A stretch of DNA of 42,439 bases from a bacterium. Lineage in GTDB: Bacteria > Krumholzibacteriota > Krumholzibacteriia > LZORAL124-64-63. The stretch spans positions 1 to 42,439 of the forward strand of contig WJIQ01000226.1 in assembly GCA_014730255.1 (NCBI GenBank). The letters are read 5' to 3'. The notes under the pieces were generated by a model. The model saw only the letters and a list, made by a program, of their open reading frames with translations, did no database searches and had not been told where the DNA came from. A program made the position numbers and the translations under genes. Positions 1-42,439 of this stretch are shown piece after piece (the first letter of the stretch is position 1; each line of letters starts with the position of its first letter).

Positions 1-226
1 CGACAACGGGAGGAGACAACCACGTCGGTGGTCGGGGAAGCTCGGAATCACCCCCATGCGCCTTTGGCGAGGACCGCGTCTCGCCGGACCGACGACGCCA
101 GGCAACCAGTGGTGACAGGCCCTTGACCGGAGAGGAGGAGGGGCTCGCCGATCCGACTTATCTGTTTTCATGATAGCCGTTTACGGAGACAATCAGGAGC
201 AAACAACAATTTCCCAGGCACAACCC
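1..226 (-). repeat. Dispersed 226-bp repeat, copy A (cut by window edge)
   Basis: This stretch aligns without a single gap to 13505-13730, at about 73 % identity counted by eye. It sits directly after the argJ stop, just as the other copy sits after the gene ending at 13743. Both copies share the plus-strand word ATCTGTTTTCATGA and, on the minus strand, an inverted repeat around TAA(G/A)CGG. A minus-strand reading frame starting ATG AAA ACA GAT is open in both, but differences are spread evenly over the three codon positions and no ribosome binding site precedes it, so coding is doubtful. The element may continue beyond the window. It holds no other recognisable gene. Confidence 0.7.
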
Positions 227-227
227 A

Positions 228-1568
228 TCAGGTGCTGTACTCGGCGTTGATCCGCACGTACTCGTAGGAGAGATCGGCCCCCCACGCCGTGGCCTTGCCG
301 TCGCCAGCGTTCAGGTTCAGCACCACGTAGAGGAAGCTCGCGCGCATCATGTTCTTGAGCTTCCGGCGCTCGACCGCGGTCGGCTGTCCGCCGGCCACGA
401 TCTGATGCAGCTGCTTGGACGTGCCGAGAAAGAGGTCGACCCGCTCGGGGTCGAAGTCGACGCCCGCGCGTCCGGCGGCGCCGAGGATGCGACCCCAGTT
501 GGGATCGCGGCCGAAGAAGGCGGTCTTCACGAGGCTGGAGTCGGAGACCGTGCGCGCGATCCGTCGAGCCTCGGCGTCGCTGGCCGCACCCTCGACCGTG
601 TACTGGATCTGCTTGGTCGCCCCCTCGCCGTCGGCGACGATCTGCTGGGCGAGCTCGACGCAGTGCTTCTTGAGCTCGTCGCGGAACCGGTCGTAGTCCG
701 GGCCCTTGCGATCGATCGGGGGATTGCCGGCCAGACCGTTGGCCATCACGCCGGCCATGTCGTTGGTCGAGGTGTCGCCGTCGACGGTGATCATGTTGAA
801 CGACTCGTCCACCGCCTCGCGCAGCGCCTCGTCCAGCAGCTCGGAGGTGATCGCCACGTCGGTCACCACGTAGGCCAGCATGGTGGCCATGTCCGGATGG
901 ATCATGCCCGAGCCCTTGGCGATGCCGCCCATACGGCAGGCCGTGCCACCCACCTCGAAGGTCGAGAAGCTCTCCTTCGGGAAGGTATCGGTGGTCAGGA
1001 TCGCGTTGGCGGCGAGCGACCCCGCCAGCCGCATGTCCGATAGACGCGCGGCGCAGGCCGCGATGCCCTTGCACACGTTCTCGGTGGGGAAGGCGCGGCC
1101 GATGATCCCGGTCGAGGCGATGATCACCAGCGAGGGATCGATCTCCAGGGCGGCAGCGGCGGCGGCGACCATGGCCTCGGCACCCTGTCGGCCCTGCTCG
1201 CCGGTGCACGCGTTGGCGTTGCCGGCGTTGACGACGAAGGCCTGGGCCTGGCCATCGGCGATGTTGCGCCGGGCGATCTTGATCGGCTCGGCGACCACGA
1301 CGTTGCGGGTGAACACGGCCGCGGCCGACGCGGGCACCTCGGAGAGGATGATCGCGATGTCGCGACGCTTCGACTTCACGCCGCTGTACGCGCCCCAGGC
1401 CTTGATGCCACGCACCGAGCAGAGGTTCCGCTGCATCGAGCGCTCGTCCTCCGACGCGAGGCGCGGCGGACGCTTGGGCGCGCCGCGGGTCTGCGGACCA
1501 TGGCCGTCGGTCGACGGCGCCGGCCCGGTCGTCGATCCAGGCGACTTGTCGCGGGGTGTCTTGCTCAT
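228..1568 (-). CDS. argJ: Bifunctional ornithine acetyltransferase / N-acetylglutamate synthase ArgJ
   Basis: ArgJ moves the acetyl group from N-acetylornithine to glutamate, closing the cyclic ornithine route in the cytoplasm. The self-cleavage region is intact: GMIHPDMATML, with the expected nucleophile Thr229 that becomes the N-terminus of the beta chain. The start is placed at 1568 because this ATG overlaps the argC stop by 4 bp (ATGA); a longer in-frame opening to 1730 only covers argC sequence. The protein is 446 aa, somewhat long. Residues 1 to about 48 are a Pro/Gly/Arg-rich tail that the family lacks, and the typical ArgJ start lies near LCSVRGIKAWGAYSG. It is the last gene of the argBDCJ operon and is followed directly by repeat copy A. 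Confidence 0.96.
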   Translation of the reverse strand: MSKTPRDKSPGSTTGPAPSTDGHGPQTRGAPKRPPRLASEDERSMQRNLCSVRGIKAWGAYSGVKSKRRDIAIILSEVPASAAAVFTRNVVVAEPIKIARRNIADGQAQAFVVNAGNANACTGEQGRQGAEAMVAAAAAALEIDPSLVIIASTGIIGRAFPTENVCKGIAACAARLSDMRLAGSLAANAILTTDTFPKESFSTFEVGGTACRMGGIAKGSGMIHPDMATMLAYVVTDVAITSELLDEALREAVDESFNMITVDGDTSTNDMAGVMANGLAGNPPIDRKGPDYDRFRDELKKHCVELAQQIVADGEGATKQIQYTVEGAASDAEARRIARTVSDSSLVKTAFFGRDPNWGRILGAAGRAGVDFDPERVDLFLGTSKQLHQIVAGGQPTAVERRKLKNMMRASFLYVVLNLNAGDGKATAWGADLSYEYVRINAEYST

Positions 1569-2620
1569 GGGTTCAGCGGTCCTTGTGTCAGTCCGGTCGT
1601 CTCGGGCCAGCCGCAGACGAGGTTCAGGTTCTGCACCGCCTGGCCGGCGGCGCCCTTGACCAGGTTGTCGATGGCGGCCAGGGCGATCACCAGGCCCGTG
1701 CGGTCGTCCCAGGTCGCGTGGACATCGCAATAGTTGGAGCCGCGGACGGCCTTGATCGAGGGTGGTCCCGCCGTCCAGCGCAGGAACGGTTCGTCGGCGT
1801 GATCCTCGGCGTAGGCCGCGGCGATGGTGGCGTCGTCGAGGCCGGTCGCCCGGGTCGCGGCGGGCCGGGCGTAGCAGGTGGCGAGGATGCCGCGATCGAC
1901 CGGCAGGAGATGCGGGGTGAAGAGCGCCTGCACCTCGTGACCGGCCACCTCGGCGAGCGCCGCCTCGATCTCCGGCGTGTGCCGGTGGCCGCGCAGACCG
2001 TAGGCCCGGAAATCGCCGAACAGCGACGGGAAGTGGGTGGTCGCCTTGGCCGTGGCCCCCGCGCCGGTCACCCCCGACTTGGCGTCGATCACCAGGCCGG
2101 TGGGTTCGACGAGGCCGCGGCGCAGCAGCGGGGCCAGCGCCAGGATCGACGCCGTCGGATAGCAGCCGGGGTTGGCCACCAGCCGGGCGCCGGTGATCCG
2201 GTCGCGGAACAGCTCGGGCAGGCCGAAGACCGCGCCGGCGAGCCGTTCACGGGCGCGGTGCTCCTGGCCGTACCACGTGGCGTACTGGTCCGCATCGGGC
2301 AGGCGGAAGTCGCCGGACAGATCGATGATCGGCGGGCCGTCGGGACCCTGCGTCGCGACGAAATCCATCGACGCGCCGTGGGGCAGGGCGAGCAGGATGG
2401 CGTCGAGGCCGTCGGGCAGGTCGTCGACCGTCACCAGGGTCTGGTCGCAGATCCCGGCGAACGCCGGGTGGATGGCGCTGAACCGCTCGCCGGCGCGGCC
2501 CCGCGAGGTGATCGCGGCGATCTCGACGCGCGGGTGCGCGGTCAGGATCCGCACCAGCTCACTGCCGGTGTAGCCGGTGGCGCCGACGATGGCGATGCGG
2601 GCGCGCGCGTGGTCGGTCAT
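1565..2620 (-). CDS. argC: N-acetyl-gamma-glutamyl-phosphate reductase ArgC
   Basis: ArgC reduces N-acetylglutamyl phosphate to the semialdehyde with NADPH, the third step of ornithine synthesis. The 351-aa protein has the N-terminal nucleotide-binding motif GATGYTGSE (residues 13-21), the catalytic cysteine Cys153 in NPGCYPT, and the GHRHTPEIE segment typical of the family. Length is normal. Its ATG overlaps the argD stop by 4 bp and its stop overlaps the argJ start by 4 bp, so translation of the operon is probably coupled throughout. Confidence 0.97.
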   Translation of the reverse strand: MTDHARARIAIVGATGYTGSELVRILTAHPRVEIAAITSRGRAGERFSAIHPAFAGICDQTLVTVDDLPDGLDAILLALPHGASMDFVATQGPDGPPIIDLSGDFRLPDADQYATWYGQEHRARERLAGAVFGLPELFRDRITGARLVANPGCYPTASILALAPLLRRGLVEPTGLVIDAKSGVTGAGATAKATTHFPSLFGDFRAYGLRGHRHTPEIEAALAEVAGHEVQALFTPHLLPVDRGILATCYARPAATRATGLDDATIAAAYAEDHADEPFLRWTAGPPSIKAVRGSNYCDVHATWDDRTGLVIALAAIDNLVKGAAGQAVQNLNLVCGWPETTGLTQGPLNP

Positions 2621-3822
2621 GACGTCTCCTTCCTGGCCGCGGCCGCATCGACGGCGGCCAGGAAGACCTCGCGGATCACGTCGAGGTCCTCCTCGGGGAT
2701 GTTCAGGGCCGGCACGAAGCGGATCACCCGCTCGGCCGTGCAGTTGCCCAGGACACCGCGATGCATCATGTCGGTCACGAGCTCCTTGCCGGCGAAGGCG
2801 AGCTCGACGCCGATCATCAGGCCGCGTCCGCGCACGTCGCGGATCGCCGGCCGGGTGGCCGCCGCCTCACGGAGCTGCGCGCGGAACGCCTCGCCGACCC
2901 GGGCGGCCCGGGCCGGCAGGTCCTCGGCCGTGATCACGCCGAGCGTGGCCTCGGCCGCGGCGCAGGCCAGCGGATTGCCGCCGAAGGTCGTGCCGTGGTC
3001 GCCGGGCGTGAAGGCCGCGGCCACATCCTCGCACGCCAGCACCGCCCCGATGGGCACGCCCCCGCCGAGGGCCTTGGCCAGGACCAGGACGTCGGGCTTC
3101 ACCCCGGCGTGGTCGTGCGCGTTGAAGCGGCCGGTCCGGCCCACCCCGCACTGGATCTCGTCCAGCACGAGCAGCGCGCCGCGCTCGTCGCACAGCCGGC
3201 GCAGGTCGCGGAGCATCTCGTCGGGCACCGCGCGGACGCCCCCCTCGCCCTGGACCGGCTCGATGATCACCGCGGCCGTGCGGTCGTCGACGGCGCGGTC
3301 GAGGGCCTCGCGGTCGCCGAACGGCAGCTGCTCGAACCCGGGCACCAGCGGCAGGAAGGGCTCGCGCTGCTTCGCCGTGTGGGCGGAAAGCGCCCCCATG
3401 GTGCGGCCGTGGAAGCAGCCGGTGAACGACAGGATCCTTGCACCGCGGCCCTGGCGACCGGCCCAGCGACGCGCCAGCTTCAGCGCGCCCTCGACCGCCT
3501 CGGTCCCGCTGTTGGTGAAGAACACGCGGTCGAGCCCGGTGAGCGCGGTCAGACGTTCGGCCAGCCGCGCCTGCACCGGGGTGTGGTAGAGGTTCGTGCA
3601 GTGGATCAGCTGCTGCGCCTGGGACGTGAGCGCCTCGACCACGGCGGGGTGGCAGTGCCCGAGCGCGTTGACGGCGATGCCGGCGAGGGCGTCCACGTAC
3701 TCGCGGCCGTCGGTGCCCCGCACCCGCGAGCCGCGCCCCTCGACCAGCGTGATCGGATAGCGCCCGTACATGGGGAAATGGCACCGGTCGGTGATCTCCT
3801 GGGAGAGGTCGCGCTCAGTCAT
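2617..3822 (-). CDS. argD: Acetylornithine aminotransferase ArgD
   Basis: This is a class III PLP-dependent aminotransferase that converts N-acetylglutamate semialdehyde to N-acetylornithine, with glutamate as amino donor. The protein is 401 aa. Landmarks are NSGTEAVEGALKLAR (PLP phosphate contacts), the aspartate of VLDEIQCGVGRTG, and the PLP lysine Lys250 in LAKALGGGVP. Its start overlaps the end of argB by 8 bp and its stop overlaps the argC start. A role with succinylornithine or other omega-amino acids is possible in this family, but the position between argB and argC argues for arginine synthesis. Confidence 0.96.
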   Translation of the reverse strand: MTERDLSQEITDRCHFPMYGRYPITLVEGRGSRVRGTDGREYVDALAGIAVNALGHCHPAVVEALTSQAQQLIHCTNLYHTPVQARLAERLTALTGLDRVFFTNSGTEAVEGALKLARRWAGRQGRGARILSFTGCFHGRTMGALSAHTAKQREPFLPLVPGFEQLPFGDREALDRAVDDRTAAVIIEPVQGEGGVRAVPDEMLRDLRRLCDERGALLVLDEIQCGVGRTGRFNAHDHAGVKPDVLVLAKALGGGVPIGAVLACEDVAAAFTPGDHGTTFGGNPLACAAAEATLGVITAEDLPARAARVGEAFRAQLREAAATRPAIRDVRGRGLMIGVELAFAGKELVTDMMHRGVLGNCTAERVIRFVPALNIPEEDLDVIREVFLAAVDAAAARKETS

Positions 3823-4900
3823 GATGCTCCCGGATCGTGGTTCCCGTCTTCTCGTCGGTCAGCAGCGCGGTCAGGAGCGCGTGCTCTGTCATCCCGTTGA
3901 CGATGCGGGCCTCGCCGACCCCGCCGTCGAGCGCCACGAGGCACGACTCGATCTTGGGGATCATGCCGCCGCGGATGATGCGGCCGATCTCGTCGCGCGC
4001 CGCGTGTGGCGTGAACTCCGGGATCAGCGTGGCCGGATCGTCGAGGTCGAGGAAGATGCCCTCGACGTCGGTCAGCACGATCATCGCCGCGGCCTTCAGG
4101 GCGGCGGCCACGTGCCCGGCGAACACGTCGGCATTGATGTTGTAGTCCTCGAGGTCGGCGCCCACGCCGATCGGGGCGACCACGGGGATGTAGCCGGCCT
4201 CGAGCAGGGTCCGCAGCAGGTGCGTGTCGACCGACGTCACGTCGCCGACCTGGCCGAGGTCGGACCGGCGCACCCGGTCGGCCTCCTTCACCCGGTGGAT
4301 CCGCTTGGCCGCGGTGACCAGTCCGCCGTCCTTGCCGCTGATCCCCACCGACCGGTAGCCGTGGCAGCCGATGAGCTTGACGAGCTCGCTGTTGACCTTG
4401 CCGCTGAGCGCCATCTCGACGTAGCTCATGGCCTCGCGGTCGGTCTTGCGCTGGCCGGCGACGAACGGCGTCTCGACCCCGACCTCCTCGAGCAGCTCGC
4501 TGATCACCGGCCCGCCCCCGTGGACGATCACCGGCACGACGCCGAGGCTCTTGAGGGCGCAGATGTCTCCGATGACGCTCTGCTTGCGCGCGTCGTCGAC
4601 CATGGCATTGCCGCCGTACTTCACCAGGACGACCTGGCCGCGCAGCCGCTCGGCCCGCGAGGGTTCGATGGCGATCTCGTCGAGCGACGAGTGTCGTGCG
4701 GTCTCGGCCTTCTCCGCGGTGGCGCCCTCGATCCAGGCCGCGACGGCCGGATGCACGCTCCGGAAGCGATCGGCCAGCTCCCGGCGGCGGCGGTCGGCCA
4801 CCACGGGATCGGGCTCGCGCAGGATCGCGCGCAGCTCCTCCATGACGAGAGCCTGGCCCTCGGGATCGAGATGATCGAATGGCTGCGGCATGGTCGGCAT
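3815..4900 (-). CDS. argB: Acetylglutamate kinase ArgB with long N-terminal extension
   Basis: ArgB phosphorylates N-acetylglutamate, the usual feedback point of arginine synthesis. The kinase core starts at VVLVKYGGNAM, continues with VPVIVHGGGP and ends with the expected IVNGMTEHALL region. About 95 residues precede the core, while ArgB normally begins only some 10-20 residues before it. The extension is charged and helical in character (MEELRAILREPDPVVADRRR) and I do not recognise it. Two ATGs are possible, at 4900 and 4891: the AGAGAGG box lies 3-4 nt before the first and about 12 nt before the second, so the exact start is uncertain. It is the first gene of the operon, transcribed away from the gene at 5138. 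Confidence 0.93.
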   Translation of the reverse strand: MPTMPQPFDHLDPEGQALVMEELRAILREPDPVVADRRRRELADRFRSVHPAVAAWIEGATAEKAETARHSSLDEIAIEPSRAERLRGQVVLVKYGGNAMVDDARKQSVIGDICALKSLGVVPVIVHGGGPVISELLEEVGVETPFVAGQRKTDREAMSYVEMALSGKVNSELVKLIGCHGYRSVGISGKDGGLVTAAKRIHRVKEADRVRRSDLGQVGDVTSVDTHLLRTLLEAGYIPVVAPIGVGADLEDYNINADVFAGHVAAALKAAAMIVLTDVEGIFLDLDDPATLIPEFTPHAARDEIGRIIRGGMIPKIESCLVALDGGVGEARIVNGMTEHALLTALLTDEKTGTTIREHHD

Positions 4901-5062
4901 CGTCCTCTCTGGACCGCGCGAAGCCGGTCGCGGATGACGGAGGCATAGGATCCAACATACACGAACACGATCATCAGGCATCCCGCGGGCCGGGTCCAGC
5001 GTCGACCACACCGACCAGGGTGCCGATGCCGATCGCCTGGTACGTCGGTCCACGGCGCCGGT

Positions 5063-5090
5063 TTGACGCCTGACGACACCGCTCTACGTT
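5063..5090 (+). promoter_or_regulatory. Candidate promoter of the SpoIIAA-like gene
   Basis: TTGACG (5063-5068) and TACGTT (5085-5090) are separated by 16 bp and lie about 50 bp before the start at 5138. A closely similar pair occurs at 29023-29052 before another plus-strand gene, which supports the reading. The -10 match is weak. Confidence 0.4.
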
Positions 5091-5137
5091 GGGATCAGAG
5101 GCATCCGATCACCACGCTCCGGCGAAAGGAGATCCCG

Positions 5138-5536
5138 ATGACCATCGACATCGCGTCCATCGCCATGCGCGAGGAGGAGGCCGGGCGCATCCTGCGGCTC
5201 ACCGCCCAGGGCAAGCTGACCGCGGACGACTACGAGGCGCTGGTCCCCGAGCTCGACGCCGCCATCGAACAGCACGGCAAGATCGGCCTGCTGGTCGAGC
5301 TCGAGGACTTCCACGGCTTCACCGCCGGCGCACTGTGGGAGGACACCAAGTTCGGCGCCCGCCACTGGAACGACATCGAACGCATCGCCGTCGTCGGCGA
5401 GGGCAGGCTGGAGAAGGGGATGGCGACGTTCGCGCGCCCCTTCACCACGGCCGAGGTCGAGTTCTTCGAGCCGCTGGACCGGGCCCGCGCCCTGCGCTGG
5501 CTCCACGGCGTCGACACGGCGGCCGGCGAGGCCTGA
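5138..5536 (+). CDS. SpoIIAA-like (STAS-fold) protein
   Basis: This 132-aa cytoplasmic protein matches the SpoIIAA-like / DUF3478 family. The pattern is RLTAQGKLTADDYEAL, LLVELEDFHGFTAGALWED, ERIAVVGEGRLEKGM, then a C-terminal region around FFEPLDRARALRWL. Family members have a lipid- or nucleotide-binding STAS-like fold and mostly unknown roles. The start at 5138 follows an AAAGGAGA box 5 nt upstream. It stands alone between divergent argB and the next plus-strand gene, so the context gives no hint of its role. Confidence 0.85.
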   Translation: MTIDIASIAMREEEAGRILRLTAQGKLTADDYEALVPELDAAIEQHGKIGLLVELEDFHGFTAGALWEDTKFGARHWNDIERIAVVGEGRLEKGMATFARPFTTAEVEFFEPLDRARALRWLHGVDTAAGEA

Positions 5537-5747
5537 TCCGCCGGTCAGCCCGCCGCCCCGCGGCGGTCCGCCCGTGCCGACGGCGGGTGGGCCGAAACGG
5601 CACAGGCGTGCGCGGTCACCACGATCTCGTGGTGGCCGCGGCGCCCGCCGTCAACGCTCGTCTCCACAAAACACTATTTCAAAACGACTTGCGCAATCCC
5701 TCCATCCGGCATGATCCCTGCAGCTCCCGGTCGATGGCGCTGATCCC

Positions 5748-5815
5748 GGCGAATCCGGAAACCGGCGCGGGGTCATCCCGTAATTCGACGGGAACATGCC
5801 GACTCCGGATTCGCC
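5748..5815 (+). other. Nested inverted repeats in the 325-bp gap before the methyltransferase
   Basis: GGCGAATCCGG (5748-5758) is perfectly repeated in inverted form at 5805-5815. Inside the 46-nt spacer is a second small stem, TCCCG / CGGGA (5776-5793). The block lies about 50 bp before the start at 5862, so it could fold in the mRNA leader. The rest of the gap (5537-5861) includes a short A/T-richer patch near 5660-5695 and nothing else I recognise. Confidence 0.4.
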
Positions 5816-5861
5816 TGGACCGGCGCCAGTCGAACCGTTCGCCCCGGACAGGGAGCCGCCC

Positions 5862-6482
5862 ATGCCCGCGACCCAGACCTTCCCGATGCCCGAGCGCCAT
5901 CGCCCACGCCCGCACGCCGCCCCCTGGTGGATCGGCTACCTCCTGATCAATCCCCTGCGACGCCTGCTGCAGGACCCCGAGCGCATGCTGCGGCCCCACG
6001 TCGCGCCGGGCCGGACCGTGCTCGAGGTGGGCCCGGGCATGGGGTACTTCACGCTACCCATCGCGCGCATGGTCGGACGGCATGGCCGGGTCATCGCCAT
6101 CGACTGCCAGGAACGCATGCTGGAGACGTTGGCCCGCCGCGCCGCGACCGCCGGCCTCGACCGGACCGTCACCACGCAGACCTGCCGTCCTCACTCGCTC
6201 GGCGTCGGCCGGCTCGCCGACGCGGTCGACCTCGTGGTGGCGATCAACGTGGTGCACGAGGCGCCGGATCCCGAGCGCATGATCGGCGAGATGGCGCGCA
6301 CGCTGCGTCCGGGCGGCCGGCTCCTGCTGTCCGAGCCGCGTGGGCACGTCGGCCGCGACATGTTCCTCTGGCAGTACGGGCTGTGCCGCGAGGCCGGCCT
6401 CGAGGCCTGCGACTGGCCGCGCCTGACCGGTCAGCGCTCGGTGGTCATGGCGAAGTCGGCCACGGCGGACCGTCGCGGCTGA
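5862..6482 (+). CDS. Class I SAM-dependent methyltransferase
   Basis: This 206-aa methyltransferase of the UbiE/Methyltransf_11 type acts on an unknown substrate. Motif I is VLEVGPGMGYFTLPIAR, followed by the acidic loop of VIAIDCQERML and a post-motif region VVAINVVHEAPDPERM. LRPGGRLLLSEP is the usual strand 6 region. The start at 5862 follows AGGGAG; a longer opening from 5796 lacks a ribosome binding site and begins inside the inverted-repeat leader. The N-terminus (WWIGYLLINPLRRLL) is hydrophobic and may touch a membrane. Its 3' end overlaps the convergent gene ending at 6445 by 38 bp. Confidence 0.85.
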   Translation: MPATQTFPMPERHRPRPHAAPWWIGYLLINPLRRLLQDPERMLRPHVAPGRTVLEVGPGMGYFTLPIARMVGRHGRVIAIDCQERMLETLARRAATAGLDRTVTTQTCRPHSLGVGRLADAVDLVVAINVVHEAPDPERMIGEMARTLRPGGRLLLSEPRGHVGRDMFLWQYGLCREAGLEACDWPRLTGQRSVVMAKSATADRRG

Positions 6483-7905
6483 TCCGTTCGCCCGCCTCGG
6501 GGAACAGATACACCGGCCGCGCGTCGGCATCCACCCCGGCGTCGTAGTACAGGCGCCCCGGCTCGTCGTCGAGCACGCACCCGGTGATGTACCCCACCAG
6601 CGCGTGCTCGGCCGCGTGGTATCCGTTCTGCCAGTGGTGCGCCCGCACGCCCCCGTCCGCGCCGGGGAACGAGTAGACGGCGCCCGTCACGGGATCGACC
6701 ATGGTCGCGAGCCAGGTCGGGACCGTGCGCGTGAGCGTCGCGGTCCAGCGCGGTTCGGTCAGGGCGAGCGTCGCCGCCGCCTGATCCAGCTCGCACCACT
6801 CCCACCAGGCGATCCCGATCCCGTCGGGCTCGTTGGCCCAGAGCCAGTACGTGCCGTCGTCGGCCGCCGCGCGGGTCATCACCGGCCGCTGCCACGGCGG
6901 CGCCTCGTCGAGGTGGCGCCGGACCAGGGCGTCCTGGAGCACGTCCCGCAACCCCTCGCGCGCGAGGTCCACCCACGCCCGCTCGCCGAGCAGGACGCCC
7001 GCGCGCTCGAGCATCCAGTACGCCTTGGTGGTATGGCCGAAGTCGTTGTGGCGCTCGCCCCACTGGCGCCCCTCGGGCGCGTGGATCCAGCCGTAGAAGC
7101 GGTGGTTCTCCGCGTCGTGGAAATCGCGCAGCATGGCCTCGATCAGGCGCCGGAGGTCGCCCTCCCACACGGCGCGCTCGTCCGGCGGCAAGAGCGGCAG
7201 CATGAGCAGCAGGTAGGCATTGATCTGGTCGAGCTGGGCGACCAGCTCCTGGCGCCCGGCCTCCTGCTCGCCGGCGCCGGGGTTGGCCCAGCGCAGCATC
7301 CCCCACTCGTCCGACCAGTACCGGGTGAAGATGTGCTCCTTCACCGTGCGGATGAACGCGAGGACCTCCGCGTCGCCGGTCAGGTAGTACACCAGGCCTG
7401 GGCCGAGCAGCGCGTAGGCCAGGCTCTGGGTGGTGCGCGCGTCCGGAGCGGGGCCCGGCGCGCCGTCCTCGAGGTAGGTGGCGACCGAGCCCGTCGCCGG
7501 GTCGAAGGCCTCGTCGATGATGTGACGGGTGCCGGCGCGGGCGAGGTCGAGCGCCGTGCGGTCGCCCGTCAGGTGGTAGATCACGCCGTAGGTGAAGACC
7601 TGACGCGAGACCATGCGCGTGTATTGCCGGCCCAGCTCGCCGGCGATCCAGTCGGGCGCCCCGGCCAGCGAGGGGCACGGGTCGCCCGGGTCCCAGACGC
7701 GGCCGTCGGCGCAGATGAAGGTGGGGAAGCTGCCCACCGGATCGCCGTGATAGCGGTCGTCGAGCCAGAACCGGGCGAGGTCGCCGGTGTGGTCGAGCCA
7801 CAGCGCCGGCGACGTCGCCTGCTGCGCCGCGGCCGGCGGTGGGGACACGAGCACCGCAACCAGGACGAGCAGGCCGAGCCACGTTGCCCGGGCGATGGTG
7901 GGCAT
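6445..7905 (-). CDS. Secreted AGE-like (alpha/alpha)6-barrel protein
   Basis: A signal peptide (residues 1 to about 27, ending near PPPAAAQQ) directs this 486-aa protein out of the cytoplasm. The remainder reads as repeated helical hairpins of the N-acylglucosamine 2-epimerase / six-hairpin glycosidase type: QVFTYGVIYHLTGDRTALDLARAG, QSLAYALLGPGLVYYLTGD, FGHTTKAYWMLERAG, HHWQNGYHAAEHALVGY. The conserved histidines in the last two segments match the AGE pocket, so an isomerase or glycan-acting role is likely but the substrate is unknown. The start at 7905 has GGAGGAG upstream, and the stop of the S41 peptidase lies 2 nt before it, so the two genes are co-transcribed. Confidence 0.8.
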   Translation of the reverse strand: MPTIARATWLGLLVLVAVLVSPPPAAAQQATSPALWLDHTGDLARFWLDDRYHGDPVGSFPTFICADGRVWDPGDPCPSLAGAPDWIAGELGRQYTRMVSRQVFTYGVIYHLTGDRTALDLARAGTRHIIDEAFDPATGSVATYLEDGAPGPAPDARTTQSLAYALLGPGLVYYLTGDAEVLAFIRTVKEHIFTRYWSDEWGMLRWANPGAGEQEAGRQELVAQLDQINAYLLLMLPLLPPDERAVWEGDLRRLIEAMLRDFHDAENHRFYGWIHAPEGRQWGERHNDFGHTTKAYWMLERAGVLLGERAWVDLAREGLRDVLQDALVRRHLDEAPPWQRPVMTRAAADDGTYWLWANEPDGIGIAWWEWCELDQAAATLALTEPRWTATLTRTVPTWLATMVDPVTGAVYSFPGADGGVRAHHWQNGYHAAEHALVGYITGCVLDDEPGRLYYDAGVDADARPVYLFPEAGERISRDGPPWPTSP

Positions 7906-7907
7906 GG

Positions 7908-10178
7908 TCACTCCTCCGGATGGGGCCGCACGCACATGCGGCGGATGGTGGCCTCGTCGGCCCCCTCGCCGAGGATGTGGCGGACGGCCGCCTCGAGCAC
8001 CTCGTCACGGCCGGCCACGATGCCGGCGATGGTCGGGCGCGCCTCGATGTCGGGCACGATGCCCACGCGCTGGGTCGGCGTCCGGTCGGGATAGAAGACG
8101 CCGATACCGCTGATCATGGTCTGCAGGCCGCCCGGCAGCGTGATGCGCGAGACGTTGCCGTCGGCCCCGGCGGTGGTGCTGCCGACCACGACGGCGCGCG
8201 GCCCGCAGCGCATGGCCATCGCGGTGTACTCGGACGAGCTGATGGATCGCTCGTCGACCAGGATCGCCACCTTGCCCGGATAGCCGGGCCGGGCCACCGG
8301 CAACGTCCGCGGCGGGGTGAACAGGAAGGCCCCCGGATTGGCGTGGTCGCTGCCGGTGAAGCGGGCGAACGGGGTGGGCTCGTCGATGAAGCGCGGCGCG
8401 AGCGAGAAGACCATGAACTCGGACGGGTAGTTGCGGATGTCGACCACCATCCCGCGCGTGCCCTCCGCGCGCTCGATGTAGGACGGCACCTCGTCGATCG
8501 CGACGCTCGACAGCTTGACGTAGGCCACGTCCGGCGACAGCAGCTGGAACGTGTCCCCGGGCCGGTCGTGCGCGGCGATGGTCGGTGCGGCGGCCTCGAC
8601 ACGCGCGACCGTGACGGTCCTCCGCTGGCCATCGCGCAGGATCTCCGCCTCGCCCGGCCCGACCGGACCGCGCGAGAGCCACCGCGCCATGTCCCGCAGC
8701 ATGGTCGGCCGGTTCGACGCGCAGTAGTACGGTTCCCACCGTTCGACCAGCTCGGTGAACGGCCGGCCGTCGACCGCGAGCACGGCGTCGCCGATCTCGA
8801 GGCCGCATTCGTGGGCGCCCTCGCCGTCGGCATACCCGACGACCACCGGATGCCCCTCGATCATGCGCAGCGACACCGGCCAGAACGCCTCGCCCCGCGG
8901 CGGCCGCACGTCGAACGCCTGGTAGAGGTTGGCGTGGGTGTCGCGCACGCGCGCGATCAGGGCGAGCATCTCCAGCCGGTACGCGTCGAGATCGTGGGCC
9001 AGGACGATGCGGGGCAGGACCTCGGGCAGGACGCCGGTCCAGTCGTCGTCGATCAGGTCGCGGTAGGGGAACCAGTACTGGATGATGTTCCAGTACCGCA
9101 GGACGGCGAGGATGCGGTAGCCGGTGTCGGGCAGCGTGCCGGCCGGGCGCGCCGACTCGTGGTGGAAGGTCGGATTGCCGACCTGCGGCGAGAGCGAGAC
9201 GTAGAACTGCTCCCAGCCGGGTGTCCGCCGCTCGTACACGGTCGCGAGGTAGCGCGAGAGCTCGGTCCCGAGCAGCGCCTCGTCCTCGATCCAGTCCACC
9301 GGCGGCTCGAGGTGCAGGTCGCCGACCACCTCGGGGCACGGGTCGCACGGCCCGGGCAGCCCCACGCGGACGAGCCAGTCGACGATGGCGCGCTGGCAGG
9401 CGGCGCGGTCGCCCGCGGCGAGCACGGCCGGCAGCACGCGGAACAGCTCGTAATCCCAGTGCCACTGGCCCCGCGTGACGTCGGGGTGATGGTATTTCAC
9501 GAAGCCCCAGACCCGACCCAGGAGCGCGGTGTGCTCGATCTGCGCGGGCGTGAGCGCGACCAGGTCGATCCCCGAGCCGGCGTCGAACTCGGTGTCGGAG
9601 TCGAGCACCGTGGTCTCGATCTCGCGCACGGGCGCCTCGTCGATGGGCCGCCCGTCGATCAGCACCTGCAGGCTGTCGAACCAGGCCGTCCCCTCGCCGG
9701 CGAGCAGGGCGCCGAGGACGATGGTCCGGGCGTCCTCGCTGAGCGGCGAGGAGATCGCATGCTCGGCCCAGGCGGTGGTCCCGCCGATCTCCCGGTCCTG
9801 CATGTGCGCGAACCCGACGGGGGCGCCGTCGCCGTCCTGCCGCAGCCAGAAGCCGGCGTACCCGGTGACGCCGTCCGTGCGGATGAAGCCGCGCAGGGTG
9901 ATGGTGTCGCCGCCGACCGTCGCGGGGAACGATCGCGTGATGGACGAGAACTGCTGCGGCGAGGAACCGGTGCGATGGATGCGGCCGCTGGCCCGGCCGG
10001 CCACGGCGACGGTCGTGTCCCGGGCGATGGTCCCCGGCGGGCCGCCACCCCAGCCGGCGAGCGGGGTATCGAGGCCCGCGCGCTCGAAGCTCAGCTCGGC
10101 GCGGTCGATCGCGACGGCGAGGAGGGGGACGGTGAGCAGGAGGACGACGAGAACGGTGAGGGCACAGCGGCGGCGCAT
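7908..10178 (-). CDS. Secreted S41 (C-terminal processing type) peptidase with PDZ domain
   Basis: This 756-aa exported protease has an N-terminal signal segment (MRRRCALTVLVVLLLTVPLL). Residues about 50-175 form a jelly-roll, carbohydrate-binding-like domain. A helical region follows, then a PDZ domain (about 435-500, GLEIGDAVLAVDGRPF). The S41 catalytic domain (about 545-740) contains MVVDIRNYP and the serine loop ERSISSSEY at about 643-651, then VGSTTAGADGN. The start was chosen at 10178 because of GGAGGT upstream and the signal peptide; an opening to 10343 has neither. It precedes the AGE-like gene by 2 nt, suggesting joint action on extracellular peptides or glycopeptides (inference). 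Confidence 0.9.
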   Translation of the reverse strand: MRRRCALTVLVVLLLTVPLLAVAIDRAELSFERAGLDTPLAGWGGGPPGTIARDTTVAVAGRASGRIHRTGSSPQQFSSITRSFPATVGGDTITLRGFIRTDGVTGYAGFWLRQDGDGAPVGFAHMQDREIGGTTAWAEHAISSPLSEDARTIVLGALLAGEGTAWFDSLQVLIDGRPIDEAPVREIETTVLDSDTEFDAGSGIDLVALTPAQIEHTALLGRVWGFVKYHHPDVTRGQWHWDYELFRVLPAVLAAGDRAACQRAIVDWLVRVGLPGPCDPCPEVVGDLHLEPPVDWIEDEALLGTELSRYLATVYERRTPGWEQFYVSLSPQVGNPTFHHESARPAGTLPDTGYRILAVLRYWNIIQYWFPYRDLIDDDWTGVLPEVLPRIVLAHDLDAYRLEMLALIARVRDTHANLYQAFDVRPPRGEAFWPVSLRMIEGHPVVVGYADGEGAHECGLEIGDAVLAVDGRPFTELVERWEPYYCASNRPTMLRDMARWLSRGPVGPGEAEILRDGQRRTVTVARVEAAAPTIAAHDRPGDTFQLLSPDVAYVKLSSVAIDEVPSYIERAEGTRGMVVDIRNYPSEFMVFSLAPRFIDEPTPFARFTGSDHANPGAFLFTPPRTLPVARPGYPGKVAILVDERSISSSEYTAMAMRCGPRAVVVGSTTAGADGNVSRITLPGGLQTMISGIGVFYPDRTPTQRVGIVPDIEARPTIAGIVAGRDEVLEAAVRHILGEGADEATIRRMCVRPHPEE

Positions 10179-10230
10179 GGATCCACCTCCGGCGCGAGGC
10201 CTGTGTCCCCCGGGAACCAACGCCGACGGT

Positions 10231-10254
10231 CGAGGGTCCCCCGGGGGACCCTCG
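10231..10254 (-). terminator. Perfect 24-bp palindrome, possible terminator after bfr
   Basis: The 12-bp arm CGAGGGTCCCCC is followed at once by its exact inverse. It lies in the 241-bp gap between the bacterioferritin stop (10420) and the S41 peptidase start (10178). No T-run follows, so it may act with Rho, or be a protein-binding site instead. Confidence 0.4.
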
Positions 10255-10419
10255 TGTCGTCGTCCTCGTGCCGGGACCGCCATCGGAATCCGATTCGCGG
10301 GCCGGGCGTCCGTCTCCGGGGTGCGATCGACGATCATGAGCATGCCCGATCATCGACCGCGGGACAACGTGATTCCCGCGTGCGTGCCCGGCCATCGGCG
10401 GGGCGAGGTGTCCGGCCGA

Positions 10420-10917
10420 CTACTCGGCCACGCCCCCGTCGCCGCGGGCCTTCGACCGCTCGATGCTCTGCAGCGCGAGGTAGTCCTTGCCGAAGCGGGC
10501 GAGGTTGTCGAGCTCGGTGTCGTACTGGTCGAAGTGACGCTCCTCGTCGCCGACCAGCTCCTCGAACAGCTGCTTGCTCTTGCTGTCGGCGTTCTGGGCG
10601 CACTCGACGGCCATGCGGTTGTAGTCCTTCGCGCTCTGCTCCTCCATGCCGGCGGCCATCTCGAGCATCTTCTTGACGTCGGTCTCGGTCTTGACCGCCT
10701 CGCCGGTCACCATCTTCACGTCGCCCTTGAGGAAGAGGATGCGCTCGGCCAGCTTCTCGATGTGGATCATCTCCTCGATGGCCGTGCGCCTGAACAGGCC
10801 GGCCAGCAGGTCGAAGCCCTGATCGTCGCAGTGGAAGTGCCAGTACATGTACTGGTGGACGGCGGCCAGCTCGTCGGCGACGGCCTCGTTCAGCAGATCG
10901 ATGCTCTTCTCGTGCAT
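10420..10917 (-). CDS. bfr: Bacterioferritin
   Basis: This 165-aa ferritin-like four-helix protein stores iron by oxidising Fe(II) at a di-iron centre. All expected ligands are visible: Glu16 (VADELAAVHQY), Glu49 and His52 (EEMIHIEKL), Glu92, Glu125 and His128 (DEERHFDQ). Met50 falls at the position of the heme-binding methionine of E. coli bacterioferritin, so intersubunit heme is plausible. RILFLKGD is also typical of Bfr. GGAGG precedes the start. It is transcribed divergently from the Spx/ArsC-like gene at 11038, across a gap holding a 12-bp palindrome, which suggests shared stress or iron control. Confidence 0.93.
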   Translation of the reverse strand: MHEKSIDLLNEAVADELAAVHQYMYWHFHCDDQGFDLLAGLFRRTAIEEMIHIEKLAERILFLKGDVKMVTGEAVKTETDVKKMLEMAAGMEEQSAKDYNRMAVECAQNADSKSKQLFEELVGDEERHFDQYDTELDNLARFGKDYLALQSIERSKARGDGGVAE

Positions 10918-10948
10918 GGAGGGACCTCCGGTGAGGGTCGGGTCTCGG

Positions 10949-10960
10949 GTTCGATCGAAC
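10949..10960. promoter_or_regulatory. 12-bp perfect palindrome GTTCGATCGAAC, candidate operator
   Basis: The palindrome lies 32 bp before the bfr start in the divergent region shared with the gene at 11038. A minus-strand TACGAT, a possible -10 box, lies beside it. The position would suit a repressor of bfr. Confidence 0.35.
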
Positions 10961-11037
10961 GAATCGTAATCTCCGGACAGGTGCCGCGCAATGGACTTGG
11001 CCGTATCATGCCGCAGGTATCGAACCCTGGAGGCATC

Positions 11038-11385
11038 ATGCTCGAGTTCTATGGCTACGCGAAGTGCGGCACCTGCCGGAAGGCCCTCAAATGGCTGGAG
11101 GAGCAGGGCTTCGGCTACGAGTTCATCGACATCACCGAGACGCCACCGACGAAGAAGCTGCTGAACGATCTACTGAAGACCCATGATCTCAAGCGCCTGT
11201 TCAACACCTCGGGGCAGCAGTACCGCGCCATGAACATCAAGGACCGGCTATCCGGCATGACCGAGGCCGAGGCCATCGACCTGCTGGCCGCCGAGGGTCG
11301 CCTGTGCAAGCGGCCGATCGTCACCGACGGGCGCCGGCACACGGTCGGCTTCAAGGATGACGAGTTCGCCGAGGTCTGGCGCTAG
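11038..11385 (+). CDS. Spx/MgsR/ArsC-family thioredoxin-fold protein
   Basis: This 115-aa protein has the ArsC/Spx fold: an N-terminal Cys10-Gly-Thr-Cys13 pair in YAKCGTCRKALKWLEE, LFNTSGQQYRAMNI in the middle, and LCKRPIVTDG near the end. The CxxC and RP(I/V) features fit both arsenate-reductase-like proteins and Spx-type regulators. The arsenate-reductase arginines are not clear enough to assign a reaction. GGAGG precedes the ATG at 11038. It is divergent from bfr, which fits a redox or metal stress role (inference). Confidence 0.88.
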   Translation: MLEFYGYAKCGTCRKALKWLEEQGFGYEFIDITETPPTKKLLNDLLKTHDLKRLFNTSGQQYRAMNIKDRLSGMTEAEAIDLLAAEGRLCKRPIVTDGRRHTVGFKDDEFAEVWR

Positions 11386-11395
11386 GCCGCATCCT

Positions 11396-12607
11396 TCACG
11401 ATCGGGCGTCATCGGGTGCGGCGAGCCTCAGCAGCCGCACCCGCGGCGCACCCTCGAACGCGTCGTCGCGCCACTCGAACCCCTCGAACCACACCATCCG
11501 GCCGTCGGGCAGCAGCTGCAGACGGCCGTGCTCCGGCGCGCCGTCGACCGCCAGGTGCACGCGTCGCGCGAGATGGCCATCGGCGGTGATCTCGTCGAAG
11601 CAGGCCACGCAGCCCGGGCGCGGCGCGACCCCTCGCGGCTCGACCCACAGCCGCCCGTCCGGCCGCCAGCGCACGCGACCGATCACGGGGTCCCGCTCGC
11701 AGATCTGCGTCAGGTCCGCGACGCCCTGCTCCTCGCGCGCGGCCTCCCGCTGGTCGTCGCTGCGCACCGGCCCGGCGATCGGACGGTGCCACACCACGCC
11801 CGTGCCGCCGGGCTCGCCGACGGCCACGAGCCACCGATCGCGCTCGGGCGCGACGGCCACCCGACCGTCGGCCGCCAGGTCGCAGCGACCGTAGGCCAGG
11901 GCCGAGAACTGGTCGCGTTCGTGGAAGGCCACGTCGTCCATGGCGGTTGTCCAGAGCTGGCGCGCGATGACCGTCCGCGCCCCGTCCGGAGCCTCGAGCA
12001 GGCTCAGCTCGCGCACCTGCGTCATCTCGGGCGGCGAGACCTGCGTCCGGTCGGTCACCACCAGCAGCCGCCCGCCGGCCTGACGCAGATCGCGGACCGC
12101 GGTCGTGGGGACCGATCCCGGATCGCCGCCGACCAGCCAGTGGCTGGCCGGGTCGTCGTCGGCATCGATGAACACCAGCTCGCCCCGCAGGCCGATCACG
12201 AACGTGGGCGCCGGGGCGCCACCGACCGCCCCGAGCCGACCGTCCGGGAGCTGCATCACCCGGTACAGCCCCTTGAACTCTCCGGGGCCCTCACCCTCGC
12301 GGCCGCGCGCGGCCTCGACCTCGCCCTCGGGCGAGATCTGCAGGACGTGTCCCATCTGCGTGTCGGCGAGGAAGAGGCGGCCATCGTGGCCCGCCGCGGC
12401 ATGGCGCAGGCGGCCGACGAGGGTCTCGGCCTGGTCGCCGCAGTCGAGGGTCCAGACGACCTCGGTCGCGAGCGTGACCTCCTCGGGCGGATCGGCGGGC
12501 AGGTCACGCACCGGCCAGCCGTCGTGCAGGGCGATGGGGGCGAGGTCGGCGGCCAGGGCGGCCCGGACCAGGAACAGCAGGATGAGCATCGGCAGGGTAC
12601 GGCGCAT
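11396..12607 (-). CDS. Secreted six-bladed beta-propeller (NHL-like) protein
   Basis: A signal peptide (MRRTLPMLILLFLVRAALAAD) leads this 403-aa exported protein. Blade-like segments follow, such as HDGRLFLADTQMGHVLQISPEGEV, MQLPDGRLGAVGG and RWRPDGRLWVEPRG, the pattern of 6-bladed or NHL-type propellers. GREGEGPGEFKGLYRV is very typical of that group. The catalytic role, if any, is unknown. GGAGGAG lies before the start. The gene ends 10 bp from the convergent Spx/ArsC-like gene. Confidence 0.8.
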   Translation of the reverse strand: MRRTLPMLILLFLVRAALAADLAPIALHDGWPVRDLPADPPEEVTLATEVVWTLDCGDQAETLVGRLRHAAAGHDGRLFLADTQMGHVLQISPEGEVEAARGREGEGPGEFKGLYRVMQLPDGRLGAVGGAPAPTFVIGLRGELVFIDADDDPASHWLVGGDPGSVPTTAVRDLRQAGGRLLVVTDRTQVSPPEMTQVRELSLLEAPDGARTVIARQLWTTAMDDVAFHERDQFSALAYGRCDLAADGRVAVAPERDRWLVAVGEPGGTGVVWHRPIAGPVRSDDQREAAREEQGVADLTQICERDPVIGRVRWRPDGRLWVEPRGVAPRPGCVACFDEITADGHLARRVHLAVDGAPEHGRLQLLPDGRMVWFEGFEWRDDAFEGAPRVRLLRLAAPDDARS

Positions 12608-12665
12608 GGATCTCCTCCCCCTCGGGTCCGAGGCCGTGCCGGACGCTGCGGACGCGGACCCTCCG

Positions 12666-12693
12666 ATCCTACCGCTCGTCATGCAGAAGACAA
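12666..12693 (-). promoter_or_regulatory. Candidate promoter of the propeller gene at 12607
   Basis: On the minus strand, TTGTCT (12688-12693) and TAGGAT (12666-12671) are 16 bp apart and lie about 60 bp before the start. Each box has 4 of 6 consensus bases. Confidence 0.35.
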
Positions 12694-12739
12694 GACCGGA
12701 CCGCCCGGCGGCGATCCGGTCTCTGGCCGGAACACGGAC

Positions 12740-13279
12740 TCAGCGGTAGAGCCCCTTGATGCTCGACCACGACGATGCCTCGGTGGCCACGGTCTCGGTG
12801 GAGATGCGGATCTCCAGCACCTGCCCCTCGCAGGAACTGACGGCGATCCGGTCCCCCTGGCCACCGCTGGGCACCAGGACCAGGGTGCTGGCTCCCGTCG
12901 CGGCGTTCTGGTCGCTGGCCACGGTCGCCGCGCCGTCGTAGAGGAAGGCGCGCGTGCAGCCCTGGCCGCAGAAGTCGTCGATGTCGATCTCGACGCCGGT
13001 GATGGCGTAGGTGCCGCCGAGGTCGGCCATGAGGCGGCTGGGGTAGAGCCAGACGGCGCCGGCGTCGACGCCGAAGAAGCAGTTGCCGCCGCCGTCGCAG
13101 TCCTCGGCGGTCGTCGTGGTGAACATGAGGTCGACACCGTTCTCCTGCCAGATCTCGTCGCAGGCGACGTCGGCCGGGACGTTGTCGAACGTCAGGGTGG
13201 TGGTGACCTGGGCCGTCGCCGTCAGGGCGAGGGCCGTCGCCGCGAGGGCGACCAGGATCATCGTTCGCAAGCAGAGCAT
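12740..13279 (-). CDS. Small secreted protein with C-terminal SWSSIKGLYR motif
   Basis: This 179-aa protein has a clear signal peptide (MLCLRTMILVALAATALALTATAQ). The mature part begins LTFDNVP, resembles the opening of PEP-CTERM or NPCBM-like extracellular beta-sandwich proteins, and has several Cys and Asp residues (AEDCDGGGNC, DIDDFCGQGC) that may bind calcium or form disulfides. It ends VATEASSWSSIKGLYR, which closely matches the end of the otherwise unrelated protein at 18465-19142. The start is supported by AAGGAGGA. No enzyme motif is seen. Confidence 0.8.
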   Translation of the reverse strand: MLCLRTMILVALAATALALTATAQVTTTLTFDNVPADVACDEIWQENGVDLMFTTTTAEDCDGGGNCFFGVDAGAVWLYPSRLMADLGGTYAITGVEIDIDDFCGQGCTRAFLYDGAATVASDQNAATGASTLVLVPSGGQGDRIAVSSCEGQVLEIRISTETVATEASSWSSIKGLYR

Positions 13280-13504
13280 GGGGTCCTCCTTCTCGGGTTT
13301 CGGGACGTCAGGGCGAATCCGTCGCGAGGCGACGGAGGCGCTCCCAGGCTCAGTTGGCGTCGGGGAAGACATCTTACCACATATCGCCGACAAGATCGAT
13401 TCACCTTCTCGCGCTTTCCACCGGGACCGTGAGCCCGGACCGAAGCGCTGACGACCGTTCCGGGCGACGGGCGATCAACCATCGCGGACACCTCGCCCAG
13501 GAGG

Positions 13505-13730
13505 CGACAACGCGCGGAGACAGCGATATCGATGGCCAGAGAAGCCGGGATTCCTTCCCATGCGCTTCGTCCGAGGGCGGGGGTCCGCGGGGCCGACGAC
13601 GACAGACAACCGGTGGTGACACGACCACGATAGGAGATGAGGAGGGGCAGGCCGGTAACACGCATCTGTTTTCATGACGGCCGCTTACGCCGGCCATCAG
13701 GAAGCAGCAACAATCTTCAAGGCACATCCC
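13505..13730 (-). repeat. Dispersed 226-bp repeat, copy B
   Basis: It aligns with 1-226 without gaps, about 73 % identical. In this copy the minus-strand hairpin TGATGGCCG / CGGCCGTCA (loop GCGTAA) is nearly perfect and is followed by TGAAAACAGATG. It lies 12 bp after the stop of the gene ending at 13743. The neighbouring stretch 13280-13504 should hold the promoter of the gene at 13279 and shows nothing else I recognise. Confidence 0.7.
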
Positions 13731-13742
13731 GTCGGCCGCCGG

Positions 13743-14012
13743 TCAGTCGGCGTGCTCGAAGACCATGGTCTTGACGTCGACGTTCTCCAGCTTCTCGAGA
13801 GCCGCCACCATGCCCTCGACGTCGGACTGCGGGCCAGCCGTCTCCAGCAGGACGATGCCCGCCGGAGAACAGTAATCGTCGGTGACCGTGTGCAGGCCGA
13901 CCCGCGTCTTGATGCTGCAGCCGTACTCGGTGAGGATCCCCTGCACGTCCGGCACCTTGCCGTGCCGATCCTGGATGTGGATGCCGACGATGATGTGGTT
14001 CTGCTTGATCAT
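13743..14012 (-). CDS. TM1266-like ferredoxin-fold regulator (iron-only hydrogenase system regulator family)
   Basis: This 89-aa protein has the ACT/NikR-C-like pattern of the TM1266 family: HIIVGIHIQDR, VQGILTEYGCSIKTRVGL, GIVLLETAG, then VAALEKLENVDVKTMVF. Relatives usually sit next to FeFe-hydrogenase maturation genes and probably sense a small molecule or metal; no hydrogenase gene is visible here. GAGAGGTGA precedes the start. Repeat copy B follows the stop. A -10-like TATAAC lies about 50 bp upstream on the minus strand (14061-14066). Confidence 0.8.
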   Translation of the reverse strand: MIKQNHIIVGIHIQDRHGKVPDVQGILTEYGCSIKTRVGLHTVTDDYCSPAGIVLLETAGPQSDVEGMVAALEKLENVDVKTMVFEHAD

Positions 14013-14144
14013 GATTTCACCTCTCGATGGGTTCCTGGAGCGCGGGGTGCGATGCGTCCCGTTATACCAGTGACGGGCGGAGCATACCAGCTGTGCCAGT
14101 GCCTGGCGTCGGCGACCGTCATCAACCCCTGCCCGGCAGTCTCC

Positions 14145-14531
14145 TCATCGCCCGACCGCGGTGGTCCGTCGCCGCCACAGCCGGCGCACCAGCAGGCCGT
14201 AGATCACACCATTGATCGCCAGCACGCCGACGCCGAGGACGATCTGCCACTGCGGCGTCAGCCCCGGCGGATACACGAGCGGAACGAGGTAGTGGTCGAT
14301 GAACCCGCCGCTGTAACCAGCCTGCCCGGCCTCGTGTCGCAGGCGGACCTCGAGGGGAGTCAGCGGGCAGATCCAGCCGGTGAACTCGATGAGCGCCCCC
14401 CAGACCCAGCACGGCAGGTGCAGCCAGGCGAGCCGCGGCCAGCGCAGCACCACGAGACCGCCGAGGACCACGAAGAGGATGAACAGCAGGTGGACCACGA
14501 GGACCACGTCGGCCAGCAGGCGCGCGCTCAT
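14145..14531 (-). CDS. DUF2784 family membrane protein
   Basis: This 128-aa protein has three to four predicted membrane helices: LLADVVLVVHLLFILFVVLG, LAWLHLPCWVWGALIEF, a loop with PLTPLEVRLR, and WQIVLGVGVLAINGVIYGLL. The WICPLTPLE and GGFIDHYLVPLVYP segments are typical of DUF2784, whose function is unknown. The ribosome binding site is poor. It follows the propeller gene (stop 14589) by 57 bp. Confidence 0.85.
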   Translation of the reverse strand: MSARLLADVVLVVHLLFILFVVLGGLVVLRWPRLAWLHLPCWVWGALIEFTGWICPLTPLEVRLRHEAGQAGYSGGFIDHYLVPLVYPPGLTPQWQIVLGVGVLAINGVIYGLLVRRLWRRRTTAVGR

Positions 14532-14588
14532 GCTGGGGCGTCGAAGCTGCCGGCCGACATGCGGTCCTCGCTCATCTCGTGTCCGGCC

Positions 14589-15896
14589 CTACCGTGCGAG
14601 CACGACTTTTCGCGCCACGTCCGCGTTCCCGCCCGACAGCCGCACCAGGTACACCCCGCTCGGCATCGCGCGGCCGGCCGCGTCGCGGCCGTCCCAGCGC
14701 GCGGTGACCGTGCCCTCGGCGAACGGCCCGGTGGCGAGCGTGCGCACGTGCCGGCCGGCCAGGTCGTGCACCGCGAGCCGGCCGGTCACGGCCGCGCCCA
14801 GGCGCAGCTCGATCGTCAGCTGCGGGTTGAAGGGGTTCGGGTAGGCGTCGAGCGCCAGGAGCGCGTCCGCACGCGGGGCCGTGGTCACCGTGCCGTGCAT
14901 CTGGGCCTGCACCGCGACCACGTTGGCGTTGCTGCTCGGGCCGTCGTGGGTGTCGACCACGGTGCCGGTCTCCAGATCGATCACGTAGACCGGCGCCGAG
15001 AAGCCCGTGACCGTGCCGCCGGCCACGTACGCCAGGCCCGCGTCGTCGAGGATGTCGACGTCGCGCGGGTCGGCCGAACCGTCGAGGGCGATGGGCGTCA
15101 CGGTGCCCGAGCCGAGGTCGATCAGGTGGACCTCGCCGCTGTCCTCGCAGGCGACCACCAGCAGCGAGCCGTCGGCATCGATGTCGATGCCCCAGGGGTC
15201 ATCACCCACCGTGAAGGTGCGGGTGATGGTCAGCGTCGCGGTCGCGACCTCGAGCACCTGGTCGGTGCCGCGATCGGTGACGTAGACGTGGTCACCGTCG
15301 GGGGCGACCACGAGCTGCCAGAGGCTGTCGCCGAGGACGGCCTGGTCGAGGACCGCGCTGCCGTCGGCGGCCACCGCGTAGAGGGTCTCGTCGTACCAGT
15401 CGACCACGTAGAGGCGGCCGCTCATGGGGTCGAGGGCGATGTTGCCCGCGCCGAGGTAGTCGGTCGGCATGGGCAGGGTACCGACCACGGCGTAGGTGGC
15501 GGTGTCGACGATCGAGATCGTCTCCTCGTCGCGCGAGGTGATCATGGCCTGCGATCCGTCGGCGGTGAAGGCGATGGAGATGAGGTACTCGGCCACCGGG
15601 AAGCGTTCGACCACGCCGTTGGTGGCGCGATCGATCACCACCACGCCGTCGCCCGAGGCGCCCACGAACCAGACCTGGCTGCCGTCGGGGGTGATGGTGG
15701 CATCGTACGGGTAGTTGCCCTCGGGCAGCAGATCGATCGCCGCACCGGGCGTGCCGGACTCGAGGTCGAACGGGTAGCAGTCGTCGCTGGTCGAGCAGCC
15801 GACGAAGCCGTCGGTGAGCGCCCGGTCGGCCGCACCGGCCGGCACCGCGAGCATCAGCGCGAGCAGCGTGAGGAGGATCAGGGGCGAGCGTCGCAT
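14589..15896 (-). CDS. Secreted YVTN-type beta-propeller with FlgD-like C-terminal domain
   Basis: This 435-aa exported protein has a signal peptide (MRRSPLILLTLLALMLAVPAGAAD). A seven-bladed YVTN-type propeller follows, with blades such as ATITPDGSQVWFVGASGDGVVVID, VAPDGDHVYVTDRGTDQVLEV and IDIDADGSLLVVACEDSGEVHLID. The last 85 residues form a FlgD-like Ig domain (YPNPFNPQLTIE, WDGRDAAGRAMPSGVYLVRL), a common C-terminal sorting or anchoring module in FCB-type bacteria. GGAGGT lies before the start. No catalytic residues are evident, so a binding or structural role is likely. Confidence 0.88.
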   Translation of the reverse strand: MRRSPLILLTLLALMLAVPAGAADRALTDGFVGCSTSDDCYPFDLESGTPGAAIDLLPEGNYPYDATITPDGSQVWFVGASGDGVVVIDRATNGVVERFPVAEYLISIAFTADGSQAMITSRDEETISIVDTATYAVVGTLPMPTDYLGAGNIALDPMSGRLYVVDWYDETLYAVAADGSAVLDQAVLGDSLWQLVVAPDGDHVYVTDRGTDQVLEVATATLTITRTFTVGDDPWGIDIDADGSLLVVACEDSGEVHLIDLGSGTVTPIALDGSADPRDVDILDDAGLAYVAGGTVTGFSAPVYVIDLETGTVVDTHDGPSSNANVVAVQAQMHGTVTTAPRADALLALDAYPNPFNPQLTIELRLGAAVTGRLAVHDLAGRHVRTLATGPFAEGTVTARWDGRDAAGRAMPSGVYLVRLSGGNADVARKVVLAR

Positions 15897-15966
15897 GCGG
15901 GGACCTCCGTCGAGATGGAGCGAGCGGGCGGCGCCCGGACGGCACGCCGCCCGACGGTTCGCCCGC

Positions 15967-15975
15967 ATCATAGCA
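15967..15975 (-). promoter_or_regulatory. Extended -10 promoter element TGCTATGAT
   Basis: The minus strand reads TGC-TATGAT about 70 bp before the propeller gene start at 15896. The same TGC-TAxxxT form appears before the genes at 18256 and 41988. No convincing -35 is seen, as expected for an extended -10. Confidence 0.45.
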
Positions 15976-16003
15976 CATCGGAGGGTCGCGATCGAAGTGG
16001 CCG

Positions 16004-16813
16004 CTATTCGCGGTAGTAGCGCATGGCCTCGGGCATGGCCTCCTCGAGCTCGCGGACGCGCGTCTCGCTGCTGGGGTGCGTGCTCATGAACTCCGGCGGC
16101 TGCGCGCCGCCGGCCTCGGCCATGCGCTGCCAGAACGCCGGCGCCGCGCGCGGGTCGTAGTCGGCCATGGCCATGAAGATCAGGCCCATGCGGTCGGCCT
16201 CGCTCTCGTGCAGGCGGCTGTAGGGGAGCAGGGCGCCGAACTGCGAGCCCAGGGCGAAGGCGGTCATCGCGAGCTGGCGGGTCTGGTCGGGCTCGCTCTC
16301 GAGCGCCTTGTCGAGCGCCATGCCGCCGAGCTGGGTCAACAGACCCTGGCTCATGCGCTCACCGCCGTGCTCGGCCACCGCATGGGCCACCTCGTGCCCC
16401 ATCACCACGGCCACCCCGTTCTCGTCCTCGCAGATGGGCAGGATGCCGGTGTAGAACGCAACCTTGCCGCCAGGCATGCACCAGGCGTTGACCTGGTCGC
16501 TCTCGATGAGGTTGAACTCCCACGCATAGCCGTCGAGCTGGTCGGAGAGCCCCTCCCGGGCCATGTAGTCCTCGACCGCGGACTGGACCCGCCGGCCGAC
16601 GCGCCGGATCATCGCCGTCGCCTCGGGGTCGTCGCTCAGCTCGCTCTGGGCGAGCACCTCGTCGTACTGCTGGTAGCTCATGGCATGAAGCTCATCGGAG
16701 GGGACGATGCTCAGCTGCTTGCGGCCGGTGATCGGCACGGTGGCGCAGGCGACGAGGACCGCGAGGGCGGCCAGGGTCAGCAGAAGGGGAGCATGACGAC
16801 GAACGCGGGGCAT
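16004..16813 (-). CDS. M48 family zinc metalloprotease, lipoprotein
   Basis: This 269-aa envelope protease resembles LoiP/BepA/YcaL-type M48C enzymes that act on outer-membrane proteins. A lipobox ends at Cys23 (LAVLVAC), followed by the family-typical TVPITGRKQLSIVP. The zinc site is His139-Glu140-x-x-His143 in MGHEVAHAVAEHGGERMSQ, with a third ligand in HESEADRMGL (about 201-210). STHPSSETRVREL closes the domain. GGAGGT precedes the ATG. It is flanked by other envelope genes but separated from them by about 85-110 bp gaps. Confidence 0.94.
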   Translation of the reverse strand: MPRVRRHAPLLLTLAALAVLVACATVPITGRKQLSIVPSDELHAMSYQQYDEVLAQSELSDDPEATAMIRRVGRRVQSAVEDYMAREGLSDQLDGYAWEFNLIESDQVNAWCMPGGKVAFYTGILPICEDENGVAVVMGHEVAHAVAEHGGERMSQGLLTQLGGMALDKALESEPDQTRQLAMTAFALGSQFGALLPYSRLHESEADRMGLIFMAMADYDPRAAPAFWQRMAEAGGAQPPEFMSTHPSSETRVRELEEAMPEAMRYYRE

Positions 16814-16896
16814 GGACGGACCTCCGGGTCGGACGGTGCGGCGCGGCTGTTCCGGCAGATTAACGCGTGGGCGTGCGGGTTGCTACTCCAGACCGC

Positions 16897-17430
16897 TCAC
16901 CGGCGCCCGTCCCCCTCCAGCCAGCCGCGCCAGGTGGTGGCCAGGACCGCGGGCTCGACGTGATCGCGGGCCCGGCGGCAGGCCCAGTCCAGGAGCGCCG
17001 GCTCGCGCGCCTGGTCGGTGGCCAGCCGCTCCGGACGCGGCATGATCTGGCAGCGGAGCAGGTCGAGCCGGTCGGCGTCGTAGCAGACGCGCACGGTGAG
17101 CGACCCATCGGTGCGGCCGTCGGTGTGATGGATGCAGGCCGTCTCCAGCTCGGCCATCGCAGCGTCGTCGAGCTCGAAGTACTCGCCGCGGAAGGCCCGG
17201 GCCAGCCCGGCTCCGCGCTCGCCGTGGCCGGGGTCGATGCCGTCGTTCACGCGGCAGGCGTCGTGGAAGACGGCGAAGAGCTGCACCACGCGCATGTCCG
17301 CGCCGGCGCCGGCGGCCAGGCGTTCGCCGTTCTCGAGCACGCGACCCCAGTGCGACAGACCGTGGATGCCGTGCAGACGGCCCCGGTACCGGCTCGCGAT
17401 GGCGCGCAGCATGTCCGCCGTGATGATCAC
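16897..17430 (-). CDS. HD-domain metal-dependent phosphohydrolase-like protein
   Basis: This 177-aa protein has HD-superfamily features: HGIHGLSHWGRV near the N-terminus, the His56-Asp57 pair in LFAVFHDACRVNDG, HGERG, a histidine pair in CIHHTDG, and CYDADRLDLL. It probably hydrolyses a phosphate ester; the substrate is unknown. I chose the GTG at 17430 because GAGGAGG lies 5 nt upstream, and the truncated copy at 19609-19862 keeps the same GAGGAGG before a TTG in that place. An in-frame ATG at 17463 is an alternative. The first part of this gene is duplicated as that pseudogene. Confidence 0.83.
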   Translation of the reverse strand: MIITADMLRAIASRYRGRLHGIHGLSHWGRVLENGERLAAGAGADMRVVQLFAVFHDACRVNDGIDPGHGERGAGLARAFRGEYFELDDAAMAELETACIHHTDGRTDGSLTVRVCYDADRLDLLRCQIMPRPERLATDQAREPALLDWACRRARDHVEPAVLATTWRGWLEGDGRR

Positions 17431-17500
17431 GATGCCCTCCTCGGCAGTGGCCCGAAGGGACATGGTACCGCGATCGCCCCGGCCCGGCAGGTCGTCGCGA

Positions 17501-18256
17501 TCAGAAGAACACGCTGACCCCGAAGCGGGCCCCGGCGTCGTCCAGCCGCCAGCCCGTCTCCTCGCGCGTCTGCGTCTGCAGGCTCTCGAGGGTGGCCATG
17601 CTGCCGCCGTCCTCGAACATCTCCCGCCGCGATTCCCGCTCGCTGAGCGCGTCCCGGTAGTGGACGCCGGCGCGGTACTCGCCGTGCAGGCTGATCGAGT
17701 CGGTGATGAACCACTCCACGCCGGCGACGACGAGCGCGCCGTAGCGCCATGTCCGGCTGGTGGCGGTCCCGGTCTCGCGGGTCGTCGAGCCGTCGCTCTC
17801 GCGGAGCGAGGCCGTCTCCTGCTCGGCGCGGTCATAGGCGACGCTCGGACCGAGTCCGTAATACAGGGAGACCCGCCGGCCGGCCTTCGCGTGACGCAGC
17901 AGGAGGAGGTCGATCTCGACGTCGTAGTCGTCGATCATCCTCGTGTCGGATACCGACGAGGTCTGCTGGAGCGTGGTGTCGGGCTGAACGAAGGTGTCCT
18001 CGCGGCTGTCGATGACCTCGAGGTCGTTGTCGCCGAATCCGAGGCTCAGTCCGAGGCGCAGGCCGGTGCGCTCGCCGACCTGCTTGCGCCAGGCGAACAT
18101 CGCATCATCGAACTGCGAGAGCCATTCGCCGTTGAAGCCGAAGACGAGGGCCGAGCGGCCCTCGCGGTCGGCGAGGGAGGGCGAGTCGGCGGCGGCGACG
18201 CACGTTGGAGCGAGGCCAGCGACCAGCAACGTGGCCAGGATCAGGTGGCGGATCAT
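17501..18256 (-). CDS. Outer-membrane beta-barrel protein
   Basis: This 251-aa protein has a signal peptide (MIRHLILATLLVAGLAPTCVAAAD) and alternating amphipathic strands such as LRLGLSLGFGD, VSLYYGLGPSVAYD, TWRYGALVVAGVEWFI and ISLHGEYRAGVHYRD. It ends in FGVSVFF, with the terminal phenylalanine used by the Bam complex. The size suggests about 8 strands. No known family was recognised beyond the general OmpA/OmpW-like barrel style. GGGAG lies before the start, and a good promoter lies at 18326-18355. Confidence 0.75.
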   Translation of the reverse strand: MIRHLILATLLVAGLAPTCVAAADSPSLADREGRSALVFGFNGEWLSQFDDAMFAWRKQVGERTGLRLGLSLGFGDNDLEVIDSREDTFVQPDTTLQQTSSVSDTRMIDDYDVEIDLLLLRHAKAGRRVSLYYGLGPSVAYDRAEQETASLRESDGSTTRETGTATSRTWRYGALVVAGVEWFITDSISLHGEYRAGVHYRDALSERESRREMFEDGGSMATLESLQTQTREETGWRLDDAGARFGVSVFF

Positions 18257-18325
18257 GGTGGGTCTCCCGGGGTCGTGCACGTGATGGGGTGGCGTTCGAG
18301 GACGGGCCGTGCCGGTACCCTCGGG

Positions 18326-18355
18326 AGCATAGCAGAGATGAGGATCGAGATTCAA
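18326..18355 (-). promoter_or_regulatory. Promoter of the outer-membrane barrel gene
   Basis: On the minus strand TTGAAT (18350-18355) is followed after 18 bp by TATGCT (18326-18331). A TGC lies directly before the -10, giving an extended form. The start codon is about 70 bp downstream. Confidence 0.55.
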
Positions 18356-18464
18356 TACGGGTTCGGAGCATCCTTGGCCTCGAGAGGATCCGCTCGAACC
18401 AGGCGGGCGACGCACCGGATGACACGCCGCCCGCCTCGTCGCGAATGGGTTCCGGTGTCCCCGG

Positions 18465-19142
18465 CTAGAACAGCGACTTCACCACACTCCAGCTGGTCGT
18501 CTCGGTCGCGACCGGGCCGTCCGGTACGATCGAGAGTTCGCAGATGCCCGACGCCGCCCCCTCGACCGCGAGTGAGCTCTGGTGGTTGGCGCCGGCATAG
18601 ACCTGGATCGTGTAGACGCGCAGGGGCTCGAGCTCGATGCTCGCGGTCTGGTCGCCATCGTCTCCGGAGATGTAGATGATCGATGGATCCCCGGTCTCGT
18701 CGAAGACCATGGCACGGATCCACGCAGCCTCTCCCGAGGTCGCGAAATCCCGTACATCGATGTCCACGCGGTATTCCTCGGTCGGAACCACACGGAGCCG
18801 GACGTAACTGTAGGCCGAACCGGTCCCGTAGAGCCCGGGTTCCTCCCGGACGATGTCGACCGCGACGGCGCCCGAGACGTGGACGTCCGACTCGCCGACG
18901 GTTACCACAGACTGCTGCGATGCGTGGACCTCGTAGTCGACAGCCGCGCTCACGTCGCCCGTGAACACGCCCGCCTCGGCGGAGCTCCGTTCGTCGATGT
19001 CCTCGACGATCGGAGCGCCCCAGGCGATCACCCGCGCCACCGTCTTCCGCTCGAGCTGCTCGATGATGAGCTCGGCCGAGGCCGAGGATGCGATCAGGGC
19101 GGCGAGCTGCGCCAGAACGGTAATGCACACGGTCTTGGACAT
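18465..19142 (-). CDS. Secreted protein with C-terminal SWSVVKSLF motif
   Basis: This 225-aa protein has a signal peptide (MSKTVCITVLAQLAALIASSASAE) and a mature region of beta strands without Cys-rich or enzyme motifs (YSYVRLRVVPTEEYRVDIDVRD, SIELEPLRVYTIQVYAGA), suggesting an extracellular beta-sandwich. It ends VATETTSWSVVKSLF, near-identical in pattern to the end of the 12740-13279 protein. AAGGAGG precedes the ATG, and a TATATT on the minus strand at 19185-19190 could be its -10. The function is unknown. Confidence 0.78.
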   Translation of the reverse strand: MSKTVCITVLAQLAALIASSASAELIIEQLERKTVARVIAWGAPIVEDIDERSSAEAGVFTGDVSAAVDYEVHASQQSVVTVGESDVHVSGAVAVDIVREEPGLYGTGSAYSYVRLRVVPTEEYRVDIDVRDFATSGEAAWIRAMVFDETGDPSIIYISGDDGDQTASIELEPLRVYTIQVYAGANHQSSLAVEGAASGICELSIVPDGPVATETTSWSVVKSLF

Positions 19143-19346
19143 GGTATCCCCTCCTTGTCCTCTTCGTATCATGGGGTTTCCGGGAATATACGGAGGCGCG
19201 TGGCCGTCGCGAAAGGTCACACGGAGATGACGGGATCATCCCGAGGTGACGGTCGCCGTTCGGGCGGCATTCGTCGCATCCGTGCACGGGCCGTTCCTGA
19301 GGGTCACGCCCCGACCGCTCGGCACCATGATCAGGTCATAGCCTCC

Positions 19347-19608
19347 GGTGGCCACCACGAGATCGACCTGATACCATTATCGACCGACCCCCGGGCCGTC
19401 GGCAGCCCCTGGTCCGGGGCCGCGACACCGGTTCCCCAGCCGCAGGACAGGACCTCCATGCCGGGCATCTTCGGGTTTCGACTCCGCCGGCCGCATCCCG
19501 ACGCCGTGGGCGTCGCCGAGCGCCTGGCCGCCGACCCTCCTGTACGAAGCGTGGCAGCAGGCCCGCCACGCCGAGGCCGCGGTGCTGGCCTACCGCCGCT
19601 TCGGCGCC
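19347..19608 (+). pseudogene. Truncated 5' copy of the AsnB-like gene at 22977
   Basis: From GGTGGCCACC onward this stretch copies 22866 to about 23086, including about 110 bp of upstream sequence, the start ATG (19458) and the codons for MPGIFGFRLRRPHPDA. A small deletion near 19539 shifts the frame. The copy then jumps from one GCCCG to another, matching 23256-23308, which removes about 174 bp relative to the intact gene. It ends at about 19608, where a piece of a different gene begins in opposite orientation. The surrounding gap 19143-19346 shows nothing beyond a possible -10 for the gene at 19142. Confidence 0.8.
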
Positions 19609-19862
19609 TCGCTCACCATTGCCGGGATCGATGCCGTCATTAACGCGATAGGCGTCATGGAAGACCGCGAAGAGCTGCACCACGCACATGTCCGCGCCAG
19701 TGCCGGCGGCCAGGCGTTCGCCGTTCTCGAGCACGTGGCCCCAGTGCGACAGACCGTGGATGCCGTGAAGGCGGCCCTGGTACTGGTTCGCGATGGCGCG
19801 CAGCATGTCCGCCGTGTTCAACGGGTCCTCCTCGGGAGTGTCCCGGGGGGACATGGTACGGC
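19609..19862 (-). pseudogene. Truncated 5' copy of the HD-domain gene at 17430
   Basis: The minus strand repeats the first 65 or so codons of the HD gene, including the GAGGAGG box, a TTG in place of the GTG start, ADMLRAIANQYQGRLHGIHG, and FAVFHDAYRVNDG. After about GHGERG the similarity stops and the AsnB-like fragment starts from the other strand, so the second half of the HD domain is lost. The HD pair is still present but the protein could not be complete. The rest of the gap up to 19988 holds no other feature I recognise. Confidence 0.8.
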
Positions 19863-19988
19863 CAACGTCTATATGTGACCGGTCGCCGTGAAACGAGGTT
19901 GCCGCCTACCATGAAGGCGCCCTAGTATTCCGCTCGCTCGCTCCTGCGTACCTCCAAGGACGTCCGGTCCCCGGGACAGGCCCCAGCA

Positions 19989-21467
19989 ATGACCGATGAC
20001 CTCAAAGCCAGAGTAGTTCGCGGCGTCGGCTGGAGTGCGCTGCGTACCTGGGGTGCTCGGCTGAGTTCCTTCATCGTCTTTCCGATCCTCGCCCGGATCC
20101 TCGGTCCGGAGACCTACGGACTGGTCGCTCTCGCTGGCGTCTGGCTGATGGTCCTGGATATCTTCTCGAACGCCAGCTTCGGCGCCGCCATCGAGCAACG
20201 GAAGGATCTCGAACCGGAACACCTCGATACGGTGTTCTGGGCGTTCCTGGGCCTCGGGGTCCTTCTCACCGCCGCCAGCATCCTCGGCGCCCCCCAGGTC
20301 GCGGCCTTCTTCGACGAGCCCGACCTCACACCCGTGGTCCGCTGGCTATCCCTCGGCTTCCTGATGCAGATGACGAGTGGCGTCCAGACCTCACTGCTAC
20401 GTCGCGAACTGCGGATGGGCGCACTGGCCGGCAGTTCGCTCGGCGCGACCGTGATCGGCAGTGGCCTGGGAATCGGCATGGCTCTCGGGGGATTCGGGGT
20501 CTGGAGCATCGTCGGACAACGCCTGACCACGCGCGTCCTGAACGTGGTCTTCGTGTGGCACCTCAGCTCGTGGCGGCCCTCGTGGCGTTTCTCGCGGCAG
20601 CATTTCCAGGACGTCGCAGGATTCGGCTTCTCGGTCATGGGCAATCGCGTACTCTACTACCTGAACCGGCAGGTCGACCAGTTGCTGATCGGTCGCTATC
20701 TGGGGAAGGTGGAGCTTGGCTACTATTTCACCTCCTCCCGGTTGTACACGCTGACCAACAACATGCTCATCGGCACGTTCTCGCAGGTCGCGATGCCCGC
20801 GATGGCCAGGCTGCAGGAGGACCCAGCACGCTTCCGGCGCGCCTACGTCTCGGTGAGCCGCTACGTCTGCGTGGTCGCATTCCCGGTCTTCTTGGGTCTG
20901 CACCTGCTGGCCGAGGAATTCATCCTGGTGCTGACCGGTCCGGACTGGAAAGCCAGCATCCCCGCCTTGCAAGTGCTGGCGCTGGTGGGTGTAGTCCACG
21001 CTCTACAGTACGTGAACGGTGCTGCGATGATGGCTCTGGGGCGCGCCGACCTCCGTCTCGCGACACAGGTGGTTCATTCGGTCGTGAACGTGGTTGGCTT
21101 CTTCATCGCCGTCCGACATGGTTTCGTCGCCGTCGCCACGGCGTACACGGTACGCGCCTGGCTTCTGTTGCCGCTCGATCTGCTGATCAGCCGCCATATC
21201 GGAGCCGTTTCGCTGAAAGCCCTCGGAATCGCGCTCTGGCCACAGGTCCTCGCCGCGATCGTCATGGCGGCAGGTGTCCACGCGATGAAGACCACGATGC
21301 TGGAAACTCTCTCCCCCGTGCTGCGGCTGCTCCTGGGAACCGGGATCGGCGCCACGATCTACGTCCTGACGATCGGCATTCTCGATCGTCGCCTCTGGCG
21401 AGAGGGACGCACCCTCTTGCTGGAAGCCGTCGGGCGACGGCGCCAAGAAGAACAGGAGCCGCGATGA
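19989..21467 (+). CDS. Wzx/WzxC-type polysaccharide flippase (MOP superfamily)
   Basis: This 492-aa inner-membrane protein has 12-14 hydrophobic helices and should move lipid-linked glycans across the membrane. The N-terminal RVVRGVGWSALRTWGARL is typical of the WzxC/polysaccharide biosynthesis C-terminal family, followed by ILARILGPETYGLVALA and, in the middle, VDQLLIGRYLGKVELGYY. Its stop overlaps the pyruvyl transferase start (ATGA). By eye the codon use looks less GC-rich than in flanking genes, which with the nearby gene fragments suggests a later arrival (inference). Confidence 0.9.
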   Translation: MTDDLKARVVRGVGWSALRTWGARLSSFIVFPILARILGPETYGLVALAGVWLMVLDIFSNASFGAAIEQRKDLEPEHLDTVFWAFLGLGVLLTAASILGAPQVAAFFDEPDLTPVVRWLSLGFLMQMTSGVQTSLLRRELRMGALAGSSLGATVIGSGLGIGMALGGFGVWSIVGQRLTTRVLNVVFVWHLSSWRPSWRFSRQHFQDVAGFGFSVMGNRVLYYLNRQVDQLLIGRYLGKVELGYYFTSSRLYTLTNNMLIGTFSQVAMPAMARLQEDPARFRRAYVSVSRYVCVVAFPVFLGLHLLAEEFILVLTGPDWKASIPALQVLALVGVVHALQYVNGAAMMALGRADLRLATQVVHSVVNVVGFFIAVRHGFVAVATAYTVRAWLLLPLDLLISRHIGAVSLKALGIALWPQVLAAIVMAAGVHAMKTTMLETLSPVLRLLLGTGIGATIYVLTIGILDRRLWREGRTLLLEAVGRRRQEEQEPR

Positions 21468-22759
21468 TACCGGGGAGCTGGACCCTCGGCCGCCTGAAGC
21501 GCGAGCTTCGCGAGAAACTGGAGAGGTGGCGCGTCGCGGATCTGGAACGACGCGCCCGTCTGCTGTCGTCCCGCCCACGGGATGGGACCAGGCTCATCGC
21601 TTTCCCGGCCGCGGGCGTCGGGAGCCTGGGTGACGAGGCCATGCTGATGGCCTCTGGACAGGTGATGCGTCGTCGTGGACTGGAGCGACTCACGATACTC
21701 TCCTACGGACAGGGTGAGCCCTGGCCTGCGGTCGGGGAGTTCGATGACGTCGTCTCGCTCGGAAATCGATACAGCCAGGATTTCTGGAGCACATGCGAGG
21801 ACTTGCTGGAGCTCTGTGCGAGCGCCACGCATCTCCTGATCCAGGGGGCCGACGTCATGGATGGCTACTATAGCCCCAATGAATGCGTGCGGCGGACGAC
21901 CTACGCGCGCATCGCGGCCGCAGCAGGACTGGACACCACGATCGGTGGCTTCAGCTTCAATGACAGACCTCATCCACGGAGTGTTCGCAGTCTCGCCGCC
22001 GTGCCGGAAACCGCGCGTCTCATCGCCAGGGATCCGGTCAGCTGGCGCCGCCTGACGAACCGTCTCACCCGGAAGATCCATGCTGGCGCGGACATGGCGT
22101 TCCTGCTCGAGCCACCGGCTGAACATCCGCTTCTGTCGCAGCTGGATCCCTGGCTCCGAGATCAACGCGCCGCCGGGCGGACGCTGCTCGGGGTGAACGC
22201 GAACTACCTCGTCGCCGCAGGCCACCGCGAAGCGGATGTCGGGACACAGCTGGTCCGGGCGTACATCGAAGGGCTCGCACCGCTGGTCCTCGGAGCCGAG
22301 CGCGTGAGCCTGGTGCTCGTGCCCCACGATTACCGGCAGATGGCTGGTCGCTGGGACGACACCTGCCTGCTGCGGGAGATCGCGAACGGGTTACCTCCGG
22401 AGGCCGCCCCTCACGTGCGGTTGATCGATGAGCGACCGGACGCGGCCGTGGTCAAGGCCCTGGTCGGACGTCTCGAGATGATCGTGAGCGGGCGCATGCA
22501 TCTAGCGATCGCCGCCCTCGATCAGGGCGTGCCTGCGGCCGGCGTCACGTATCAGGGCAAATTCGAGGGACTCTATGAACACTTCGGAATCTCCGGGCTC
22601 TGCCTCGATCCTGACGCGCTGACGGCCGGGAAACTCACGTCCTTTCTTCGCGAGTTCTTGCCACGGCGCGAGGAACTCCGCGATGCGGTGAAGAGGCAGC
22701 TGCCGCGTGTTCGCGATCTCGCTCACCTGAACTTCGCCAATCTCGACCCTCACGTCTGA
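21464..22759 (+). CDS. Polysaccharide pyruvyl transferase family protein
   Basis: This 431-aa protein belongs to the PF04230 family, members of which add pyruvate ketals to surface sugars using phosphoenolpyruvate. Recognisable parts are GVGSLGDEAMLMAS near the N-terminus, LLIQGADVMDGYY, VSLVLVPHDYR, and MIVSGRMHLAIAALDQGVPAAGVTYQGKFEGLYEHFG near the C-terminus, the last being the most characteristic. The first 40 residues are charged and helical. The start at 21464 overlaps the flippase stop by 4 bp, so the pair is translated together. Fold assignment is firm, donor and acceptor are not known. Confidence 0.88.
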   Translation: MIPGSWTLGRLKRELREKLERWRVADLERRARLLSSRPRDGTRLIAFPAAGVGSLGDEAMLMASGQVMRRRGLERLTILSYGQGEPWPAVGEFDDVVSLGNRYSQDFWSTCEDLLELCASATHLLIQGADVMDGYYSPNECVRRTTYARIAAAAGLDTTIGGFSFNDRPHPRSVRSLAAVPETARLIARDPVSWRRLTNRLTRKIHAGADMAFLLEPPAEHPLLSQLDPWLRDQRAAGRTLLGVNANYLVAAGHREADVGTQLVRAYIEGLAPLVLGAERVSLVLVPHDYRQMAGRWDDTCLLREIANGLPPEAAPHVRLIDERPDAAVVKALVGRLEMIVSGRMHLAIAALDQGVPAAGVTYQGKFEGLYEHFGISGLCLDPDALTAGKLTSFLREFLPRREELRDAVKRQLPRVRDLAHLNFANLDPHV

Positions 22760-22865
22760 ATACGTGAGCGGTGATCCCGAGGATCGAGCGGTGGTGGTCG
22801 TCGTTGGCGTGTTCGTGAAGCATCCGCCCCGGACACCCCGGTGAAGACGACACCCGTCGGCGCAC

Positions 22866-23086
22866 GGTGGCCACCACGCCATCGACCTGATACCATTGTC
22901 CACTGGCCCACCGGGCCCGTCGGCAGCCCCGACCCGGGACTGCGCACCGGTTCCCCAGCCGCAGGACAGGACCTCCATGCCGGGCATCTTCGGCTTCCGA
23001 CTCCGCCGGCCGCATCCCGACGCCGAGGGCGTCGCCGAGCGTCTGGCCGCCGACCTCTGCCTCTATGAAGACTGGCAACGGGCCCG
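22866..23086 (+). repeat. Source copy of the duplicated AsnB-like 5' region
   Basis: This block (GGTGGCCACC to the first GCCCG inside the gene) is repeated at 19347 onward in the same orientation, 3519 bp upstream. The two copies flank the flippase and pyruvyl transferase genes. The upstream part keeps ATCGACCTGATACCATT in both copies, perhaps promoter sequence. The remainder of the gap 22760-22976 shows no other feature. Confidence 0.75.
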
Positions 23087-24869
23087 GACCATCGACACCG
23101 GCCACCACGACGTCCACCTCGGTGTGGCGTGGAACGAGCTGGCGCCCATGGCCCGCGGCGCCTCGCACCATGCCGACCATGAGGTCGTCTGCGTCCTGCA
23201 CGGCTACATCCTGCGCACGCGCGAGGACTGCGGCGCCACGGGCGCGCTGGCCGAGGCCCGCCACGCCGAGGCCGCGGTGCTGGCCTACCGCCGCTTCGGC
23301 GCCGCGTTCGCCGAGAAGCTCGAGGGGCCGTTCAGCCTGGTCCTCTACGACCGGCGCGAGGACGCCCTCTACGGCGTGACCGAGCGGCACGGCCTGACCC
23401 CCCTCTACCGGCACGATGGGGACCATGCGATCGTCTTCAGCTCCAGCCTCGGGCCGATGGCCCGCAGCGAGCTGCTGGAGGCGCGGATCGACCCGGCCGC
23501 CGCGGCGACCCATCTCGGCCACCACCACCTGTTCTACCGGCAGTCGCTGCTCGCCGACGTCGAGCTGCAGGACCCGGCCACCGTCGCCTGCTCGCGCAGT
23601 TGCGAGCTGCGGTGCCAGGTCGGCAAGTACTGGCGCTACGGCGGAGGCGAGGAGCGCGACCCGGCTCCGTTCGCGCGCAAGCTCGACGACCTCTGCGACA
23701 CGCTGATCGCCGCCACCGATCGCATCCTCGGCTTGCCAGGCCGGCCAGGCGCGAGCCTCTCCGGCGGCCTCGACTCGCGGCTCATGCTCGGGCTGGCCCA
23801 CCGCCAGGGCGCACGGATCGCGCCGTGGACCATCGGCCCGCCCGGCGCCCGCGACATGACCGTGGCGGCGGAGATCTGCCGGACGCTCGGCCTCAACCAC
23901 CAGCCGTTCCGCGCCTCGCCCGAGCATCTGCCCGACCACGCCGGCCTCTACGCCACCATGATGAACGGCAGCGGTCCGTTGCAGAATGCCTTCGCGCTCG
24001 ATCGCTGCCACGCCTACCGCGGCCACGTCGAGGTCATGCACAACGGCTACCGGGGCGGCGTGGTCCTGGGCAAGGCGATCGTCGACCTGGGCATGGCCCA
24101 CCGCGTGGCCTGGTGGCGCGGCCGGCTGGGGCTGGGCCCGCGCGCGGTCTCGCCCGCGCTCGAGGATGCCCGCGACGATGTCGCCATGGCCGCCTACTAC
24201 CGCACCCTCAGCCACCAGGCCCACCCTCGCATCGCCGCATGGACCGTCGTGCCGGAGCCCTCGCTCGCCGGCATGTTCGACGAGGCCGTGGCCGGCCCGC
24301 TGCGCGAGACGCCGCCCGGCTACCGCCTCGAGCAGTGGACCGAGGAGTATGGCGGTGGCCGCCACATGACGCTCGTGAGCATCTTCGCCGACCGGCATTT
24401 CTTCGCCGACGCCAGCGTGTTCTACGACTACGACGTGCGCGATCGCGCCTTCGCCATCGACCCCGCCGACCGGCGCGGCAACCGGGCCTACGCCGCGGTC
24501 CTCGACCGGCTGCTGCCCGACCTCGCCGGGATCACCTACGCCAACACCGGCCTGCCCGCCAACCTCACCGGCTGGCCGCTGTACGGACGGCGGCTCGCGC
24601 GTCGGCTCGTCGGCCGCAAGGGCGGCGGCACGACCGGCCTGCAGCCTGCCCGCTGGCTGCGCGAGCCGGGGGTGCGCGAGTTCTGCGCCGATCTGGTGCA
24701 CGGCGAGCGCTTCCGTTCGCGTCCCTGGTGGCGCGCCGACGCCATCGTCCAGGATTTCGACGAGGCCCTCGCCGGCAGCGACGCCCTGCTCGGCGAGCTG
24801 TGGGACGCCATCACGCTCGAGCTCTTCGCCCGCCGCTGGCTCGACCCGCAACCGGAGGAGGCGGCATGA
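22977..24869 (+). CDS. Asparagine-synthetase-like amidotransferase/ligase lacking Cys2
   Basis: This 630-aa protein has the two-domain layout of glutamine-hydrolysing asparagine synthetases. The N-terminal Ntn-type domain (to about residue 200) includes EGPFSLVLYDRREDALYGVTERHGLTPLY. The C-terminal ATP-pyrophosphatase domain has the PP-loop SGGLDS at 262-267. It begins Met-Pro-Gly-Ile, whereas active members begin Met-Cys-Gly-Ile and use Cys2 to release ammonia. The glutaminase is therefore probably inactive, and the ligase domain may take free ammonia or activate a carboxylate for another amine. Its stop overlaps the racemase start by 4 bp. Confidence 0.85.
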   Translation: MPGIFGFRLRRPHPDAEGVAERLAADLCLYEDWQRARTIDTGHHDVHLGVAWNELAPMARGASHHADHEVVCVLHGYILRTREDCGATGALAEARHAEAAVLAYRRFGAAFAEKLEGPFSLVLYDRREDALYGVTERHGLTPLYRHDGDHAIVFSSSLGPMARSELLEARIDPAAAATHLGHHHLFYRQSLLADVELQDPATVACSRSCELRCQVGKYWRYGGGEERDPAPFARKLDDLCDTLIAATDRILGLPGRPGASLSGGLDSRLMLGLAHRQGARIAPWTIGPPGARDMTVAAEICRTLGLNHQPFRASPEHLPDHAGLYATMMNGSGPLQNAFALDRCHAYRGHVEVMHNGYRGGVVLGKAIVDLGMAHRVAWWRGRLGLGPRAVSPALEDARDDVAMAAYYRTLSHQAHPRIAAWTVVPEPSLAGMFDEAVAGPLRETPPGYRLEQWTEEYGGGRHMTLVSIFADRHFFADASVFYDYDVRDRAFAIDPADRRGNRAYAAVLDRLLPDLAGITYANTGLPANLTGWPLYGRRLARRLVGRKGGGTTGLQPARWLREPGVREFCADLVHGERFRSRPWWRADAIVQDFDEALAGSDALLGELWDAITLELFARRWLDPQPEEAA

Positions 24870-25873
24870 TCCCGGTCTCGGTCCGCGTCGACCTGCCCCT
24901 GATCACCGCCAACGCGCGCGCGGCCTGCGAGCTGTGCGGCCGCTTTGGCATCGACGTCTGGGGCGTGACCAAGGCCGTGGCCGCCCAGCCCGGCATCGCC
25001 CGCGCCATGCTCGACGGGGGCGTGACCGCCCTGGCCGAGACCCGCCTCAGTGCGGTCAACCGCCTCGAGGAGAGCGGCGTGCCCGGGCCGTACTGGCTCC
25101 TGCGTTCGCCCGCCTACTGCGAGGTCGCCGAGACCATCGCCCTGGCCGACGGCAGCCTGGTGGCCGATCGCGGGGTGCTCGACCTCCTGCAGGCCGAGGC
25201 CCGCCGCACCGAGCGGCGCCATCGCGTGCTGGTGATGGTGGACATGGAGACCGGCCGCGAGGGCTTCCTGCCCGCCGAGGTGGGCGACGTCTGCCGGCAC
25301 GTGCTCGCCCAGAGCCACCTCGAACTCGAGGGTCTGGGCATCTACTTCGAGGCCCAGGGCGACGCCGACCAGCAGGCCGCCACCCTGGTGCGCCTGCGCG
25401 ACCTCGCCGACCGGCTCGGCCGGGAGCTGGGCCGGCCGATCCCGATGATCTCCGGCGGCTCGACCAGCATCGTGCGCACCCAGCTGCTCGACGGCCGCCA
25501 GCCCGCCGGGGTGACCAACGTGCGCCTGGGCACGGCCATCCTGCTGGGCATCGCCTCGTCGGTGGGTCCGCGGACGATCCCCGGCTTCCACCAGGACACC
25601 TTCGTGCTGAGCTGCGAGCTGAACGAGGTCAAGGTGCGCGGCCGGCGCCTCGGACTGCTGGCGATGGGCCACACCGACGCCGACCCGGACTATCTCTACC
25701 CCCTGCAGCCGGGGGTCAAGGTCGTCAAGGCGTTCAGCGACCACACGCTGGTCGACCTCGAGGAGGCCGACCCGTCCCTGCAGGCCGGCAGCACGCTGCG
25801 GTTCCACCTGGGCTACTACGCGCTCACCAAGCTGATGCACTCGCCCTGGGTGCGCCACGAGTTCGTGCGCTGA
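24866..25873 (+). CDS. PLP-dependent amino-acid racemase (alanine/ornithine racemase family)
   Basis: This 335-aa protein has the fold-type III alanine-racemase N-terminal barrel. Lys36 in VWGVTKAVAAQPGIARAML is the PLP lysine, and GGVTALAETRLSAV, GLGIYFEAQGD, MISGGSTSI and NVRLGTAILLG follow the pattern of the ornithine/YhfX-like branch. It should interconvert L- and D-forms of an amino acid in the cytoplasm; the substrate is not evident. Translational coupling to the AsnB-like gene suggests the two act on one product, for example a D-amino acid amide or a decorated glycan (inference). Confidence 0.88.
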   Translation: MIPVSVRVDLPLITANARAACELCGRFGIDVWGVTKAVAAQPGIARAMLDGGVTALAETRLSAVNRLEESGVPGPYWLLRSPAYCEVAETIALADGSLVADRGVLDLLQAEARRTERRHRVLVMVDMETGREGFLPAEVGDVCRHVLAQSHLELEGLGIYFEAQGDADQQAATLVRLRDLADRLGRELGRPIPMISGGSTSIVRTQLLDGRQPAGVTNVRLGTAILLGIASSVGPRTIPGFHQDTFVLSCELNEVKVRGRRLGLLAMGHTDADPDYLYPLQPGVKVVKAFSDHTLVDLEEADPSLQAGSTLRFHLGYYALTKLMHSPWVRHEFVR

Positions 25874-25907
25874 TCCGGCGCCGGGTCGATCGCCCCCGGC
25901 GAATTCG

Positions 25908-25938
25908 CTGTTTCGCATTATCATGATCGTTGAAACAG
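25908..25938 (+). promoter_or_regulatory. Inverted repeat CTGTTTC-N17-GAAACAG before ovoA
   Basis: A perfect 7-bp inverted repeat lies in the 102-bp gap between the racemase stop and ovoA (25976). The spacer includes TATCAT, a possible -10. It could be an operator, or an RNA hairpin in the leader. Confidence 0.4.
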
Positions 25939-25975
25939 GAATCGCCACCGGATTCCCTGCCTGGAGGTACGTTCC

Positions 25976-28090
25976 ATGTCGCTCACGCCCACGCCCGCCC
26001 GCACCCCCATCCTCGACCTCGGCTCGGTCGAGGAGAAGCGGGAGGAGATCCGGCGCTACTTCCACGACACCTACGACGTCTACGAGAAGCTCTTCGAGGT
26101 CATGGCCGAGGACGAGGCCTACTACCGCCGCGCCGACCCCCTGCGCCATCCGCTGATCTTCTATCTCGGCCACACCGCCGTCTTCTACGTCAACAAGCTG
26201 GTGCTGGCCAAGTTCACCGAGCGCATCAACCCGAAGTTCGAGTCGATGTTCGCCATCGGCGTGGACGAGATGAGCTGGGACGATCTCGACGAGCAGAACT
26301 ACGACTGGCCGCCGGTGGCCGAGGTCTGGGAGTACCGCCGCAAGGTGCGGGCGATGGTCGACGAGCTGATCTCCGGGATGCCCCTGTCCATGCCCATCAC
26401 CTGGGACTCGCCGTTCTGGGTGATCATGATGGGCATCGAGCACGAGCGCATCCACCTGGAGACCAGCTCGGTGCTCATCCGACAGCTGCCGCTGGACCTG
26501 CTGCGCGAGCACCAGGACTGGCCGGTGTGCCCCGACCGCGGCGAGGCGCCCGCGAACGAGCTGCTGCCCGTGCCGGGCGGACGGGTCACCCTGGGCAAGA
26601 GCCGCGAGCACGGCCTGTACGGCTGGGACAACGAGTACGGCCAGCTCGAGGCGAGCATCCAGACGTTCGAGGCCGCGAAGTACCTGGTGAGCAATGGCGA
26701 GTTCCGCGAGTTCGTCGACGCCGGCGGCTACCGCGAGCCCCGCTGGTGGACCGAGGAGGGCTGGGGCTGGCGCGAGTACACCCAGGCCGAGGCCCCGCGC
26801 TTCTGGGTCGAGGGCCCCGACGGCCAGTGGCGCCTGCGCTGCATGGTGCAGGAGATCCCCATGCCCTGGAACTGGCCCGTCGAGGTCAACCAGCTCGAGG
26901 CCAAGGCCTTCTGCAACTGGAAGGCCGCGCAGACCGGCCGGCCGGTGCGCCTGCCCACCGAGGAGGAGTGGTACCGCCTGCTCGACCACGCCGGCCTGCC
27001 CGACCAGCCCGAATGGGACCGCGAGCCCGGCAACATCAACCTCGCCCGGTACGCGTCGTCGGTGCCGGTGACCGACCATGCGCAGGGCGACTTCCACGAC
27101 GTCATGGGCAACGTCTGGCAGCACACCGAGACCCCGATCACCGGCTTCCCCGGCTTCCAGGTCCACCAGCTGTACGACGACTTCTCCACGCCGACCTTCG
27201 ACACCAAGCACAACCTGATCAAGGGCGGCTCTTGGATCTCCACGGGCAACGAGGCCACCCACGACAGCCGCTACGCCTTCCGCCGGCACTTCTACCAGCA
27301 CGCCGGCTTCCGGTACATCGTCTCCGACGCGCCCGTGGTGATCCGCGACGACGTCTACGAGACCGACGAGCTGGTGGCCCAGTACTGCGAGTTCCACTAC
27401 GGCCGCGAGTACTTCGGCGTGCCCAACTACAACATCCGCCTCGCCGAGATCTGCGCCGAGCTGATGGCCGGCCGGCCCACCGGTCGCGCCCTCGACCTCG
27501 GCTGCGCCACCGGCCGCGCGTCGTTCGAGCTCGCGCGCACCTTCGACCACGTCACCGGCATCGACTTCTCGGCGCGATTCATCCGCATCGGGCACGAGCT
27601 GCAGGAGAAGGGCCGCAGCCGCTACGCCATCCGCGAGGAGGGCGAGATCATGAGCTACCACGAGATCTCGCTGGCCGACCTCGACCTGGACGACGTGCGC
27701 GACCGCGTGGAGTTCTGGCAGGGCGACGCCCACAACCTCAAGCCGCAGTTCACCGGCTACGACCTGGTCCTCGCCGCCAACCTCATCGACCGTCTCTACG
27801 AGCCGGCGAAGTTCCTCGCGCGCATCCACGAGCGGATGAACCCCGGCGGCCTGCTGGTGATCACCTCGCCCTACACCTGGCTCGAGGAGTTCACGCCGCA
27901 GGAGAAGTGGATCGGCGGCAAGAAGGTGGCCGGCGAGAACGTGACCACGCTCGACGGGCTCGAGGAGGAGCTGAAGGACCGGTTCACCCGGCGCGGCGAG
28001 CCGCGGGACGTCGAGTTCGTGATCCGCGAGACGGCGCGGAAGTATCAGCACTCGGTGGCGCAGCTCACGGTGTGGGAGTACACGCCATAG
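25976..28090 (+). CDS. ovoA: 5-histidylcysteine sulfoxide synthase / 4-mercaptohistidine methyltransferase OvoA
   Basis: OvoA makes ovothiol A, a methylated thiohistidine antioxidant: it joins cysteine to histidine by an oxygen- and iron-dependent step and later methylates the imidazole. The 704-aa length and domain order fit: an N-terminal DinB-like domain with the HX3HXE iron motif (His156, His160, Glu162 in EHERIHLE), a central FGE/sulfatase-modifying-type domain (VMGNVWQHTETPITGFPGF, LIKGGSWISTGNEA), and a C-terminal methyltransferase with ALDLGCATGRASFELA. GGAGGT precedes the ATG. The lyase for the second step is not in the window. The gene ends just before a long hairpin. Confidence 0.95.
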   Translation: MSLTPTPARTPILDLGSVEEKREEIRRYFHDTYDVYEKLFEVMAEDEAYYRRADPLRHPLIFYLGHTAVFYVNKLVLAKFTERINPKFESMFAIGVDEMSWDDLDEQNYDWPPVAEVWEYRRKVRAMVDELISGMPLSMPITWDSPFWVIMMGIEHERIHLETSSVLIRQLPLDLLREHQDWPVCPDRGEAPANELLPVPGGRVTLGKSREHGLYGWDNEYGQLEASIQTFEAAKYLVSNGEFREFVDAGGYREPRWWTEEGWGWREYTQAEAPRFWVEGPDGQWRLRCMVQEIPMPWNWPVEVNQLEAKAFCNWKAAQTGRPVRLPTEEEWYRLLDHAGLPDQPEWDREPGNINLARYASSVPVTDHAQGDFHDVMGNVWQHTETPITGFPGFQVHQLYDDFSTPTFDTKHNLIKGGSWISTGNEATHDSRYAFRRHFYQHAGFRYIVSDAPVVIRDDVYETDELVAQYCEFHYGREYFGVPNYNIRLAEICAELMAGRPTGRALDLGCATGRASFELARTFDHVTGIDFSARFIRIGHELQEKGRSRYAIREEGEIMSYHEISLADLDLDDVRDRVEFWQGDAHNLKPQFTGYDLVLAANLIDRLYEPAKFLARIHERMNPGGLLVITSPYTWLEEFTPQEKWIGGKKVAGENVTTLDGLEEELKDRFTRRGEPRDVEFVIRETARKYQHSVAQLTVWEYTP

Positions 28091-28099
28091 GTTGACGGG

Positions 28100-28182
28100 G
28101 CCACCATGGGCACGCGCAGGGGGCGGTCGGAAATACGCTTCGCGAATATTTCTGACCGCCCCCTGCGTGTGCCCATGGTGGC
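28100..28182 (+). terminator. 36-bp-stem hairpin after ovoA
   Basis: Left arm 28100-28135 pairs with right arm 28147-28182 over 36 consecutive positions, with an 11-nt loop. The two non-Watson-Crick positions (28114/28168 and 28129/28153) are G-U pairs in the plus-strand RNA but A-C mismatches in the minus-strand RNA, which points to function in the ovoA transcript. No T-run follows. It sits between convergent ovoA and the gene ending at 28235. Confidence 0.7.
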
Positions 28183-28234
28183 GCCGCGTCGGGAGGGGAT
28201 GAGGGGAACGCGTGCGGAAGGTCGGGGGTGCGGG

Positions 28235-28918
28235 TCAGACCGTCATCGCAGTGCCGTTGTCCGCCGGTCCCAGGCCCAGGAACAGGTCGGCCGCGCGAGG
28301 GGCCCAGTCCTCCGGCGACGAGAAGGACGCCGCTCCGTCACCGAACGCCTGGCGGAGCATGTCGGTATCGATGATGCCGGGGTTGACGGCGACGGCGGCC
28401 ATTCCGCGCGGTAGCTCCTGGGCCAGGGCGCGGGTGAGGCCCTCGACCGCCCACTTGCTCGCGCAGTAGGGTGCGACCTCGGGCGCGGTCGACCGTCCCC
28501 AGCCCGAACTGAGGTTGGCGACGACGCCACCGCCGGCGGCGATCATCGCCGGCACGAGGGCGCGGATCACGTTCACGGTCCCGCCGACGTTGACGGCCAT
28601 CAGCCGGTCGAACTCGGCGGCCGGGACCTCCCACAGGGGGGCGGGGTCGTTCATCAAACCGGCGTTGTTGATCACCAGATCGGGCGGGCCGGCCTGGGCG
28701 ACGATCCGGCCGGCCCAGGCGGCGACCGCCTCGTCGTCGGCCACGTCGACGGCGGCGAAGTCGTGGGGCGCCGGATGAGAGGCGGCGAGCTCGGCGACGG
28801 CCGCATGGTCGCGAGCGCAGCCGAGCACGGTGTGGCCGCGGGCGATCAGCTCGCGGGCGAGGGCCAGGCCGAGGCCGCGCGAGGCGCCGGTCAGGACGAT
28901 GGTGCGTGGGTCGGTCAT
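28235..28918 (-). CDS. Short-chain dehydrogenase/reductase (SDR)
   Basis: This 227-aa classical SDR has the nucleotide motif TGASRGLG (10-17), NNAG near residue 85, the catalytic serine in NLSSGWG, and YCASK with the Tyr and Lys of the active site. It should oxidise or reduce an alcohol or carbonyl with NAD(P)H; the substrate is unknown. The arginine after the GAS motif hints at NADPH (inference). An AGGAG lies about 11 nt before the start. It stands alone, convergent with ovoA and divergent from the gene at 29100. Confidence 0.92.
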   Translation of the reverse strand: MTDPRTIVLTGASRGLGLALARELIARGHTVLGCARDHAAVAELAASHPAPHDFAAVDVADDEAVAAWAGRIVAQAGPPDLVINNAGLMNDPAPLWEVPAAEFDRLMAVNVGGTVNVIRALVPAMIAAGGGVVANLSSGWGRSTAPEVAPYCASKWAVEGLTRALAQELPRGMAAVAVNPGIIDTDMLRQAFGDGAASFSSPEDWAPRAADLFLGLGPADNGTAMTV

Positions 28919-29022
28919 GGGCGGTCGTCTCCTGGACGTGGTCGGATCGGTCGCTGGACTCGATCCCCCAGCCTAGCGGCACTGGACGCCGGCCGCTCTC
29001 TCCCCGGCCGGGACGGGCCGTC

Positions 29023-29052
29023 TTGACGCCACGCGATCAATGCGCGTACGCT
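29023..29052 (+). promoter_or_regulatory. Candidate promoter of the gene at 29100
   Basis: TTGACG (29023-29028) and TACGCT (29047-29052) are 18 bp apart. The pair resembles that at 5063-5090 (TTGACGCC ... TACGTT). Confidence 0.4.
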
Positions 29053-29099
29053 CACTCGCGATCACCCGTTCCGAATCCACCACTGTCTGGAGATGCGCC

Positions 29100-29636
29100 A
29101 TGACGATCCGTATCCTCGTCGCGACGACCCTGCTTCTCGTGGCTGCGATCGCCGGGCCGGCCACTGCCGGCGAGTTCGCCCTCTCCTGGCAGGACCAGCT
29201 GACCGCGGGCACGCGGCTGATCATCGAGGGATTCTACGTGGGCATCGAGCCGATCGAGGACCTCGGTCCCCCGGACGCGCCGCAGAACCTCACGATCACC
29301 CCGGGCGACGCACCGGCCGAGCGCGACCCGGATCTTCCGGACGGACCCGCCATCGTCCACGGCACCTACCACGCGTTCCTCGGCGATGCGGCGGTCCTCG
29401 ACGATTGCGCGATGATCGTCGATCTCGGCGCCATCGCGCGCGAGGACGACGACGGGTACGTCACGTTCCAGACCGGCGGCTTCGCCGACGGCGCGACGGC
29501 CTACCTGCACCTCAGCCGCAGCGACGGGCCGCTGGACGAGCGCGAGTGGGACATCTCCGAGATCGTGGTCGGAGCGCCACGCGCGGCGGATCCGGGGCCG
29601 CCGGGGCAGCCCGGGATGGTCCAGTTCGAGCGGTGA
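29100..29636 (+). CDS. Small secreted hypothetical protein
   Basis: This 178-aa protein has a signal peptide (MTIRILVATTLLLVAAIAGPATAGE). The mature part is acidic and probably beta-rich (ALSWQDQLTAGTRLIIEGFY, GYVTFQTGGFADGATAYLHL), with a Pro/Gly-rich end (DPGPPGQPG). I do not recognise a family. The start at 29100 follows GGAG and yields a clean signal peptide. It lies alone on the plus strand, its stop 20 bp from the convergent larC end. Confidence 0.65.
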   Translation: MTIRILVATTLLLVAAIAGPATAGEFALSWQDQLTAGTRLIIEGFYVGIEPIEDLGPPDAPQNLTITPGDAPAERDPDLPDGPAIVHGTYHAFLGDAAVLDDCAMIVDLGAIAREDDDGYVTFQTGGFADGATAYLHLSRSDGPLDEREWDISEIVVGAPRAADPGPPGQPGMVQFER

Positions 29637-29655
29637 CGCGCGGGGCCCGGTCAGC

Positions 29656-30825
29656 TCACGAGTCCAGTCCATCACCATCGGCCAGCCGCTGCGCCTCGCG
29701 CATCACGCGCTGCAGCGGGACCCCCGCACGCTCGCTACAGCGCACGCAGTCCTCGTACTCCGGCGTGCGCCGGACCGCGCCCGACGGCAGCGTGACCGTC
29801 TTGATGGCGACCTCGCCCCAAGACGTGGTCACCGCGCCGGTCGTCCGCGGCAGCATGATCCGTTCGACCCGCTGGTAGCGCACGCCGATGGTCGTGGTCT
29901 CCTCGAGGATCATCGCCGCGACCTCGTCGCGGACCGCCGTCGGCACCAGGACCTCCAGCCGGTGGCCCGGCCGGCCCTTCTTCATCAAAAGGGGCGTGAT
30001 GGTCACGTCGAGGGCGCCGGCGTCCAGCAGGCGCCGCTGCAGGTGCTCGCCGAGCAGCTCGCCGCTGACGTCGTCGAGGTTGGCCTGCACGACCCAGACC
30101 TCGCCCGCGGACGCGGTCACGGGCCGGGCCAGGGCCAGACGCAGGCAGTTGGGCTGCTCGAGGTCGCGCGAGCCGGCGCCGTAGCCCGAGGCGACGGTCG
30201 TGTGCTCGCCGATGGTGAACGACGGGTCCAGCGCGCGCAGGATCGCCGCGCCGGTGGGCGTGGTCATCTCCGCGGCGATCGGACCGGGCACCGTCGGCAT
30301 GCCCTGCAGGATACGCTCGGTGGCCGGCGCGGGCACGGGCAGACGGCCGTGGTCGCAGTCGACGAATCCGTGGCCGGTGCAGATCGGTCCGCAGACGACG
30401 CCGGCGAGGTCGAGTCGGCTCAGGAGCAGCGCCGTGCCCACGATGTCGAGGATCGAGTCGACCGCGCCGACCTCGTGGAAGTGCACCTGTTCAACCGGGA
30501 CGCCGTGGACCGTGGCCTCGGCTTCGCCCAGGACGGCGAAGATGCGGCGTGCCAGGATGCGCGCGCCGTCGTCGAGGTCGGACCGGTCGATGATGGCGTG
30601 GATGTCGGCGAGGTGGCGCGCGACGGGCTCGGTCTCGTCGACCACCACGACCCGCGTGCACGCCAGGCCCCGGCGCGAGGTCCGGCCGATCTCGAGGGAC
30701 GCGCCGGCGAGGCCCAGCCGCGCAGGCAGGGAGGTCAGGTCGTCGGCGCCGCCGGCGAGGTCGACCAGCGCACCGAGCATCATGTCGCCGCTGATGCCGC
30801 TGAAGGGCTCGATCTTGAGGATCAT
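29656..30825 (-). CDS. larC: Nickel insertion protein LarC (nickel-pincer cofactor synthesis)
   Basis: LarC places nickel into the pyridinium bis-thiocarboxylic mononucleotide, the last step of the cofactor used by lactate racemase. This 389-aa protein is a single full-length reading frame, unlike the frameshifted larC of Lactiplantibacillus plantarum. It shows MILKIEPFSGISGDMMLGAL at the start, VHFHEVGAVDSILDIVG, and TPLLMKKGRPGHRLEVL, all typical. A His/Asp-rich part (CTGHGFVDCDHGRLPVP) may hold nickel. The start overlaps the larB stop by 4 bp. It closes the operon that begins at 37174. Confidence 0.95.
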   Translation of the reverse strand: MILKIEPFSGISGDMMLGALVDLAGGADDLTSLPARLGLAGASLEIGRTSRRGLACTRVVVVDETEPVARHLADIHAIIDRSDLDDGARILARRIFAVLGEAEATVHGVPVEQVHFHEVGAVDSILDIVGTALLLSRLDLAGVVCGPICTGHGFVDCDHGRLPVPAPATERILQGMPTVPGPIAAEMTTPTGAAILRALDPSFTIGEHTTVASGYGAGSRDLEQPNCLRLALARPVTASAGEVWVVQANLDDVSGELLGEHLQRRLLDAGALDVTITPLLMKKGRPGHRLEVLVPTAVRDEVAAMILEETTTIGVRYQRVERIMLPRTTGAVTTSWGEVAIKTVTLPSGAVRRTPEYEDCVRCSERAGVPLQRVMREAQRLADGDGLDS

Positions 30826-31481
30826 CGGCGCATCCGTTCCGGATCGAGGATGCGGGCGGCGGCGATGGCCGCGCCGAATCCGTTGTCGATGTTCACCACC
30901 ACGAGGCCGTTGGCGCAGCTGGCGAGCATGGCGTGCAGCGCAGCGGTCCCGCCCTCGGCCACGCCGTAGCCCACACTGGTGGGCACGCCGATCACCGGTC
31001 GCCGCACCAGCCCCGACAGCACCGACGGCAGCGCCCCCTCGAACCCCGCCACGCAGATCACGACGTCGGACTCGCGGATGTCCGCGAGCGAGCCCATCAG
31101 GCGGTGGACGCCGGCCACGCCCTTGTCCACGTGCAGGCGCGTCTCGAGGCCGAGGAACCGCAGCACGGCCGCGCATTCGGCCACCACCGGCACGTCGGAC
31201 GTGCCGGCGGCGACGATCGCGACCGTCCCGTGGTCGCGTCGCGGGCGCTCCTCGCCCAGGAGCAGGGTCCGCGAGGCCGGGTCGTGGCGCAGGTCGTCGG
31301 CGGCGCCGGCGAGGGCCTCGGCCTTCGCCGCGTCGATCCTGGTCACCAGACCGCTCTCGCCCCGGGCGCGGAACGCGCCGAGGATCGCGCCGATCTGTTC
31401 GGTCGACTTGGACTCGCCGAACACGAACTCGGGGAATCCCAGCCGCCCGTCCCGCTCGAAATCGATGTCGTGGTCGTTCAT
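30822..31481 (-). CDS. larB: LarB, pyridinium-3,5-biscarboxylic acid mononucleotide synthase
   Basis: LarB carboxylates nicotinic acid adenine dinucleotide and releases AMP, the first step in making the nickel-pincer nucleotide. The 219-aa protein shows the AIR-carboxylase-like C-terminal domain (VAIVAAGTSDVPVVAECA, VVICVAGFEGALPSVLSGL, VIGVPTSVGYG, VVVNIDNGFGAA) and the LarB N-terminal segment LGFPEFVFGESKSTEQI. The start at 31481 is 14 bp after the larE stop. Its end overlaps larC. Confidence 0.95.
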   Translation of the reverse strand: MNDHDIDFERDGRLGFPEFVFGESKSTEQIGAILGAFRARGESGLVTRIDAAKAEALAGAADDLRHDPASRTLLLGEERPRRDHGTVAIVAAGTSDVPVVAECAAVLRFLGLETRLHVDKGVAGVHRLMGSLADIRESDVVICVAGFEGALPSVLSGLVRRPVIGVPTSVGYGVAEGGTAALHAMLASCANGLVVVNIDNGFGAAIAAARILDPERMRR

Positions 31482-31495
31482 CGTCTGCCTCGCGG

Positions 31496-32308
31496 TCAGC
31501 CCAGCGCACGGTTCAGCTTGCCGGACACGAATCCCTCCGGATCGATCTCCACGGTCGCGAACCCCAGGTCGGCGAACGCCGTGGCCAGGTCGGCCCGCAT
31601 CGCCTCGAGCCCGGCCACCTGGTCGCGCGGGACCTCGATGCGGGCATGGGTGCCGTGATGACGGACCCGGGACACGGCGAACCCTCGCTGCTCGAGCCAC
31701 GCCTCGCCGGCTTCGATCTGCCGTAGCTTCGCCCCGGTGATCTCGCTGAAGTAGGGGATGCGGCTGCTCAGACACGGGCTCGCGGGCTTCTCCCAGCACG
31801 CGAGGTCGAGGCGCCGGGCCAACTGGCGCAGCTCGTCCTTGGTGACCTCGCACTCGGCCAGCGGACCGCGGACCGCGAAGCGCGCCACCGCGCGCAGGCC
31901 GGGCCGGTAGTCGCCGTGGTCGTCGACGTTCTCGCCGCCGAGGACGTGCGCGAACCCGAGCTCCTGCCGGACCTGATCGAGCTGGTCGAAGAGGACCGAC
32001 TTGCAGTGGAAGCAGCGGTCCTCCGGGTTGGCGCGATAGCGCGGATCGTCGAGCTCGGTGGTCGCGACCACGCGCAGCGGGATGTCGTGGCGCGCGGCGA
32101 ACGCGACCGCCCCGTCGAGGTCGCGGCGCTTCAGGCTCGGCGAGTCGCCGACCACGGCCAGGCACCGGTCCCGCCCCAGGTGCCGGCGCGCGAGGTAGGC
32201 CACGAGCGAGCTGTCGACGCCGCCCGAGAAGGCGACCACGGCCGACGGGCAGGCGGCGAACCAGCGCTCGAGATCGGCCAGGATGGTGTCGATGCGATCA
32301 TGTGTCAT
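31496..32308 (-). CDS. larE: LarE, ATP-dependent sulfur transferase for the nickel-pincer cofactor
   Basis: LarE adenylates the biscarboxylic mononucleotide and swaps each carboxylate oxygen for sulfur. The 270-aa protein has the PP-loop SGGVDSS (28-34) and Cys179 in KPASPCLSSRIPY. That cysteine is at the place of the sacrificial cysteine of the L. plantarum enzyme, so this LarE may consume its own sulfur. The gene starts 12 bp after the DUF6599 stop and ends 14 bp before larB. Confidence 0.95.
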   Translation of the reverse strand: MTHDRIDTILADLERWFAACPSAVVAFSGGVDSSLVAYLARRHLGRDRCLAVVGDSPSLKRRDLDGAVAFAARHDIPLRVVATTELDDPRYRANPEDRCFHCKSVLFDQLDQVRQELGFAHVLGGENVDDHGDYRPGLRAVARFAVRGPLAECEVTKDELRQLARRLDLACWEKPASPCLSSRIPYFSEITGAKLRQIEAGEAWLEQRGFAVSRVRHHGTHARIEVPRDQVAGLEAMRADLATAFADLGFATVEIDPEGFVSGKLNRALG

Positions 32309-32320
32309 GAGCGACCTCGT

Positions 32321-33151
32321 TCAGGGAGCGGCTGCGGTCAGGATCTCGACCGCCCGGTCGAGATCGGCGAGGTCGGCCACGCCGAGCATCGAATCCTCGT
32401 CGCCCAGCAGCGCGACCACGCCCGAATAGGGGATCTCGCGCCAGATCAGCTGGCGGCCGTCCGGACGCTCCTGGCGATTCCAGCGTGCGGTGTCGCTCAG
32501 CAGAGCGCGGCCGGGCCGCAAGGTGAAGAGACGATACTCGGTACCGTCGGCGAGCGCATACGTGGCGTGCACGCAGCTCGACAGGTCCTCCAGGCCGAGG
32601 AACGCCCGCCCGGCGAAGGCCACCGTCCCGGACTGGCGCCCCTCGTCGGGCAGCTCGGCGAGCTGGGGTGGCAGACCATCCCGGCCGGGCAGTCCGGCGG
32701 CCACGTCCCCCAGCAACGACGCCAGCGACCCGGCCGACACGTCGCCACCGGCGATCTCGGCCTTGACGTAGAAGCGGTCCTTGAGCATGAGGCCGCGGTA
32801 CGGAGGCTGCAGCACGGCCGCCGCGCCGACGTCGGTGATCTCGGGCTCGTCGTCCGGACGTTCGCGCTCGTAGACGCCGAACGCGTCGAGGGGCCCGCCC
32901 ATGTCGTACACGCTGATGGTCACGTACCGGTCGCCCTGCTCGAGGTCCCGCACGATCAGCTCGCGGAAGCCGTAGCTCAGGAACAGGTCGGCCGCACCAT
33001 TGATGTACTCCCACAGATCGTCGCGACCGTATCGGTACTCCTCGTCCACGGCGGACCAGCCGTCGGGAACCGGGACGTGCACCACGTCCTGCTGAGCCGA
33101 CGCCGTCGTCGCGAGGACGAGCGCCATGGCGATGATCATCAGCATCCTCAC
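32321..33151 (-). CDS. Exported DUF6599 family protein
   Basis: This 276-aa protein has a signal peptide (VRMLMIIAMALVLATTASAQ). The rest fits DUF6599: YGRDDLWEYINGAADLFLSYGF, VTISVYDMGGPLDAFGVYERER, and DRFYVKAEIAG. Family members recur next to Fe-S membrane proteins but have no known role. I favour the GTG at 33151 because TAGGAGG lies 7 nt upstream; the ATG at 33145 is the alternative. That ribosome binding site overlaps the stop of the aldo/keto reductase, so the two are coupled. Confidence 0.82.
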   Translation of the reverse strand: MRMLMIIAMALVLATTASAQQDVVHVPVPDGWSAVDEEYRYGRDDLWEYINGAADLFLSYGFRELIVRDLEQGDRYVTISVYDMGGPLDAFGVYERERPDDEPEITDVGAAAVLQPPYRGLMLKDRFYVKAEIAGGDVSAGSLASLLGDVAAGLPGRDGLPPQLAELPDEGRQSGTVAFAGRAFLGLEDLSSCVHATYALADGTEYRLFTLRPGRALLSDTARWNRQERPDGRQLIWREIPYSGVVALLGDEDSMLGVADLADLDRAVEILTAAAP

Positions 33152-33162
33152 GTCGTCGCCTC

Positions 33163-34569
33163 CTAGACCATCGTCAACAGGCCATGGGCCTCGAAGAGCC
33201 GGTCCTGGATCTGCACGCCCTGCGGGCACGCCCCGTGGCAGGGTGCGTCGCACTCGAGGCACGCCGCCGCGTTCTGCCCGCCGAGCCGTGCGTACTTGCG
33301 CATGGCGTATTTCTGCCGTCCCTGCTTCTGGTAGTAGTACGCGTAGCGCAGGATCGTGTTCACCGGCAGGCGCTGCGGACAGGCGCTCGTGCAGGCGCTG
33401 CAGCTGAACCGGCAATTGCGGCTGCGGAACGCCGACGCGTACTCGTCCAGCATCGCCGCCCCCGCCCCAGTCAACTGGGTGCCCGAGAGGGGCAGGATAC
33501 GGTCGATCGCCTCGAACGTCGCCAGGGAGGGGCAGATGGTGTGAGCATCGGGATTGCGCAGGACCCACTGGTAGCTCTTGCGATCGAGCTCCTCCTGGGT
33601 CCTGATCCCGTGCCGCTCGATGAAGGGCCTGCTCTCGGCGAGGGATCTCTCGAACTCGGGCCGGCGCCGCTCCATGTAGTCGCGGATGCGCTCGGTCGCC
33701 TCGGCGTGCGTGGCGCCGGTCCCCTCGAGGTGGTCGTACCAGCCCTGGACCTGCTCGCTCGGATTGTCGGGATCGAATTCGGGCATCTCGATGATGCCGG
33801 TGGCCGACTTCATGATGGTCGTGCCGACGTTCTTCTCCTTGCAGGCGGCGAGCACCCGCTCACCTTCGTCCTTGTTGACGAAACCGTAGGACAGGAGCAT
33901 GACGTCGAACCGGCCATCCGCGACGGCCTTCAACAGCACGGTGTCCATGGCGTCCGGCTCGTCGCCGCGCGGCCCGTGGCTGCTGATGCCCACGTGCTTG
34001 AGCTTGCCCTCGGCCTTGAGCTGCTCGCAGGCGGCATGGAACGGCTCGTAGGTGACCAGGTCGAGGTAGGCGATGCCATGCATGTAGAGCGCGTCGACGT
34101 GATCGGTCGCCAGCCGGCCGAGGCACGCGTTGAAGCGCTCGACGATGGCCTGGCGGTCCGGGCGGTCGTCGATGCCGAGCTTGGTGACGATGAAGATCCG
34201 GTCGCGTTCCATGTGCGGCATGGCCTGGCCGATCTTCGTCTCCGAGTCGCCGTTGCCGTAGACCTCGGCGGTATCGAAGAGGTTGATGCCGTGGTCATAG
34301 GCATAGCGCACCACGTTGGGCTCGGAGATCATGCCGCAACCCATGCCGATGTCCGAGACGCGAAAGCCCGTGCGGCCGAGCGTGCGGTGACGGTTGATGC
34401 GCGGGGGCTCGGACGGCGATCCGTCGGGTACGGTCTCGGTGGCCGGTCGGTTGCCGGCGCAGCCGGTGGCGGCGGCCAGGGCTGCGGTGCCGCCGGCGGT
34501 CAGGAAACGGCGCCGGCTGACGCCGGTCTCCTGGTCGTGCGGTGGTCTCGATCCGGGCGGTGTACTCAT
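33163..34569 (-). CDS. Tat-exported aldo/keto reductase with C-terminal 4Fe-4S domain
   Basis: This 468-aa protein starts with a Tat signal (VSRRRFLTAGGTAALAAATGC), perhaps as a lipoprotein. The central TIM barrel has the aldo/keto reductase residues Asp99, Tyr104, Lys130 and His164 (NLFDTAEVYG, VTKLG, LYMHGI). The C-terminal part has two cysteine groups, CRFSCSACTSACP and CLECDAPCHGACP, that should hold [4Fe-4S] clusters. A barrel of this type working outside the cytoplasm with Fe-S clusters suggests electron transfer with the polyferredoxin rather than simple NADPH use (inference). It starts 14 bp after the end of that gene. Confidence 0.92.
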   Translation of the reverse strand: MSTPPGSRPPHDQETGVSRRRFLTAGGTAALAAATGCAGNRPATETVPDGSPSEPPRINRHRTLGRTGFRVSDIGMGCGMISEPNVVRYAYDHGINLFDTAEVYGNGDSETKIGQAMPHMERDRIFIVTKLGIDDRPDRQAIVERFNACLGRLATDHVDALYMHGIAYLDLVTYEPFHAACEQLKAEGKLKHVGISSHGPRGDEPDAMDTVLLKAVADGRFDVMLLSYGFVNKDEGERVLAACKEKNVGTTIMKSATGIIEMPEFDPDNPSEQVQGWYDHLEGTGATHAEATERIRDYMERRRPEFERSLAESRPFIERHGIRTQEELDRKSYQWVLRNPDAHTICPSLATFEAIDRILPLSGTQLTGAGAAMLDEYASAFRSRNCRFSCSACTSACPQRLPVNTILRYAYYYQKQGRQKYAMRKYARLGGQNAAACLECDAPCHGACPQGVQIQDRLFEAHGLLTMV

Positions 34570-34583
34570 GACGGTCCCTCTCG

Positions 34584-36230
34584 TCAGTCGCCGTATGGAT
34601 CACCGTATCCGCCGCCGGTCGGCGTCAGCAGCGGCTGGTTGTCGGGATGCCGGGCCTCCCCCGCGCTGGTGACGCGGATGGCGGCGCGGTCCCGGAACGG
34701 GCACTTGGTCTCGCAGATGCCGCAACCGGTGCAGCGGTCGGGATCGACGCGCGGGAACTTGAGCGTGCGGGTCGAGCCGTCGCGCTGGACGGCCTCCTCG
34801 AGCACGAAGGTGATGGCCTTGTCGGGCACCGGGCAGTGCTCCTCGCAGACGATGCACTCGCGGCCGTAGGCGTAAGGCAAGCAGCGGGTCGTATCGATCA
34901 CGGCCAGGCCGATCTTGACCTGCTTCTTCTCGTCGAGCGGCAGGGGCTCGATGGCGCCGGTCGGGCAGACCTGACCGCAGGCATGGCACTCGAACTCGCA
35001 CCAGCCGATCGCCGGCACCAGCACCGGCGACCACAGCCCCTCCAGGCCGGCCTCCGTCCACGTCGGCTGCAGACCGCCGGACGGGCAGGTCTGCATGCAC
35101 ATCCCGCACTTGACGCAGCGCGCGAGGAAATCGGGCTCGGCCCGGGCGCCCGGCGGCCGGATGAGCGACGGCTCGTAGGTCGCGGCCTGGCTCGCGGGCG
35201 TGATGCGCGCCATGGCCACCGCGCCGACCCCGGCCGCGACCGAGGCGAGCGCGCGCCGCTTGCCCACGTCCACCGAGCCGGACGACGTCCGCCGCCACGG
35301 CTCGACCCAGCGGAAGTCGAGCCCCTGACGGTCGCATGCGGCCACGCAGTTCCAGCAACCGAAGCACTCGGTGGCCAGCCACTCGTCGGGCTTCTCCGGC
35401 TGGGCGGCGGCCGGGCAGGCCATGGTGCACTTCTGGCACTGGTTGCAGGCCGAGGGGTCGCTGGTCAGGCGCAGCAGTGGCCGGCGCGAGACCAGCCCCA
35501 GCAGACCGCCCAGCGGACAGACGTACCGGCACCAGAAGCGGTTGCGCACGAGATTGAGCACGAGCGCGGCCACGAAGACCAGGAACACGACGTCGGTCCC
35601 GGTGAAGACGCGGATCTCGGTGGCGGTCACCCGCTCCTGCCACCAGCGGTAGAAGGGCTCGGTCACGTCGCGCAGATGCAGGCCGCCGAGGTGCGGGTCG
35701 CCGAGGTAGACGGCGTTGGACACCGCGCTGACCGTCACGTCGAGCGCCGGCAGGACGGTGAGCGCGAGGCTGCGGTACAGCAGGGCGAAGGGGTCGAGGA
35801 CGCCGGCCCACTGCACCCCGAAGACCGCCATCACCAGCAGGGCGATCACCACGAGGTACTTCGCGCGCTGCCAGACGCTGAACCCGGAGGTGCGCGGCCG
35901 CACGCGTCCGAACTGCCGGCGCAGGCTGCCGACCGCGTTGTGCAGCGTGCCGAACGGGCAGAACCACCCGCAGAACACGCGCCCGAGAATCAGCGTGACC
36001 ACGATCGTGACCGCACCGAGCAGCGAGATCCCCGCCAGCGTGTTCGACGACAGCCACGACGTGATCATGAGCAGGGGATCGAGGTCGAAGAAGGTGCTCA
36101 CCGGCGCCCCGGGCGCTGCGCCGTTGGCCGGCCGGTTGGCCGCCAGCAGCACCAGGAACAGGAGCAGCACCAGGGTCTGCACCCCGCGGCGGATCCAGAT
36201 GATCCTGCGGGCTCGCGCGGTCGCGGTCAC
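34584..36230 (-). CDS. Membrane polyferredoxin (NapH/RdxA-like 4Fe-4S protein)
   Basis: This 548-aa inner-membrane protein carries electrons across or along the membrane. An N-terminal helix is followed by further helices and the paired NapH-type motifs CGWFCPFGTLHN and CRYVCPLGGLLG. Then come CNQCQKCTMACP, CFGCWNCVAACD, a further Tat-like helix, CVKCGMCMQTCP, a degenerate group around CEFECHACGQVCP, CIVCEEHCP and CTGCGICETKCP, enough for about six clusters. The start is GTG at 36230, overlapping the DUF362 stop (GTGA). Confidence 0.92.
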   Translation of the reverse strand: MTATARARRIIWIRRGVQTLVLLLFLVLLAANRPANGAAPGAPVSTFFDLDPLLMITSWLSSNTLAGISLLGAVTIVVTLILGRVFCGWFCPFGTLHNAVGSLRRQFGRVRPRTSGFSVWQRAKYLVVIALLVMAVFGVQWAGVLDPFALLYRSLALTVLPALDVTVSAVSNAVYLGDPHLGGLHLRDVTEPFYRWWQERVTATEIRVFTGTDVVFLVFVAALVLNLVRNRFWCRYVCPLGGLLGLVSRRPLLRLTSDPSACNQCQKCTMACPAAAQPEKPDEWLATECFGCWNCVAACDRQGLDFRWVEPWRRTSSGSVDVGKRRALASVAAGVGAVAMARITPASQAATYEPSLIRPPGARAEPDFLARCVKCGMCMQTCPSGGLQPTWTEAGLEGLWSPVLVPAIGWCEFECHACGQVCPTGAIEPLPLDEKKQVKIGLAVIDTTRCLPYAYGRECIVCEEHCPVPDKAITFVLEEAVQRDGSTRTLKFPRVDPDRCTGCGICETKCPFRDRAAIRVTSAGEARHPDNQPLLTPTGGGYGDPYGD

Positions 36231-37174
36231 GACAGGACGCGCTCGACCGGATCGAGGGAGCGGAAGTCCATGGTGCCCAGGCCGCGCGCCTCGGCGGCGG
36301 CCACCGTCCGGATCGACCGCGGATCGCGACCCATCAACTCGGCCCCGAGCGCATCGAGGGCCACGACGTCGGTGCCGGCGGCCACGATGCCCCGCACCTC
36401 GACGTCGTCCGGATCCCCGCCCTGCGGACCGTGTCGCAGCAGCACGCGCACGGCGTCGATCACCGTCAGCCGCGGCTTCATGAACCCGGTGATGTCCGGC
36501 AGGCAAGCCTCCATGTTCTGGTGCCAGGAGCCACGGTTGCCCCCGATCACGCCCATGTAGTTCTTCATCGCCATCGACAGCCGGGTCAGGCCGTGGTGCT
36601 TGAGCACGGGCACGTTGATCACCAGGTCTGCCTCGACGATCTCCACGTACAGCGGCCAGGATTCGAGGAACTCGCCGCCGATCTTCATGTCGCGGAATCG
36701 CTTGCTGTCCAGGTAGACCATGCGGCCGCCGACCGCCTCGACACGGCCCTCGATGCCGCTGTTGCGGTAGCACTGCCGCGCCGGATGGCAGGGGTGATCG
36801 CCGACCTTGACCTCCTTGGCCCCGGCGTCCAGGCACAGCCGGGTCAGCGTGCTGACGACGTTGGGGTTGGTGTTGGCGGCCAGCTCGGGGCGCCGGTTCC
36901 AGCCGATGTTCGGCTTGATCCAGACCACGTCGCCCTTGCTGACGAAGCGGGTCATGCCGCCCAGCCCATCGATGGCCGCCTCGGTGAGCCGCGTCGCGGC
37001 CACCTCGAGGTCGGCGGTCGCGAGCGCCGACTCCTCCCAGCGGGCGATGGCCAGCTGCGCCGCCATGGGGTCGGCGAGCGCGGACCGGCGCAGCGCGGCG
37101 GCATCGGTCAGGAGCAGGCCGCCGCCGATCAGCGCGGAGGTGCGGATGAAGTCACGGCGGGAGGGACAGGACAT
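36227..37174 (-). CDS. Tat-exported DUF362 protein with LarA-like residue spacing
   Basis: This 315-aa protein has a Tat signal (SRRDFIRTSALIGGG) and one DUF362 domain. Seen in sequence: GDHP with His127, KHHG with His193/His194, MKNYMGVIGG with Lys204, and His218 in SWHQNM. The KN-x-x-G and following His are usual in DUF362, but the His in GDHP is not what I expect for the family. As I recall, LarA of L. plantarum uses His108, His174, Lys184 and His200 with the nickel-pincer nucleotide, giving spacings of 66, 10 and 16; here they are 67, 10 and 14. GGAGGT precedes the start. It is the first gene of the operon ending in larC. Confidence 0.88.
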   Translation of the reverse strand: MSCPSRRDFIRTSALIGGGLLLTDAAALRRSALADPMAAQLAIARWEESALATADLEVAATRLTEAAIDGLGGMTRFVSKGDVVWIKPNIGWNRRPELAANTNPNVVSTLTRLCLDAGAKEVKVGDHPCHPARQCYRNSGIEGRVEAVGGRMVYLDSKRFRDMKIGGEFLESWPLYVEIVEADLVINVPVLKHHGLTRLSMAMKNYMGVIGGNRGSWHQNMEACLPDITGFMKPRLTVIDAVRVLLRHGPQGGDPDDVEVRGIVAAGTDVVALDALGAELMGRDPRSIRTVAAAEARGLGTMDFRSLDPVERVLS

Positions 37175-37223
37175 GACGCACCTCCGGGAGCGGAGCGTGG
37201 TACCGGTGGCAGGCATTCCGTGG

Positions 37224-37252
37224 AGTATAGGGGACGCGGCGCGCGAGGTCCA
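37224..37252 (-). promoter_or_regulatory. Promoter of the DUF362-lar operon
   Basis: The minus strand reads TGGACC (37247-37252), a 17-bp spacer, then TATACT (37224-37229). The ATG lies 50 bp downstream. The upstream remainder of this gap also has a direct repeat of GGATCGGCGCCG at 37294 and 37315 (plus strand). Confidence 0.55.
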
Positions 37253-37336
37253 GGAATGGCGCAAGCTGCTTTTTGACAGTGGTTTTCATCTGTGGATCGG
37301 CGCCGGCCAGATGGGGATCGGCGCCGCGGCCCGGGA

Positions 37337-38068
37337 TCAGAACGCGTCCTCGTACGCACGCCGCTCCGCCTCCGTCTCGTAGACCGCACGACCGCGGGCG
37401 AATCGGCCCGAGCGCCTCAGCAGCGCCTCGAAGGCCTTGGGCGAGATCGCGCGCGGGTCGACGTTCAGGCAGGGCCGGCCCATGATCTTGAGCGAGGCCA
37501 GCTCCAGGCAGGCGCACGCGAACTCCGAGCAGAACGTCGGCCGGATCACGGGCTGCGTGCCCATGCGCTCCTTCAGCGACAGCGCCACGGGATCGTTCTC
37601 CGGCCCGTAGGCCAGCACGTACAGCTCGGTCAGGAACCGGCGACCACCGCGGCCGAGGTACCGCATCTTCGTGACGCTGCGCTTGGCGCGCGCCTCCGAG
37701 TAGGCGGGGGACACGCCGCTCGACTGCGGCGTGTTGCGGGCCAGGAGGCTCGCCACCCGCCCGATCTCCGTGCGGAGCGGCAGGTCGTCGCTGCGGAAGA
37801 CCACCAGCGACTCGTCGAAGTCGATGTTCGCCTCCTCGACCCCGTTGGTGTCGGGCAGGGCCTCGCAGATCCGGCCCCGCCGGGAGCACACCGCCGCGTG
37901 CTCGGACCGCATCGACCCCCTGTACATGCGTGAGAACAGGGCCTGGCCGGCGACGATCCGCCGCCCGGTCTTCGTGGCGTCCGTGTCCCGCCAGACCTTG
38001 GTGATGAGGATGTCGCCGGCGCCCGGAACCAGCGGCGGCAGCGCGAGGAACTGCTTCTTCTCACCCAT
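37337..38068 (-). CDS. Putative YiiX-like permuted papain-fold (NlpC/P60-type) enzyme
   Basis: This 243-aa protein has the arrangement of permuted NlpC/P60 enzymes. GDILITKVW is near the N-terminus, His57 is in SEHAAVC, a strand lies around ESLVVFR, and the nucleophile Cys180 is in TFCSEFACACLELA. Such enzymes cleave peptidoglycan peptides or amide/thioester bonds in lipids. No signal peptide is seen, so a cytoplasmic substrate is likely. Several extra cysteines are present. It has its own strong promoter overlapping the end of the metallophosphatase gene. Confidence 0.6.
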   Translation of the reverse strand: MGEKKQFLALPPLVPGAGDILITKVWRDTDATKTGRRIVAGQALFSRMYRGSMRSEHAAVCSRRGRICEALPDTNGVEEANIDFDESLVVFRSDDLPLRTEIGRVASLLARNTPQSSGVSPAYSEARAKRSVTKMRYLGRGGRRFLTELYVLAYGPENDPVALSLKERMGTQPVIRPTFCSEFACACLELASLKIMGRPCLNVDPRAISPKAFEALLRRSGRFARGRAVYETEAERRAYEDAF

Positions 38069-38116
38069 GTCGATCGCCTCCCGGGTCCCGTTCGGTCGCC
38101 AGACACGAGCGCGGCG

Positions 38117-38146
38117 ATCCTATCACTCCTGAATACGTCGTGTCAA
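38117..38146 (-). promoter_or_regulatory. Promoter of the YiiX-like gene
   Basis: TTGACA (minus strand, 38141-38146) is a perfect -35, followed after 18 bp by TAGGAT (38117-38122) with a TGA in the extended -10 position. The -35 overlaps the metallophosphatase stop codon. Confidence 0.65.
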
Positions 38147-39036
38147 TTGGGCGCCGGAAGCGAGAACGTGTAGGCGTGGCGCGCGAGCGGTTCGGGATCG
38201 CCGGTCCGATAGGTGTCCACGCGGACCTCGCCGGCCCCGGTGATCGAGAACACGCGGAACATCGGCGCATGGCGGGTCTTGTCGGGGATCTTGGTGCGCT
38301 CCAGCGCCGGGATGTGCAGATGGTGCACGTGGCCGATCGCGCGGGAGTGGACGACCCGGTCCATGTCCATGTGCAGGTCGCCGGAGATCACCACCGCGAG
38401 GTTGGGCTCGGCGACGACCTCGGCGAAACGCGGATGGTGCACCCCCTTCCCGGCGTTCTCCGGATAGGCGCCCGCCCGGGCCGCGTGGACGACGAGGAAG
38501 ACCGGCCGGGGCGCGACGGTGCGGACCTGCGCGAGGATCCAGTCGATGCCGTCGTCCTCGAAATCGCGCCCATGATCCGGCGAGGCATGGACCATGACCA
38601 CCGGACCGCGATCGCGGACGTAGCGTGTGCTCGTGATCTCCGCGTTCCAGCGGCCGGCGTAGTCGAGATAGCGCGCCACGGTGGCGTCGTGCTCCTCGTT
38701 CCCCATGATCGGATAGAACGGCGGGTCGAGCCGCTGCAGGACCGCCGTGGCGTTCTCGTACTGGACCACGGTGCCGCGATGGGCGAGGTCCCCCACGCCG
38801 ACCACGAAGTCGATCCGCCCGCGGGCGGCGAGCGCGTTCACGTCCCGGACGGCGGCCGCGAGCCCCGGAAAGACGGGGTCGGGCTTGGGCTCGGCGTCGC
38901 CGAGCACGGCGAAGCGCACCACGACGTCTTCGTGGGCAGGCTCCGCCGCGACCGCTTGCGCCAGCGTCGACACGGCGGCGGCGAGGGTGGCGGCGAGCGC
39001 GAGGCGGCGGAGGATGGGCCGGCGATGCGTGCGCAT
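38143..39036 (-). CDS. Secreted calcineurin-like metallophosphatase
   Basis: This 297-aa protein has a signal peptide (LRRLALAATLAAAVSTLAQAVAAE). The metallophosphoesterase motifs appear in order: FAVLGDAEPKPDP, VGVGDLAHRG, IMGNEEHDA, VVHAAR, and SGDLHMD in place of GHxH. It probably hydrolyses a phosphate ester outside the cytoplasm. The first motif has GDAE rather than DxH, so metal binding may differ. It begins 41 bp after the stop of the DUF4403-like gene, likely in one transcript. Confidence 0.86.
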   Translation of the reverse strand: MRTHRRPILRRLALAATLAAAVSTLAQAVAAEPAHEDVVVRFAVLGDAEPKPDPVFPGLAAAVRDVNALAARGRIDFVVGVGDLAHRGTVVQYENATAVLQRLDPPFYPIMGNEEHDATVARYLDYAGRWNAEITSTRYVRDRGPVVMVHASPDHGRDFEDDGIDWILAQVRTVAPRPVFLVVHAARAGAYPENAGKGVHHPRFAEVVAEPNLAVVISGDLHMDMDRVVHSRAIGHVHHLHIPALERTKIPDKTRHAPMFRVFSITGAGEVRVDTYRTGDPEPLARHAYTFSLPAPN

Positions 39037-39077
39037 GGTTCGTCGCTCTCCCGGATGGGTCCGGCGGTGTCGGGTTC

Positions 39078-39674
39078 TCAGGCCTCGGCGGCATCCTCGC
39101 GCGCGTTCACCCGCGGGCCGAGGTCCAGGTCGACCGCACCGCGGCCCACGACGTCGATGGCCACCTCGATCCCGGCGGGATCGGTCGCGATCCGGCGCGG
39201 CGTCAGCCGTGTGAACTCCAGCCGGATGTGGCCGCGGTCGCCGAACGGTACGTCGGTGAGGGTGTCGGCGAGGCGGTCCAGGGGCTCCTCCAGGGAGACG
39301 TCCAGGGCCTTCTCGAGACGGTTCTTCAGGGGCCGCTGCAGGAGCTTGTCGGCCGCCTTGAGGATCCGGTGCTCGGTCTCGAACGCCAGCTCGAGGCGCT
39401 GGATCGAGAGGCGGCGCGTCGCGGGGTCGTAGACCGGATCGCCGAGCAGCACGACCTGACCCTCGGGCTTCAGGGGCAGCTTCATCATGCGGGTCACGGC
39501 GAAGCGCACCGTCACCTCGACGCGGTCCTCGTGGGATCGCAGGTCGAGGTCGTCGATGCGGATGATCACCCCGTCGCGCACCTCGACCTCGCGGCTGGTG
39601 AGCTGGTCGCGGGCCAGGTCGCGCAGGGTGGCGTAGGGGATGGTCACGTTGATGCCGAACTCGAATCCTGGCAT
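39078..39674 (-). CDS. DUF4403-like protein
   Basis: This 198-aa protein begins FEFGINVTIPYATLRDLARD and shows the alternating beta pattern with LDLRSHEDRVEVTVRF, GQVVLLGDPVYDPATRRLSI and HRILKAADKLLQRPLKNRLEKAL. That resembles one half of DUF4403 proteins, a family likened to lipid-binding BPI/SMP folds. It has no signal peptide, so it would stay in the cytoplasm. AGGAGGA precedes the start. Function unknown. Confidence 0.6.
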   Translation of the reverse strand: MPGFEFGINVTIPYATLRDLARDQLTSREVEVRDGVIIRIDDLDLRSHEDRVEVTVRFAVTRMMKLPLKPEGQVVLLGDPVYDPATRRLSIQRLELAFETEHRILKAADKLLQRPLKNRLEKALDVSLEEPLDRLADTLTDVPFGDRGHIRLEFTRLTPRRIATDPAGIEVAIDVVGRGAVDLDLGPRVNAREDAAEA

Positions 39675-39762
39675 GGGGTCCTCCTCTCGTCCTGGTGGTC
39701 GTCGTTCACGGTCACTGCACAGGATGGGGTCGATCGTGCGGATCCGCCCGGTGACCGGGTCA

Positions 39763-41988
39763 CTACCGGACCAGCGTCACCTGGTCATGCACCACGCGTC
39801 CGGCGGCCTCGAGGCGGCAGAAATAGGTGCCGCTGGGCATCTCCCGACCACGTTCGTCGCGACCGTTCCACCTGACCTCGTGTCGCCCGGCCGGGACGAT
39901 GCCGTCGACGAGGGTGCGCACGAGGCGCCCACGGACGTCGAGGACCCTGATGGTCGCAGGGCCGGACTGCGATATCGTGCAGGTGATCGTCGTGTGCGGA
40001 TTGAACGGATTGGGATGGGCCGAGAGCCCGGGACCGGCGATCGGCAGGTCCTCGTCGGGATCGGTCTCGGCAGGATCGTCCTCGAGGACGACGGCGCCGT
40101 CGCACTGCTGCCAGGCGATCTGCAGGCCGGACGTTTCATCGGCCACGAAGACGAGGTTCTCGCCGACGGTGACGCCGAGGGCGAAGTCGGGCGTGGCGAT
40201 CGCCCCGACGAGCACCGGGCTTCCCGGCGACGAGACGTCGAGCACCTGCAGGCCGGCATAGGCGTCGGCCACGTACGCATACTGGCCCGCGACGACGATG
40301 TCGTGAACCCGGCCCGGCGAGTTCCACTCGCCGACGGAGACGGCGGCCTCGGGATCGGAGATGTCGATCACCTCGAGACCGACGTAATTGCAGGCGACGT
40401 AGAGGTGATTCCCGTGGGCGGTCACGTCCATGGCCACGGTCTGGACATCCACATCGCCGACGATCATCGGCGACCGGGGATCGGTGATGTCGATCACGCG
40501 GAGGTCGGAGACGCTGAGGGCCACGTAGGCGTGGTCGCCGGCGATGGCGATGGCTTTGTGGCGGTGAGGTTCGTCCACCGAGGCGACGATCACCGGCTCG
40601 GCGGGCACCGAGATGTCGATCACCTGCAGGCCGCCCTCCCGATCCGCCACGAACGCGTGGCTGCCGGCCACGGCGACATCGAGAGCCCGGCCTGGCGTAT
40701 CCAGGATGCCGACCGTCACCGGTGACGGCGGCGCGGAGATGTCGACCACCTGGAGACCGGCGGTCCCGGCCGCCACGTAGGCATGGCTGCCGGCCACGGC
40801 GACACCCAGAGCCCCGGCCCCCGCGGGGACCTCCACCGTCCCGACCACCATCGGCGCATCCGGCGGCCACGTGTCGACCACCTGCAGGCCGGCGGCGCCG
40901 TCGGCCACGTAGGCGTACTGGCCCGCGATGGCGACATCGAAGGCGCTGCCCGGAGTGTCCGCGGTCCCGACGAGCGACGCCGGTACCGGACCCGCCAGCG
41001 CGAGGACCTGCAGGCCACTGCCGTCGTCCGCCACGCAGACGAGGCCACCGGCGATCGCCACGCCGAACGACCGGTCGTCGGTCGCGATCGCACCGACGAG
41101 AGCCGGGAGTTCCGGATCGGCCACGTCGATCACCTGCAGGCCGGCGTCCCGGTCGGCCACGTAGGCATGGTGGCCGGAGATCGCGACATCCACCGCGCAA
41201 TCGGGCGTATCGGCGGTGCCGACGACCACCGGTGCGTCGGGCACCGTGATGTCGACGACCTGCAGACCGGCGAAGCAAGCCGCCACGTAGAGGTACTGCA
41301 CGTGGGTTCCGATCTCACCGGCGGCGACACCATAGCCCCAGCCCGTGTCCAGGGTGCCGACGAACTGCGGATCGTCGGGCACGGAGACGTCGATCACCGC
41401 CAGGCCCGTGGTGTTCGCGGCGACGTAGGCATGGCTGCCGACGACCTCGATGTCCTCGACCGAGAAGCCGACGTCCAGATCCGCGATGATCTCGGGATAC
41501 TCCGGCGTCGAGATGTCGATGACATGGATCGTGGAATACTGGCCGAAGACGGTCCCGACATGGACGAGGTCGCCAGCGATCGCGATGCCCTCGGCCCGGT
41601 GGGACGTCGCCACGGCCGCGACGATCTCCGGCGCCCCGGGCACCGAGAGGTCGACCACCTGCACGGACCCGGGATACGGATAGTCGGGATCGCCGCACGC
41701 GACGTACGCGTACGACCCGGCGACCACCACGCGCCTGGCCGCTTGCGGGGTCGCGACCGAGCCGACGATCCGCGGGTTTCCGGGCTCGGCGAGGTCGATC
41801 ACCTGCAGCCCCGCGTCCTTGTCGGCCACGACGGCATGCTGGCCGGCGATCGCGACGGCCATGGCGTTGCCGGGCGTGTCGCGCCGGCCGAGGAAGTGGA
41901 GGTGGCCTCCGTAGTCGACGCAGTCCTGGGCCAGCGCAGCCGACGCCAGCAGGGATGCGGCGACCAGGGCGAGCATCGGGGTTCGCAT
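39763..41988 (-). CDS. Secreted LVIVD-repeat beta-propeller protein with FlgD-like C-terminal domain
   Basis: This 741-aa exported protein has a signal peptide (MRTPMLALVAASLLASAALAQ). Thirteen complete and one partial repeats of about 42 residues follow, each with the form VAIAGxxAYVADxxAGLQVIDxSxP. These are LVIVD repeats, which build beta-propellers; thirteen-plus repeats suggest two propellers. The last 80 residues are a FlgD-like Ig domain (HPNPFNPHTTIT, WNGRDERGREMPSGTYFCRL). AAGGAGGA precedes the start. A binding role at the cell surface is likely. Confidence 0.92.
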   Translation of the reverse strand: MRTPMLALVAASLLASAALAQDCVDYGGHLHFLGRRDTPGNAMAVAIAGQHAVVADKDAGLQVIDLAEPGNPRIVGSVATPQAARRVVVAGSYAYVACGDPDYPYPGSVQVVDLSVPGAPEIVAAVATSHRAEGIAIAGDLVHVGTVFGQYSTIHVIDISTPEYPEIIADLDVGFSVEDIEVVGSHAYVAANTTGLAVIDVSVPDDPQFVGTLDTGWGYGVAAGEIGTHVQYLYVAACFAGLQVVDITVPDAPVVVGTADTPDCAVDVAISGHHAYVADRDAGLQVIDVADPELPALVGAIATDDRSFGVAIAGGLVCVADDGSGLQVLALAGPVPASLVGTADTPGSAFDVAIAGQYAYVADGAAGLQVVDTWPPDAPMVVGTVEVPAGAGALGVAVAGSHAYVAAGTAGLQVVDISAPPSPVTVGILDTPGRALDVAVAGSHAFVADREGGLQVIDISVPAEPVIVASVDEPHRHKAIAIAGDHAYVALSVSDLRVIDITDPRSPMIVGDVDVQTVAMDVTAHGNHLYVACNYVGLEVIDISDPEAAVSVGEWNSPGRVHDIVVAGQYAYVADAYAGLQVLDVSSPGSPVLVGAIATPDFALGVTVGENLVFVADETSGLQIAWQQCDGAVVLEDDPAETDPDEDLPIAGPGLSAHPNPFNPHTTITCTISQSGPATIRVLDVRGRLVRTLVDGIVPAGRHEVRWNGRDERGREMPSGTYFCRLEAAGRVVHDQVTLVR

Positions 41989-42037
41989 CCGGTGTCCTCC
42001 TTCTCAGGGTCCGGCCGCGCGGGTTTCGCACCCGATG

Positions 42038-42046
42038 ATTGTAGCA
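42038..42046 (-). promoter_or_regulatory. Extended -10 promoter element TGCTACAAT
   Basis: The minus strand reads TGC-TACAAT about 50 bp before the LVIVD gene start at 41988. The -35 is unclear. Confidence 0.5.
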
Positions 42047-42179
42047 GATCTCTGCGAGGTTGGGCTGCCGGGGAGGTGGAGCCGCGGGGTGGAGGTCCCT
42101 GGACTGACGATTTCAATCCTGTTTCAGGTGGGTGCGCGGTGGCTGGCGCCGGCGGCTTTATAGACATTTTTCTGTGTTC

Positions 42180-42225
42180 CACAAGCTCTTTTTTGCTTGT
42201 GACTTGAATCGCTTTGCCTTATATT
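42180..42225 (+). promoter_or_regulatory. Promoter and hairpin before the HNH-type gene
   Basis: TTGTGA (42197-42202) and TATATT (42220-42225) are 17 bp apart and about 40 bp before the start at 42267. The -35 lies inside a small stem, CACAAGC / GCTTGTG (42180-42201), with a T-rich loop. The surrounding 80 bp is much more A/T-rich than the rest of the window. Confidence 0.55.
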
Positions 42226-42266
42226 TTCGCATACCTCCCAATCGCCCCCTCACCCGGGAGTATGCC

Positions 42267-42439
42267 ATGACATTCCAGCCCGATCTTCCCGCCGCCACGG
42301 TCGACGTGCACCTGCGCGAGGCCGTCCACACCTTCGAGACCGCCGAGCACAACGTCGTCCTCTGGTTCGCCGAGATGCAGCGACGCCAGCTCCACCGCGA
42401 CCTCGGCTACTCCTCCCTGCGCCAGTATGCACTGATGGC
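42267..42439 (+). CDS. N-terminus of an HNH-endonuclease-type protein (cut by window edge)
   Basis: Only 57 codons are present. The sequence EMQRRQLHRDLGYSSLRQYA matches the opening helical region found before the HNH domain in a large family of HNH proteins (the DUF222-like type, where GY.SL..Y is typical). The catalytic HNH part lies beyond the window. GGGAG precedes the ATG. The call rests on this short N-terminal pattern alone. Confidence 0.6.
   Translation, partial: MTFQPDLPAATVDVHLREAVHTFETAEHNVVLWFAEMQRRQLHRDLGYSSLRQYALM

Follow-up and report, generated by a model that had tools for sequence, protein, structure and literature searches.

A gene for a DUF362 protein heads an operon that ends with the genes for LarE, LarB and LarC, in a bacterial genome in which LarA was not found, and it is this arrangement that is new here. 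The operon lies in a stretch of 42,439 nucleotides (the window; contig WJIQ01000226.1 of assembly GCA_014730255.1, phylum Krumholzibacteriota), and the protein encoded by its first gene can plausibly be placed in the LarA clan as a redox-linked member exported through Tat, one that may use the nickel-pincer nucleotide (NPN) in the lineages where its gene is linked to lar genes. The homology between DUF362 and LarA is already known; in fact, both belong to one Pfam clan, CL0471, and DUF362 was used as an outgroup in a paper of 2024 (PMC11770544). A recurrent DUF362-lar link in LarA-free genomes and an exported, polyferredoxin-linked form of the family were not found in the literature searched, which was mostly open-access. 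It has been reported that about 15% of surveyed genomes carry larB, larE and larC without larA, implying that the cofactor has users other than LarA (PMC11796402, 2024), and the presence of DUF362 in LarA-free lar clusters is the pattern expected of the clients postulated for these genomes.

The Operon and Its First Gene

The DUF362 gene opens a compact operon of seven genes on the minus strand, with LarE, LarB and LarC at its end (Table 1). Intergenic gaps do not exceed 15 bases, and two pairs of genes, DUF362/NapGH-like and LarB/LarC, overlap by 4 bases. The boundaries given for the DUF362 gene in the initial annotation are correct, and its strand is the minus one. LarE, LarB and LarC each score above the curated NCBIfam cut-off, and a search of the host genome (G000; 94% complete, 407 contigs) with Lar_N returned zero matches. 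Linkage to LarB, LarE and LarC, a trait of NPN-dependent enzymes, is present in the window, and it is not general in the subfamily to which the DUF362 protein belongs; a NapGH-like gene adjoins DUF362 in nearly all loci of this subfamily. Elsewhere in the window, a 704-aa ORF (25976-28090, plus strand) contains DinB, FGE-sulfatase and methyltransferase domains, an architecture known from the ovothiol synthase OvoA.

Table 1. Features of the DUF362-lar operon in the window (positions of the window; codons are those of the DUF362 gene).
Feature	Position	Strand	Remarks
DUF362 gene at the head of the operon (315 aa; fold predicted to be LarA-like)	36227..37174	(-)	ATG at 37174, stop at 36227
Twin-arginine (Tat) motif S-R-R-D-F-I-R-T, residues 5-12	37139..37162	(-)	Conserved in relatives
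H127 codon, LarA H108 equivalent	36794..36796	(-)	Variable position in DUF362
C129 codon	36788..36790	(-)	Invariant (29/29) in the NapGH-linked DUF362 subfamily
H194 codon, LarA H174 equivalent	36593..36595	(-)	50/50 in DUF362
K204 codon, LarA K184 equivalent	36563..36565	(-)	50/50 in DUF362
H218 codon, LarA H200 equivalent	36521..36523	(-)	48/50 in DUF362, displaced by an indel in the other two
NapH/NapG-like membrane polyferredoxin, 548 aa	34584..36230	(-)	Start overlaps DUF362 stop (GTGA)
Aldo/keto reductase, twin-arginine N-terminus, C-terminal 4Fe-4S motifs, 468 aa	33163..34569	(-)	
DUF6599 protein, hydrophobic signal-like N-terminus	32321..33151	(-)	
LarE, sacrificial sulfur transferase	31496..32308	(-)	TIGR00268, 289.6 bits (cut-off 150)
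LarB	30822..31481	(-)	NF033503, 261 bits (cut-off 175)
LarC, nickel insertion	29656..30825	(-)	TIGR00299, 201 bits; NF052512, 141 bits; start overlaps LarB stop

By the curated cut-off, the window protein belongs to DUF362 (PF04015) across the domain, with a match covering positions 1-199 of the 200 of the profile (E 9.5e-51; 173.1 bits, cut-off 24). The Pfam profile search of this protein gave DUF362 and a weak TAT match, and no match to Lar_N (PF09861). The Tat motif is real, though the TAT_signal score (15.3 bits) is under the 22.7-bit cut-off: the protein carries a motif of the S/T-R-R-x-F-L-K type ahead of a hydrophobic stretch, and of RRDFIRT, all 29 relatives compared share R7 and F9, and at least 90% of them share R6. 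It is established that folded, cofactor-loaded proteins are Tat cargo (PMC5936819).

Predicted Fold and Relationship to LarA

The structure of the window protein was predicted with AlphaFold2 from a 50-sequence alignment (mean pLDDT 92.3, pTM 0.87), and the model is LarA-like, so that the fold does not speak against the initial annotation. When it was compared with the PDB by Foldseek, all 19 matches at E<1e-3 were LarA-family proteins, with probability 1.00 and a modest TM of about 0.45, and the next match in the list stood at E 4e-3. Sequence searches for a solved DUF362 structure found none. A second model, of a DUF362 protein from a Bacteroidota genome (G235), was of low confidence (pLDDT 57); the 15 best PDB matches to it came from the LarA family, only one of them at E<1e-3, and it was set aside as evidence on the fold.

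The two families also meet in a Niallia protein that scores above the cut-off of NF052515, the NCBIfam model named 'nickel pincer cofactor-dependent isomerase, group 22', and that matches Lar_N with 35.7 bits (cut-off 23.3) as well as DUF362 with 28.3 bits (cut-off 24). At the level of profile matches, this protein is a bridge between them. It adjoins LarE, LarB and LarC and, like the window protein, lies above the DUF362 cut-off; it differs in its match to Lar_N, and a Tat motif was not seen in its N-terminus. The proteins of the LarA superfamily, in turn, share with the window protein the predicted fold, the link to LarB, LarC and LarE and the residues considered below, whereas the window protein is shorter, exported and devoid of a Lar_N match, and has an iron-sulfur membrane protein as its partner.

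Candidate Active-Site Residues

In LarA, R75, K184 and H200 bind NPN, and D72, H108, H174 and K298 are catalytic (PMC7583248); K184 is the cofactor lysine (PMC7583248) and H200 the nickel ligand (PMC7583248, PMC11851776). The initial annotation had noticed three histidines and a lysine with LarA-like spacing in the DUF362 protein, and all four are indeed there, H127 (GDHPCHP), H194 (LKHHG), K204 (AMKNYMG) and H218 (SWHQN), at spacings of 67, 10 and 14. A loose form of this spacing pattern turns up in 0.34% of shuffled versions of the window protein, and homology, as judged from aligned sequences, is the better argument for the match than spacing statistics. In a profile-profile alignment of 53 DUF362 and 27 LarA sequences, made blind to the four residues, H127, H194, K204 and H218 fall on H108, H174, K184 and H200 of LarA (E 3e-4; GxH, pH, GGxK and nH), and smaller sequence sets gave the identical register for the first three. 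The NPN-binding lysine and histidine of LarA, K184 and H200, have their counterparts in register in K204 and H218. By homology, the four side chains would meet in one site.

The conservation of these positions is uneven. H194, K204 and H218 are, in the aligned set, family-wide residues of DUF362, and H127 is a variable site: the window protein has equivalents of both catalytic histidines of LarA, H108 and H174, and at the position of the first, histidine is found in only 8 of 50 DUF362 proteins, serine in 21 and asparagine in 17. The catalytic D72 of LarA aligns with N89, which is asparagine in 50/50. Position 94 is arginine or lysine in 49/50 and is a possible counterpart of R75, in a part of the alignment that is gapped and off by one. 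C129, two residues past H127, marks the NapGH-linked subfamily and may be relevant to the chemistry proposed below. NPN proteins lacking one catalytic histidine have been described: single-histidine LarA homologues are without the second, the H174 equivalent (PMC12611868). Most DUF362 proteins likewise miss one of the pair, with the difference that they retain the H174 equivalent and vary at the first histidine.

Taken alone, the residue argument is, as far as sequences go, one of homology within a known clan, and no proof of cofactor use. The genetic argument, for which the initial annotation had a single locus, is stronger: DUF362 is the LarA-fold protein found in or beside lar clusters of unrelated lineages in which LarA was not found.

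Linkage of DUF362 to lar Genes in Other Lineages

In family f1 of the host phylum, the order DUF362-NapGH-aldo/keto reductase-DUF6599-LarE-LarB-LarC recurs in two further genomes (G076 and G081), and a third (G083) has the identical gene order until its contig ends inside LarB; LarA was searched for in these three and in the host genome, and none was found. In Bacteroidota, one genome (G160) has DUF362-NapH-NapG-LarC-LarE-LarB, all on one strand, and two others (G235 and G239) have DUF362 of another, unrelated type, untagged and about 490 aa long, followed by LarC-LarE-LarB, a cluster that in G235 sits within a polysaccharide cluster. LarA was not found in any of these three genomes. A long, fully supported branch separates the DUF362 protein of G160 from the f1 group in the tree. 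On a plasmid of Streptomyces NBC_01450, DUF362 lies on the opposite strand 3.6 kb from LarE-LarB-LarC, in a region that also holds a DAHP synthase and an isochorismate synthase; a search of the plasmid for LarA gave none. The lar neighbours of other plasmid DUF362 proteins were searched as well, with no additional case. Two further loci may be mentioned here. In L025 (G006), genes for LarA and DUF362 are adjacent on one strand (859-2127 and 2121-3377). In L160 (G336), a membrane-anchored ORF upstream of LarE (13408-14271) has no Pfam match and, by eye, resembles the N-terminal half of DUF362, ending ahead of the KxH region.

It could be supposed that chance alone brought the genes together, lar cassettes having been transferred beside a DUF362 cluster a few times with no functional bond. 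The cassette is present in some f1 genomes and missing from others, and the DUF362 tree is discordant with the genus grouping, as would then be expected. However, a rough estimate puts the expected number of DUF362 genes within 8 kb of a LarC locus at about 0.008, and they were observed at 3 of 23 Bacteroidota LarC loci (P of about 8e-4, or 0.014 with G235 and G239 counted once); adjacency on the same strand is rarer still. An incidental linkage is improbable. Among 148 Bacteroidota genomes, LarC accompanies the DUF362 subfamily in excess of expectation, in 6/19 genomes with the subfamily against 6/129 without (Fisher p = 0.0012, with shared ancestry left uncorrected).

DUF362 Without lar, and lar Without DUF362

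The subfamily was tabulated in 43 genomes, whose lar status was scored by detection of LarC. LarC was undetected in 15, and the H/K/H triad is kept in all 15. Going by these sequences, the triad is no marker of NPN use, because genomes with LarC and those without it have the triad alike, and a dependence of the whole subfamily on NPN is contradicted by the 15 LarC-negative genomes. H127, for which the initial annotation had raised the question of lar linkage, does not follow it: this histidine occurs in 8/15 LarC-negative and 8/28 LarC-positive genomes (Fisher p = 0.18), in the direction opposite to such a link, and was rejected as a marker. Nor is it absent from all other lar-linked DUF362 proteins, since the position is histidine in the window, in G076 and in G160, phenylalanine in G081 and serine in G083. 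Many of the genomes are metagenome assemblies, so that a single absence of LarC is weak evidence. This does not hold for the Bacteroidota carriers of the subfamily, drawn with a 95% completeness filter, in which 13/19 are LarC-negative and the absence is not weak evidence. In the genus of the host, a genome of 4 contigs and 94% completeness (G058) has the subfamily and no detected LarC. Lar-linked and lar-free proteins of family f1 show scattered residue differences only, zero of them at candidate active-site positions.

A rival explanation is that DUF362 and NapGH form a nickel-independent, exported redox module, which would keep the triad, as an ancient trait of the clan in its entirety, for another ligand, and that LarE, LarB and LarC serve some other client, perhaps the aldo/keto reductase, perhaps an enzyme encoded elsewhere. 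The DUF362-NapGH pair is found with identical residues in genomes without detected LarC, and LarE-LarB-LarC occur with neither DUF362 nor LarA as a neighbor in four genomes (G067, G438, G213 and G433). However, this explanation does not account for the unrelated DUF362 types in or beside the lar clusters of several lineages where LarA was not found, nor for DUF362 being the sole LarA-fold protein of those clusters; we take it seriously as a possibility without thinking it probable. The control genomes of C. glutamicum and M. jannaschii contain LarC and neither LarA nor DUF362, and DUF362 is therefore not the sole alternative client of NPN.

That linkage is facultative, with DUF362-NapGH found with and without lar genes, would also suit a role in the handling of nickel or of the cofactor, as reductant, carrier or repair protein, rather than as an enzyme using NPN. 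An export signal on the DUF362 protein, set against the cytoplasmic synthesis of NPN, and the classic plasmid LarA operons, which have LarB, LarC and LarE without DUF362, make such a role highly improbable.

Several lar loci have contexts of their own. LarE-LarB-LarC lie within a surface-polysaccharide cluster in L081 (G067 C47; 2508-5180), where LarE is split over two frames because ambiguous bases break the reading, in a genome without LarA. In L169 (G438 C12; 4363-10448), which has neither LarA nor DUF362, a sugar isomerase, an MFS transporter and a Gfo/Idh-type gene stand immediately upstream of the three genes, possibly the pathway of another NPN client. LarC-LarE-LarB are found beside a convergent Tat-type aldo/keto reductase in L149 (G213, without LarA) and L159 (G433), and a reductase of this type is common to these loci and the window operon. 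On a plasmid of Rhizobium sp. CCGE532 (L154; 5338-10437), LarC-LarE-LarB and a nickel transporter lie downstream of a 594-aa protein that matches no Pfam family, and LarA is absent nearby. LarB-LarC without LarA have a conserved context in L093-L098 (families f2, f3 and f6), with a DusB-like gene before and a TPR protein and an ECF-type ATPase after (identified in L098), which suggests a housekeeping role or nickel uptake. Finally, six Bacteroidota genomes with no detected LarC (G125, G129, G145, G156, G187 and G218) encode proteins whose weak Lar_N matches start near profile position 50; these may be LarA-like proteins that work without NPN.

Proposed Working and Significance

The explanation that we prefer is that the window protein, which is remotely related to LarA in structure, uses NPN and is a client of the LarB, LarE and LarC of its own operon, to which we give a shade less than an even chance. 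On condition that the cofactor binds, the initial annotation had read DUF362 proteins of this type as a new, Tat-exported class of nickel-pincer enzyme, and this reading is supported in part; the LarA-like fold, the correspondence of residues and the operon link speak for this, while the linkage of H127 and a subfamily-wide dependence fell away. Against NPN use stand N89 in place of the catalytic aspartate, the variable H127, the modest TM of the model and the LarC-negative genomes.

From these parts we infer NPN binding, a substrate and an electron route. NPN would be synthesized by LarB, LarE and LarC and loaded in the cytoplasm, where K204 would hold it, with H218 as the nickel ligand and H194 as acid/base, and the folded holoprotein would be exported through Tat. 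In the periplasm, NPN would accept a hydride from a substrate that, by analogy with LarA, may be a 2-hydroxy acid or a sugar acid, and the electrons may reach the quinone pool via the NapGH-like iron-sulfur protein. On this reading, the DUF362 protein would work as a dehydrogenase or a reductase and not as a racemase. In its widest form, the proposal makes DUF362 a second branch of nickel-pincer proteins beside that of LarA, to be counted among the missing clients of genomes with LarB, LarC and LarE and without LarA, and makes the window protein an exported, quinone-linked NPN oxidoreductase performing net redox chemistry as opposed to racemization. In this form the proposal is tentative, and we consider it rather unlikely as a whole.

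The linkage of DUF362 to lar genes provides a concrete candidate family for the missing NPN clients, with several natural operons. If the proposal is true, nickel-pincer chemistry would reach exported, membrane-coupled redox enzymes.
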